Source of the DNA: Casuarius casuarius
Taxonomy: Eukaryota > Chordata > Aves > Casuariiformes > Casuariidae
DNA: 64,000 nucleotides
NCBI GenBank assembly: GCA_003342895.1
Contig: PTFA01000011.1
Span: forward strand, 7,093,081 to 7,157,080
Direction: 5' to 3'
The notes under the pieces are model-generated. The model did not search any database. It saw only the letters and a program-made list of their open reading frames with translations, and was not told the DNA's origin. Every line of letters begins with the position of its first letter. Position 1 is the stretch's first letter. The translations under genes were made by a program, and so were the position numbers. Shown here one piece after another: positions 1-64,000 of this stretch.

Positions 1-775
1 CATCTCATCTCACCTAAATAACCAGATCCTGTTTCTATTAAAATGAATAGCACAGCAGCTGTAAATACATTTAGATTTCCTTTTTTTTTTAATTCCTTAG
101 AAGCAGCACATGGGAAAATGTGATAGCTAAAGCTAATTTAAGATGCCAAGTTTTTGTTTCCATCTTGCTCTACTTTTACATTGTATTTTTTTTTTGAATT
201 AAGCAATCAATGAAGGATACAGCCAATATGGTGTTTCTGTAAAAATAAAAATCTCATCTGTACAATAGTTAGAATACAGCTAGATGTTCCAGATGGTACA
301 CATGCAAAAAGAAGCCTAGCTTTATACCAGATGGTATTATGACCAGACATAAAGCAACTGGATAATCATTGTAATATTGTGACATGTCATATTACATGAA
401 TAAATACTGTGTTTTTCTGAGAAAAAGGTAAATTATCAGTAAGTTGAACAGCTCAAGGCAGATGTGGCACTTATCCAGGAATTACAGTCCTCAAAGAAAG
501 GAAATATTGAATAGGAACTTAGAAGACTTATTTCTTTAATTCACTCCCCTGTAGAAAAAGGAAATTCTGATTTGTCTAAATAATCCTTTACAGAATTAAT
601 CTAAGCATAGGCAACATAAAGTAATTTTGAATACTCTGTATTGCAGATATAGAACAAGAGTTTTTTGCTCTCACTCAGAATATAGTGCTCCTAACAGATC
701 AAAGTTGAGTAAATATATCTATTCTGATTTTTTTCAAAATGCAATAGACATATAGACAAAATTTTCTATTTGCAG
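1..775. other. Unassigned AT-rich sequence left of the first exon-like segment
   Basis: AT-rich sequence with short T and A runs and no convincing coding segment. If the exon pair to the right is real, this is the end of its upstream intron. A short open stretch around 457-513 has a coiled-coil-like composition, but it has no good acceptor, donor or start and is not called. Confidence 0.5.
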
Positions 776-863
776 TGACACATCACAGAAACAATTTTTG
801 ATAGAGCGTGACACTTCCTACCCAATGATACAAGATCAATATGACAACTTCAAATTTCCACAA
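776..863 (+). CDS. Candidate internal coding exon, 88 nt, unknown gene
   Basis: An acceptor-like sequence (TTTTCTATTTGCAG, ending at 775) precedes an 88-nt segment that ends at a good donor (CAA then GTAAGA at 864). One frame is open throughout: one leading nucleotide, then 29 codons. The encoded peptide is hydrophilic and non-repetitive, with acidic and aromatic residues (it contains ERDTSYPMIQDQYDNF), which looks more protein-like than random AT-rich translation. The exon ends in phase 0 and the next candidate at 1123 is open in phase 0, so the two can be joined without a shift. The upstream part of the gene would lie outside the window. I do not recognise the protein. The alternative is a chance pseudoexon, since such splice-flanked open segments are common in vertebrate introns. 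Confidence 0.4.
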
Positions 864-1122
864 GTAAGAACTTTGTACCTGTTGTTTATATTAATAAAAT
901 ATTCAACATCCTACATAAATTTCTAACTGTGAATTCCTGCACCATTACTAGAAAAAAATACATTCACATGGCAAAGAATTCCTGGATATAATGAAAACAT
1001 AACTTTTTTTTTCAATGGCACACAACCATTTTGCAAACATCCTGTGCATGAATATGTATATACTTCACTCAGATTTTATGTTATCTTACCATAGATATTT
1101 TATCTTTAGTTTTTCTCTACAG
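864..1122 (+). other. Candidate short intron, 259 bp
   Basis: Begins with GTAAGA and ends in a pyrimidine-rich acceptor (TTTTTCTCTACAG). It separates two segments that are open and phase-compatible across the junction. A short intron of this size is normal in birds. It is real only if the flanking exons are real. Confidence 0.35.
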
Positions 1123-1212
1123 ATATTTGAAAATTTTCAAGAGAGTTTGGATCAGGAGAGAAAAGGAACAGGACTGAGAAACAGCATTTTTTCCTTCTCC
1201 CTACAGATGTAG
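1123..1212 (+). CDS. Candidate terminal coding exon ending in TAG, unknown gene
   Basis: Follows the acceptor ending at 1122 and is open in phase 0 for 29 codons up to TAG at 1210-1212. The first 20 residues are polar and charged (they include FENFQESLDQERKGTG), then a short FSFSLQ segment precedes the stop. No donor is visible before the stop, so it would be the last coding exon. A second acceptor-like tract (CCTTCTCCCTACAG) lies inside the exon and ends at 1206, 84 nt after the first. Use of it would keep the frame but leave only one codon before the stop. Function is unknown. It could be a chance open segment; the phase match with 776-863 is the main support. Confidence 0.35.
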   Translation: MFENFQESLDQERKGTGLRNSIFSFSLQM

Positions 1213-2414
1213 TGAAAAGATGGAAACTTCTGCCAAGATGTCTCCTATTTAATTTAGATAGACATCAGACATCATGCTGTTAGGATATGAGAAATGCATG
1301 TTCTGTAACACTGAGGATGTAAACCTTTATAGCTGGCACTTTTATGTTCGAGGCCTGTACTCAGAGTTTGTATTGGTGAGGTAGGCAGAGAAAGTGCTGA
1401 GTTCCAGTAGCGGATCTTGGGATATAACCCAGGCTCCTAATTCCCTTCTGAACAAGAGTTGCAAGCCTAGTCCTTGCAGCGCAGGAGGGACTGACTGGGA
1501 GATATTTTCACCAATGCCTGAGAGTTGAGCCCTGAAGCAATGGAAAGACATTAGAGAATGGTATAACATGCTATTTTGCTGAGCAATTATAGAGTTCAGG
1601 ATCTAGTCTATCCTTTTTTTNTTTTTTTTTTGGCATAGAAAGCTGAAGTGACAGAAGTGATTTTTTTTTTTTCATTTTTATTCATTAGGAAACTGTGCAT
1701 GAGTTCTGTTTCTTATACCACAGCCTCCGGCTCTGTTCCTGAAAAACAATTCTGTTGCATTATTGTGCATATCCAAAGTCTTCCTGAGGGCCACCTACAC
1801 AAGAAGACCTACATCTCTTAGAAAATCTCTAAAGCAATGCCGTGTTCTGATACTGCATTGTCCCAAAAGCCTAGCTAGGCATTTGCTGTCCTTGTTTTTC
1901 AGCTGAGCTGCTTCTGTGCTCTGTTGCAGCCAAACATCTATGGACAATGTTGATTTTGATGTCATACTTCAGTCTGACCAAGCCTAAGATACATGGTTTC
2001 TAACAAGCAAATCATTGATACCTTTTGCCATAAAATGAAGTGCCTTGTCTTCCGTGATATGGAAGAGTTTCAGACGAGGCCAATGCTGCACACTTCTGGC
2101 AGAAGCATACTCATTGACAGGGTAACCAAAGGTTTTTTTTTTTGCATAACTTGTGTGGGGAATGAGATGATTTTCCCTTTACTTGCTGAAGTGCAGTGTT
2201 GCCAGTATATCAGGTATATATCAGGAACATCTTGCTGGTACAGTCTGAGGCTATCAGTGAAACCGTAAAAGGTTTCCAGTGAAAACATAGATTCAGCCAT
2301 AGCTGAACAATTTCTCCTGAGTGAAAGGACAATTCACCTATTACTTGAACTAGATCATGCTATTACTCTGGGATGTTGAGTTGAAAAAGGACCTGTCTAG
2401 GATTAGTACATAAG
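1213..2414 (+). other. Possible 3' untranslated region or intergenic sequence
   Basis: No open frame stands out. It contains a T run with an N at 1621 and further T-rich tracts near 1663 and 2132. If the terminal exon at 1123-1212 is real, this would be its 3' UTR, ending near the AATAAA at 2415. Confidence 0.25.
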
Positions 2415-2420
2415 AATAAA
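2415..2420 (+). promoter_or_regulatory. Candidate poly(A) signal AATAAA
   Basis: A perfect AATAAA hexamer lies about 1.2 kb after the candidate stop codon at 1210-1212. AATAAA is frequent by chance in AT-rich DNA, so this is only suggestive. Confidence 0.15.
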
Positions 2421-5400
2421 GTTGTAAAAGTAAAAAATTTGTACATCAAATGTTTTTGTTTGTTGCAAAAGACATGTCAGTTACAGTGGAAAAATATTTT
2501 CGTGTTTATTATTCATATCACAGTACGTAATTTATTAATAATCCTACAAGGAAGTAGGTCACATCCGTTGAAGGCTACTTTAGTCATTGAATTATAGCCA
2601 TGTCCTCAGGGCCATCAACAAAAACTGGTTAAAAAGCAGCAACAACCAAAACCCCAACACCTTCCCCTTCCCCAAAACTCTCAGAATAGCTAGTGACAGA
2701 TTTCAAGCTAGGGAGAAGGGCTACATCATTCAGTCTGATCACCAGGTATCACTTATAACATTGAACAGAACGTTTCCAATTATTTTAACTAACTTGTCTG
2801 GGCAACATGTATGCTCCAGGAGAATGCCTTGTTGTGATTTGAGGACGTCTGGAACCAGGGAATCCTCTCCTTTCTTGAGCACTTTATCTGAGAGTTTATC
2901 TACCACAGGCATAGTTAAAAAAAAAAAAAAAAAAAGTAAATAAAAATAAATGCATGTCCAGTTTTTCAGTTGAATTGTCTGTTTTCAGGTACTTCTTATT
3001 CTTGTTGTTCCTTTCTCCACTAGATTTGCTTTCTATACTGATATTGTCTTCTAAGGATAAATGCATGCAGTACTCAAGTCATCTCTCTTTTCTTAAAGGT
3101 GAAAAAAGGCTCAGTTTCTAATACCACTCACTCTTAGGATTTGGCTTCTCATCTCAAAACTTTATTTCTAGATGTCTGTTATTTTTTTGAATGGTCCAGT
3201 TCACAAATTGTTCCATCTCACTTTGCATGACTTTTCTATCCCTAATTATCTTTCTCATAGTTGCTAGGATCTACAGATGTTTTCAGCAACAGTTCTTCAT
3301 CCTGACATGAATAATATGGACTTAATATTGACAAAGATCAATAATATTGATCTTTTTGGAACCCTCTTAAACTACATACATCCCTAAAATCAAGGAAAGG
3401 ATTTTTGTTTTCGCATTATTTTTCTCAGGCATCTAGATCCATTGCCTTTAAGCTGCTGCTGTGCTTTTTATCAATTAAAACATTTGCACAGGTACTATTA
3501 CTTCCAGTAATAGTTACCATGTTTTTGTACTGCCAAAGCTAAAAGCTGAGTCTCCCATAAAAAGTGAAAATTGTTCAATCTGTGTTCTAGCCTCAGTTAT
3601 TTTATGCTGATTTTACATTTGTATATGTTATGTCAAGGACACCTGGTATGTTCTGAAACAGTTTTTGAAATCTGAATTTCCCCAAACTAACCCAAATAAA
3701 CATGCAAATATCGAATAGAATGTGTAAATAGAACTATCTGTTAATACCAATGTTCCATTTGCACAGAGAGATAATAACTTTGTAATTTTCACTACAGCTA
3801 TTCGTTAATAGTAAATTTAAAATGTTAACAAGTAGGAATGACACAATCTTTAAGATATCAAAGCAAAACCTGTCTATCTATCTATTATCATTTGGGGGCA
3901 CTTGGACCAGTGACTTCCAACAGAACTGCTTGTAATCTGCATAGGCACATGAATTGTACTGAGCACTGTTGACGTTTTGAATGAGGGGAGAGTTCCAGCC
4001 TGGAACTAAAATGTAATGAAAACCTCTTGGTGTATGATACAAACAATGCTTAACAATGTACTGGGGGGGCAGGGGGAAGTGTATGGTGGTGATAACAACA
4101 GCTGGGGAATGATGAACACTCTTGCTTTTCCTCCTGCATTCATACTGGTCTCCAGCATAGTGATCTGGTTTACTTTGGGTATGTTCTATCACCTTGCATA
4201 TCTAGAGAAGGAAACATATATATGTATGAATTGTACCTAAGGGAGAGATGCAGCTTTGAGTTTAGCGATGTAAATTACAAAATGTTGTAGTCCACAGAAC
4301 ATAAGATTCATGGGTTTTTTTCTGAGGGGCACTCTGATGTGAACACATTATTTTAAATTAGGAAAAGCATAAGGAAAACTTAATTAGTGAAGACCACTGG
4401 GGAAGAGGTCTTGAGTTTGAAAGAGCAGCAGTGAAAAATGGAAGAAGTTAACCAAATTTTCCTCAGTTAATTTTGAATAAATAGACATACTTGTCAGGGT
4501 GTTGAAAGAGAGCCTATGGATCATAGCATCTTAAAGCAGAGACTGCTTTGTCTACCAGAGACAATGACATGCGAGTGTATACTTCCACTTGTTCCTTCTG
4601 TAGTTTACAGAAGTAAAGTTTTTTCCACTGGAAAAAACTTGAAATTTTGTGTAGTTCTACAGGCAAAAAATTTCCAGCCTTGAAAACTGTAGTCACATCT
4701 TGTTGAGACTTCCTGTTTCCTTGCTTCTGCCCACTTCCCTTTGATTACAATAGCAACTGCTTTGAAAGCAATGACAGTGTCATGCATTTGTATTCTGCCT
4801 CCCTTTACTCCTAAGGTGTAGTAAATTCTCATGAGCAAAGGTCCAAATCTTGAGAGAAAAGAAAGATTTTTGATTTTAGTTTAGCTTGTTGGAGTACAGG
4901 TTGCTCAAAGTATTCCTGTATTTACTGTAGTTGTATGTGAATTCTTTATTCTTTTCAGACTGAAATAAAACTTGAAATGTGTTGATTAAGTATATCTTGT
5001 AGCATAAATGTGTTTGTGTGTGTACAGCTTAACTCAGTGCTAGTATTTCACTAAATTTCCTGGCTGAAGCTGGCTGGAAGGGATTATAAGCAATGTAGAT
5101 GTAAAAGAGAAAAGATACGATTTGTCAGTAAAGGATGTGAATTAAAGATTAAACATAAAATGGGGGTACTTAGCAACAGTTCTGCAGACACAGTAGAATA
5201 ATGATTTACAAAAAGAGGCATTTAAAGATTGCTTAGAATTAGATTTAATATTTAACTAAACTCCAGAGAATGACTTGCAAACTAACATCTGGTATTGTTG
5301 TTATGTGACAAAAACACCAATCTGAATATTGCCTGGAGTCCTTTATCTCTGGAGCCATAGGTCAGTTGTCATTCTTTATCATAGAGAAAATGCACTGGAA

Positions 5401-7128
5401 ATTTAACATAGGATGTGTGTCAAGCCACTACTAGTGTCACACAAAAGAGTTATGTTTTTATAATGATCTTATGAAAAATGTCCATCTCATGCTTCTGTTG
5501 TCCTTGTGATCTCTCTGACAATGCCAAAACGGATGGTTTATCCCACTCTAAATGAAAATATTGTGCCTCAGAGATGATAACCAGATGATACCTTTACTCC
5601 ACAAAGTAATCAGCACTACCCTCACTACCTGCCTCAGCGAACCTTGTCTTTTCCCGAAGCATGCAGAGTCGAGTAGCCAGTTGTGCCCCGAAGGTGAACA
5701 CAGCTGGGCTTTGGCGGCCCAAGGTGAAAGGAACTGGTTTCCAAACTGAGCAGCTGCACACTATTCTTAGGTATAATTTAGCAGTTTTTTCCTCAGTTAT
5801 GACCAAGCAGAGTCCAGATTTTACTGAGGCACTCAGACTATATCTCTGTGCATGTGAACGCGTAGCAGACAATTTAGGACTCTCTTGATTCCCAACCAAC
5901 AGTGAATCACCAGTGCCAGTTTAAGAATAGTGAGTGCAATGTACGGCTAGCATGAGATAATCAGGCAGCCACTTACTGTAATAAGTGAAGTGTGGTCTCA
6001 GTGTGTAGTATGATGGGAAGTGTATTATAGTGCTCTATTGTAAAGGGGACAATGGAGTATGAGCCAGTGGGAATTTTTTTTTCTATTCCTGTGGAAGTTT
6101 GACTTTAACATTTTTCACTCATTCAAATATTAGACCAGAAGTAAAACATTTCAGTTGCTCAAAAATGAATCATTTCAAATAATTAGACAAGGCACATTTC
6201 ATTTTTAGGTATGGAGTATTTAAAATGCTTAAAGTCTTACAAAAAGACAAAACAAACCCTTAGAATCAGCTTGGCATTTGAAAAACTTCTTTTGAAGAAC
6301 TGTGAATTTTGAGAATTGTCAGGGTGCCTTTTTTTCCCTTCTTGGATAGTTTCTGTTTCAACAAACTGATGTTTCATTATCAAACGATAAAGTTTTATTT
6401 CCTGTCAAGATCATATGACTCTCATATCAAAATCCACAGTTTATTNTTGTTTCTTCAGATGTAAACTGATGATATAAGCATTTAGAAAAATGCAAGTTTC
6501 TAGGATATTCTACAAACTCCTCTAATATGTTATCTGACTTGTATAGATTGAAACATAGATACTCTGTTCTTGGTCAATGCATAAATTTAATTGTCCCATT
6601 TTTGTCACTTACTGTGTCTGATGGAGACAAGTGGAATATAATTTAACCATTTCTAAACTGTACTTATAGAAGGCAGTCTTCCGTATTTCCCTATCACTTC
6701 ACTTTGAACTCATCAACTTGCAAAAATTCCAAGTTGCCTAAGGCTTCCTAAGGATATTTCATATTGAATGTAATGTAATTTTTTTTTACTACAAAAAAAG
6801 AAATAGTTTTGATAGAAAATATAAACTAAATGAACTGTTTGACTACAAAACGGTGATCATTAGAATTCCAGAATTCTTTTTTCAACACTTCCTCTTTAAG
6901 GCCATTTAGAAACCATAATAGTGATGATTTTTACCACTTCTGAAAATCAGTGTTCCTGATGATTCTTCTAAGCAGTTGAGGTGCCTTTAACATTGTTGAA
7001 ACTGTTACCCCAAAAGCTATTTGCTGAAGCAGCAGATGAGCAGTTAACATTTAGAAAAAAATCCCTCCAGCTTTATGCAATTCTGAATGAATTATGAACT
7101 TTTGAAATCTTCTCCTTTTCTTTTTCAG
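2421..7128. other. Unassigned AT-rich sequence
   Basis: No gene recognised. It holds a TCTATCTATCTA tetranucleotide stretch near 3872-3884, a G-rich stretch near 4062-4076, and an islet of higher complexity at about 5590-5900. That islet is open on both strands in overlapping frames and contains several CpGs but no clear splice signals or start context. Confidence 0.5.
2917..2935. repeat. Poly(A) tract, 19 nt
   Basis: An uninterrupted A run followed by A-rich GTAAATAAAAATAAATG. The sequence to the left is not recognisable as a processed gene copy or SINE body, so I treat it as simple low-complexity DNA. Confidence 0.8.
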
Positions 7129-7178
7129 TTACGAATCCTGAGTGTAGCATAAAAAGAATGGATTATCTAACAAAAAAG
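7129..7178 (+). other. Exon-like 50-nt segment, coding status unknown
   Basis: A long pyrimidine tract (TTCTCCTTTTCTTTTTCAG) is followed by 50 nt ending in AAG and a consensus donor GTAAGA at 7179. The splice signals are among the strongest in the left third of the window. One frame is open (two leading nucleotides, 16 codons). In phase 0 it meets TAA after seven codons, which would give an alternative C-terminus if spliced after 863. It could be a coding exon, a noncoding RNA exon or a pseudoexon. Confidence 0.25.
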
Positions 7179-10100
7179 GTAAGACAAATGTGAAGGATGA
7201 TGTGTTCCAAGAAGAATGCATCTGTTAAAGGCATTTTGATTACAGAGCTTGCACACACACATTCATTAGAAAATAAGGCAGTAGACTGTCCTTCCTAAAA
7301 TATCAATGGCACAATAACATTGATTTTTCTATACAGTCAAATAAGTTGTAGGCTTTAACAGGTCTGTTAGTGAGAAGAGGTGCACTAGGGTAATCGATAC
7401 TTGATTTTCATTGAGAAACCATTGTATGCTAGAGTCAAAGGTAAAAGAGAGAGGAAAAAAATGGTGTGCATCCTGCAAATACTGCAGAGCCACCACAATG
7501 CCTTAACCAAGTATCTTGGGGTCATGGTCTGTCAAAATAGAGCAGTTTTTGGGTTGTGATAGGAATGGCTGTAAGTATAGTACATTATAGAATCAAGTAT
7601 ATCTGTTCTTGAAAGTAGCTTCTGGCTACCTCTAGCATTTTCAGCAGGGCTGTGTGGTTCAGAGGTCTTTCAATGCACAGCAGTATTACCATGAGAACGT
7701 CTTGCAAGATCTGGTAATCCTGCAAGTTGGGCATTCACTGGAATAGAAGGCAAACTCCCTCCTCTTGCCTTTTGAAGATTGTTCAGAATTTTCATTTTGA
7801 AGGAACACAGGCAACTCATCACATTTTTTTTAATGGTACATTTCTCTGCATAAGTAATGTAAGTGATCTTTGTGAATTATTGTTTTGCTATGAATGACTT
7901 AAATGCAACAAGAACTGTGTGAGAATGTGTATGGATTAGGGTGGGAGGGGGATGGATTTAATTACTTGCTTTTAAGATGTAGGCTAATTATTACAGATTT
8001 CTTATGCTACTAAGAAATCTGTAAAATCACAGCTATAAACACCTGTGTCTATCCCCAGGAAGTATTAATTTGCCCTCTTTTCTTGGAAATTAAAAAACTT
8101 GAAAAGGAATAATGGTAGGCAATGCACTTTTGGGTAAGTTTTCATAGCTGCAGCAAGCATCCAATATGTGTGCTCATGCACAAACTTACCTAGTGAATAT
8201 ATTTAATTTTGAATGTGCATTTACCTGTTTTTGCCCTATTAAACAAAATCCTAGAGATTATATCTAAAAGGTAGATAAAGATTAAATTCCAGCTTCTTTA
8301 ACAAAATGCTAGTTGTTGCTCTTTCTCTGCTTACGTTCACTGAGAGTTCAACTGGGAGCTGGAGAGATTCTTAGATGAGTGAATCATAACTAGAACAGAC
8401 AAGAAATATTGCAGCAACATGGCCCTATGAAAATCCATATATATGTAACAGAAATATGTCCTAGAGTTATATACCACGTATAAGAGCTTTATTAAGCCAA
8501 TGGAGTTCTAAATCTCGTAATGATTTACTGACTTTTCCTATCCCAAACATTTTCGGTTGCAATCTCTTTTGTACTATCCTTACTTTGTGTGAGTGGAGAG
8601 AAGAGGAAAGGAATGTGAAAAACATTGCTATAAAGAAAAGATAAATAAACCTTTTCTTTCCTAAGGAAAAGAAAAAAAGTCAAATAAAGGAGAAATATAC
8701 ACAGAAAACTTATTTTGCTTATATAATTTTGGACAGCTGAAAGATTATTTTATTTTCTTTTTCTCTGCCGGATGTCTTTTCACATGTGACCCATACAGGA
8801 AAACTCATTGAATTCCACCTCATCATTGCATTGTGTTAAGAGGAACTAGTATTTGTTCAAAAAAAAAAAGTTTGGGTGAACTTACACTATTCCAGTACCA
8901 ACGTAAAATGAATTGATTTCACTGCGAATTCGTTCTGAGGACACAAAATCCTTTAACAGCTTCAGTCTCAAGAGTAGCAGAACAGTCACCAATATCTTTG
9001 CCTGATACTTTTGACAAAGGAAAAATATTAAGGGTTTCACCAGGCAACAAAAAGAGAGTCTGTCGAGTGATTTTCTTCCTTGACAAGAATTCAGACTCAG
9101 AGCAGGAAAGGAGACTTTTTCTAACTAGAGCAGGTCTTTTAAGCAGAGGAGTACAGCTAGCAATTCTCTTTCTTGCCATGCTCAGTGCCCTTTAGGCTAA
9201 CAAACTACATTTCTTTCTGGACACTGAAGTGGTAGGCGAGTTATCAGAAAAGGTGGAGCAAGTGAATTTGTCGTTTTAATGGGAGACTGCTTTGCTGTAA
9301 GTACGTTATACACTAGTTTGCCAATTGTATTCCACTACAGTTAATTTAATACTGCCATATGCAGTGACAGGGCTGGGAGGGAAGCTGTTCATTCCAGTTA
9401 GAGCTGGCTATTGAAAAGTACTGCTTTCCAACTCCATCCTTTCTGCTGGGGGCTGCACTGCCACCACTTGCTGGGGGGAAGCTTGTTCTCCCACTGCCAT
9501 CTCAGGCCCTGACCAAGGTCCCATCTCCATGGAGAAGAGGAGCAATACCTGTCCAGATAACTCTGTGGCTGCCTCTTGAGCCATTTATTTAAACACTCTT
9601 TTAGCAGCTCACCCATGTATGATAGTAACTGGGTTTTATGATGAAGTATGTATCAAATCTGAAAAGTAGGCTGCTTTGTGCACTCATATTGCCTTCATCA
9701 TTGTTTTGATGGCTGTGTCTTAGGATTCAAAGTCTGTTTTTATTTACAGTGCTGTGGATCCAGAGTGACTTCACTGAGATGCATTAGGTGTGCATTGCAT
9801 GGTAAAATTTATCTGAAAGGTTGAAATAAAATGCATTAACAACAAATAGCTGTAATATATTTGGTTAGCTGGACCATCGCATGAGTTGTTATTAGCTGAT
9901 TCTTTCTCTTCTTTGGAGTACATGTAGTGCATAATGAGGTGCAGAGGGAAGACACGGCAACTATTCTCAAGGGATTTATGTAAATAAGAAGTATTTGTAC
10001 TTTCCTCAGCAATATCAAATTTCTGAGCAAAATGTTTCAAAAAAAGAAAAATCCGGGGAAATGGTGCATAAAATGTGCATGAATCAGGTCCTAACTCTGT

Positions 10101-10789
10101 AATCTAACTCTTGGGGAACAATTAAGGCATTACAAAGTCTCAAGGCATTTATCTGTCATTTTTACTGGGACAAGGGGAATTAAAAAAAACCTAATGGAAA
10201 TCTTAATTATACATACCTAATTATGAAAATTTCACAGAGTAGAAGTGCAGAAATGGAAAGCTTCCTAACACTAATAACACTGCTTCCCTGTTGGAATCCT
10301 TCTCTAATCTTCTATATGGAAAGGAAGTGTAAATTAAAACACACCATTGCGGTTCTGTGAGGAGGATTTTACTAGGAGGTAAATGCCCTTGCTAATACAG
10401 GAATCAAACACAACACACCTTCTTTAATTGTAGAAATTTAGAAGTGTGTGTATATGGAGCGTATGCATATACATATTTGCAGGAATCAAATAAGCCGCAA
10501 ATTACAGTATTACCCTATAACTTAGAGTAAGATCCTGCCTCAGCTGTAATCATAATCTTAAGAGTTCAGACAGGTTTTGTTTTTAACTCGTCTGTATAAT
10601 CCAAAAGATATTGAGTCCGCAGCCGTGGGATCCTGAGAGAGAGAATGCATAGTGCAAGGTCTAGGAATATTGAAGAAGAGGTAGGATACTGACTGGAGGA
10701 TATAAACTGAGTTAAGTTGGGAGGGACCAAGCCAGCGGAGCCATTTATAGCGACACGAAGCAAAGGGTGGTGGGAGGGGACATAAAAAA
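7179..10789. other. Unassigned AT-rich sequence
   Basis: No gene recognised. At about 8919-9195 there are overlapping open frames on both strands in a more complex patch, without convincing splice sites. At 9230-9296 a 67-nt segment is open and ends at GTAAGT, but its acceptor is weak. Confidence 0.5.
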
Positions 10790-11126
10790 GACTTTGAAAG
10801 TGAGGAAGCCCTTTGCCTCTGTGGCTCCCATCCCCTCCTCTCCCCACGGTCAGGCTCAGCCTGGGTCCCCAGGGCTGGAGGTAAACCCGCATGTGCCATG
10901 GGGTAGGGGAGCAGGGCAGCAGCCACCATGGGGGCCGGGCAGCCCCCAGTGGCTCCCCTTGGCCGGGAAAGGCAATGCTGGGGCAGAGGGTGTTGGAGAG
11001 GCCGAGCCAGGGAGCAGTGAGGTCAGCCTGGGGGACAGGCTGGCTACAGCGGTGAATGAGGCTATATGGCACCGGGGTGGTCGTTGGCGAGCCAGGCCCA
11101 GCTGCTATGCAGGTAGTTGGGGGTAA
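10790..11126. other. GC-rich segment, about 340 bp
   Basis: An abrupt rise in GC content, with about nine CpGs by eye, between AT-rich flanks. Open frames run on both strands, as expected from the lack of AT-rich stop codons, and give Pro/Gly/Ala-rich translations with no recognisable domain. It lies about 0.7 kb left of the stronger CpG-rich block and could be part of the same regulatory region. No splice or promoter element is clear. Confidence 0.4.
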
Positions 11127-11794
11127 AACGTGTCTGTGGTTGGTTTGTTTTTTTCTGGGGAAGATAAGTTGATAAAGAAAAGGGTTGCCAAATTCATCTT
11201 AATTAATGCTACAAAGCACGAATGCATCATGCCTCTTTGAAAAGTGTACAGCCAAGAAGAATAGGATAAAATCCTGGTCTTGGTGTAATGTTTCCATTTT
11301 TAGCAGAATAAAAGCNAGCTAAAAAAAAACCCTATTAAAATGGTATTTGCATTGCCAGTCCTCTGTTCATGCGGATAATATAATTTCACTATGGGCCTCG
11401 TTCCTTACTTCGTGAACATCCAGAATTCCCAGCAGAAATAATTAATGTGCATGGGATGCACATTTTACCTTTGTAAAATCTTCTGGCTCTTTTTGGTTTC
11501 AGGGATTGGATTACGGAAGAAACATTTCATCAGTACTAAGCCTCCATTTATTCCTCTCAATTATAAGTACTTAAATGAGGCATTTATGTTAAGCACCTCA
11601 CTCCCCCCTTCGGTAATCACAGGCAGAGCACGTGCCCTCCACAAATCATGGTTATCTGACTGCGAGCAGAGCTTACAACAACAAAGCTCCCGAGTTGCCT
11701 AAATTCGGGTTGGATGTCCGCAAGCGAGTTGCTGTGCATGGATTTGTGGAAATGCAAGTCAGAAAAGAGCGCTGAGATCAACTGCAGCCGCCCT

Positions 11795-11833
11795 ATTTTA
11801 TTTTATTTTATTTATTTTAGTTATTTACTTAAT
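11795..11833. repeat. Degenerate (TTTTA)n low-complexity tract
   Basis: Repeats of ATTTT/TTTTA directly left of the CpG-rich block. Simple-sequence expansion. Confidence 0.8.
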
Positions 11834-11849
11834 TTTTTTGCCTGGGTGT

Positions 11850-12580
11850 AGTAGCTGGCCTGAGAGCGCAGCATCTCCGGCCTTGCCCAGGCCGGCCATG
11901 GCCCATACTGGTTTTAACTTAAGACTTGTCAGTGGTGAGCAAGTCATGGCTGGGGCGAAGGGGCTGAAGCCCCGGCCACCCCTGTGGGGCAAACAGCCGC
12001 CCGGGGGCAGCATTCCCCTGCCACTGGGGGCAGGCGGGGTAGGAAAACTTCCCCCCAAAAGGCCAGGGCAGACCCCAGCCCCGTGAGGAGGCACCTCCTC
12101 AGGGAGGCCAGAGGCAGCACTGCACGCTAGGCCCGGCCTGCGGCAGAGGGGCGGTGCTTGACAGGGCTGGCTCAGCCGCAAAAGGTGCTTTTTTTTTTTT
12201 TTTCTTTTGACATAACTGTTTTAACTGTACCTTTACTGAGGCTCTTCTGTGTGAGATCATTAATTTCAGTAACTGCATCCTCGCTTGGGCACAGCGGGGT
12301 GCATGCCGACTCGGCCGCAGCGAGACAGCGTGCATTGCAGGGCCCGCGTTTTGGGAGCGCCGTGTGCAGTCGGGGGCTGCCGGCAGTTTGAAACGACCAA
12401 GATTTGGAGGCTGGCAGGGGACGAGGCCTGAGCCCCAGAAAATCAGCCTTGTTTAAGGGCTTTGCCATTTGGTGTGCGGCCTCACTAGTTTTGGCCTTTT
12501 CTTCAGCGACCTAGCACGACGCTGAGTAAGCATTTCATCTCGGGCATTGCGTTGGGAGGGAGACTCGGAGACTTGTATTT
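11850..12580. promoter_or_regulatory. CpG-rich block, candidate CpG-island promoter
   Basis: By eye there are about 14 CpGs in 11850-12180 and about 22 in 12280-12580, against almost none in the flanking AT-rich kilobases. The block contains an Sp1-like GGGGCGG near 12149 and several GCG/CGC words, and is split by a 15-nt T run at 12189-12203. An ATG at 11898 sits in near-ideal Kozak context (GGCCATGG) and runs 12 codons plus one nucleotide to a GTGAGC donor at 11935. That would suit a short first coding exon on the + strand, but this is speculative. Vertebrate CpG islands usually mark promoters. No downstream gene is firmly identified, so it could also be an orphan island or a noncoding-RNA promoter. 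Direction is unknown. Confidence 0.45.
12189..12203. repeat. Poly(T) tract inside the CpG-rich block
   Basis: Uninterrupted T run flanked by GC-rich sequence; simple repeat. Confidence 0.8.
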
Positions 12581-13417
12581 TGGAGAGGGGATTTTACTGT
12601 GATTTACTGCTGCTTTTGGCATGCAGACGGTGGGAACATATGGCTCTGAATGTCTTAAAGTTAATTCACTGTGTCACCTAACCTCCGCCGCTCCTGTTGG
12701 GAAAAGCTATCAAGCCTTTATCTGGTAGGATTTAAATGTGAAACACGTAAAAGACATTTCAGAAAACACATAAAATACCTTTCCAGATGAACTTTAAATC
12801 TGGTAAGATCTATTTAATAGTGTGTGTAACTGAGAACAAAAGACCTTCTGATAAAGAACTGGTTTAAGAAACAAAATTAATACTTTTCCTAAAAGAACTG
12901 GATAAACAGTTATTCTTACTAAGACAGTCTATGGCATGAAACCTTTATCACATCAAACAGTAATGAAGTATGGCATATAAATCCTCAGCCATTTTAAATG
13001 GTAACTCTGAAAATGAAGCATTACTGATATCTTTGACAAGCAAAATATATGGAGTAAAAAGAGATGTAGCAAATAGATAAGCTATTTATTTTTACTGACC
13101 CCAGTCAATCTTGTGCTTGTTTTTAAAATATTTTACTGGTCAACATGCCACAGGATATGTCATTCATTAGATCTGTCAGAAGCAGCAGCCTGGGTAAATA
13201 GATGGGGAGGATTTGTTGAACTCTGTGAAAGGTAGAAATGGTGATAATGCTGCTGGAAAACGAAGCAACAGTATCTAAAAATTGCCTTTTGCCTGTGTGC
13301 CAGAGATGTAACAGAGTCTATAACAGGCATGACAAGTATCCTATAAATTAAAATAAAATAAAAAAACACTGGGGTTGTAGAACCTTTTTAGCAGAGTTCA
13401 TATTTAAAGTATGAAGC

Positions 13418-13435
13418 TTTTTTTGGGGGGGGGGG
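13418..13435. repeat. T7-G11 homopolymer pair
   Basis: A run of T followed directly by a run of 11 G. The G run is a possible site of polymerase slippage or assembly error. Confidence 0.8.
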
Positions 13436-13750
13436 AAGGTGACATACACATGTTAACAATGTACACAATTTTTTTTTTTACTTTTTCTGAAAAGTAGTTG
13501 TTACTTGTACAAAAATGTGCTGATACAGAGGTCATGTTAGATGGGAAGTGTCTCGTGTCAGGTTGATCCTGGTGACCGTAAAATAGCTGCATTTGTTTCA
13601 TCTTTATGAAATATTTTATGGAGACTCTAAGTTCTCTGTGCACCTGTTAGAGAATATTGCTTGTCCATGCATTTACAGGTATTATGGTAATGCAGATAAT
13701 TATCACAATAATGACAGAATTCCTGTTTTTTCACTAATTAATGAAATAAT

Positions 13751-13776
13751 GATTTTATTTTATTTTATTTTATTTT
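13751..13776. repeat. (ATTTT)n microsatellite
   Basis: About five perfect TTTTA units. Simple sequence repeat. Confidence 0.85.
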
Positions 13777-15243
13777 GTACAGAGGACTGTACAGTCTCTT
13801 TGGAAATATTCCTTTACAGAAGAGCAGACTGATCTCAGGACAAATCCTAGTTATTTTATTCACAGATACATGATCCTAGTACCTGATATGTTTCTTAATT
13901 AAGCAAAGAATTTAAGCATGTGCTTAAGTGATACTTATTTGCATTTCTAAGCTATTTTCATGTTATTATGAAGCCCAACACATGTTTAAATGCTTTGAGA
14001 AATAGTGATGTTAGTGATGCCTCAGCACCCTGGTGAAATACTTCAAGCAGTATCTTATTCTAGATACTGTCAAGAAAACAAAAATTCTCTGTGGTGCTCA
14101 TACCAAGAGTGCTGAGGGGAAATGGTATAGGATTTTGTCTTGATCACAGCTGGTGACCACAGTTATGCCTTGTAGTACAGGTATGAGAAGACCAGGTTTG
14201 CCATATTTTACTCAGGAAATCAGACTTTGTGTATTAGGTTAGACTAATATGACTTGGTCAAAGATTTCTACATTAGTCAGTGCAAATTCTACAGCTTCAA
14301 CTAAGCAGATGTACAAAATTTTTTTTGAAATTTTTCTTAGTTAGTGGTTTCAGATTTAGCCAGGTAATTAGTCATGATTTTGATGAGCACTCATTTTATT
14401 ATTTCACAACTCTTTTTTTCTGTTGGAGAACAATTTTATGACTTTGTACTATATATAAATTTAGTAATGGAAATGCCTAGATCTATTTACGGGGCACAGA
14501 AGGAAAAAAAGGAAGACAATTGTGTAAAATGAGAAATGTTTGCTTGTTGCAGAGCTGTGTAGGTTTCAGGCCTCAGGAAAAAAAATAACTTAATAAATCT
14601 TGAATTTCCATGTGTTTCTTGCACACATAGATAGTTGTAAAATCTGTTATGATATTAAACAGTGATAATAAAAATGTGGGGCAAGGGAAACATGTCAATT
14701 AAGGTAAGTTAAGTGGTACCTGAGTTTGGAATCACAATATATTCATGGAGAAATGAAAAGACATTCTAATCTGCATTTAAAATCGCAGCGTTATAAAAAC
14801 CTTCTGAAGTAAACATTGAGAAGGTAGTTATATTTAAGGTATTTTAAAGCCTTCCAGTGTTTTCCTAACCTGTCTGCTTTCAAAGTTCGAACATTATTAG
14901 TTTTTTCAAACTACCATGTTTTAAATGTAACTGAGGAATATGCTAATCAAATTCTTTTTTGTGAACATGGATGCCAGTTCTGGTGAGAAAAGTTCAGCTG
15001 CATCACTTAAGTACATTTAAATAGAATCTGTCAGATACTACATTTATTTCCACTTTTTTGTATTTGTGGAAAAAACCATCAACGCATGCCTGGATAACAG
15101 AAACATGTTCATTCAGTTAACTGTTTTTTATAGTAAAAAATGAGCAGTAGTGAAGAAAACTGGCACTAGAGCTGGGCTGAAATTTTAAATCTCCAAATTG
15201 GTGTCCTCCATATCATGATTTATGTTTCCTTTTTTTGATGTAG

Positions 15244-15426
15244 GTACAAAAAAGTGGAAACTCACTTCTATATTCAGTAGCACCTAAAAAACAGGGGACT
15301 ATATTCTCTGTTGCAATCTTAAAGAAGCACTGGGGCAGAAGGTGCCTGGCTAGGTACCCTTTGCTGGGAAAGACAGAAGAGAGACAATTTCTCCGGCTCC
15401 ATACTAAAGGCTCCCTCTTTGCTGCG
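15244..15426 (+). CDS. Candidate coding exon, 183 nt, unknown gene
   Basis: Preceded by an acceptor-like tract (TTTCCTTTTTTTGATGTAG) and followed by a good donor (GCG then GTGAGTC). The whole 183 nt, 61 codons, is open in phase 0; the other two frames are closed by TAG and TAA. The peptide has a basic middle (KKHWGRRCLARY) and no recognised domain, membrane segment or catalytic motif. It has no in-frame ATG, so it could only be an internal exon. It lies about 2.7 kb right of the CpG-rich block, the nearest candidate promoter on this strand. Exon size, phase and borders suit a gene, but a chance open segment of this length is possible. Confidence 0.3.
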
Positions 15427-17451
15427 GTGAGTCTAAGGCAAGATCCAGTTCATGTCTTGTTCCTTTCATTGTCTCTTGTTTAAGCTTAAAGATAGGCCTT
15501 GATTTTGTATATTTGGTAGGGTCATTCTTCAGATGAGGTGAGTGCTTTTTTACTTGTATTTGTTTACATATTGGTATTTATTTACCATTGTTAATATTTA
15601 TAGTGAATGTATATCAGGACCTGGAAAGACACTAATTTAAATAACCCTCATTAGGAAGCTGGAGTAGAAAATTCCTACAGTTGTTCAAATAGGAAACATG
15701 CAAGCTGTCCACTTCTGTTCAATATTAAGGATCATGCTGACAAGCATGACATTTTAAAATTCCTGTAGTTCGCCATTGCTGAGGTGAATTGGATGGTATC
15801 AGCCTAGTTCTTATTTGGATGTGGACTAGTCTATACCATAAATCGGTATTCTTGCCTAACAGAATCCTTATGCATCAGTTGAGAAGCTCTTTCAGTTGGC
15901 AACACTATTGTATGTTAAAAAGCTGAGTGGAAAAGTTTATATAGAATTCTAGTTTGCTTTTAAAGAACATCTCCTTCGTAAGTACTTGAAATATATCATA
16001 TTTTTAGAAAAAAGAAGAAAATTCCATTTCCTATTTCTTTCCTTTTTTTTTTTTTTTTAAACTTTCCTTGTTATGAGTGCTGCTATCTCACTGTTCTATA
16101 ACATTGGCTGTTCTACTTGACTGGTTCTTTTATTGTGCTTGTATTAAATGTGCGTTTATTTTTCCTTTTTTTTTTTTTATCTTGGAAGAAAATAGTATTG
16201 CCCTCAATCAGCTAATCAGTACTCCTACACTCAAAGCAACTCTGTATAGACCTTTTTTCCCTGCAAGGTTCAGTATTAATGTCAAAAGTAGTTACTGGAG
16301 GAGAGGATGTTTCTTTATGAGTCTTTTTTTTAAAATGTGCATTATCAGTAAAAAACAACCTAGAAGACAGTTCTTACAAGACATCCTTTATACTGTAATA
16401 TTTCTGACCTATCCTGTAGTTTCTTTATGATTTACCCACTTGAAATTCTCCTTTTTGTTTTGTTTAAACAAACTCATACTTTCATTCAGCAATGGTATAT
16501 GAAAAGGGAATCATAAACTTCAGGCCGTTTTTTACTGGGCACCAAAGGGAGGAGTAGAAGAAAACCATTACACTCTTTTGGAACGTTTCATGAAACAGCA
16601 TTGAAAAGTTTAACTCTGTTCTGTATTCTTTACCGTAATAAGACACCTTATGTGTTCACTTATATCCATGTAAAGTGTGTGAGAAATGTCACTGCTACTG
16701 GATTTGTAGCTGAATGAAGAATTACACTTTACAAATATTTTGCACCTCATTATGCTGAGGCATAAATTACTATAATAAAATGGAAGGATGTGGAGAATTA
16801 GGCTGGACAGATATAGTTTTGCTGATCTAATTCTTCCTACATGCCTTTGGAGTTGATCAGGAATTTTTTGTAAGGGCAGTTCTGTAAGATTAAGTCACCA
16901 GTATGATCTTGTAAATGAATATATGTCAGATGTACTGACAGCTTTTTTTTCTAGTCAGTTAAGAAACAAAAGCCTTTCCTCTGAAAAGGCACAGTGCTGA
17001 AGCACAGTTACTGAATTTTTTTGAAGCATTATTAATTCTATGGTCTAGTTATAGCATAGATCACTAACTCTTTTCTGATAAGTGAGTGGTGAAGTTACTC
17101 TAACTCTTTTTTCTCTGCATATTTAGTAGTGGCTGTCATCATAAGTTGTGAGCTCCAAACCCTGCCAATCTCAAATCAGAAGATTTGAGTATAGTATATT
17201 GAAATCATACCAGTGGCAGTCCACCAGACAAATTCTGTGACTTCAGCAATTTGCCTTGCTTAAGGGTATTCCCTGTAAGACAGGAGTAACAACCTAGCAA
17301 GTGTCTGTACAAAATTCACTGAGTATGAACAGTAAACTCTTATTTATTCAGACTTCAGAAAGTAACACAAGGGGAGGGGAAAGCAGCCTTCAGTAGTATG
17401 TCTGGAAAATTGTGGGGGTTTTTTGTTCTTTTCACTTTACTTTGCTTATAT

Positions 17452-17452
<1 letters not shown>

Positions 17453-17484
<32 letters not shown>
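17453..17484. repeat. (CA)n microsatellite
   Basis: About 15 CA units followed, after about 25 bp, by a TATATA/TATGTATA-rich stretch to about 17560. The compound CA/TA pattern is typical of a polymorphic vertebrate microsatellite. Confidence 0.9.
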
Positions 17485-17486
<2 letters not shown>

Positions 17487-18646
17487 TGTGAAGATAAGCT
17501 TATATATATAAGGTTGAATATATGTATATATAAATGAATATATCTATCTATATACATATTTTTTTCTACCTGCACTTTGAAAATATATCTGAACAACACT
17601 GAGTACTGATTATCATTTACATAATTTGTAAAATAAGCCCACAAAACTGAAAGGGACTCTTGACCCTTAAATTGTATTTAAATCAGTGAGATTTATCCAG
17701 CTAAACTCCCCTGTAAGCCTTTCAAAATAGAGCAGATCTGAATGGAAATGAGGAAAAACATAATTCTAGTCAGTTTTAAGAACAAAGATTTGTCTTTTTT
17801 GATGAAAGACTTTCTCTGAACTGATAACATATGATGTTTTCAATGTTACAGTCTACCACTATAAATATGACACAAAGCTTTACTGAAAACCAAACAAGAC
17901 TTTGATCCTGTGAAGACTTACTTGCCCCTTTACATTTTAAATCTTAAATTGTCCTATTAAATGCTTTGGGACTACCCACATTATGTAAAGTGATACTAGC
18001 ATGCAAGAATCTGCAAGACATAGACTTCAGTGAATTAGTATGCACTAAAAGTTACCCACATGCTAGAATGCAGTTTCATAGGATATTACTTCAGACTTCT
18101 CTATGTGATGAGGTGCAATAGGTGGAGGAAGGACATAAGATTTGCAATCAGACTTGCAACAGAAAGTGAGTACATATTGCAAGAACAACTGGAAACAGAG
18201 TTTATTTCCTTAAAAAATACCTAAGCTTTCAAAAAAAGGAAAAAGGGAAAAAGATATTTACTTAAAACAGCAAACTGACCAGTATTTAGATCTATTGCAT
18301 GTATGCATAGTCGCATGCTATGGGAACAGAAAAGACAGACTGGATTGATATCTGGGATAACTTTCTTGCTCCCCATCCCTGGCTGAAGTCTCAGACTGTG
18401 TTCTCTCCTTAGTCTGGCAAATTATGGCTTAATGACTTCCCTCTGATTCTGTTTCCCATCTGCAAAATGGAAAGGATGCTAACTTATTTTTAAAGCAAAT
18501 GAAGCATTACTCGTATTAAGAAAGAAATGAGAACTAGATAATATTAGTTTGTGATGTATTCATTTTTTTGTAGCTTGCCTTTTTTGTTATAGTATCCTAT
18601 CAGATACTCAAGAATTTTGAAGTTTCTATTGGATGTGTGAGAGAAG

Positions 18647-18660
18647 NAGAGAGAGAGAGA
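18647..18660. repeat. Short (GA)n repeat with one ambiguous base
   Basis: An N at 18647 is followed by AGAGAGAGAGAGA. Simple repeat; the N may reflect length ambiguity. Confidence 0.7.
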
Positions 18661-19295
18661 TGTTATTCTGAGCTGCAGGAAACGCCTGGATGATTTCAGA
18701 ACAAATATTTAATTTTCTTGAAACTACATATTTTAGTGCTTACTCGCTATTAATTTTGGACTGACCCTAAGAAATGCATTTCTTTGAACTTCTTTGAATG
18801 CACTGGTGTGTTCCCATGGTCTGTGGTGAAATCATAACCTAGAAAACAGTCATATTTTCCTGGTTCTGGATTATCTGTAATAATTCCCAGCTGATTTGAG
18901 GGTGAGAGACTATATNTAATGGTTTGGAAAAAAAATTAACTATTAATTAGTTGGATAATTTTTCCCCTAAATTTAGTTTGCCTTCACTTCTAGTTCTCAT
19001 ATTTATGCTTAAGTTCACCTGTAGAGACTTACTTTTGCAAGCTGAAATAAATAGAAGCTTTGTAATTGACTTCAGGATTTGTCCCAATTAAGTTTGTGGA
19101 TTTTTTTTAAGAAATTATAAATAACTTTCTGTTCATCCCTCTGCTAAAGAAGCCCTAAAAGAATAGTTCCTACCTTTCCTGCTACCATTGTGATATTTAT
19201 CTTTTATGGTATCAAAAATAAACATTTTATTTTAGTGCCTACTGTCCCATCTTAAAGAATTTACAATTTTATTTTTTTGACTTTTGACTCTGCAG

Positions 19296-19504
19296 CACAT
19301 GTACACAGTGGCAATTACCACACTATTTTTGAAGAAATACAGTCAGTGCCATTGTCCAAAACAACTCTAATCTCTTGCAGAGTACAGCAACGCAATAAAG
19401 ATGTTTTACTATTTGCATTTATTGTTAGTGTCTTAAAAAGGCCATTAAGAATAATAGTCCAAATGTTTTTACGCTTTGTGGGATCTATATGTGTCTGTAT
19501 TAAA
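19296..19504 (+). CDS. Candidate coding exon, 209 nt, unknown gene
   Basis: A strong acceptor (TTTTTTTGACTTTTGACTCTGCAG) precedes a segment open for two leading nucleotides plus 69 codons up to a donor-like GTGAGT at 19505. The first part of the peptide is polar (it contains SGNYHTIFEEIQSVPL). The second part is hydrophobic and aliphatic and could form a membrane-like helix (near LLFAFIVSVLKR). Phase at the start is 2, so it does not splice in frame from the phase-0 end of 15244-15426, but it would fit the one-nucleotide end of the hypothetical first exon at 11898-11934. An internal acceptor-like AG lies at 19379-19380. Function unknown; it may be a pseudoexon. Confidence 0.25.
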
Positions 19505-20956
19505 GTGAGTCATACCATCACAATTCTGATTTTGTAAACCAAAAAGCATGGCTTGTTTTCTCCACTTTGTTAGCTTCTCCATGCTCTGAGGTGTTGTAAA
19601 TGTTTATATGTGAAAACTTCCACAAGGCAGAACTCTNGGCTTTATCAAGGACTAAACTTCATTTACAATATTGTAGTTTTTTGCTCTGAACTCTAGAAGA
19701 GTATGTTCTGAGTGTTGCATTGTGCAAACACGTTCTTGGTAATTACCTATCACATTGAGGTTGGTAGGTCAAATATCAAAACACTTTTGAAGATATTCAT
19801 CGGACCACAATTATAGTGTTGTATCTGAAACTACTTAGGCATTTAATACAGCCTGTGTTTTACTTCATATTTTAAGTTAAAGATAATAATGTATTGTTTT
19901 CATAGGATGTCAGCTCTGATTTGATATGTAGGTGCATCCTCTCCTGGGGAGGTAGAATGGTTGATATCTCCTTTAAAGTTTCTGATACTACCAGGATAAC
20001 TTAAGCGCTGTCAGTGGCTGGTTTAGCAGCTGTCCAGCTTGTCACCATTTATTTGTTGATTTTCACAGATTACTAATGCTTTCCATATCTATAGTCCGGT
20101 AGCCCAATAGATGCAGTACTGACACTGCTGGTACAGGCCACAGGCTTGGTACTAACTCTGCAAGGCCTCAGGACCNAATCTTCTCAGGCCTTGTCTGGCC
20201 TTGTCTTTGTCTGCCCAAAGTAATCTGTATTTTTGTATAGATAGTAGTAGTAACAAGTGGTTATTCTGTGCAGAACAAGATATTTATGATCTTAGCATAA
20301 TGAGGTAGTATAGACGAGTATGGGCATGATATGATAACAGAGGCTGGAAAGTGGGGATGCCACAGTGTGGAGGAGGGAGTATGGGTGTGACACAGTATGA
20401 AGGTGATACTGGAGACACATGGTGACACGAGAGACCCCAGGACTATAAACAACTCATGAGTGATCAGTTAGTGATAGTTAAAGAAAAGTAGGCATGGGAG
20501 CTGGGCAAAACAGTTTTTAGGGGCTACAAAGAACAGTATCCAGTATATGCAAGACATTCCATATATGATAAATTTAGTTGTCATGTGGAGCTACAGACCC
20601 ATGAAGAAAGAGCAAAGTGTAAAGAATGATAGAAAACATATCAAATAGTCCCAAATGGATCCAAGAAAGAGGAAGAAGAAACTGTCCTTCTGCCACCAAA
20701 GAGGACAAAGAAACCCCCCTCATCACTGTCATAATTCTCCCTGTGAAGGACTTGGGATGCTGATGGCTTGCTGTCAAACCCCTCCTGTCCCCAGACTTAA
20801 GCCAATGACATTAAAACCCAGAAGCAGAATGGGAGGGTGAGCCGTAACACCAGGGAATTGGCTGGATACTGTAACAGTATTAACTGTATTACTGTTGAGA
20901 TTTTTTCCATAATACTAATCTTTTCTTTTTTTTTTTTCTTTTTCTGCAATAATCAG
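19505..20956. other. Unassigned AT-rich sequence
   Basis: No gene recognised. It ends in a long T/C tract that forms the acceptor of the 33-nt segment that follows. Confidence 0.5.
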
Positions 20957-20989
20957 ATCTGGACAAATTATAATTCTTTGATTAGACAG
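20957..20989 (+). other. Candidate 33-nt microexon
   Basis: A very long pyrimidine tract, with more than 25 T/C-rich bases from about 20920, leads to AATCAG. This is followed by 33 nt and a consensus donor (CAG then GTAAGA). The insert is open in phase 0 for 11 codons (IWTNYNSLIRQ) and is a multiple of three. Both splice signals are strong, which is the main support. Length and symmetry are typical of regulated vertebrate microexons. It is short enough that an open frame carries no weight on its own. It could equally be a noncoding exon or chance. Confidence 0.3.
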
Positions 20990-23900
20990 GTAAGATTTCA
21001 ATTATACTAGCAACAAATTCTTGACTTTTCTCATTAGGACTGAGGGGTTTTTTGTGTGTGCATAGTTGCTGAGTGTAGCAACACCTCCCTGTATTCTTGT
21101 TACAGCTTATCATTATGTAAGATGATCTTCAATACATGTCATAATAATAAAAAGTAGCTCAAATTATTATTTACTTGTAATGACATGGTCAAGAAGGAAG
21201 TGACGTAATCTTTGTCTTTTCAATAGCATCTGAAGCACTGACTGCCAAACAAAAGTTAAAGCACATGAATTCTAGGTGTTATTGGTTGTTGGCAAGTGTT
21301 TGTCTATGCGAACAAAGTAGTGAACTGTATGTGCACTCCTTTCCTGTATTCAAAGACTTTTCTGGGCATCTGTTGTACTAGAGCTGCACCCTGATGGATG
21401 TAAGGACACAGAAACAGTAGCATTAAGTGAATTAGCAGGATATAGCAGAGTATAGTTGTATGACATAGGGCTAACCCAGTTTAACATATCCTTTTCATTA
21501 ATTTACTGCAATGTGCAGAGATATCTCTGGTGGGCAATGGTAAATGGAACTCTTTTACTGTAGGGGTAAAGATACCTCACAAACTATGAAGCTCAGTTTA
21601 GGAGGGATTACAGCAAGGGAAGTAAAGTAATGCACTGACTGAAAGCATTACTGTTTATGTACACAAACTTTGGTCACTTTTGTGGCAAAAAAATAAAGCT
21701 TTGGTGAGGACCCTAAGTAAAGTTCTTCAGTGAAATCCGATGAATTCTCAGGGCTTATTCTGCTGAGAACTACAGTAATAGGGGCAAACCATTATGATTC
21801 CAGAAAATCAAATCTGATGCTTTCTGATATATCTATGTTGAAATTAGCCCTCAGTCATTTTTCATTTTTAAATTATGCAGTGAGCAGTGTACCTCATATA
21901 ATAGATACTGATATTATTAACCTATGTGATATTTCAACATGACCAAAATTGTCATAGGTATATATGGCAACATATATGTATACATCTATGGAAAAAATGT
22001 ATTTATTCATTTTGTTTCTGTGGTATAAATCTATTGAATGATATAATAATTATGAGAGTAATTAAAACCACTTCTTGTTTTTTGCTTACTGGTAAGTCAA
22101 GCTAGTTTCATCACAAACTGCAACGTATTTCCACAATATAATTTATATATTATACATATAATTTCATCATGTTTTATTTTTTCTCCTGAATTATCATTGA
22201 ATCAGATTATTCTGCTATTTAATTTAGCACCTGCCATGCTGTTAAACTATAATATGAAATTGGCACTCTACCAAGTTCAGCAGGCTTGTGTTGAAGGAAA
22301 GCTAGTTATTAGGGTTAAATCAGGGATGAAAAAAGACTCTGCTAAGATATGGCTTATGTGGCTATTCAGACAATTTAGGATAGTGTGAATCTGATTTGTA
22401 TAGGTATGCCAATAGGAAAACACATTCAGACTGTGGAATTTTGTAGTGAAGGCTATTACAGAGGTAAAATCATTATTCAGAGAATGGCTTTTAATTCTAT
22501 TTTGACTTTCTTTCCACAACTTGAAAACTTGTACCAACAAAACCATTTTTGCCTTAAGAACTGTTGCAAAAGAAACGTGTTGGAGTCTCAGACTTCTCTT
22601 CTTGGGCCAATTATGTCTCTTTGGTCATGTAACTTCAGAGTTACTAGGAAGCTCCTATTACTCTGGAGAGCAAGAAAGGTACCCAGTGTCTGTAATGGCC
22701 TAATGGAGACTGTAATTTTACTCCTGACTGTTTAAGGAGTCTTGTTCACTAACAGGCCACATGCGTAGCTGTTGCACACAAGCTGTTGGCTCTCCGCTGT
22801 GCAGTTGGCAGACTCCTGGGAGGTACTGCAGAATCCACAGCACTGTATCCTAGACAATTATTATATAGCATGCTGCTACAGACTCTTCTGATATACCACC
22901 AGGTAATTTGTGTTAATGAATGTCAGGATTGTCGATGCTCTGCTGCTGAGCATTTTACAGGCCACATGTTGAGAATTCCAACAATTGGCATGCATTTGTC
23001 TTGCCTGTCAACTAACAGTGTTATTTTCTAACCTATACCTGATCCATAATTTTTCCTCCTGCATAAGCGCAAACCACAAGCTGCATTTAATCAGGAATAT
23101 TGCTTACAGGGAGAACATCAAATTCCAGCCGGTATACCATTCCATAGTATATCTGACTTTATCGAGTTAGGATTCTTTGTTAATTATTCCTGGGGTAAAG
23201 TAAGAGTCCTTTGCCCATCTGAGAGTATTGCAGATTTTTGCTAAAATTTGAGAGCTGTTTTGTAATGACAAAGGCAGAAATAAGTAGTCAATAATAGAAA
23301 TAATTAGCATTGTTCAGGCCACTTGTCTACAGGATAATTGCAGATTGGTAATTGTCTTTTTCTGACAGTTCTCTGGTATACCATTGTCATCCTGGTCTGC
23401 ATAAAGAAGCCCTTCAATACAGAAGAATTTGTGAACTATTGAGTTTATAAAGGTGTTTTCCCTTACAGATTTTGGTCAAAATCTAATTCATTCTTCTGTG
23501 CCAATAGCTTTCACCCTGTGATCTTCAAGGATTCGTGGACTAGCTCTTATGGGTACATGAAAAGCAATTTTAGAAAGTAAGCCTGTGTGCATGAGGCTTG
23601 GATTTGCAATACGGCGTCTGTACCTTCACTGACTATTTTAATTTACAGACTTTTTTTAAAAAAGGAAAAGGTTAAAGAACTAGCTTACTGCAGAGGTGTG
23701 AAGATATGACAAGTATGTAGATTAAAAAAAAAAATCTCTAAATTATGAAAAGGTTACCAGTTAGCAACTTGTCGAGATACATAATCTCAGAGTACCAGAA
23801 CTACAATACAGTTGCCCAATAGTAAAAGCAGGAAATTGTTAATTATTTTCATTTATATTCTAATAAATTCTATAAGGCTGACTAAGAAATGATTTCTAAT

Positions 23901-26900
23901 GTACAGTAGAGAATATTTCCCACTGTGAAGAACTAATGTCTCTGTCCCCTTAACCATGTAGTATGGGTTCAAGTTACTGTTTCCATTTTGCTATATACAA
24001 TCTACCAACATCTCAGTATTGCAGGAGTAAGTTCTAATTCCAGACTGAATGAAAGTAAGAAAATACTGTTTCAATTTTATGGAAGGAGACCAGACATGAT
24101 TAAATGACTTACCAAAAATTCACACCAGAGAACAAAACAGAGAACTGATCTGCAAAGGTAGGTACTTTAAATGCTAACTTTATAAAAAATGCTGAAAGTG
24201 TCCACCACAAGGTGTACCTGAAAATCCTTAACATTCATGATATTTGACTGCATTAAACACTACCTGCGGTGGTCACAGTGGACTTTTCTGATTTATATCA
24301 CTTTAGGATCTGCTCTGACTTCTAGAAAACATTTAATACAAACATCAGCTTGTAATCTTTTTCCCTCTTTTGGAGAAATGTATTACGAAGGTTCTTTACT
24401 GACCTATTTAGCTGTTTCTTAATAGTGCACTGAGGTTATTTTTTACTTCATATTTGCATAACTATGGCAGAAATGTAAAGTCTATGTAATGGGAAATTCA
24501 GTGATTTCTGAACTTGTTTCATTCTGACTCCTGGAAAAGATAATGCTGATTCAATCCAAACATTCCATTTCAATAAACCTGATTTTTTTTTAATTTATAT
24601 TTTCTATAAATGAGAAACTCTCAAACTAAAAAGATATTAAATCAAAAGACTGCTTCATAATGCTATGAATTTAACAAGCAAAATCTAAACAAGACAAGTA
24701 TGTTTTTCTGAATACAATTTGTCAAAATCACTATATTCCTGCCAGATGTTTTTATTTTGATGAGGTAATGTTTTCTAAGAAAAAAAAATTCCTTTGGAAA
24801 ACTTTTGACCAGCTCTGATTGCCTCTTGTGTACCTACTATGACACCAAGGCAATGAGGAGTGCTTTCTGGCTTTTCTTAGTATTCATCAGATCTTGTATA
24901 AGAGAAATTATTAAAAGCTAAGGCAAAGCTAAGGCCAGTGCTGTGGAGACATTGCCCAATTAATATAATTATCATATTTTCAGTGCTGCTCGTTGTGATA
25001 GCTTCTGAGACTGCAAATCAGCCTCTATTCTTGCTGTCATGCGTATCACCAGCAGATGTAGCGTTAGTGCCATAGGCACAGTCCAGATAATCCTGATTTT
25101 GGAAAGCAAAGAATGTCATGTAATTATTTTGCAGTCTAACATAATGTGGTCTGTTTGGGGAGCCAGAAATATGCAACTACATCCTTTCTGTTGATGTTTT
25201 ACAATTAAGTTGTCAGCCAGATAGCAGTAGGGTAGAGGAGGCAGAGCGCCATGCAGAATATATGTGTACTGGAGTTACAACACACAACACAACGTATAGA
25301 TACAGCACAGAGGAGCAAAACTGGCTCTTCAAAGTAGACATGTAGACTGGTAACAGTAGCTCTGAATTCAACAACCTTAGAAGGATGACTTCAAGTACCA
25401 ATCTATATATTTTTCATGCTGAGGTTATTGTCTCATTGAGCTTTGCTTTTTTCTCCTTACTCTTTATCAGCACATTTTTATCCTTTGTCTTACATATCAT
25501 ACCATAACTTCCCATTTCTCAGCTATACCCCACTTCACTTCTTCTGTTTTGCTTGTTTCCATTTTTCTCTAAGGAGGCCAGTCTCTTCACCCCACTGCTC
25601 AGCTGTTGTTTTGTGTACTTCACATTTATAATTATTTTTTCAGGAAGATCAAATCACCAACCAAAAAATCTGAAATGACTGACTTTGTGTATACCTGTAC
25701 TGAACTGTCCTATTCCTTGTGTCTGGTCAATTCATACATAGCTAATTTAGGTATCTTTAACAGGCTGTATTGGGTTTTCAAATCATGCCCATATTTAAGG
25801 AGGTGCAGAAATGTTACTTTCATGGCCCACATCTAGACTCACCACGTTTCCTCCACACTACTTCTCTGGATCCTCTCTTGCCATCAAGGATTATTATTAT
25901 TATGGCTAATATTAGCAGCAGCCATGTTAGTTGCCTTCGGATATTTTGCAACCATGGGCGGGAGGGAATGATAAGGGATGGCAAGAGAATAAGTTCAGGC
26001 AACAATCTTTCTGAGATGTCATATGAACCCTGAAAAAAATGAGAATTGTTATGGTTGCACATTTACCTGAATACAGGTCAGATATAAACTTTCTACTTTT
26101 AAATTCTGTTTTTTTTTTTTTTTTTTAATCTAACACAAGGGGATGACTGATGATTCGAGGGCAAGCTCGTGTTTCAGCCTATGCCACAGCCCAGAATAGA
26201 AGGTCTTTTTGCAACTTCATTGTATGAAGAATAAGACAGTATCAGGCCAATAAAAATTATAAAAAAATTAAAAATCAGTTCTGCATCTGAATGAGAGAAA
26301 ATCAATGCATGTATGTCAGCACAACATAACTTGCTACTCCAGTGCTGTCAAATTTTATTTCAGGACTAGGGTTCAAGAAAAAATGTTTTAAAAATTTACA
26401 TTTTGGGTATTCAAAACTTATCCAAAGAAACTGTAATTTCTTCTTTCTTGTATGAATCGCAGTGAGCGAAGTAGTAGATTACACATGACAAATCAGTACT
26501 ATGGTTCATATATTATTACAGAACTACTCGAACTAGGCTACTTTGGTTAATGATATCATCTGGACTCTGAAATGACTAAGAACATAGTAATCCAGTCTTC
26601 CTCATTCATTACCTTCCAGATAATAGCCACATATTTGATTACATTTGATTATATTACAGGCAATATGCTCAAACTTATCACATATAAAGAAAAAGGCAGA
26701 GAAAAGCTTTTTGAATGTAATTAAGGTATGAAAGGAAGTTCTGTTTAACAAATTATTTTATTGATAAGTTCTGGCGTTTTCTGCCCAAAGAAAGAAAGAA
26801 AACTAATCCCCTACCAATAAAATAAAAAAGAGGAGGTTTAATATCTGAAAAAAAACAAAATAATATAGAAACAGATGGCATTCTTTACCATTTATAAACA

Positions 26901-27559
26901 TTTATCTTCTTCTGAGTGCAGCAGAGAAAGGTACTGGATTCCCTGGAAAATCTTCTGTTAGCTTGTGGTAAGTAGCAAACCTGCTGATACACAAGTACTG
27001 TGTTGGCTCTAGCTCCCAGGTTTTCTCAAATGTGTTTGGGTAGGTGTAGTAGTTTATGTCTGATTTTTTCTGCTTGTTATGCAAATTATTAACAGATCTC
27101 CCACAAAAGAGGAGGGAGAAAGTCCTGAGAGCTACACTTGGTCATAGCTTCTTGATAGACAAGTCCCTTGGTATTTACACAGTCAAGACATATGTCTCAC
27201 TTTGTCTGCAGTTTTCAACAAGGCAATATCATGGTGCAATGTCAGGGGAAAAACAAAACAAAATGTGAGACTTGAGACAACAGAAAAAAACCTTGAAAAA
27301 TGCTAGGAAACAGCTGAAACTCCTTAGTTTGTGGTAATATTTAAGAAGGTGCTCAGTCATCCTCTGCATTTTTCTGCTATTCTGTGTCCACAACTAATAG
27401 AAATGGTGTTTTTGTTATCTGATCTCTGTATCTCTCACTCTCAATCCTGCTGTTTAAGCTACATACTGCTAGAGTTCATAAGAACTGAAGGAGACTTTCT
27501 TGAAGATATTCGCAGAAATGTAATAGTGCTATAATAGGTGGAATTTGTGGTTGCTGAGC
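20990..27559. other. Unassigned AT-rich sequence
   Basis: About 6.5 kb with no recognisable gene, transposon or RNA. It contains scattered T/A runs (for example poly(T) at about 26111-26126) and short chance open frames. It could be intronic or intergenic. Confidence 0.5.
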
Positions 27560-27797
27560 AGCTGGCGGGCGATCTCGACAGGCATGTGTTGCTTTCCCTC
27601 TTGGACGGATATTGCCATTGGTAGGCATCGAAGACTATTGATCTCTGTCGCTATCGATCCCCACTGATAGGCACTGATACCTATTAATCTTGACAGGCAG
27701 CTATAACTTTTAGTCTTGTGCCATTTTACCTATTGCAAGGCGTTGACCGATACCAATATTGAAGCTTTCTGCTCTCAGGAGGCATGTCAATTACCAT

Positions 27798-27846
27798 ACC
27801 TGTCGATAAGGATCGAAAGTGATAGGGGTTGATATCTATCAATGCC
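27798..27846 (+). repeat. 49-bp core block, copy 1 of 5
   Basis: Most diverged left copy, ending in ATGCC like the others. It aligns without gaps to the other four copies. It retains CpG in TGTCGATAAGGATCGA. Confidence 0.7.
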
Positions 27847-28007
27847 TATCAATATCGATCCCTGTAAATAGGCGTTGATTCCTCTCAATTTGGACAGATA
27901 CCTGTTGCTTTGGCTGTTGGACCAATTTCACTCTTGATAGGCATGAAAACAGTATCAAAATGGATACATCTAGTTGTCGAGGAACACGACTGATTGTTGA
28001 ACACCAG

Positions 28008-28056
28008 ACCTATCAATAAAGATAGAGAGCAATAGGGATCTATGGCTTTTGATGCC
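28008..28056 (+). repeat. 49-bp core block, copy 2 of 5
   Basis: Starts ACCTATCAATAAAGAT and ends TTTTGATGCC. It has lost CpGs relative to copy 1. Spacing from copy 1 is 210 bp. Confidence 0.7.
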
Positions 28057-28130
28057 TTAACAAAATCAATATATCATCCCTGTTGAAATGGATCCTATCA
28101 ATAGGCATTGATCGGTGCCAGTGGCAAGAG

Positions 28131-28533
28131 GGAGGTCTAGCTTTTGTGGTGGGGGCGATGTTGCTGTTGGTTGGCACCGAGGCCTATCGACATTGACCGT
28201 TTTCGGTGGGGGGGGAGGGGGCCGTGAGGAGTATTGATTTCCATAGGGATGGCTAGGGCACGCGATCCAGAGATCTGGAGCCCCATCAGTACGTATCAAT
28301 AGGTATTGATCTCGAGGGGAATCTCTGCGTATTGATTTGCATACCTGTGGGTAAGGATGGAGAGTGATGGTGATCAATGGCGTTTGATGCCTGTGAGTCT
28401 TGATGTGTATCGATAGGTATGGACAGGTGTGGATGTGGAGCGGCATGTGCCTGTTTGGTGTGGGGTGGGTTTTGCTCTTGGTAGGCATGTGAGGGGTATT
28501 GTCATGGATTCCTGTTGCTGTGGAAGGGAATGG
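28131..28533 (+). repeat. Left member of an internal ~400-bp direct duplication
   Basis: From GGAGGTCTAG to GGAAGGGAATGG. It aligns along its whole length with 28636-29031 at high identity. Many differences are TG or CA here against CG in the right member (for example GATCAATGG versus GATCGATGG). Confidence 0.85.
28343..28391 (+). repeat. 49-bp core block, copy 3 of 5
   Basis: Starts ACCTGTGGGTAAGGATGG. It lies inside the left member of the 400-bp duplicated segment and has TGATCAATGG where copies 4 and 5 have TGATCGAT. Confidence 0.75.
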
Positions 28534-28552
28534 ATGCCTGTTGGATTCCGCA

Positions 28553-28610
28553 CCTATCGATAGGGATCCATATCGATAGGGAACGATAGTTATCGATCCC
28601 TATCGATAGG
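28553..28610. repeat. Cluster of perfect palindromes around TATCGATA
   Basis: Contains CCTATCGATAGG, a perfect 12-bp palindrome, at 28553-28564 and again at 28599-28610. Another TATCGATA lies at 28571-28578, and ATCGATAGGG/CCCTATCGAT form facing inverted arms. It lies between the two members of the 400-bp duplication, in the spacer that is not duplicated. Confidence 0.8.
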
Positions 28611-28635
28611 CAGTGCTAGCGTTGGATGTGGAGAG

Positions 28636-29031
28636 GGAGGTCTAGGTTTTGTTGTGGGGGTGATGTTGCTGTTGGTCAGCATGGAGGACTATTGACATTG
28701 ACCGTTCTCGGTGGGGGGGGGCCATGAGGAGTACTGATTTCCATAGGGATGGCTAGGGCACGCCATCCAGAGATCTGGAGCCCCATCGGTACGTATCGAT
28801 AGCCGTTGATCTCGAGGGGAATCTATATATCGATTTGCATATCTGTGGGTAAGGATGGAGAGCGATGGTGATCGATGGCTTTGGATGCCTGTGAGTCTCG
28901 ATGTGTATCGATAGGTATGGACAGGTGTGGATGTGGAGCGGCATGTGCCTGTTTGGTGCGGGGTGGATTTTGCTCTTGGTAGGTGTATCAGGGGTATCAT
29001 CATGGATTCCTGTTGCTGTGGAAGGGAATGG
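28636..29031 (+). repeat. Right member of an internal ~400-bp direct duplication
   Basis: Same borders as 28131-28533, with an offset of 498-505 bp. The unit period of about 500 bp suggests a higher-order repeat built from smaller ATCGAT-type units. Confidence 0.85.
28841..28889 (+). repeat. 49-bp core block, copy 4 of 5
   Basis: Starts ATCTGTGGGTAAGGATGG, inside the right member of the duplicated segment. Spacing from copy 3 is 498 bp. It retains ATCGAT. Confidence 0.75.
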
Positions 29032-29093
29032 AGGGAATGAATGAAGGGTATAGCTCTCCATCTCGATGGTAATCGCTGCGTATCGATTTGCAT

Positions 29094-29142
29094 ACCTGTG
29101 GGTAAGAATGGAGAGCGATGGTGATCGATAGCTTTTGATGCC
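29094..29142 (+). repeat. 49-bp core block, copy 5 of 5
   Basis: Starts ACCTGTGGGTAAGAATGG and is nearly identical to copy 4. Spacing from copy 4 is 253 bp. The array fades out about 60 bp further right. Confidence 0.75.
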
Positions 29143-29205
29143 CGTCAGTATTGATCTTTATCAATAGGCATTGATACATGTGGATTTTGACAGTCATTTC
29201 AAGTT

Positions 29206-32039
29206 TTGTTTTTTGCTTTTAAGTTAATGATTTTTTATTTAAAGAGCCTGTTATGTTGTTCCTTTTTTTGATTAATAATGTGAATTAGAAGGTCCATTTT
29301 TGTTGCCTTCGAGTTTTACATTCGTTCAGGACCTTTCTCCTTTCAGATTTTAAGGATTGGTTTTTACAGGCATTCCATATCTATACTTAGGATTATCTTT
29401 AAAAGGGTATCGTAGCATGCCTTTCATTGAAAATATAGCTGCAGGTGTCTCATCTATCCTTTGAATACGCAGTATTTATTGCATTTATCATTATAGTTTC
29501 TGAATATTGTTTAAGGATTCAAAATAGAAGGTATGTTTAGTCCTGGAGTATTTTATCAACACAGGTAGAATTTGACATTTCAGCAAGGCTGGATAGTAAA
29601 CTAAAGAGGAAGAATTCTAAGAGTTCATGCAGTCATCTACACATCAAAACCAGAATCCTTAAAATGGATTTGACAGGTAGTAGGAACCCATGTAGTTGTA
29701 GAGCCCTGGTGTAATGTACTTGCTTGCATCTTCTTCTAATAATAAGAATCATCAGAAATTCAGAATGGATTTCTTTTATTGCTCAAAAATGCTTTTAACT
29801 AAAAAATACATCATTATGTAAAACATATTCTGCAGTAAATTAGAATTTTTTTTTACAGTTACAGGACTATTTTGTGCATTACAAACATCACCAGTATAAA
29901 CAACTTCAGATTATTTCATGCATTTTTCACTTTTTGATGAGTTTATGTGAGAGATATCCAGAGTTGTTTAATAACTGCACATAAATTCTTGTTTAGATTT
30001 AGGCAGAGAGAACTCGTAGTAGCTCAATACAATTGTTGTTATGTGCTTGTTCTTTATTAAGAGGATTCAGGGAAGACTCTAAGCTTAAGAGTGAAAAGCT
30101 CACCAGCTTTTAAAAAAGAGCAGTCTTACCTCTCACATTTCTTCTGTCTTCCCTGGATTTCACTGCAGACCTCCCTGCTTTCATCTAGCTCCTTGTCTCT
30201 ATGGTATTCTCATTGGTATCCTCAGTGACTGGANATGTATATGGAGCTGCACTGCAGACCACCCCATCTTATTTTCAAAATGTTGCGTATGCATGTCTGC
30301 AGGGAGAGTTGCGATAGCATTGAACCCTAAAGAAACTTGTTTGTCATTCGGGTTATGTGCTTAGGGTGCAAAACTTGCCGATCATTAATTTTTGGGACTA
30401 TTTCAAAAGGAATAATTGATGGCAAGCTCAGTGTTAGCCAGAACACATTATGTATGCCACTTCAGCAATATCATACATGGATATTTGGGGGGTTTTTTGC
30501 TCCAAGGTTACACTGGTAGCCAGTCTGCTTTGGCTGATGGGCAGAGTTGAGCTAACAAACCATAACGATATTAAACAACAGTCAGAAGCCAGACTAGGAA
30601 GGACAAAGAATTTTTCTAGAAACAAGTTATTGTTGGTATGAGGCTGATATTATCAACCAAGCAGTGCAAACANTGAAAAGGTTTGAGAGTTAGGTGGGTT
30701 GAGAGCAGGATAATCTATTGCAGTTTTCAGCATTCCTTAAAAGAGTGAGTGAATCTGTATGGTCATTTGAGTTTCAATCTGTTGAAGCAAATCTACCCAC
30801 TGCAAAGTGTTCACATTGCGGAACAGTCTCCCAGGGCATGAAAGCATGAACTCGTTTTTTTCCAGATGAAACCACAGCAGCAGATGCCCGCTAGGAGCGT
30901 GCCTAGTATCTTCCAGCTATTACTAGGCATGTGGCCCACAAAGCCAGAGTAGGGCTAGGCTGAAATAAAACCTCTTGAAATACAAATGAGAATGAAGTCT
31001 GGTTGTCAGCACAGCTGTTTTGCTCCTCAGATCTGCTTCATATGAGCTGCACTACTCATGAATATAAGCATAGCCAGTGACTTTTTCTGTGTGTAGGATA
31101 GTGCACAGTTTATTTCTGTGTATGTTCAGTACGTGTATGTTTAATAACTGGCAGAGCTGTCTGCTGTAGGTAATTGAAAATCTGACAGAACTACTTGCAT
31201 GGACACTGCAATAACCTTTCCCTAGGACTTAGAGAATTTTCTGTTAGTGGGTCTGGTAGTGGAACTAGTAGCGAGTGATGCAAGAATTTCTCAGGACTCC
31301 TGAGAGTCCACTTGTGACAGTCCCCCCAGACTGCCCATAGCTTTGCATGCAGCTTTTTCCTAAAGGATCCTTTTCTCCAATTTTATCTGCAGTTCAACAA
31401 CTTTCAGTGAATGTCTGTCTGGGTTGTAATAGCCCCTACACAGTTTCTTCAGGGTTCTTAAGAAAATCTCTCCCTTTCCATGATACAAGACCTGACTGTG
31501 GACTGGCTCTCAGAAAGCTCCTCAACTTATACTGCATTCATAACACCCATGTGTTTACTAGTTCTCACATGCCTGTGCTTGAATATAGCAAGAGAATCAG
31601 CTAGGAGAGATATAACAGTTGTCACAGCAGTTTCCAGGCCTCTTCAGGGAATTTCTTCCACATGCNTCTTCCATAGGGATCATCTTCCTTCAGGGAACTT
31701 CTGGCAGCTTTTTGCTGCTGGTGAGGACTGGCTTCTGGAAGCTTTTGCTTCTGTCAGCTCTGAGAGTGAGCTTATGTTGACAGTTCCCTGATTTGGGGGT
31801 GCCTACAACTCGTTTCCAACTGGCTGCTGCTCAGACACTGTCAAGCACCTATTCAGCTGGTGTGTGGGGAGCAGTTATATAATTAGTGAGCAGGAGTGCA
31901 GATCCTGGAGTGCTGCAGTTCCTGCAGTTGTTAGTGCAGAGGGGCCTAGAAACTCTGCTGAAGACAGTGTGGGACTGCTTGAGCCTGCTCAACAATGGTG
32001 TCAGCTTGCCACAGGGCACAATCTCCAGCACCAGCAGGA
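29206..32039. other. Unassigned sequence
   Basis: AT-rich to about 31.3 kb with no recognisable gene. From about 31.35 kb it becomes more balanced in composition, with open frames on both strands, and could be the 5' end of the CR1 relic that follows or another decayed element. I cannot assign it. Confidence 0.45.
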
Positions 32040-34260
32040 ACAACTGTTCTTGGCATATCTGAGGCCTTGACCCACTGGAATCTCTTTGGGGAGCATGCCA
32101 ATGCTCAGGTCTTCAACTGCAGGGAATGCCTCTTCTCCTTGGGGTTGTGGATGGGTGGTGTCCTTATCTTTGTGAGGTTGAGACACTGACTTTCTGGGTG
32201 AAGGAGCTGTGGGAAGAGGCGAGCAGGCTGAATAGCATCAAGGTGGTTGAACAGAAGATTGACAGGGTCTTTACAGACATATTGTGGAAACTAGAGCCCA
32301 AGCCCGATGGAAAGAAGGAAGGACAGCTAGTGTGTAGCTCAGAGGAGGGATGGATGAACTCCCATGATGAGGAAGGCTGGAAACTAATGACTTCTGGCAG
32401 CAGGAGGAAGGTTCCTCTTCTGCCTGCATAGCTGCAATTACAGAACAGGCACAGCACACTGTGAATGGGTGAGCAGGGACAAGACCTGTCAGGGTAGGCA
32501 TCAGAGCTAGCAGAGCCTGAACCAAGGGGTGTGCATGAGAAGGAAGGAGGGGATGATAGTTATCATGAACTCCCTTCTGTGGGGAATGGATGAACACATC
32601 TGCTGACCTGACCTGATTTGCCAGGAGATTTGCTGCTTGACAGCAGGATGTTGCAGAGTGACTGCAAAGGCTCATCTGGCCCTTGGACTACTAATCCTTC
32701 CTGCTCATCCATGTTGGCATCAGTGATACTTCTGGGGGGGGGGGGGGGGGGGAAGACTGTGAGTGGACCAAGAGTGACTGCGTAGCTCTTGGGGATGAGG
32801 GTCAAGGGCATGGTGGCCCAGGTGCTGCTCTCCTTAATCCTGCCATTAAGTGGGAAAGGCTTAAGTGGAATTGGACACATCCAGTGGGTCAGCAACTGGC
32901 TGTTGAGCTGGTGTCACAGGCAGGGCTTTGGCTTCTGTACAACCATTGGAATCCACTTTGAGGACTGAGGACTGCTGGGAAGGGGCAGGATCCACCTGAT
33001 AAAATGGGGCATGAGACTCTTTACAAACAGGCTTGCTAACCTTGTGAGGTGGGCTTTAACCTGGTTTGTTGAGGGAGGATTATCATAACCTGAAGAGAAG
33101 CGAAGGCACAGGGGACAGAAAGGAAGTGTCTGGGGTACAGCATGATAGGAGGGGCTCTCTCACTACTTTGGGGAAAGTGACATGATCAGGGGTTAATCCC
33201 AAATTCCTGTGCACAAACAGATGCAGCACAGAAAGCAAATAGGAGGAATTAGAAGCCCATGCACAGTTTCAGAATTATGATCTCATTGGGATTACTAAAA
33301 TGTGATGGGATAGCTTGCAGGACTGAAGTGTTGCAGTGGATGGGTATAGGCTTTTCAGCTAAGATAGGCTGGTATGGTGAGGAGGCAGGGTTGTGCTCTA
33401 TTGGAAGGAGTGTCCCAATTCCATGGAGCTCTGCCTGGGACTGGGTGATGAGCCAGTAGAGAGAGCTTAAGGATAAGGATCAGGGGCCAGAACAACATGT
33501 GACATTGTAGTAGGTGTCTGCTACAGACCGCTTAATCAAGAAGAAGCAGCAGGTGAAGTTTTCTATAGACAGCTGGATGANGCCTTAAGATCACAGACCT
33601 GGTACTCATGGGGGTCTTAACCTCCCTGATATCTGCTGAAAGTCAATAGGGCTATGCACAAGCAATCCAGGAGATTTTTGGAAGTGTGCTGAGGACAATT
33701 TACTGACCCAGGTGATCAATGAGCCAAGTAGGAGAGAGACCCTGCTGGAGGTGTTACTCACAAAAAAGGAAGAGCTGGTCAGAGATGAAGGTCAAAGGCA
33801 GCTTTGGCCACAGGGACTGTGAGACTGTGAAGCTCAAACTCCTGAGAAGAGTGAGCAAAACAAATAGTAGAATCACAGCCCTGGACTTCAGGGAAGCAAG
33901 TTTCAACTTGTTGAGGGCCCTACCTGGCAGGGTCCTGGAGGGCCAAAGGGCCCAAGAGAGCTGGTTGACAGCCTCCATAAAGCACAAGGACAGCCCATTC
34001 CAGTGTGCAGGCATGGCAGAGAGCTGGTGTGGATGAACAGGCAATTTCTGACCAAGCTCCAGTACAGAAAGGAGGAACAGAGAAGCTGAAACAAGTGACA
34101 AATTACACAGGAGAAATACAGGGACACTGCCTGAGTGTGCAGGGATGAGATTAGGAAAACCAAAGCTCAGATGGAGTTGAAACTAGTGAGGGATGTGAAG
34201 GGCACCAAGAGGGCTTATGTAAGTACATAGGCAGCAAAGGAAAGCCTAAGGAAAACATGG
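32040..34260 (+). mobile_element. CR1 LINE relic with ORF1 and ORF2 endonuclease remnants
   Basis: A + strand, heavily decayed non-LTR retrotransposon. In order it shows: a coiled-coil-like ORF1 stretch near 32190-32290 (frame containing EASRLNSIKVVEQKIDRVF); an ORF1 esterase-like block SFLLIHVGISDT at 32695-32730, the counterpart of the SGNH-hydrolase block of CR1 ORF1; further ORF1 to about 33060; then the ORF2 apurinic endonuclease region with VGVCYRP at 33510-33530 and the linker through 34260. The usual endonuclease GDFN motif reads GVLT and SDH reads RDC, so catalysis is lost. Frames shift repeatedly, and a G19 run at 32734-32752 breaks ORF1. CR1 elements are usually truncated at the 5' end, so retention of ORF1 shows this copy was unusually long on insertion. 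The 3' half is missing or replaced by unrelated sequence. Confidence 0.75.
32734..32752. repeat. Poly(G) run, 19 nt
   Basis: An uninterrupted G run directly after the ORF1 esterase-like block. It is a simple expansion or an assembly-sensitive homopolymer, and a potential quadruplex former. Confidence 0.85.
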
Positions 34261-34752
34261 GCTCACTGCTTAATTGGGCAGTTGGCCAAGTTTCAGGGCC
34301 CTGAGGGCAAAGCTCTTAATTGCCCTGAGGAGGGTCACCTTAGATCATCCCCNCACACACACACACACCCTCTGCTCGTTGCTCCAGGAGCTTCATTTAA
34401 ACTCAGGCTGGGTGCACACTCCTGTCCTGAGCTATGCTATAGGTTTGCCTGTCTCCAGCCCAGCTCCTGGCTACCCTGGCTTACTGATTGGTTTTCCTGG
34501 ATGGACCGCAGGCATGTGTTGTAGGTAATCATCTCATCCACAGTCATGTTATAGGTAGCTTGTCTCCAGTCTGTGCCTACCTCCTGTGTGGGCATCCTGG
34601 GAGGTCTCTGGGCCTGATGTGTTACCTTGGCTTGCCTTGTCTGGGTCTGCTTGCAGAACCTGCTACTGACTCAGGCCTGTTCAGGTATGGTGGGGCTGCA
34701 TGGGTTTACCCAGGGCAAATGGTGCCTGTCCAGGGCATATGCCTTCTGTGGT
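34261..34752. other. Unidentified GC-richer sequence with a short CA repeat
   Basis: A CA microsatellite with an N at its start (about 34353-34369) is followed by about 380 bp of C/T/G-rich text with repeated CTGGCT, GTCTCCAG and CCTGTC words. It sits between CR1 endonuclease sequence and a possible CR1 reverse-transcriptase scrap, so it may be an insertion inside the LINE, perhaps an LTR fragment. No terminal repeats or target-site duplication can be confirmed by eye. Confidence 0.35.
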
Positions 34753-34800
34753 GAGGTGATGGGCTATGTGGTGGATGCCATTTACCTTGGTTTCAACTTG
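34753..34800 (+). pseudogene. Possible CR1 reverse-transcriptase fragment
   Basis: The frame reads EVMGYVVDAIYLGFNL, resembling the CR1 reverse-transcriptase stretch that ends in YLDF (compare the copy at 63.4 kb, which reads EMIGCVGKGEAVHIVYLDFN). The catalytic Asp is replaced by Gly. If correct, it extends the + strand CR1 relic past the unidentified block. The fragment is short, so the call is tentative. Confidence 0.35.
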
Positions 34801-37800
34801 TTAACTATTCATTTTGCTACTGAATTTTTTTCCTGTGACAAAGGACTGTCACCTGCTCTTCTTGTGGCTGTGGACAGCGTACGCAAGCAGGTAATGATGA
34901 AAAATGGCTGGTTAATTTTAATTCTTGAAGGCATATTTATTAATTACAGAGAATATAATCAGATTGCAGTAGATGACCCTGGATGTTGATTGATGCTAGA
35001 TGTATGTAAGAGCATATCTTTCTTTTTTTAACAGAAGGATGAGGTAAACTGCTTTAGAAACACTTTTGAGGGCTGATTTGTTCTGTTATCACTCTATTCC
35101 TCTTTCTGTGTGTGTGTGGGAGTTTTGTACTGATAGTCTGGGAGTGTAAAGATGACTGTGGTAAAAAAATCTGAGGTTTTTAGGAATATCCTTGACTCAT
35201 TGTTTTTCACTCATCTTTGCAGGAAGACCCTGATAATGCTGTGGTAATGTCAGGGACAGCAGTGACATGACATGATGGCCAGGCCTATTTGCATCTTCAC
35301 TTCTGGCATAATTCTAGACAGCTGTATTATGGTAAATTAAAAAATGTAAACAGTAAATTTTACCTTGAAGCTTAAGTCAGCATCATTCTTTGGGCAAATC
35401 ATAACTTTCTGTGTTTGTTTAGGTCCATAAAAGGTCAGTGTCACTAAACTCTCATTCTGTGTGCCTTAGGGTTTCTTTTGCATACATACTTTTTTGTGCT
35501 TTTAGAAAATTTTTATGAAATTCCTGTACTTCTCTCTATCACTATGGTAGTATCTCTTTCTATCTAAATTTTCTATTAGCAATCAGCAATAAAGGCTCTC
35601 ATCTTAAGTCATTTTATATGTTAATGTTCTCTGTATCAGATCAAATGTAAAAAATAAATGCAATATGTGACTTAACCAGTACAATAACAGAACACACTAC
35701 TTTCATTTGAGTGCTGGCTATCTACATGATTAGAAGCTGCCATAAGCAGTAATAAAGGCTAATAGCCTGCTTTGCTGTTGCTGCTGTACTTGGTATTCTT
35801 TCTTGTCATCTTCTTTGAGATACATGCTGCAGGTATGTAACTAACTTCCATGGCAAGCTAATATGTAGCAAAGGCCAACCATTTGCTTGGCATAAACTGG
35901 AAAGCTCTGTCAACTTCAATGGAGGAACTCTGTGTCATACCAGCTGAGAGTCTTGTCTTGATTTTTTTGGTCACATACACAGTGGTGGCATGAAATTAAA
36001 GGGATTTAGGCCCATAATTTGGTTTATGAGCATCTGTTGGATCCTGTCTGTGCCATGGGGATAAGAAGGAATTTTGCAAAGATAGGCTGATAAGAAGGTT
36101 CATGTAACTCTTAAGACCATGCCTTTTGTATGACCAGGTTTTATGGTCACATAAATTGTCACACAATCCACAGTTTCATGGTATTTCCTTATCCCTATGC
36201 CTCCTTCTCTGTGCAGACATGTTTACCTATGCATATGAGATTGCTGGGTTTTTGTTTTCCTGGCAGAATCTGCATCTTCCATGTGTGTGCTTTCTGACTC
36301 TGCACACCAAACTGAGAACTTGCAAGGTGGTGTGGCACTTACTGCTAATCTTGTTATTCTCTGCCTACTTGATCTGAGGTGGTAGTACTAATGTTTTCAG
36401 CTAGTTTAGTTTGCTATTTCTCTACCTTTAAATAGCTCAAGTATCTGGTACTTTAAACTTTTGGGGACCATGTCCTCTGAATGATCACTGTGATACCAAC
36501 CTTAGGAAATAACTAAGCACTCCCCCTCCTCTCCCCCTTCCCCCTTCCCCCCCCCCCCAAAAAAAAAACCCAACAAGAACAAACAAACAAAAACCACGGA
36601 AAGCCTTCTGAGGAGCTTGTCTTAAAAATCAACCAAAGAGTCTGGTATTGGCCCTATGGATGCCCATTGCCATCCCAGAATTCTCCCCCTAATTTCAAAA
36701 CATAACTCCTAAATAGCCTCCTTTCAAAAGCAAATGCAAAGTGAGGAGGAAAAGAGCATTTCTATTCTGTCCAGTACAACAGAAAGATAGGCTTCTCTCT
36801 TCTCACCCCTTATCCTGTGATATTCTGAGACAATAACATTGGGCACTTATTTTTTCTCTGGGAATAGAAATCCTGTGTTGACACCTCAAAGCTGAATCTT
36901 TGATCACAGGATTTCTTGGCTACAGATGGAAGAAAGATCTTGTATTTGTCACTGAATGTCTGAACTACTTGGTTTCTAATATCTATTAGATTCTGAGATA
37001 CTATACTCTTCATTGGCTTCCGTAGTTAATGGCAGAGACTTGCATGCTAACTCATTGGATGTAGTTTTTTTCATTTATGTGCTGACACAAAATTAAGATA
37101 GTTATAATATATTCTACATTCTCTTTGGCATCCTTCCTCTTGAGTTTGTCCCTTCTTCCCTATATGAGATAGTGGCTGTATGGGAATCCATTGAACCTCT
37201 TAGCAACAAACAACCATCATATCTAAAAGACTTAAGACTAAATCTGTTCTTGTGGATATGAATTACTCTAAAGATAATCTGAATACAATACAAAAAGAGG
37301 GTGGGAGGGCTGCTAGTGGAAACTCTGTATAGTGACTGATCTCAGCCACACCAGTCTTAAATTCTTACTGGAAGATGTTATTCAACAAGTCTAAATTCCT
37401 ATACTTCCTAAGAGCTTCCTATGGAACCTCCTTTAATTCCCCTAAGAAAAGGAAGAAGGATTTTTAAGAAGTAGTATATGATTTTCCAGAAAAACATGTT
37501 CACTTTCTGAATGCTTTCATGGCCTGATTTAGAATAGTTACCTTGGTCTCTATAATCCCAAATCAGACCAAGGAAACTTTTTTACTTCCCACAGAAAAGA
37601 GCTCTGTGAGCTCTGTTTTCCCAGCTCAGATTTCCCCAATTCTTAATTGGTATGAAACCATAGTTACACAGGACTTACGTATTTGCAGTAATGTGAAGCC
37701 TATTGAGTCTGCTTATGTTCCTGAAGACTGGAAATGTACTTGAAAACAGAAAAGTAGGATTAAAAAAGATCCTCTGTTCAAGTTGGCAGTGCTGTGTCTA

Positions 37801-38289
37801 TGTAGCTATTCACCATAATGAACTAAATGGTGGTTATATAGACAGATGCCCAAGATGTGGTACTTTGTGAATATACTAATGGACTCTGGTCTGCATCACA
37901 GCGAGTACTCAAATGTGCAGAGCGGGACCTCTTCTGAAACAAACTCCAATTACGGANCTACAATTACCATACTCCAGTATGATAACTTTTTGTTGTGGGA
38001 CTGTATTGGTAATAGTGCATCTTAACTTTGAGATTAAGTTTTCATAAAACCAGGTAAACACAAGGGATAGAATGTAAGGATAATGACATTAGAACAAGTA
38101 GGAATAATTAGGCACCAAAAACAGATTTAAGCTGGAAAATTAAGTTTTCTCTTTCAGAGTCTTATTTGTGTTTATTGGATTCTGAAATAGGAATAGAGAG
38201 GGCCAAAAAAAAAAAAAAATCACCTTGTTACTTTCTGATGGAGCACAGTGCTTTTATTGAGGGGATTTTATGATGTGATGTGATGCCCT
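34801..38289. other. Unassigned AT-rich sequence
   Basis: No gene recognised. It contains a pyrimidine/C-run at 36520-36560 followed by an A run, and N at about 37957. A splice-like segment ending at 34890 (CAG then GTAATG) overlaps the end of the LINE-derived region and is not called. Confidence 0.5.
36523..36568. repeat. Pyrimidine tract with C13 and A10 runs
   Basis: C/T-only sequence ending in a long C run that passes directly into an A run. Low-complexity, length-unstable sequence. Confidence 0.8.
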
Positions 38290-38365
38290 TTACAACAAGG
38301 GGCTGGACTTGATGACCGAGAAAATCACTTTGCTCCAAACCTTAAAATGACCTCTTATCCTGTCT
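38290..38365 (+). mobile_element. Possible short CR1 3'-end relic
   Basis: Contains GGGGCTGGACTTGATGACC, close to the conserved segment near the 3' end of avian CR1, then decayed sequence. Short and diverged; orientation is + because the motif reads in the sense direction. Confidence 0.4.
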
Positions 38366-40377
38366 TCATAAAAGATCATGAAACTGTTCTTTAGGATCAC
38401 AATACTATGGAATTAGTGCCATGACTAAAGAGCAGTCATGGTAGAAACATCTCTTAAAAGGTCCAGGGTATTACTTTCATACTTCTGAAGACAGGGGACT
38501 TTTTTCATTTCCCTGCTATTATAATTTCACCGATGACTGCTTTCCTTTTCTCACTGTGAAGAACTTCTATTATCTGGCTTGCAGATATTGTTGAAAAGAA
38601 TAGTGTAGTATTTTATTAACTAGTTTGTTTATTATCTTGGTGTGATGCCAAGTTGGGAGTTCCAGATGTAACTCACTGAAACTCTCTGCGTGGGTCATAA
38701 CAGTGGAAGATTTAGTCTCACTAGCTACAGGGGGTCCATGCTTTCCAGTACACTTTTTTCTTCCTTTCTCTTTCCTTGTAGCAACCCTTTAATAGCGGAT
38801 ACATCATGATGCATAAAAAGATTTATTAGTTGCATTAAAACTTGCAGCATAAATAGCACAATATAAAATGAAGATAACCCTCTAGAGGCATTCATATCCC
38901 CAAGCTTCCTAATTACCCTAACTATGAAGACATCTCCTTCAGCAGCTTCCACTGGCTTAAAGAGATCATGCGGGAATTAGCTGGTGCTATTTTTAAAAGT
39001 CAGCAATTACAACCTCCTTCTACATAATCATGAATTACATGAGCATTCTGCCCACTGCCTACACAAGAACATGTTCCAACTCAGATGATATAATAGATGG
39101 CAGTAAAAAACTTCAAATCAAAAGGGGTCAGAAGAGCTTAAAGCTATGGCTACTTATAACACATTAAATTTCTGTCTCTAACAGATTTGCTGTACATGGA
39201 TTTCTAATTTGACTTTTTAAAATTATTTTTTAACTTAATTTCATATAAATTAGTACCACAGTAAATTTCCACAAAAGATGTCACCACTTGGAATTATTAC
39301 TGAGCAGTTGATTTCCAGGATTTCTGGTGAAGGTTTTTTTCTTTTTCTTCCAAGTTCTTCTCTGAAAGATGTATGCTTTCTAATTGGGTTTGGCATTTTA
39401 TTGCCAAGCTTTCTTTGTTGTTCTGTTGGTAATTTGTAAATGTGTTATGATTTGTCTGATCACATGATGACATATAAAAATAGCTCTAAGTATTCTGTTA
39501 ATGTAACATGATAATACAGATGAAAGATATGGTCTTGAAGTGCATCTGAGATTTACTTGTTATTTAGAAATTTCACTGTTGTTCTTTCTAGCCTTATTTA
39601 AAGAAAATTATCTGGGGGGGGAGGGGAGAGAGTGAAACCCTATTTATGTTTTTTTCAGTATATTGAATTTTTATTTGTAGTATCCTTATGAACAGACTTT
39701 AATTTTTGTATATGCTTCACTTCTGTTTAGTTCACTAAACGGAAATACATGCCTTAAAGACTTTTTTTCTTTTAACAACTTCACTGGATTCAGTTGCTTA
39801 TTAGCATAGTTCAAAGTGACAGTAAAAGCTGAACAACTTAGCATCCGTACTTAGCAAATTCATAATGGAAATCAACAATCCAAACACATGGACTGAGCAT
39901 TAAACATAAGCTAAAACTAGGAACTTAGGATAACAACTCTTACTAGAACTGATTTCTTCTTCCCTTTCCCTTCCTGGTGAAGTGATACTGTCTTATGAAT
40001 ATAGTCCTGATATAGTATGTTGCTCATTTTAATACAGGCTTTTATCTTAAAAACCCTAGTTCATTCAATGTCTATAAAAATCACTCTTCAGTCTTCTGTA
40101 TTTGATCTCTCTGTGTTTGTTGAGCCAGGCTCTAAAAGGGTAGTCTGTAGTCTTTTTTTGTTGGTGGTCATTTCTTATTTCCAAATGTGAAATTAGTGCT
40201 ATAACAACTGAAGATACCTTTAAGCTAAAACATCATTCAGCATCATTGTAGGTTTTCCCTACAGAAGAAACATATGGCCCTCTACAAAGTCAAAGAAGTG
40301 TGAAGAAAAACTATTACAGACATTTCCAGTTTTTGTTGACCCTTCTTTATCAAATATGAATTTATTTAAATGTTGCA
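38366..40377. other. Unassigned AT-rich sequence
   Basis: No gene recognised. A G-rich patch lies near 39614-39628. The right edge abuts the CR1 3' end. Confidence 0.5.
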
Positions 40378-42540
40378 GGATCACAGAACATTTGAGGTTG
40401 GAAGGGACCTCTGGAAATCATCTAGTCTAACCCTTCTGCTCAAGCAGGGTCACTTACAGCAGGTTGCCCAGCACCCTGTCCAGATGGCTTTTGAATATCT
40501 CAAAGGATGGAGACTCCACAACCTCTAGGCAATCTGTTCCAGTGCTCAGTCACCCTCACAAGAAAAAAAGGTGGNTTTTTTGTTTTTTATTTTTTTTAAT
40601 ATATGTTCAGATGGAACTTCCTGTGTTTCAGCTTGTGCCTGTTGCCTCTTGTCCTGTCACTGGACACCACTGAAAAGAGTCTGGCTGCCTCCTCTTTACA
40701 CCCTCTCTTCAGAGGCTTATATGCATTGGTAAGATCCCCCCTCAGTCTTCCCTGCTCTCAGCCTTTCCTCATATGAGAGATGCTCCAGTCCCCTCATCAT
40801 CTTAGTAGCACTTTGCTGGACTGGCTCCAGTAGCTCCATGTTTCTCTTATACTGAGAAGCCCAGAACTGGACACAGTACTCCAGATGCAGCCTCACCAGG
40901 GCTGATTAGAGGGGCAGGATCGCCTCCCTTTTCCTGCTGGCTGTGCTCTTCCTAACACAGGCCAGAATACCATTCGCCGTTTTGACCACAAGAGCACCTT
41001 GCTGGCTCATGGTCAATCTGTTGTCCACCAGGACTCCCAGGTCTGTCTCTGCAGAGCTGCTTTCCAGCAGGTCAATCCTCAGCCTTTACTGGTACATGGG
41101 GTTATTCTTTCCCGAGTACAGGACTCAATGAGGTTCCCTCTGCCCATCTCTGCAGCCTAAGTCCCTCTGAATGGCAGCACAGCTCTCTGGGGTATCGGGT
41201 ACTCCTCCCAGTTTTGTATCATCAGCAAACTTGCTGAGAGTGCACTCTGTCCCTTCATCCAGATCACTGATGAACAAGTAGAACAGGATTGGCCTCAGTA
41301 TTGACCCCTGGGGGACACTGCTAGCTATAGGCTTCCAACTGAACTTTATGCTNCTGATCACAACCCTCTGAGGTTGTCCTTTTGTTGTCCTTGTTGTCCT
41401 TGACATCCCTTGCCAGAATAAACTGCAGATGGGCCTTGGCCTTTCTAGTTCCATCCCTGCATCCTCAAACAATGTCCCTGTATTACTCCCAGGTTACCTG
41501 TCCCTGCTTCCATCTTCTGTATACTTCGTTCTTCTGTTTGAGTTTTGCCAGGAGCTCCTCATTCATCTGTGCAGGTCTCCTGCCCCCTTTGCTTGACTTC
41601 TTGCTCATTGGGATGAACTGTTCTTTAGCTTAGATGAGGTCATCGTTGAATAGCAATGAGCTTTCTTGGATACCTCTTCCTTCTAGGGCCCTGTCCCATG
41701 GGATTCTTCCAAGCATGTCCCTGAAGAGGCTAAAATCTTCCTCCTAAAATCCAGGGTTGTGATCCTGTTTTTCATTTTGCTCCCGTCTCAGGATTCTGAA
41801 CTCCACCATCTCATGATCACTGCAGCCAAGGTTGCCCCCAACCTTCACATCTCCAACCAGCCCTTCTTCGTTTGTAAGTATGAGGTCCAGCAGAGCATTT
41901 CTTCTTGCTGTCTCCTCTATCACCTGTGTCAGAAAGCTGTCATCAGTGCTCTCCAGGAACCTTCTGGATTGTTTACGCCTTGCTCCATTGTCCCTCTAGC
42001 AGATATCGGGGTGGTTGAAGTCCCTCATTGGGACCAGGCCCTGCAAATGTAAGCCTACTTCCAGCTGTCTGTAGAAGTCCTTACCTACTTCCTGATCAGG
42101 TGGCCTGTAGCAAACACCCACAACAGTATGACCTGTGCTAGTCTGCCCCTTAGTCTTTACCCACAAGCTCTCAGGCAGCCCCTAGGCTGTTTACCCCTAG
42201 GCAGAGCTACATGTGTTCCAGCTGCCCTTTTGCACAAAGGGCAGCTCCTCCTCCTCACCTTCCTGGCCTGTCCTTCCTAAAGAGCCTGCATCTGTCCATT
42301 GCAGTCACTTATGTGTCAATTATGTGCATACAGTAAAGCAAAAGAATGTTACTGCTGTTGATACTTAAGGGGGCAGCAATTTCCTCCTGCTCTTCAATAC
42401 TGAGGATCTCCAGCTCTTCAGCTAGACAACTGCCTCGTCTCGTCCTTCTACTGATGGGCAGTTCCTTAGCACCTGAGCCCCTTCTGCAGTGCTCCCTGCT
42501 TTTCCCCCCCCCCCTTCACTGCAAAAGCACAGCAACTGGC
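40378..42540 (-). mobile_element. CR1 LINE copy on the - strand with an internal ORF2 deletion
   Basis: The 3' end lies at the left: the + strand starts GGATCACAGAACATTTGAGG, the antisense form of the conserved avian CR1 terminus. Reading on the - strand from the right, one meets the endonuclease region (GVCYRPPDQE; GDFN mutated to RDFN; SDHEMVE intact near 41803-41823). Next is the linker to about 41395, then a jump straight into the reverse transcriptase ([21 protein letters not shown] near 41206-41232 with both catalytic Asp retained), and last the 3' UTR. Compared with the copy at 53.9 kb, about 750 bp between linker and mid-RT is missing at about 41350-41395. A T-rich tract with an N interrupts the 3' region at 40555-40605. 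Frames are broken, so the copy is inactive. Confidence 0.85.
41125..41352 (-). pseudogene. CR1 reverse-transcriptase fragment retaining the FADD motif
   Basis: A - strand open segment with [12 protein letters not shown], then [12 protein letters not shown], the palm catalytic motif of non-LTR reverse transcriptases, and DLDEGTECT between them. It is flanked upstream by the deletion junction and an N at about 41353. Part of the LINE copy, not a host gene. Downstream the frame enters the region after RT and is lost. Confidence 0.75.
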
Positions 42541-45500
42541 TATTCAAGATTTATCTTGAATAAGCTCCATTGCATGCTCCTGCTCAACCATCTTGTTCCT
42601 TGGAGTTTTACCAAGTTATCAGGCTTCTTCCTGTTAAGGAATTTTACCAAGATGTTCCACATGTTTTTCTCTCACATTTGCTTCAGTGGTAAAAACTGAA
42701 AAATCAGTTATCCTTTCTGAAATTAACTGGAAAGCCAGAAATTGAAAACAATAAAAAGACAGGGTAGAAACCCAACTGAGTTCACAAAAACATACAAATG
42801 CTTTCCTTTAATATATCTCCAACTATTCAGAATAAAAGATACGTACCCTGCATGTAGTCGGAAGATAAAGCATATATACGAAGAGGTCACTGTAAAAGTG
42901 GATTGGAGTGCATTCTAGGAATCAATAGTTTAAGATAAAAACGCAAGGTGAAACATACAAAAATATTTTTCAAAACCTGGGACTACATGGAAATAAGAAA
43001 CAGTCTGCTCAGTTTGTTCTTAAATCATCCTTAGCATCATGAGGCCTGCTATCTTGTATAGATATGCTAATTATTGCGGTCAATTTTTCCTAGTACCTAC
43101 AACAAATTTTATTTCTACTGTGTCTAGCATAAGAATGTGCATTAAGCTTTCTAAGTAAATATATAAATGCTGCATTACTTTATAGGAGTACCAATTGTTA
43201 ACTGTGTTTAGATATAACTTTATTTGTCTCTGAAATACAGAATATATAGAATTTTACAGAAAGAAGGTTGATAATAAAACCAGGGATGATAACTAGGGAT
43301 CAAACTTATTAGCAGTGTCTCATGCTTTCAAAGTGTTCAGGTGGTCTAATAGCTTATTTTTCATTTTCAGAACATTTTTATGAACTAGGATTTTACTTCC
43401 AGGAATGCTGGCATCTTTCTTTAATGGGACTGCCCAGTAAGTTTTGTAGATGGGGCACTGCCTAAGCTGTAGGTGCCTGGCTCTGAGTGAAATATAGAAC
43501 CATCTGTGACATATGCATACTCTATACTGTTCATACATAGTCCACAGATGAATAAGGGGCTTGAAAGTGGAATGCAGACAACCACCACAGTTAGCAGAGG
43601 TGCACTTAGCTGTGTTCTGGAGAACTGCTGAGCATGTAACAGGAGTATCTTGCCCTTCTCTGGGCTAAGATAGCTGATTTAGGACTTTAGGAATATGCCT
43701 TTATGTACTTTAAATGAAAAGCCTAAATCTTTTTTGAAGACTAATGATTTAAAACTGTTATGAGCAAGGATTGCCTGTGTATGTGCACATGCATGCCTAC
43801 ATTTAGGTAGACCTAAACTGAAGCCTTCAGTCCATGAACTGAAAAATTTTTAAAAAATGAGCAAAAAATCTGAAGGGTATCTATCTTAAGGTTAGCAAAA
43901 TAGCTTTAAAAATATTTGAAGTCTATAAATACAAGTCACTCAGCTCAATAATTTGGTATCGTGATATAATAAACTCAGTGTTTTTCAGTGAGACACCAAA
44001 ATTCAATGTATACTCCAGATCAGAAACCTATAATTTTTGGTATGGTGCAGCACTCAAAGGAATTTCTCTTTTTCTAATATTGAGGTACAGCTCAAAGGCA
44101 TCTTCAAGTGAAACATTCTTTCTTGGACTGCTGCTGTGCGGGTAAAAGGAGTTGGAATGTGGTAATTGAGGAAAGTCAGAAATTACGACTACAAGTAGAA
44201 AAGGTGGAAACAACTGGTAACAATTAAAGGTTACGGAGTGCTGACAACTTGGATGATGGAGATGCTTAGGGCTGGAGATATGGAAAGGCATAGGTGAAGA
44301 AGAGAATTTTCTTTTTCTGTCTTTATTTCTGTAGAATTTATAAGAAGTAAGGGAATGCTTATTATGTTCACTTCTTGTTTTCCTTGGAACTTCTCAGAAG
44401 TCTGCAAAAGCAGTGTAGTCTTGACTTTTGGGGAAGACCTTTTTGCTTTTCTTGCTCTGATAGACTTCTGTACGACAGCATTTATGAAGTATATTATACA
44501 AACTACATCTTATGCAATGCCCGTTATTTATGATGGAGAAACTCAACTGTATAGTCCCCCTTTTGGAAAGCACATTAACTTGTCATATTCATCCAGAACT
44601 TGCTGACTCTGACTATTAACTGCTTTAATGCTACAATTGTACAATAGTCTTTCAAATACACACATTAGAACCAAGTTTATTATATTAGCCAAAATGATAA
44701 TTTCCCAATAGAGCTGAGAAGTAATTCACTGGAACAGTTTCTCCCCAGCCTTGGGAATAATTTTAAAACTTTTTTAAATGAATGTGTGTGTTCATAAAAA
44801 CATTTGTCACATCATTCTGAATATACTTCAGCTTCTGAGTTGCTGTGAGTGGTTCTTGATCCAATCCTTGTAACTTGCTTTGAGCAACTTACTGTCAATC
44901 AGCATATAGCACCTGTCTCCTGACTGGTTACACTATCTTCTAAAATCAGGTCTTCTATGAGAATATGGATAACTTGCCATTTGAAATGCATGCCCCTTAA
45001 ACTTCCTTTTTGCAATATTCAGTACAAACTTTGTTTTGTAGAATGTCAGTGACTTTAAATTTTATTTGCTAGAATGTTGATGAACATATATATATATATA
45101 TTATTAATATATATGTATATTAATGAATCAGTATAGCAACACTTCTCATGGTTAGTGACTTGAGCTAACAGGAAAGAAAAATCTGACAAAGCCAGGTCAG
45201 TATATTTCTGATTTATCTTGTAAAATCCAATTTTTTGCTGTTTTTTCCTGTGGCTTTAGTCTTTGGACTGAACTGGAAGCATTCAAGCAAGTTAACAGCC
45301 CACGTAAATTGAAGGACAGGCCATTACTAAGAAATGCTATTCCAAGTCCCTTCTGTAGTAGCCACAGAAGGTTCTAAAAATTCAGTCACAGCTTTCTAAA
45401 TAACTTTGTCAATTATTTATCTGTCTAGTACAGGCAGTCCTACTGAAGCTCAGTAAAATTGAAAATGGCATAGATGCACCCTCAGTGCTAGAAGAGTAGA

Positions 45501-48500
45501 CAGGTTAGCTTTTCCTGAAAAAGGAGGAAATAACTCTCATACCCCTGCCCCTTATATTATGAACAAACACAACTTCATTAGCTCACACTCTAGATGAGTG
45601 GGAGAGAATTTAAAATCTGAAGAGTCAAGTTTCCTTGACTTATTTCCCTTCTTGATGTATGACCTTCAGTATCAGTCAAGTCAGTATCAATCAGTCAGTA
45701 TCAAGTTGCTCATTTCTACTACAGAAGAAAGAAATAGTAGAAATCACTAGACTTTTTGGTTGAAGCTGAGCAGATAGTAATGCTTGAGGCAATAAAGTTT
45801 TCTGAAACAGAATGATGAGAGTTAGCTGCTACATACAGATGGGCCATGTGTCCGCTTGTGCCAGATCCTGAACTTTTATTGTGATCCTAATGGAGTCAAC
45901 TGAATGTTATCCAAGGACTGGCTTTGGTCCTTTGTGAATGCCTCTTGCTAACTGTTAGTTGTGCAATATCTGGCACGTTTCTACTACTTTCAGCTTGCTC
46001 TGGTTACATAGAGGTAGCCTCAAAGACATTTGGTTGAAAAGAGTTCTCAGTTTAAAAAAAGAAAAAGAGGGGGGAGGGAAGAGGCAGAGGGGACTAAACA
46101 GATGGCTCTTGGCCAGTAGATCAATAGAGAGCATTTCTCTAAAGAAGAATGTGGGTTTTCTGGTATGGACGATGTAGGAGTTTTCTAATACTCTTTTCGA
46201 AATGCACTTTTTTCTTTATTGCTCACATGATGCATAGATTACAGCTAAGTGATTTCAGCTTAGCATGTGTTGGAGGATGGGTTGGTGTTGTGTAAGTGTT
46301 GTGAATTTCTGATAAGTATTTACAAGTCACACTCTGCTTTATGATTTGGTATCCCAGGGTAGTTCATGTAAACAATGTGTAAAATCAGAGATTTCATGTC
46401 CAAGGTGACATAAAATTACTCCTGAACTTGAAGAGTTATTACTAATCACAACAAGTTTTTTTCTGTTTGTTTGTTTCCTGGAAAATTTCCCTGCAGTATG
46501 TATTTCTTTCCAGAAAGCAGATTAGTAAGCTGCCTGCTAAGTACCTTCTGACAGAATGAGAGTGAAGCTTCCAGTAAAAGTGTTGATTTTCTTTCATTGC
46601 CATGTTTGCAAGTATGCATGTAGTAAATGAACTGAATGTGCTTTTAAGGAATCAAGAATAAGCATTTATGAATTTTCCCTAGTGTAATTTTGTTTCTTTG
46701 TTCAATAGTCTTGCCTTCTTCCTTCATATAACTTTTATAACAGAACATTTTCTATGAATGACAAAGCAAATGCTTCCGCTCATTCCCTCTAATCACATCA
46801 ATTTCAAGACATGGGTTAATCAGGCTACAAAAAAGTTCTGGGATAAGTTAGTTTAGAAAAAGAGTAGTCAGTCCATTTCTTCAACCATGGTTCAGTCATA
46901 GTCTCTGAAGGATACCATGACTGTTAACACAGTGATTNTTATGGGCTGAATACATCAGTCTCACCTGTGTAGTTGCACAACATGCGATGACCAAAATATA
47001 CACTACTTTTATATGAAATGTAAGATTCTGTATATGGATTAGAATGCAATTGCATGTGGCAGGAAAGAGTAAAACAAGTTAAGTTTTTTTGCTAGGATTT
47101 TGCAGGAGTATTAAATGCTGCCATTAATGGATGATAATAAACTTTCTGCTCAGGAGAATGATTAATTTAGGGCCCAACACTTGATTTAATTATCCTAGTG
47201 GATTCAATGATCTACAAAGGCAGGCATAGGAGATGGTCGCCCAAGGTATTGTGGCAGAAAATATGTAGTATTCAGTACATTAAAGTAGCAGAATATGGCC
47301 ATGACAACCTTAAAGAACTGAAGCAATAGTGACTTCAGAGTTGCATAAAAATCATGCCCTGCTTAGAACCAGGGCTTTTTGTAGCTAATTACTTTCCAAT
47401 GCATTACTGTTTAAGCAAGCCAACAGAGGCATATGAAGCAGTTCTGAAGTAGAGTTTCTGAGAAATCAAAAAAACCATGATAATCCTGGGAAACTGCTTT
47501 TCCTATTGCTTTCACAAATCCATTATTTTGCTTGAATACCAGCCCCTTGAACTGGACCATGTAAAGTGCAAAAATAGAAATGAGACAATTAACTAGTCTG
47601 TGTAATACTTATTCTGGTTTGCAAATATATATAAGTGGATCTATAATATATAATCTAGTAATTTTTTGAAAAGGATATGTCATGCATTGACTAAAGGAAT
47701 TGGTTTTGGGGAGGCAGAAAGTATTTAGACATAGTGGAGCAGGTCAAAATTCTTTCACCTAAGACAAGTCAGAATTTTGATCCAGTGAAAGTAAGTTTTG
47801 TGTTCTGAACTGCTTATCTTATGAAACCTATTTTTGGGGAGTGTGGGGGGACTAAATTCATTTGCTCTTCCTCCTTTCCTTTCCTGTGTTTGAAAAAAGA
47901 GTATGGAAGGTGAAAGCAATAGATTGGGAGAAGTTGGAAGTGATAGGTTTCTGGAAAAGTCTAGCACTCTGATTGTAATAGTTGACTAGGAAAAATGTTT
48001 AAGTACTTCAGGTGCCTAACGTGTTATGAAGAAGAAAATACTTTTTCAATCTGAAGAGGTATAGTACAACTTAAACTTTGTTCAAAAGGTACGTTAGGAG
48101 GTGGGGGAAGCAGATGGGAGATCTTTCATTTTGGAGGGGAGCTACTTTCTTTCCATTTTCTTCCATTTCATTTTACTTGAAAAGCAGGAAAAATAAGAAT
48201 TTGTGACATATTTAGCTACCCAATTAACTCTGAGTTTGTGATACTTCCTGATTGGCCGTTTGTCTACAGAAAAGCCAGGTGGATATAAAGTTTCTGAGTT
48301 GGGGCTATTTCTAATATAAATACATACAGTTCCTAAAATGCTGGCACTCTGATCTCAATAGACTGCTTCAGGGCTAAAACTAGATAGGAAAGAAGAGGTT
48401 TTCAAACTGGCTTTTTTTGTCTTAAGCTTCTCAGGTCAAGCAGTTGCTTATTTGTTTGAGGCATTGACTATTGTTCCCTACCTTCTAGCTCTTTGTTTTT

Positions 48501-48636
48501 GAGGAAACCTCAATTTAATAAAATTAGTGAAGACCACCAAAAGTTACCTGGCTGTGGAATATATACAGAATATATAAGAAAAATAATACATAATGTAAAC
48601 CTTGTACTATTTGTGTTATTTCTTCCTTCTTTTTAG
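42541..48636. other. Unassigned AT-rich sequence
   Basis: About 6 kb with no recognisable gene or transposon. It includes a TA repeat at 45087-45121, short direct repeats of TCAGTCAGTATCAA near 45680-45700, and N at about 46938. Chance open frames only. Confidence 0.5.
45087..45121. repeat. (TA)n-rich tract
   Basis: ATATATATATATAT followed by TTATTAATATATATGTATAT. Simple AT repeat able to form cruciforms. Confidence 0.8.
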
Positions 48637-48699
48637 GCAATCGGAAAAGAGAACTTCAGAAATACTCTTCTGCTCATTTCTGTAGCAGAAAATATTCAA
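48637..48699 (+). CDS. Candidate coding exon, 63 nt, unknown gene
   Basis: A good acceptor (TTTCTTCCTTCTTTTTAG) precedes 63 nt open in phase 0 for 21 codons, followed by a GTAGGT donor. The peptide begins AIGKENFRNT and continues with an aliphatic LLLISVAENIQ segment. It is symmetric (phase 0 to 0), like 15244-15426, 20957-20989 and 53694-53855 on the same strand. No family recognised. It is short enough that openness by chance is likely; the shared phase is the interesting point. Confidence 0.3.
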
Positions 48700-51600
48700 G
48701 TAGGTAGCTCTTTCTAAATGGCAGTTTAAGGTTTTTTCATTATTTAAGAGCATTGCCAATCATGGTAGATGGAACTGAATTGTTCATGAGATGTTTACTT
48801 CATCTTCAATGATGGCATAATCTTTTCAATCTATATTTTATTTTCTTCAGGATTTTAAGCCTCCATCTTTATCAGTTTAATGTATGTATTCTAATATGCA
48901 CTTGTGATAATAGAATCAGAGTGTAATGAATTAAGTGAACATACAGCCTTTAAGCTTAGAGTGCATTTTATGTTCACTCAAGTCAGGGAAACCTACCATA
49001 AGAACATTTTAGACTACTCTCTTTTGGTCTGAGAACTGTTGATGCCTGTAGCAGGAAAAGAGCTGTTCTCGAAAATAGTTCTGAAATTATTTTTCTGTAA
49101 ACATGTCATTGATTGTTAAATTTCTTTGAAATCTCATAAAACAAGTAGAAGCAAAAAAAAGTCCATACTTGAATCTTAAGACAAATATTCTGCACTATGC
49201 TTGAACTAAAATAGTTATTATGCAGAACACATCTTACATTTATAAATAAGTAATATATAAATAATATTGAGTAGAACACATCTTAAATATATAAAACTAA
49301 AATTTGGTGCCATATCCAGTGTGTTCAGACATGGTTTTAAAAGTAATTAATAGGAGTATATACATGCCAAGTGATAATGCACAGATGGAGTGTTGGGATC
49401 TTTACAAGATCAGTTCCTTTATGTGATGCAATAACCAAGGACTCTGAATAACCAAGGGTTCTGAATTCCCAGAGTAATTCTGTCATATTATTTAATATGC
49501 AAGACACATGAGCTCATTAGGAGAGCTGAAACTCTATCAAATTACCTTTAGTAAACAACCTCAGAAAGATTCTTCGTCTTGTACTTTGACGGCACATCAA
49601 AAGGGAGGGGGGGAAGAATGCGAAGGTCTCTAAAGCTTTAGTTTTAATTAGTCCAAAGAGCAGCCTTCCTGTTGAAATGTTATTGGCTATCATGGTCATC
49701 TTATTAAATAAATTACTTCAAGTTATTTCCCATGATGAGTTTCTGATAAAGCAGCATGTTAAATATTTGTTGCCCACTGCAACTAGTTCCTTTGTGACTA
49801 AACTGTAGAGGGAATAAAATAAGTCACATTAACTTCCTGTATTCAGATGGATATGAGACTCTTTATGAAGGTCTTATAGCCCTATGGTTCATAACAGATG
49901 TTCCTATTTTTATTAATCTTTAAAATACAAGTTTCTTCTTTTTAATATTACATCTATAACTTTAGTGCGTAATGTCACCATATGGTATAATGGCATCATG
50001 TGAGCTCTACAAAGCTTTTGAATAGCTATACTTTGGAGTAGCTTGCATGACATGACACACATTGAATTCAGACAACTTTTGGATGGCTCTAGGTTTCATT
50101 TATTTCATTGTTTCATAACAACAAATACAAATACAGGTACTTTAGAAGGTTACTCAGAAATGATTGGCATTGCTGTTCTCTTTAACAAATGTCTTTTTAA
50201 TTGGCTCTGTAACCTTTTGGCTAACAGACATTTAGGATTTTTTTTTTACACTGCTTACTTAGAATCGCTCTTCTTACTGAAATTACAAAGTATATTCCTT
50301 CTTCATACAGCAGAGACTAGTATAGAAAGGAGTTTTCTGACCTGAGCTGGTGTATTCACATCGTACCTTAAATTGCCTTGAACACTTACCAAGTTGGACT
50401 TGCAGTTAGAATAGCTTTTTTTGGTAGACTTTTTTACTCAGAACAGTATACAATTGTGTGGGGAGGGGGGGAGGGGGAACACCCAGTGCTGGTACTTGGG
50501 GGCTCCTTTTNGATAAAACTTGAGCTTAATGTCTTTTTATAGTACAAAACACCACACCTATTCTCTGGAGAGAGAGGCATTAAAGAAACCTGTGATCTTC
50601 TAAAGAATCAAGACCAATCTCAAGTTAGATTCCCTCCAACAGAACCACTCTAAAACAGTGTTACTTAATTTCCCTATACCTTTCTATCTGTCAGTAAACT
50701 AGTGTGTAAAAGTGCCTTGAGAGGTGTTTTACCCATGCAAAGTATCACAATCTAAGCAAAGTTTTGTAGCTTAATCATCCTATTCCATTCAGTCTCCACT
50801 AGAGGTTCCAGGGAAGGAAGATGATTGCATCTCGCTCCCTGCTGTCCTTTTGACAGCTTGTGGTACGCTACATGACCTTCCCCTTACTGTGCAAGGCTGA
50901 ATGATTTTTACAGTGATTTTTCTGCACTAACTCCTTTCTGTAGGAAAGTTTGAGCTATTATTGAGGAATTTNAATCAACAGATTTTTCTTTTCCTCTTTA
51001 TCTTATTTATTCTTTTCTCCAAAAGCCTATAACTTTGGTGTTACACTTGATAGGATTGCAATTTGTTTTAATCAAGCAATAAAGTTTTTATACATCTCTT
51101 CAAATACCATAACTTGCAATATATGGGATGTAGGTGGGATGCTGAAATAATTATTTGGGTATATATCTTTGATTAGAGGCAGCAGAAATATAGAGGGGTC
51201 ATTCTGGGATACTGAATCAGGTCTCCTTTTTCTTTTCTGCACTTGCTTGCCATCCCCACTAAATATAAACAGGCTAAACAATTTAGCCGGTAAAATGATA
51301 ACAGACCCAAGATTTCTAAGTCCATTTTTCATACTTCGTATTCCTGCTTTTGAGCTTATCCTGTAGGACTGTCTCAGCTAGCATTCTCTGATCTGTACCA
51401 CTTCTTGAAGCTCAAAGATTGCTGAAAGGTTTCCAGGCGCTTCTGTACTATTTTAAGAGCAGCTTCTTATTGTCCTTATTCATTCATTGAAATAATTTTG
51501 TGACACTTCAAACTCTCTCTTTGATGCTCCTCCTTCCCCTAGCTTCTCTCTAGGCTTAAGTCTAATAATGATCCTTTCTTAACTCTTCACCTCTTTATTA

Positions 51601-52159
51601 TTTTAATTTAGTTTTTGTAAAAAGTTCTGAGAGGCATTGGTACAGAGCTAAATAAGTACAAGAAAATATTGAAATATAAATCTGAATTTGTCACTGTATA
51701 GTCATGTGTCTAGGCAGATACCTTACTAATTATAACAATAGTATTAGTCTGATAACTTGGCAGAGAGGAGAGATGTGAAATGGGAATGATTAATGCAGGC
51801 CCAAGGACAGCTCTGGAAGGTCAGCATGTACAAAGGGATATGTTACTAAGCAGCCATGATAGGGGTTGATAACAGTTCAGGAGGGAAGAGAAGCAGGAAC
51901 AGCGCTGCAGCAGTCAGAGGAAGTTCAAAACTAGCAATGATGTCCACCAGGGAGTAGAAATATATGGATTGTATGGCCAGCTAGTTATGCCAGTTGTGGT
52001 AGGTATTCTTTGGCTGCTGGACTGTATCTTCAAAACCAGCTAAAAACTAGCTTATTCTCCCTTGTAGGGTGTCATACTTCCACAGAAAATTGAAGGCTTG
52101 CTTCTACACAGAACTTATAAATTCAACAGCTCAAACAACCGCACTCAGTTTTTTCATTG
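48700..52159. other. Unassigned AT-rich sequence
   Basis: No gene recognised. A G-rich stretch lies at 50456-50478 and there are single N bases near 50511 and 50972. Confidence 0.5.
50456..50478 (+). repeat. G-rich tract with quadruplex potential
   Basis: GTGTGGGGAGGGGGGGAGGG and following G5 give at least four G runs on the + strand with one-base loops. Confidence 0.65.
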
Positions 52160-52275
52160 GATATGGTCCTGGGCAACCTGCTCTTGCTGATCCTGCCTGA
52201 GCAGGAGGTTGGACCAAACGATCTCCAGAGATGCCTTCCAAACCCAACTATTCTGTGACTGTTCTGTTACTGTTG
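52160..52275 (+). mobile_element. CR1 3'-end relic, + strand
   Basis: Sense-orientation CR1 terminus: CCTGGGCAACCTGCTCTTGC, then GAGCAGGAGGTTGGACCAAA, GATCTCCAGAGATGCCTTCC and a tail with diverged ATTCTGTG-type octamers (ATTCTGTGACTGTTCTGTTA). About 110 bp, 5' truncated, as is usual for avian CR1. Confidence 0.8.
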
Positions 52276-53693
52276 TCTGATCCCATTTCTCCCTGGTGGC
52301 CTGCCTTGTTTTGGAACTTGTAGATTCAAATTTCCTTCTTCCTCCATCTGCAGAAGCCACAGTTGTCTTAATTTTTCTCCTCTATTACTCTGCTGTTCTA
52401 GATAAGTCATACTGTTATAGGAGAAAGGTATACTTCTATGAAATAAAACTCTTCTGACCATGTGTCTTGCTACTTGGAAAACTATCAGCCTTGCATCTTG
52501 ACAACTAAGCTGTCTAGGCTATCAAGTCACTTTAAATGTCAAGAAATCCTTCTGGTTCCATTTTTCAGGGAATTAATGTTGATAGTTGCAGCAATTTAGA
52601 GCCTTTGAGTAGCAGCTAGGACACTTGCTCTTTCTCTACATTTATTTAAACATATTTTTATTATTTTAAGGGTCAGAACATTTAGCAAGCTAGATAGCCT
52701 TCTAATTACCACTTTTCCTCTAGAAGCAATATTTCACTAGCATGTGATAATCCTTCCATTAGGGAAAAAAATGGGATTTCAAATACACAAAGCAAGAGGA
52801 ATCTTTCAAGTTTAAGTGTAGTGTAAGGATATGAGGTGTTCCTAGATCACCTGCAAGTCTGTGCTTGGCTTCCCTGAAAGGTGCTTGTTTTTTTATTAAA
52901 AAAAGTTTAAATTGATTGTTGAACACAGGACCGAAGAAGTAAGTGTGTGTGTGTGTGTGTGTCTTGTTTAAGATTTGATTGACCATCTTTTGGTGACTTC
53001 ACATAGCAAAAACTTCAGAATCTAGTGCAGCCAAAGGGAGGGGCATGGTGGGAAACAATCTAGCTAAAATATACAGCTAGTTCTTTTTATCTGTCATCTT
53101 CCTTGTTCTGCAACTACATAATCATATTAAGAAATCAATCTTAGAGGACTGAAGATGTCAAGCTTTGTTATATAATGTTTTATATAACAGGTTTCCATCC
53201 AAGATAATACATTAGAAATCTTTACTACAAGAAAGGCTTTTTAATCAAATCCATCACAATGCTAGCACGTGGAGGTTTTGTTAGACAACAGAACAAGGGT
53301 GAACAGAGGAAAGCGGGGTGAAACCCTCATTCTTTTCAGATTCAGCTCTAAAATGTCTCTTTTCAGCAGATCAAAGCCTCACAGTTGGATTAAACCTTTT
53401 AACTCCTCCACTCCAATTCTCCTTAAACCTTACAGATAACAGGTAACTGATGACAAAACAGATACCTTCACTGCACTTTCATATTGAGCCACAGGATTCA
53501 CTAATTTACCAGTTACCCCAATACTGCTGTCTGCAGCAGTAAAGAATTTTGTAGGAGTTCTGCTAAAGTTTGCTAAGCTTGGATTTTGAGTCTTCTAAGA
53601 CATTGGCAGGTATGTATACAGCCTTAACATTAATACACTGATATTTTTCTGATAAACTTCGTATATTTTCTTAAGCTGTAACATATGTTCCAG
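52276..53693. other. Unassigned sequence
   Basis: AT-rich with a GT microsatellite at 52943-52962. No gene recognised apart from the exon-like segment at its right edge. Confidence 0.5.
52943..52962. repeat. (GT)n microsatellite
   Basis: About ten GT units. Simple repeat. Confidence 0.85.
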
Positions 53694-53855
53694 ACATTTA
53701 AACAAGGCTTATGGCTCTTGAGAATTCAATACATGGTATTGTGCTGTCAGCTACTTGAGGGAATTCAAGCTCTTGCTCTGCAGTATGCTATAGTATGGAG
53801 GAATCCTGATGACCTCTGCCTGTGTAGTGAAATGTTTAGTTTAAGACTCTCCATG
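53694..53855 (+). CDS. Candidate coding exon, 162 nt, unknown gene
   Basis: Acceptor ATATGTTCCAG with a plausible branch-site-like CTGTAAC about 20 nt upstream, then 162 nt open in phase 0 for 54 codons, then a strong donor (ATG then GTAAGT). The peptide has a hydrophobic middle (QYMVLCCQLLEGIQALALQY) that could be an amphipathic or membrane-associated helix, followed by a WRNPDD turn and Cys-containing segment. No family recognised. It sits 65 bp left of the antisense CR1 copy. It is the best of the right-hand candidates by combined splice strength, length and protein-like composition, but it is not proof of a gene. Confidence 0.35.
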
Positions 53856-54108
53856 GTAAGTATTTCTAAGAACACACACTCCTACACCTATCCATAATAT
53901 GATTGATTGGTATTTCACAGGATCACAGAACAGTTGAGGTTGGAAGGGACCTCTGGAAATCATCTAGTCTAACCCTTCTGCTCAAGCAGGGTCACTTACA
54001 GCAGGTTGCCCAGCACCCTGTCCAGACGGCTTTTGAATATCTCAAAGGATGGAGACTCCACAACCTCCCTAGGCAACCTGTTCCAGTGCTCAGTCACCCT
54101 CACAAGAA

Positions 54109-54110
<2 letters not shown>

Positions 54111-54146
<36 letters not shown>
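54111..54146. repeat. (GT)18 microsatellite inside the CR1 3' region
   Basis: An uninterrupted GT run between CACAAGAAAA and TATAAATAAAAATAAAATG. It occupies the same position in the element as the T-rich insertion at 40555-40605 in the other copy. Confidence 0.9.
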
Positions 54147-54149
<3 letters not shown>

Positions 54150-55053
54150 AATAAAAATAAAATGTTCAGATGGAACTTCCTGTGTTTCAGCTTGTGCCTG
54201 TTGCCTCTTGTCCTGTCACTGGACACCACTGAAAAGAGTCTGGCCCCCTCCTCTTTATACCTTCCCTTCTGATACTTATGCATGTTGATAAGATCCCCCC
54301 CTCAGTCCTCTTCTCCAGGCTGAAGAGTCCTAACTCTCTCAGCCTTTCCTCATAGGAGAGATGCTCCAGTCCCCTCATCATCTTAGTAGCCCTTTGCTGG
54401 GCTTGCTCTAGTAGCTCCATGTCTCTCTTATATCACAGAGCCCAGAACTGGACACAGTACTCCAGATGTGGCCTCACCAGGGCTGACTAGAAGGGGGAGA
54501 ATGACCTCCCTTGACCTGCTAGTAGTGCTCTTCCTAAGGCAGCCCAGGATGCCATTGGCCTTCTTGGCCACAAGAGCACCTTGCTGTCTCATGGTCAACC
54601 TGTTGTCCACCAGGACTCCCAGGTCTGTCTCTGCAGAGCTGCTCTCCAGCAAGTCCTGCTGATCTCAACCCTCTGAGTTCTGCCATTCAGCTAGTTTTCA
54701 ATCCACCTCACTGTCTGCTTGTCTAGCCCATACTTCCTGAGCTGACCTATGAGGATGTTATGGGAGACAGTGTTGGAAGCTTCTCTGAAGTCGAGGTAGA
54801 CAACACCCACTGCTCTCCCCTTATCTAGCCAGTCATTCCATCATCGAAGGCTATCAGGTTGGTTAAGTATGGTTTCCCCTTTGTGAATCCATGCTGACTA
54901 CTCCTGAGTACCTTCATATCCTTCATGTGCTAGGAAATGGTCTCCAGAATGAGCTGCTCTGTCGCCTTTCCAGGGATTGAGGTGAGGCTGACTGGCCTGT
55001 AGTTCCTGGGTCCTCCTTTTGCCCTTTTTNAAGACAAGTGACATTTGCATTCT

Positions 55054-55494
55054 TCAGCCCTCAGGCGCCCCTCCTGATTGCCATGACCTTCCAAAGATGA
55101 TTGAAAGTGGCTTTGCAATGACATCTGCCAGTTCCCTCTGTGTTTGTTGGTGTATCCCATCAGGGCCCATGGACTTGTGGATGTCCAGTTTGCTTAAGTG
55201 ATCCCTAACCTGGTCCTTCTCCACCATGGGAAAAATCTTCCTTTCTCCAGACATTTTTCCTGGTTTCCAGGGCCTGGGATTCCTGAGGGCTGGTCTTCTC
55301 AGTAAAGACCGAAGCAAGAAGGCATTCAGTATCTCTGCCTCTTCTGTATCCTTTGTCAGCAGGACCCCTGCCCCATTCAGCAGCAGGCCCACACTTCCCC
55401 TAGCCTTCCTTTTGTTGCTGATGTATTTGAAGAAGACTTTCTTGTTGTCCTTGACATTCCTTGCCCGATTAAATTCCAGATGGGCCTTGGCCAT
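55054..55494 (-). pseudogene. CR1 ORF2 linker and pre-RT fragment, 146 codons open
   Basis: The longest intact reading-frame piece of any LINE in the window. It contains [20 protein letters not shown], then [20 protein letters not shown] and [13 protein letters not shown], the typical sequence joining CR1 endonuclease and reverse transcriptase. It has no catalytic residues by itself. It survives by chance within the broken LINE copy and should not be annotated as a host gene. Confidence 0.8.
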
Positions 55495-55745
55495 CCTAGT
55501 CCCATCCCTGCATACTCAGATGACATCTCTATATTCCTCCCAGGTGGCCTGTCCCTGCTTCCACCTTCTGTACACTTCCTTCTTCTGTTTGAGTTTTGCC
55601 AGGAGCTCCTTGTTCTTCTGTGTAGGTCTGCTCCCTTTGCTCAACTTCTTACGCATTGGGATGGATCTTTTCCTCCTTTCATTTCTATTGACCTGACTTG
55701 GCAAGGAGGGTGGCAGAGCTCTTTTCCAGAGGAACGACAATGTGT

Positions 55746-57693
55746 TGTAATGCTTGCTCTGATGAATAACATGTGTTTAATAACTGAGTCTTTTGCAGTA
55801 ACATTGGATTAAGTTATTCAGAGATCCTTACCACTCTGGCCAAGAAGTCATTCAATGGCTTGAGTGTCAAACTGGTCACTCCTGTCTTCTTCTTCTGATA
55901 GTCACCTGTTTGAAGGAGGAGCTGACAAGGATTCTTTCCTCAGTGGGTGATTTAGATAAATGTTCTTTCTTCCTTCTCCTGCCTTCAGTGAGCTCTTCCC
56001 GCCCTCCCTCCCCAACAGCTCAGGGGGTCAGTAGGATGGTGGAAATACAGCTTAAAGCTGTATTTTTGATAGATGAACAAGTGCCAAGGAGTGCCCTTAG
56101 GAAGCTGAGAAACAAAGCTGGAGCATCTAATTTCTGGTGCAGCAAGGAGACANCTCCTCTTCTGCAGCCCTTTTAACCTAATTGCGAGGAGTGACAGGTG
56201 GGGTGCCCACAACAGGCTGTGAACCAGCTGTGGAGGGCTGGGGACAGCCCTTTACCGGGTGAAAACAATTGATGAATGGCAGTTTACACTGAATAGGGTT
56301 ACTGCTAGTAGTTCCCAGATGGGTTAAGTTAATAGAGTGGCAGCCTAATTAAAACACTTCTGCACCTTGACTTTCTTCCTGTATGTTTGGGATAGGTCTT
56401 CTGGGAGCTGCCTGTGGGAAAGTCACTTGGAAACTCTTCGTTCTGTGATTATGCAATAATTTTATTGTAATGACTGTTAAAACATTGGCTCATGAAGAGA
56501 CCAAATTCTGACTTGAAAGCCTTCCAGTTCTGCCCTTCTGGAATGTTTCAGTTATATTGAAATTGTTCAGTTATATTTCCATTTTCTTTCACTGCCTCAT
56601 CTGTTTTAAGTAAAACAGAAATAAGATGACTTATTTTGTTCCTAACCACCCTCCTGCTGTTGTGTCGTGTTCCCAAGTGTAGTTATAAGCTCTCATGGAG
56701 CTTAAATCTAAGGTGAACCCTTCTTCTAATTTTTTTTTCTTCTAATTTACTTACTTTTATATAAAAAGAACTTGGAGAAGGATAGACTCATCTCTTTGGC
56801 TGTTAGTGCATATCCGCAAGCAAGCCAAACATCTGTTTGCTTTGGAAGTGTCACTTTTAACTGTTGAGTCAGTGAGGCTACATAACCCCAGAATATGCAT
56901 GCAGATTGAGGTGATTTGGCAAATACTTGCTGTCTTTGGTTCTTACACTTACTCATCTGTTTTGAAATACTTGAAGTGGAGCTAGAATCTTACTTTCAGT
57001 CTCCTCTTAAATGTAGATTCTTCTAAGAGGCTAGACCTCTCCCTTCTTTCTTTTCTGGAACATTACAACCCCCCTTTCATAAGAAAGAAGTTGAGGGGAG
57101 GCTGGCCTGATTTGGAGATGGGGGCAGGGATGATCCTCACTTACATGCCTTTCCCCTGAGCCACAATACCTGCCCTGATGTCCCTTTCTTCTGGACTAGC
57201 TGGTCCTCTGTAGCTTTAGTCTTTCTTGCTGATGTTTTCATCGCTGTAAGACAGAAGGAAAATATATACAAGCACAACAGCTGTAGTGTTCTGTTTGCAA
57301 GCCTTTGTTCTTGACTTTCCTAAACCTTGCTTCAATTCTAAGTTTTTGTCTGCATCAACTTTCCCAAGTCTGTGCAGAAATATATCATAGAACAGGATTT
57401 GACTGGATGCTAGACTTCATTTCCCTTGAAGGGGAATGTCATCCTGTTAGGTGCAGCAGTAAAATCTGAGAGAGGTGACTAGTGCTGAATCAGCTTCAGT
57501 ATGAATTTTGTTTTCCCAAGGAAGGAAAACAAACTGCAACAATAAGAAAACAATATACTATGTATATAGAATCTGCCATTTTCAGAAAGATATTTAATAT
57601 TTAACAATGGAAACAGGTTTTAGGGTGTTTTTCCCCTCAAATTCTAATACTTTTGCTGCACACTTTCACATTTTACTAGTATTTCACTTTCAG
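55746..57693. other. Unassigned sequence with one perfect hairpin
   Basis: Moderately GC-rich patches at 55950-56260, otherwise AT-rich. No gene recognised. It contains a perfect 11-bp inverted repeat at 56043-56065. Confidence 0.5.
56043..56065. repeat. Perfect inverted repeat, 11-bp arms with 1-nt loop
   Basis: AAATACAGCTT and AAGCTGTATTT face each other around a single A. It could form a cruciform or a transcribed hairpin, though the one-base loop makes a small-RNA precursor unlikely. Confidence 0.7.
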
Positions 57694-57789
57694 CGAGCAC
57701 TATATCTTGAGGCCAAACCTTACTCTATGGAAGTGGCAATAGTAGAAATAAGGATGTGGTGCAGCAAGTTACCCTGTATTACATACTAA
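57694..57789 (+). CDS. Candidate terminal coding exon with stop, unknown gene
   Basis: Acceptor ACTAGTATTTCACTTTCAG is followed by an open phase-0 segment of 31 codons ending in TAA at 57787-57789. The peptide starts RALYLEAKPYSMEVAIVEIR, which reads like an ordinary protein segment, then ends with a Cys-containing tail. No donor is convincing before the stop, so it would be the last coding exon after 53694-53855, which ends in the matching phase. No poly(A) signal closer than AATAAA at about 59165 was noticed. It may be chance. Confidence 0.28.
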   Translation, partial: RALYLEAKPYSMEVAIVEIRMWCSKLPCITY

Positions 57790-59429
57790 AAGGTTCCTGT
57801 GCTTTCATCTGGTGCTGGAAGTGGAAAACAGCTAGGAAATCAGACTGGATGAACCTCAGGTTGGGAGTTGCTATGGTGTGTCACTGATTTTTTTGTCAGT
57901 TCCTGGTGCTTAGGTTTATCCTAGGTAGATTTGATAACTTTAAGAAAAAGATCCAGATTTTTTTAATGGGGTGAGGGGGAGGGAGGGAAGCAGAGTTTAT
58001 GTATATATACTTATATATAAAAAAACATATTATTTATACACGCCTACAGAAGAGAAGTGGGTAATTACCTGTTCATTGCAAGTATTCTCTGAAGAGCTTC
58101 AAGTTGCAGGTGGTTTGTGGCTGACGCATCTTTAGTTGCTGCTCCTTCCATATCAGGAGCACTCTCCTGGGGAAGCAAACTTGAAAACAAAGTATTTTTC
58201 TGTTAAACTTGTGGTATTAAAGTGTATCAGTTGAATGTAATGTAGGGCATCTCTGTCCCTCTCCCTCATTGCTCCCTCTTTCATTTGTTTTCTGTAAATG
58301 AGAATTTTTTGTTGTTGTTGTTATAATCATGAACAAGGTCTATCAAAGATGTTTTATGTTTTGAAGGTAATCCCTTTGGAAATGACAAATTGAAAGACAC
58401 TTTCTTGGGAGACAAAGTTTTAAAAGCTGTATTCTGTCCTACTTTCAAACACAATATATTATAAAGAATAAGCTTGATTTTTCATCTTTTACCATTTGAC
58501 AAATAATGAGCTCCATCTTTTGTCCTCTAATTTCTTACTGGGTCTCAAGGTAATTTTTTTTTTCTTTTTTTTGTGCACACTGAAGCATAATGATGGTTTT
58601 TGTATAGTTCTGAGAACAAAGATTGTTGTCTTTACCAGAAGGGGGGTTGCAGAACTCTTCAGGTTAAATCCATTGTCCATGCAGTCAGCTGTGTATCGTG
58701 ACTACAGAATGAGTAGCCATACCTTTGCTGTTGCTAGCTAGATGGTGCAGATAATAGCTTTAGCAGTTTGCTAGATGCCTATTTGTAACAGCTGTAGCAG
58801 CTTTATTGCGTCTTAATCTCTGTAACTAGTGGTAGTGTGTATGTCTAATTATTCTTCAGTGGTGTTGGTGAAGATAGAGGTAACTTAAGCAGGAGAAAAA
58901 AAACCCACAACAATCTCACCTCAGAAATGATACAGATTTTTCACAAAACCACAGTTTTCTTGAGGAATCTTTGCCCTCCAACATTCTAAGGCATTCTGGT
59001 TTTTTTCTGAGAATTGGCATTTTTTAAATTCAAAGTGGTACTTGCATAATTCAATTAGGTTCTAGTCTGAGTATCTGAGAGTCATATATATCTTCAGTCT
59101 GTCTTCTCTGANGCACCAAAGTATGCTATTTAGCACCATGCACAGATCAACATGGACAACTGAAAATAAAATCTTGCCACAAAATCTCTCTCCTGTAAGT
59201 GAAAGGACTGTATATGCATGCTATTTTGAAAGTGAATATTTACATTTTAGATTGATGCCTTATTGAAGATTTAAGGCCATTTGAAGGATGACTTTGTAAA
59301 CTAAAAAAAAAAAACCCTCATCTCTCCCTTTTTTGTAGAAGAAACTGGTTGTTTCCTAACCCTTTTAGGTCTAATAAGGAAAGTTTCACTTTCTTTTTCT
59401 CCTTCAGGTTATGCATCAGGAAAACCAAT
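57790..59429. other. Unassigned AT-rich sequence
   Basis: No gene recognised. T-rich tract near 58553-58572; N at about 59112. Confidence 0.5.
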
Positions 59430-60415
59430 AATGTCAAAGAACATGAGGCCAACTACCAGCTCTGTAGTGTTTTGCTGAATTAAGTCTTGCACCTTTGAAT
59501 AGAGGAATTAATCGATTTGATTTCTTTAGCAGTCCCTCTGCTTCTGGTTGGCACTCCAGCTTGGCTATCAATATTGGTCTGTCTTGGCTATCAGTATTTG
59601 GTCTGATGTGTCTGACATCTTCAAAAACAAATTTTTTTTCCACATTCTTCTAGGCAGGTCAAAAAGTGGTTCTAAACTCTCCGTCTGAGATCTTAGAAGC
59701 TTTTTAACAAAGTGTTCATGACGCAATCAATTTTCAAGATGTGTGCAGCAAGGCCTCCATATTAAAAAATGCAGATACATAGGCCTCAAGATCCTTGTCC
59801 TTCGGTGGCTCTCCTTTTATCTTATTATCACAGAAACTGTAGCTGATAGTGTTTCATACTGTTTTAATCAAATATCTGGTAGATGGAATGTGAAATGATT
59901 GCTTTGGTTCAAGATATAGGCAAGTATTTCCTCAGTTTCAAATTCTTCTGTCATTCACCATTGAAATCAACAGCTTAGATCTGGTATTTGTATTTTTATC
60001 CAGCACTATGGAAAATACAGCAAAATTTCCTGTGTTCTTTTGAATATAGTTGCAAAGGTCTTCTACACAAGGTGACCCTGTATCATAGATGAACTGATTT
60101 CAATAAATGTAGCTTTATTTCTCAAGAGTAAGATGCCTACAACCTTCAGCATGCAGTCTTGAATTCCTCACTACATGGCTGCTGCTTTTTATTTTTTCCA
60201 GGAACCTTAATACAGCTAGCATGCACAGCAATTTCATTCTTCCTCTGACCAATTTCTTTAAAATAAATCATTAAGCAGCTGTTCTAGTTTGTCCCTAAGG
60301 TAATCACCAAAGATTTTATTGTAGGAATTTTGGTTTGTCATGTAATGGTATGTGATATTGTATTCTTTTGTAATAGCAGTAACTTCTGTACAAATCAGGG
60401 ACTGCACTTTCTTAC
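59430..60415 (-). mobile_element. Degraded hAT-type DNA transposon relic, BED-finger/transposase remnants
   Basis: Read on the - strand from 60415 leftward, a stop-free stretch of about 50 codons contains LICTEVTAITKEYNITYHYM and SYNKIFGDYLRDKLEQL. It resembles the BED zinc finger and following helix of hAT transposases of the Charlie/ZBED/GTF2IRD2 type (one Cys and one His visible, other ligands lost). Further left, broken frames contain CMLKVVGILLLRNKATFIEI (about 60100-60160) and MTEEFETEEILAYI (about 59920-59965), matching the usual downstream order in such transposases. Then the similarity becomes too weak. Many stops and shifts are present. No terminal inverted repeats were found by eye. 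The family call rests on motif memory and order, not on a search. The final open segment at 59434-59643 may or may not belong. Confidence 0.5.
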
Positions 60416-60471
60416 CTCCTTGGTGAATTAAGTAAAAATAGCTTTATTGGTTTTGTGATTCTTTCCATCAT

Positions 60472-60473
<2 letters not shown>

Positions 60474-60513
<40 letters not shown>

Positions 60514-60530
60514 TGTTTGTGTGTGTTTGT
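60474..60530. repeat. (GT)n microsatellite with interrupted right end
   Basis: About 18 GT units, then TTGTGTTTGTGTGTGTTTGT. It lies between the hAT-like remnant and a further - strand open segment (60531-60680). Confidence 0.9.
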
Positions 60531-60680
60531 GCAAATTTCACAGTTTGACTTGTATAACAGCTCTGGTGTGGTAAGTTTTACAGAGTGCTGCAAAGCCTGC
60601 TGGAGACTTTCTGCATATGCCTTTTGTCTATGGAATTGGTCTTGAACAAAGTTTGCTCTCAGCTTAAAATCGCTCAGCAC
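60531..60680 (-). pseudogene. Open segment next to the hAT relic, possible upstream part
   Basis: On the - strand, about 50 codons without a stop read MLSDFKLRANFVQDQFHRQK and continue with a polar, Gln-rich sequence and two Cys (CEIC). It directly precedes the hAT-like segment in the transposase reading direction, separated by the GT repeat. The CEIC pair might be part of a zinc-binding site, but I do not recognise it and cannot tell whether it belongs to the transposon. Confidence 0.25.
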
Positions 60681-62999
60681 AGAACAATGTGAACTTTAAT
60701 GCTGTTGTTAGTTTGTGGATAACATGCCTAGAAGTGATAAATATATAGGCTGGTATTGAACATGTCACAGATCTGTGTAAATGTTTTAAGGTGTCACTTT
60801 TGAACTGGCAGAGTAGAGCAACTACCTGCTCTCAGGAACTGTCTGAAGAGCAACTGCTGGTGGAGCAACATCCTCTGGTACCTTCTTGTCCAGGGGAACT
60901 GGACCACTAAGACCGAATGAGCTCCCAAGCCCTACAGCTTCCTTTCTCTTCCTTTGCTAGGGGGAAATGTTGCAGCTAGACAGCCATTACACCTATGAGG
61001 AAGGACATGATGTCAAAGCAGTCTCTGAAAGGTCTAAAAGAAGGCCACAATCTCCTAGGCCTTAATGAGTGAGGAAGGATTCTCTGTAATTGCAGCCTGG
61101 GCCAGATGTGTACTAATTATTTTCTCCCCACCCTTGGGATGGCAAAACTGAATCTCAATGACACTTTGAGAAGCCATGAGGCAGCCATGCAATAACTTCT
61201 GGTATAAACTGATGTGGGAAGAAGCCTTCATTTGGTTTTGCAGTGGAGCATTGGGCTGTGTGCAGAGAGGAGGTGGACACCGCAAAGTAGCTGTTCTGCA
61301 ATGTGATGTGGGAAAGGAGGGACCCATAAAAGGCTTATGTGGGAAGAACCACTTTTGGCAGTGTTGCTCTCTGTGCAAGGCTGGGCTGTGACTTCTGTTG
61401 TCATATTGTGGAAAGACAATGTTTAACACTTTGTCAGAAATGTCTGTCTTTCATCAGCTGAAGGATATATTTCTGTATGTCTTCCTCCTTTTTGGTGGTA
61501 TCTCTGCCTCTCTCCTTCAGTTGCCTTTTGCTTGTGGGTTTTCTGTAATAGTTGGCAAGAAAATCTGACTGATCTCGTCTGCCTTTTCTCACTTGGCCTA
61601 AAGGGTATGCACATAGTTACTGTGCATCTGTATAGTGTGTCAGAATAGGAGACCGAGTAGCAGAGAACGACAGTCATTGTTGCTATAGTGTCTGAATCAA
61701 AAAATAATTCAAATGGTTCTTTTCCTTGATCTGGAAACATCAACCCTATAGCCTCTTTCATTCTTAGTGACGCTTGGAGATGTCATGTAACTTTACACAT
61801 TATCTTTCTGCAAATAGGACACCTGTTCTTAATGTTGAGGTGTTACAGCAATGGATGTCTCACACGGGACTACATGTCCAGTGAGACCCGGGGTTTTAGG
61901 CTGCTGATGTGCCTAGCTTAAGGGACAGTTAAATTCTGAAAAACTCCAGTCTTTTGACTGGAAGACTGAAGTAACTGAGAAGCAAAGGAAGCATTTGTTC
62001 AAAATAGCAAAGGACTGATAAGCTCTGCAAAGTTTCTACCACCTTCTTCCCTTTCAGAATACTGCTGCCCTGGAAAGGCACTATAAATTGTACACATAGC
62101 AAAGAGCGAGCTGTTTTGTTGTGCACTGTTAGTACTAAAACATGCTGCTTCATAGAAGACATTGAAAAACATGAAACAGACGTGCACAAAGCACACTACC
62201 AAACAGCATTCTGCAGTGTTTGTTCCTACCTCATAGAGGTTGACGATTCTGGTGGAGTATCTGTAGGCAACCAAGTGCTGTACACTCTTGTCATGTCTCA
62301 TTTGGAGAAGCATAGATTATGCTAAGGTTCTGAAAACTCAGTTTGATCAGTTGCACAAAACAAAGCAACTTCCTTATTTCCATACTCCTACTGTGTTCTG
62401 TGTTTAAACAAACAGGCTGACATTAGGTGTTTTCTTACCTGAATACGTTACAATGTAAGTAGGATAGGGGTGAAAGGAAAAAGAAAGGACCTGGAAAGAT
62501 GATTGCTGGCTGGTTGTCAGTGCATCAGGGTCTCCAGCATGCTCAAACATTGTGTCAGAAGCCATTTTGAGCGTACGGTTGGAGGCAGATCATGCATGAG
62601 CATGCATGAAACTACACGTGGCTGCTTTGGGTGGCAAAAAATCAAAATGCTCCAACCAATGTCATCAGAATGAACAAATACATTGCTGTTCACTGACAAG
62701 TTGCATTACCTTCATGACCTTTACCATAAAGCTCTTAGCAGTATATGCCTTCATGACAACCATCTAAATAATTGTTCTGTTTGTATGAAGCCCTTTAACC
62801 AGTGTCTTAGACTACCTTTGGGTGACAAGCTTTGAGAACGCATTAGTTAAATGCTTTCCTTTGAGAGGTCTCATGTTAGTGTGCTGTTTCTGCACTTAGA
62901 GTGAGATTTCTAAGAAAGTGACTGCTGGTCATTCCTAAGCTGTTACTGCTGTCTACACACAAGTCGATACTGCTTTACTGAGTTAAAAAGAAGCACCAG
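60681..62999. other. Unassigned sequence, less AT-rich than average
   Basis: No gene recognised. A patch at about 60850-61430 is more balanced in composition and has overlapping open frames on both strands (up to 124 codons on the - strand, 61055-61429) without recognisable motifs. It may be another decayed repeat. Confidence 0.45.
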
Positions 63000-63905
63000 T
63001 AGAATGAAGAAGTTCCTGGAAGTGGACAGCAAAAGAAAGATTAAGCTCAGTGGGACAGAAGACCTAGTGACAATGCTGAAAAGGCTGAGGTGCTTGATGG
63101 CATTGCATGGAGTCAACTGGTAATGTCTGTTCTCAGGCTTTCCTGGTCCCTGACCTAGTTGCAGCCTGATAGGATGCTGAGGAGCTGGCTGATGTTGTTG
63201 CAAGGGTGCCCTCTGTCATCTCTGAAAGGTGATGGCAACTGGGAGAGGTTCCTGAGTGCTGAAAATAGATAACTCTCACACTCATCTTCAAAAAAGCATC
63301 CTACTACATCCAGGCATGTGAAGGACAAGGTANCTAGGAACAGCCAGCACAGATTTANCNAGGACAAACTGCTTGACAACACTGATTGCCTTCTGTGATG
63401 AGATGATTGGCTGCGTGGGCAAGGGGGAAGCAGTGCACATTGTTTACCTTGACTTCAACCTGGCTTTCAACATGCTTTCCCATAGCATCCTTATAGTCAA
63501 ATTGCTGACACACAGACTATGCAGGTGGATGGTAGGGGGCCTGGAAAGTTGGGTGGACTGCTGGGCTCCAAGCGCTATAGCCAGTGGTAAAAAGTCCAGC
63601 TGGCTGTCTGTTTCATGTGGTGTCCCTCAAGGGCATATCCTGGGGTCAATACTGTCTAACACTTTCCATTAATGACCCAGACAACGAGGTCAAATGTGTG
63701 CTCAGCAAATTTGTGGACAACCCCAAACGGAGGAGAGCACTTGGTATTCTAGCGGGCAGGGTTATAACCTCATGATAAACCCAGCTTGCTGGTTATATCC
63801 ATCACTGTGTTTTGAGAGAAGTCTCAGAATGCATAGAGTATGGCAACAGGACAGTATGCATTCCAGGTTGTCTATCCAGGAAAAATTGAGAGTGGCAAGT
63901 TAGCT
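63000..63905 (+). mobile_element. CR1 LINE reverse-transcriptase relic, + strand
   Basis: Begins near linker sequence reading AEKAEVL at about 63081 and runs through the RT domain: frame segments FCDEMIGCVGKGEAVHIVYL then DFN, CGVPQGHILGS, and LSKFVDN near 63702-63722. The palm motif FADD has become FVDN, so both the Ala and the second Asp are lost. The first catalytic Asp in YLDF remains. Three N bases at about 63333-63360 and several shifts interrupt it. Both ends are decayed; the CR1 3' terminus is not seen before the window ends. Confidence 0.75.
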
Positions 63906-64000
63906 ATGTGGACAGTTTACTCTTGTATTTTTTGAATACTTTAATGTGTTAGAAATAATAGTTTTCCTTTCTGCAGACCTCTGTGAGATGGGTGAGAGAG
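63906..64000. other. Unassigned end of window
   Basis: AT-rich sequence after the CR1 relic. Nothing recognised. Confidence 0.5.

What the first reader, a model, noticed from the sequence alone, without database searches (positions are those of the whole stretch)
27560..29205. Unfamiliar tandem array built on ATCGAT/TATCGATA words
Seen directly: 13 ATCGAT hexamers in about 1.65 kb against two noticed elsewhere in the window, six TATCGATA octamers, and many ATCAAT/ATTGAT variants, in recurring modules. Known: ATCGAT and ATCAAT are recognition cores of CUX and ONECUT homeodomain proteins, and TATCGATA is the DREF element of insects. Inference: either a little-described sauropsid satellite/minisatellite, or an array that gathers such factors.
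Basis: partly seen in the sequence, partly recalled or inferred. Interest (0 to 1): 0.8.

Follow-up and report, generated by a model that had tools for sequence, protein, structure and literature searches.

The report
Stray patch of an ATCGAT satellite family
This 1.6-kb stretch is a worn, isolated copy of a satellite repeat family built from the six-letter word ATCGAT, which is scattered over many places in this probably avian genome and is often found where assembled pieces break off.

Summary
In detail: 13 ATCGAT and 6 TATCGATA in 27560-29205, 2 ATCGAT elsewhere in 64 kb, far above shuffles. It is not a single-locus curiosity. The window's own assembly (1.19 Gb) holds the repeat at 50 or more other places. 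All 40 that I read match one 453-bp profile, partly by construction. 24 of 51 places lie within 1 kb of a contig end (0.09 expected); 4 of 51 lie within 3 kb of (TTAGGG)4. The window copy is an old interstitial patch. ATCGAT words are not clearly better kept than the rest of the repeat, so a factor-gathering array is not supported. I found no printed description in nine searches of an open-access library; Dfam/Repbase and other vertebrate genomes could not be searched. Verdict: an apparently undescribed member of a known kind, dyad-symmetric satellites like those of chicken.

The parts
27561..29197 (.). Whole satellite patch: hexamer (ATCGAT-like) plus optional tetramer register; decoded into 58 units, mostly of 26 or 36 bp
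   Evidence: HMM decode and boundaries; log-likelihood gain 345 nats against at most 49 for 24 shuffles and at most 63 for 37 other window segments
27567..27927 (+). Left, most diverged part; pieces match the family higher-order repeat consensus (positions about 70-300), on both strands
27905..28315 (+). Higher-order repeat copy, consensus positions 12-393, E 5.6e-73
28307..28448 (+). Continuation of that copy, matching consensus 79-219
28454..28815 (+). Second higher-order repeat copy, consensus positions 17-393, E 1.8e-83
28795..28946 (+). Continuation of the second copy, matching consensus 67-219
28952..29206 (+). Third, truncated copy: pieces 28952-29032 (consensus 17-97) and 29050-29206 (consensus 71-226)
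28094..28534 (+). Local duplicate A, 88% identical to 28599-29032
28599..29032 (+). Local duplicate B
28553..28610 (.). Best preserved palindromic stretch with four ATCGAT; can form a long hairpin
   Evidence: self-inverted match 79% over 58 bp; single-strand DNA fold of 28540-28640, z = -4.9, 0 of 200 shuffles as good

Best explanation
The region is an old, isolated (interstitial) copy of a dispersed satellite DNA family. The family's elementary word is the palindrome ATCGAT, alone or followed by a tetramer, commonest AGGC, ACCT, AGGT, AGGG and GCCT. Words combine into a nearly self-complementary 26-bp unit (hexamer, hexamer, AGGC-like spacer, hexamer, ACCT/AGCT-like spacer), and about 17 units' length makes a 453-bp higher-order repeat whose consensus carries 12 ATCGAT. 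SHOWN: the register, the higher-order repeat, its copies at 51 places or more in the assembly, the excess at contig ends, and TTAGGG-bearing repeats beside a few loci. INFERRED: the family grows by slippage and unequal exchange between words that stay in 6/10-base register; the longer arrays sit in heterochromatin that the assembly could not cross, some of it subtelomeric or pericentromeric; small pieces were carried into euchromatin by rearrangement or repair insertion (no terminal repeats or target-site duplication of 6 or more exact bases were found at the window copy) and then decayed, partly at CpG. The window copy also underwent local duplication of about 500 bp. It most likely has no cellular function of its own at this place.
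For: Autocorrelation peaks (z > 4, lags 1-100) only at 4, 6, 10, 16, 20, 26, 30, 36, 42, 46, 52, 56, 62, 72. HMM gain 345 nats against at most 63 in controls. In 33 of 33 arrays of at least 300 bp from other loci, lags 6 and 16 have z > 2 (these arrays were delimited by the same model, so partly by construction). Window query: 65 matches in its own genome, itself included. Query from L017: 127 matches, itself included; non-self up to 92% identity over 78 bp and 88% over 350 bp. One 453-bp profile matches 40 of 40 fetched loci and the window (loci were chosen by similarity). A 19-base word with up to 2 mismatches has 174 genome matches against 5 for the reversed control. Contig ends: 24 of 51 loci within 1 kb, 0.09 expected. 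(TTAGGG)4 within 3 kb at 4 of 51 loci: C462 and C585, C834 and C741. Array on C741 (L033) flanked on both sides by TTAGGG-bearing DNA. In the first 20 loci plus the window copy, masked flanks share nothing at E 1e-5 except the TTAGGG-type repeat of L017/L024 and one 570-bp pair, L015/L020 (the second 20 loci were not compared in this way). No flank-flank repeat at the window copy.
Against: The subtelomeric reading rests on few loci: 47 of 51 show no (TTAGGG)4 in the DNA I read or in the listing, and 32 of 34 listed (TTAGGG)4 clusters have none of the ATCGAT places that I saw listed beside them (one search lists the first 100 of 142 matches; my cluster count). At three of the five loci with TTAGGG-bearing repeats (C462, C741, C455) the TTAGGG direction points into the contig, at two (C585, C834) outwards. 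Contig-end excess can come from assembly breaks alone. Contig-end copies are not clearly younger than interior ones (median non-CpG divergence 0.175, n 18, against 0.191, n 23; p = 0.22). CpG change is not purely C>T/G>A: C>G is frequent as well.
Confidence: 0.85

Rival explanations
1. A functional array that concentrates ATCGAT-binding proteins (CUX, ONECUT or a BED-finger protein like DREF/ZBED1), acting as an enhancer, insulator or sponge.
For: Density of ATCGAT/TATCGATA is extreme. CpG letters inside ATCGAT diverge slightly less than other CpG letters (0.253 against 0.282, 95% interval of the difference 0.001-0.061).
Against: Non-CpG letters of ATCGAT are not significantly better kept. Intact words in the window are near the number expected from independent decay. 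Most hexamer slots have lost the word (13 intact of 181 decoded slots).
Confidence: 0.05
2. Internal or subterminal repeats of a DNA transposon (for example a hAT element, whose BED-finger transposase would bind the words), spread by transposition.
For: Dispersed copies in unrelated flanks; BED-finger proteins such as DREF bind TATCGATA (recalled).
Against: No inverted termini or flank-flank match at the window copy, and no shared word of 6 or more bases between its two edges. Copies start and stop at different consensus positions. No Pfam domain in the three frames of at least 75 aa that lie in the array and no protein relative of the longest of them at E <= 1.
Confidence: 0.06
3. A purely local complex minisatellite that arose once at this locus.
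For: The local duplicates of about 500 bp show local growth; no other copy in the 64-kb window.
Against: Long matches on many other contigs and one shared 453-bp higher-order repeat.
Confidence: 0.02

Closest known systems
Chicken CNM 41-bp centromeric repeat
   Same: Short dyad-symmetric unit, forms higher-order repeats, linked to (TTAGGG)n (PMC9974502, passages seen)
   Different: Period 41 against 6/10/26 here (odd lags reach z 3.0 at most). Letters of CNM were not printed in the passages seen, so sequence was not compared. Location at centromeres was not testable here.
Chicken W satellite sate-21 (TTTTCnnnnnGAAAAnnnnnn)
   Same: Dyad symmetry, divergent higher-order repeats (PMC9974502, passages)
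   Different: Its core occurs only once in each of 2 of 59 loci held, so not as an array
PO41 subtelomeric repeat of chicken and quail
   Same: Short tandem repeat near chromosome ends, with inverted tracks (PMC4301066, passages)
   Different: 41-bp period; letters not compared
Insect DREF/BEAF elements (TATCGATA)
   Same: Same octamer (search listing: PMC2605929 and PMC6179265, not read)
   Different: Those are single or dual promoter/insulator sites (recalled), not satellite arrays
(GGATCGATAG)7 array in a Nitrosospira MAG contig (L001)
   Same: Ten-base step with ATCGATAGGG words
   Different: 73 bp, bacterial; judged an independent origin

Membership tests
Satellite/minisatellite DNA family (dispersed tandem repeat) | Tandem units in register | tested here: met
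   33 of 33 other arrays of at least 300 bp (delimited by the same model)
Satellite/minisatellite DNA family (dispersed tandem repeat) | Several loci share one unit | tested here: met
   40 of 40 fetched loci match one profile; 51 loci counted. Loci were found by similarity, so the profile match is partly by construction.
Satellite/minisatellite DNA family (dispersed tandem repeat) | Long arrays that break assemblies, in heterochromatin | tested here: inconclusive
   24 of 51 at contig ends; chromatin not testable; longest array read is 2.5 kb, of a 32-bp variant (L045)
Subtelomeric / telomere-associated repeat | Next to telomeric (TTAGGG)n at chromosome ends | tested here: inconclusive
   4 of 51 loci near (TTAGGG)4; directions mixed; chromosome ends not identified
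CNM / PO41 41-bp repeats | 41-bp period | tested here: not met
   all peaks at even lags; odd lags z 3.0 at most
sate-21 | TTTTCN5GAAAA core in tandem | tested here: not met
DNA transposon (hAT and others) | Terminal inverted repeats and target-site duplication | tested here: not met
   window copy only, (blastn of flanks; exact shared words of 6 or more between the edges); other loci not tested for this
Array of conserved factor-binding sites | Words conserved above the rest of the repeat | tested here: not met
   for A/T letters; marginal difference for CpG letters
Named Repbase/Dfam family | Match to library consensus | not testable with these tools
   no such library on hand

The most novel reading that the evidence does not exclude
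The ATCGAT family is this lineage's counterpart of a centromere or subtelomere satellite: a dyad-symmetric word, kept in strict 6/10-base (about one helical turn) register, recognised by an ATCGAT-binding protein (cut-homeodomain or BED-finger), much as CENP-B recognises its box, with interstitial patches marking former chromosome ends or fusion points. My evidence does not exclude this: about half of the loci are at contig ends, a few sit beside TTAGGG repeats, and the register is kept in every longer array that I read; but no clear conservation of the word itself was seen.
Probability: 0.07. Interest if true: 0.7.

Novelty: new member of a known kind. Interest (0 to 1): 0.38.

Why it matters
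Satellites as diverged as this copy are easily missed (Tandem Repeats Finder reports only one 54-bp piece of this array at score 50). The family gives a probe for parts of this genome that the assembly seems unable to cross, a possible marker of old chromosome ends, and an example of how palindromic short words grow into higher-order repeats. It also warns against reading dense factor-like words as a regulatory array before the rest of the genome is searched.

Tried and rejected
Rfam (gathering threshold) and tRNA scans of the window: nothing. Longest array frame against the protein database: 71 candidates, none at E <= 1. Pfam on three array frames: none at E 0.01. Bacterial promoter/terminator scan: near chance and not meaningful here. 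IMG/VR scans with three patterns: none. GTDB contigs: one bacterial contig with a short array judged unrelated. Transposon reading: rejected for lack of termini at the window copy. My first view (up) was a single-locus minisatellite; one search overturned it. Simple CpG deamination as the sole cause of hexamer change: only partly right, because C>G is also frequent.

Literature: nine searches listed no paper that I could recognise as describing an ATCGAT satellite in a vertebrate. Searches matched 141 and 130 papers, of which 30 and 25 were listed; the other searches were also capped listings where more papers matched. PMC4992247, PMC4301066, PMC9974502 and PMC12651973 were seen as passages only; all others as search listings. 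Supplementary tables, subscription papers, Dfam and Repbase were not searched.

Full report
CHECK. The finding is accurate. ATCGAT occurs 13 times in 27560-29205 and twice elsewhere in the window. TATCGATA occurs 6 times and ATCAAT/ATTGAT 15 times. In 500 dinucleotide shuffles the means are 0.87, 0.06 and 2.63. CpG o/e is 0.68 against 0.14 in the rest of the window. GC skew reaches 0.37 in 28-29 kb.

ANATOMY. Self-matching of bases at a fixed distance exceeds z 4 only at lags 4, 6, 10, 16, 20, 26, 30, 36, 42, 46, 52, 56, 62 and 72 of the first 100: sums or differences of 6 and 10. A model with six hexamer positions and an optional four-base spacer, trained on the array, puts its limits at about 27560 and 29197; 181 hexamers and 118 tetramers cover 1558 of 1637 bases, the other 79 being slips. 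Its gain is 345 nats; the same training gives at most 49 on 24 shuffles and at most 63 on 37 other window segments; started from random instead of ATCGAT, the array still gives 312-332 (4 starts) against at most 49 (12 segments). A 26-state model gives a unit of hexamer, hexamer, AGGC-like spacer, hexamer, ACCT/AGCT-like spacer, with 36-base variants, 58 units in all. The unit is nearly its own reverse complement: a strand-symmetrised model scores 292 on both strands and at best -194 on 37 controls; the unsymmetrised one scores 345 and 131. As single-stranded DNA, 28540-28640 folds with z -4.9 and 27561-28120 with z -2.5, 1 of 100 shuffles as good. About 440 bp is duplicated at 88% (28094-28534 and 28599-29032), with a third partial copy at 29060-29185.

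DECAY. Of 181 decoded hexamer slots 13 are intact ATCGAT; the middle two letters are TG 53, GG 38, CG 34, CA 22. Independent decay of positions predicts 9.4 ATCGAT and 7.4 ATTGAT (observed 13 and 7), but only 2.2 ATCAAT (observed 8). I read ATTGAT and ATCAAT mainly as CpG-changed ATCGAT, not as separately recruited ONECUT words (inference).

THE FAMILY. The window lies at G000:C3:7093081-7157080 in an assembly of 1.194 Gb and 1061 contigs. Searching that assembly with the array gave 65 matches, itself included, and with L017 127 matches, itself included. Grouped, they make 51 loci on 47 contigs, the window included. These counts are lower bounds, as the tool states. I read 40 of the 51 with flanks (L010-L049). 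A further 10 were taken only as short pieces for contig length and not analysed; the last is the window. An iterated profile with a 453-base consensus (12 ATCGAT, CpG o/e 1.18) matches all 40 and the window; since the loci were found by similarity this is partly by construction. My hexamer segmentation found an array of more than 60 bp in 39 of 40; the exception is L038, a 69-bp match. All 33 arrays of at least 300 bp show lags 6 and 16, 30 of 33 lag 10 and 29 of 33 lag 26 (z > 2); they were delimited by the same model, so this too is partly by construction. The 19-base word ATCGATAGGCATCGATATC with up to 2 mismatches has 174 matches, against 5 for the reversed control; the first 100 listed include 25 places (my count) that are not in my 51 and were not read. 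So the family is probably larger than 51 loci.

WHERE. 24 of 51 loci are within 1 kb of a contig end, with 0.09 expected if loci fell at random. Assembly breaks inside long arrays, or real chromosome ends, or both, would give this. TTAGGG-bearing tandem repeats lie beside the arrays at L011 and L017 (periods about 181-213) and L034 (186-222); L033 has DNA 73% like L017's repeat, and L035 a piece 71-73% like those of L011 and L034; L024 has a relative of L017's repeat without tandem TTAGGG; L019 has one pair of TTAGGG. On C741 (L033) the array sits between two such stretches. (TTAGGG)4 occurs 142 times in the genome (reversed control 0). In the first 100, which are all that is listed, I count 34 clusters; two are by an ATCGAT locus (C462, C585). 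Two more (C834 = L011, C741 = L033) are seen in fetched DNA: 4 of 51 loci. With roughly 50 clusters (my estimate) and 10 kb each side I expect about 0.04. Results against a simple subtelomeric reading: most loci have none in what I saw; 32 of the 34 listed clusters have no ATCGAT place beside them in the listings; and the TTAGGG direction points into the contig at C462, C741 and C455 and outwards at C585 and C834. The 64-kb window has no tandem TTAGGG.

AGE. The window copy is among the most diverged: 0.233 at non-CpG letters, rank 37 of 41; range 0.074 to 0.297. Contig-end loci (18) do not differ significantly from interior ones (23): 0.175 against 0.191, p 0.22.

FUNCTION TEST. If proteins kept ATCGAT, its letters should diverge less than the rest. 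Over 40 loci plus the window the A/T letters of ATCGAT diverge 0.174 and other A/T letters 0.186 (difference interval -0.003 to 0.028); CpG letters 0.253 against 0.282 (interval 0.001 to 0.061). The first is no significant difference; the second is marginal and could reflect neighbouring-base effects. The array has no Pfam match in three frames, no protein relative of one frame and no Rfam match at gathering threshold, and the window copy has no transposon-like ends.

WHAT IT IS LIKE. Passages of the complete chicken genome paper (PMC9974502) describe CNM (41 bp) and sate-21 as satellites with dyad symmetry that form higher-order repeats, and centromere cores and the W centromere as linked to (TTAGGG)n. 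This family works like those by anatomy, but is not CNM or PO41 by period or sate-21 by core; letters of CNM and PO41 were not compared. Whether it has a name in Dfam/Repbase is unknown.

CONCLUSION. An apparently undescribed dispersed satellite family, the window copy being an old interstitial relic.

Noticed in passing
window 27622-29206: Relative to the family consensus the window copy has C>G at 0.258 of C and G>C at 0.057 of G on the + strand, while the 40 other loci together are even (0.098 and 0.098); the leftmost piece (27622-27783) shows the opposite (1 C>G, 9 G>C); no CC>GG pairs. Duplicated copies share part of this. Unexplained.
   Followed up: partly
L045 2868-5374 (G000:C591): A related but distinct array with about 32-bp units and 37 ATCGAT in 2.5 kb; it hardly matches the 453-bp profile.
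   Followed up: partly
L017 1-1557, L034 1-1584, L011 1670-2400, L033: Telomere-derived tandem repeats of about 180-220 bp with short TTAGGG runs; L017 and L033 are related at 73%, L011 and L034 at 68%.
   Followed up: partly
window 10001-13000: GC 0.44-0.49 and 14, 26 and 34 CpG per kb, against 0-10 in the other kilobases outside the array: a possible CpG island or gene start.
   Followed up: no
window 41125-41493 (-) and 63322-63672 (+): Reverse-transcriptase-like frames, below the Pfam gathering score; recalled as CR1-like.
   Followed up: no
window, 24 places: Isolated single N letters scattered over the window.
   Followed up: no
L001 2134-2206: A short (GGATCGATAG)7 array in a Nitrosospira MAG contig, the only hit of a 10-step ATCGAT pattern in the genome-contig collection.
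   Followed up: yes
window 45666-45704 and 59560-59605: Two tiny tandem repeats containing TATCAAT/TATCAGT; neither stretch scores as an array member with the trained model.
   Followed up: partly
G000:C170:7995-9469: Seven close matches to the 19-base ATCGAT word in 1.5 kb, a further array that I did not read.
   Followed up: no
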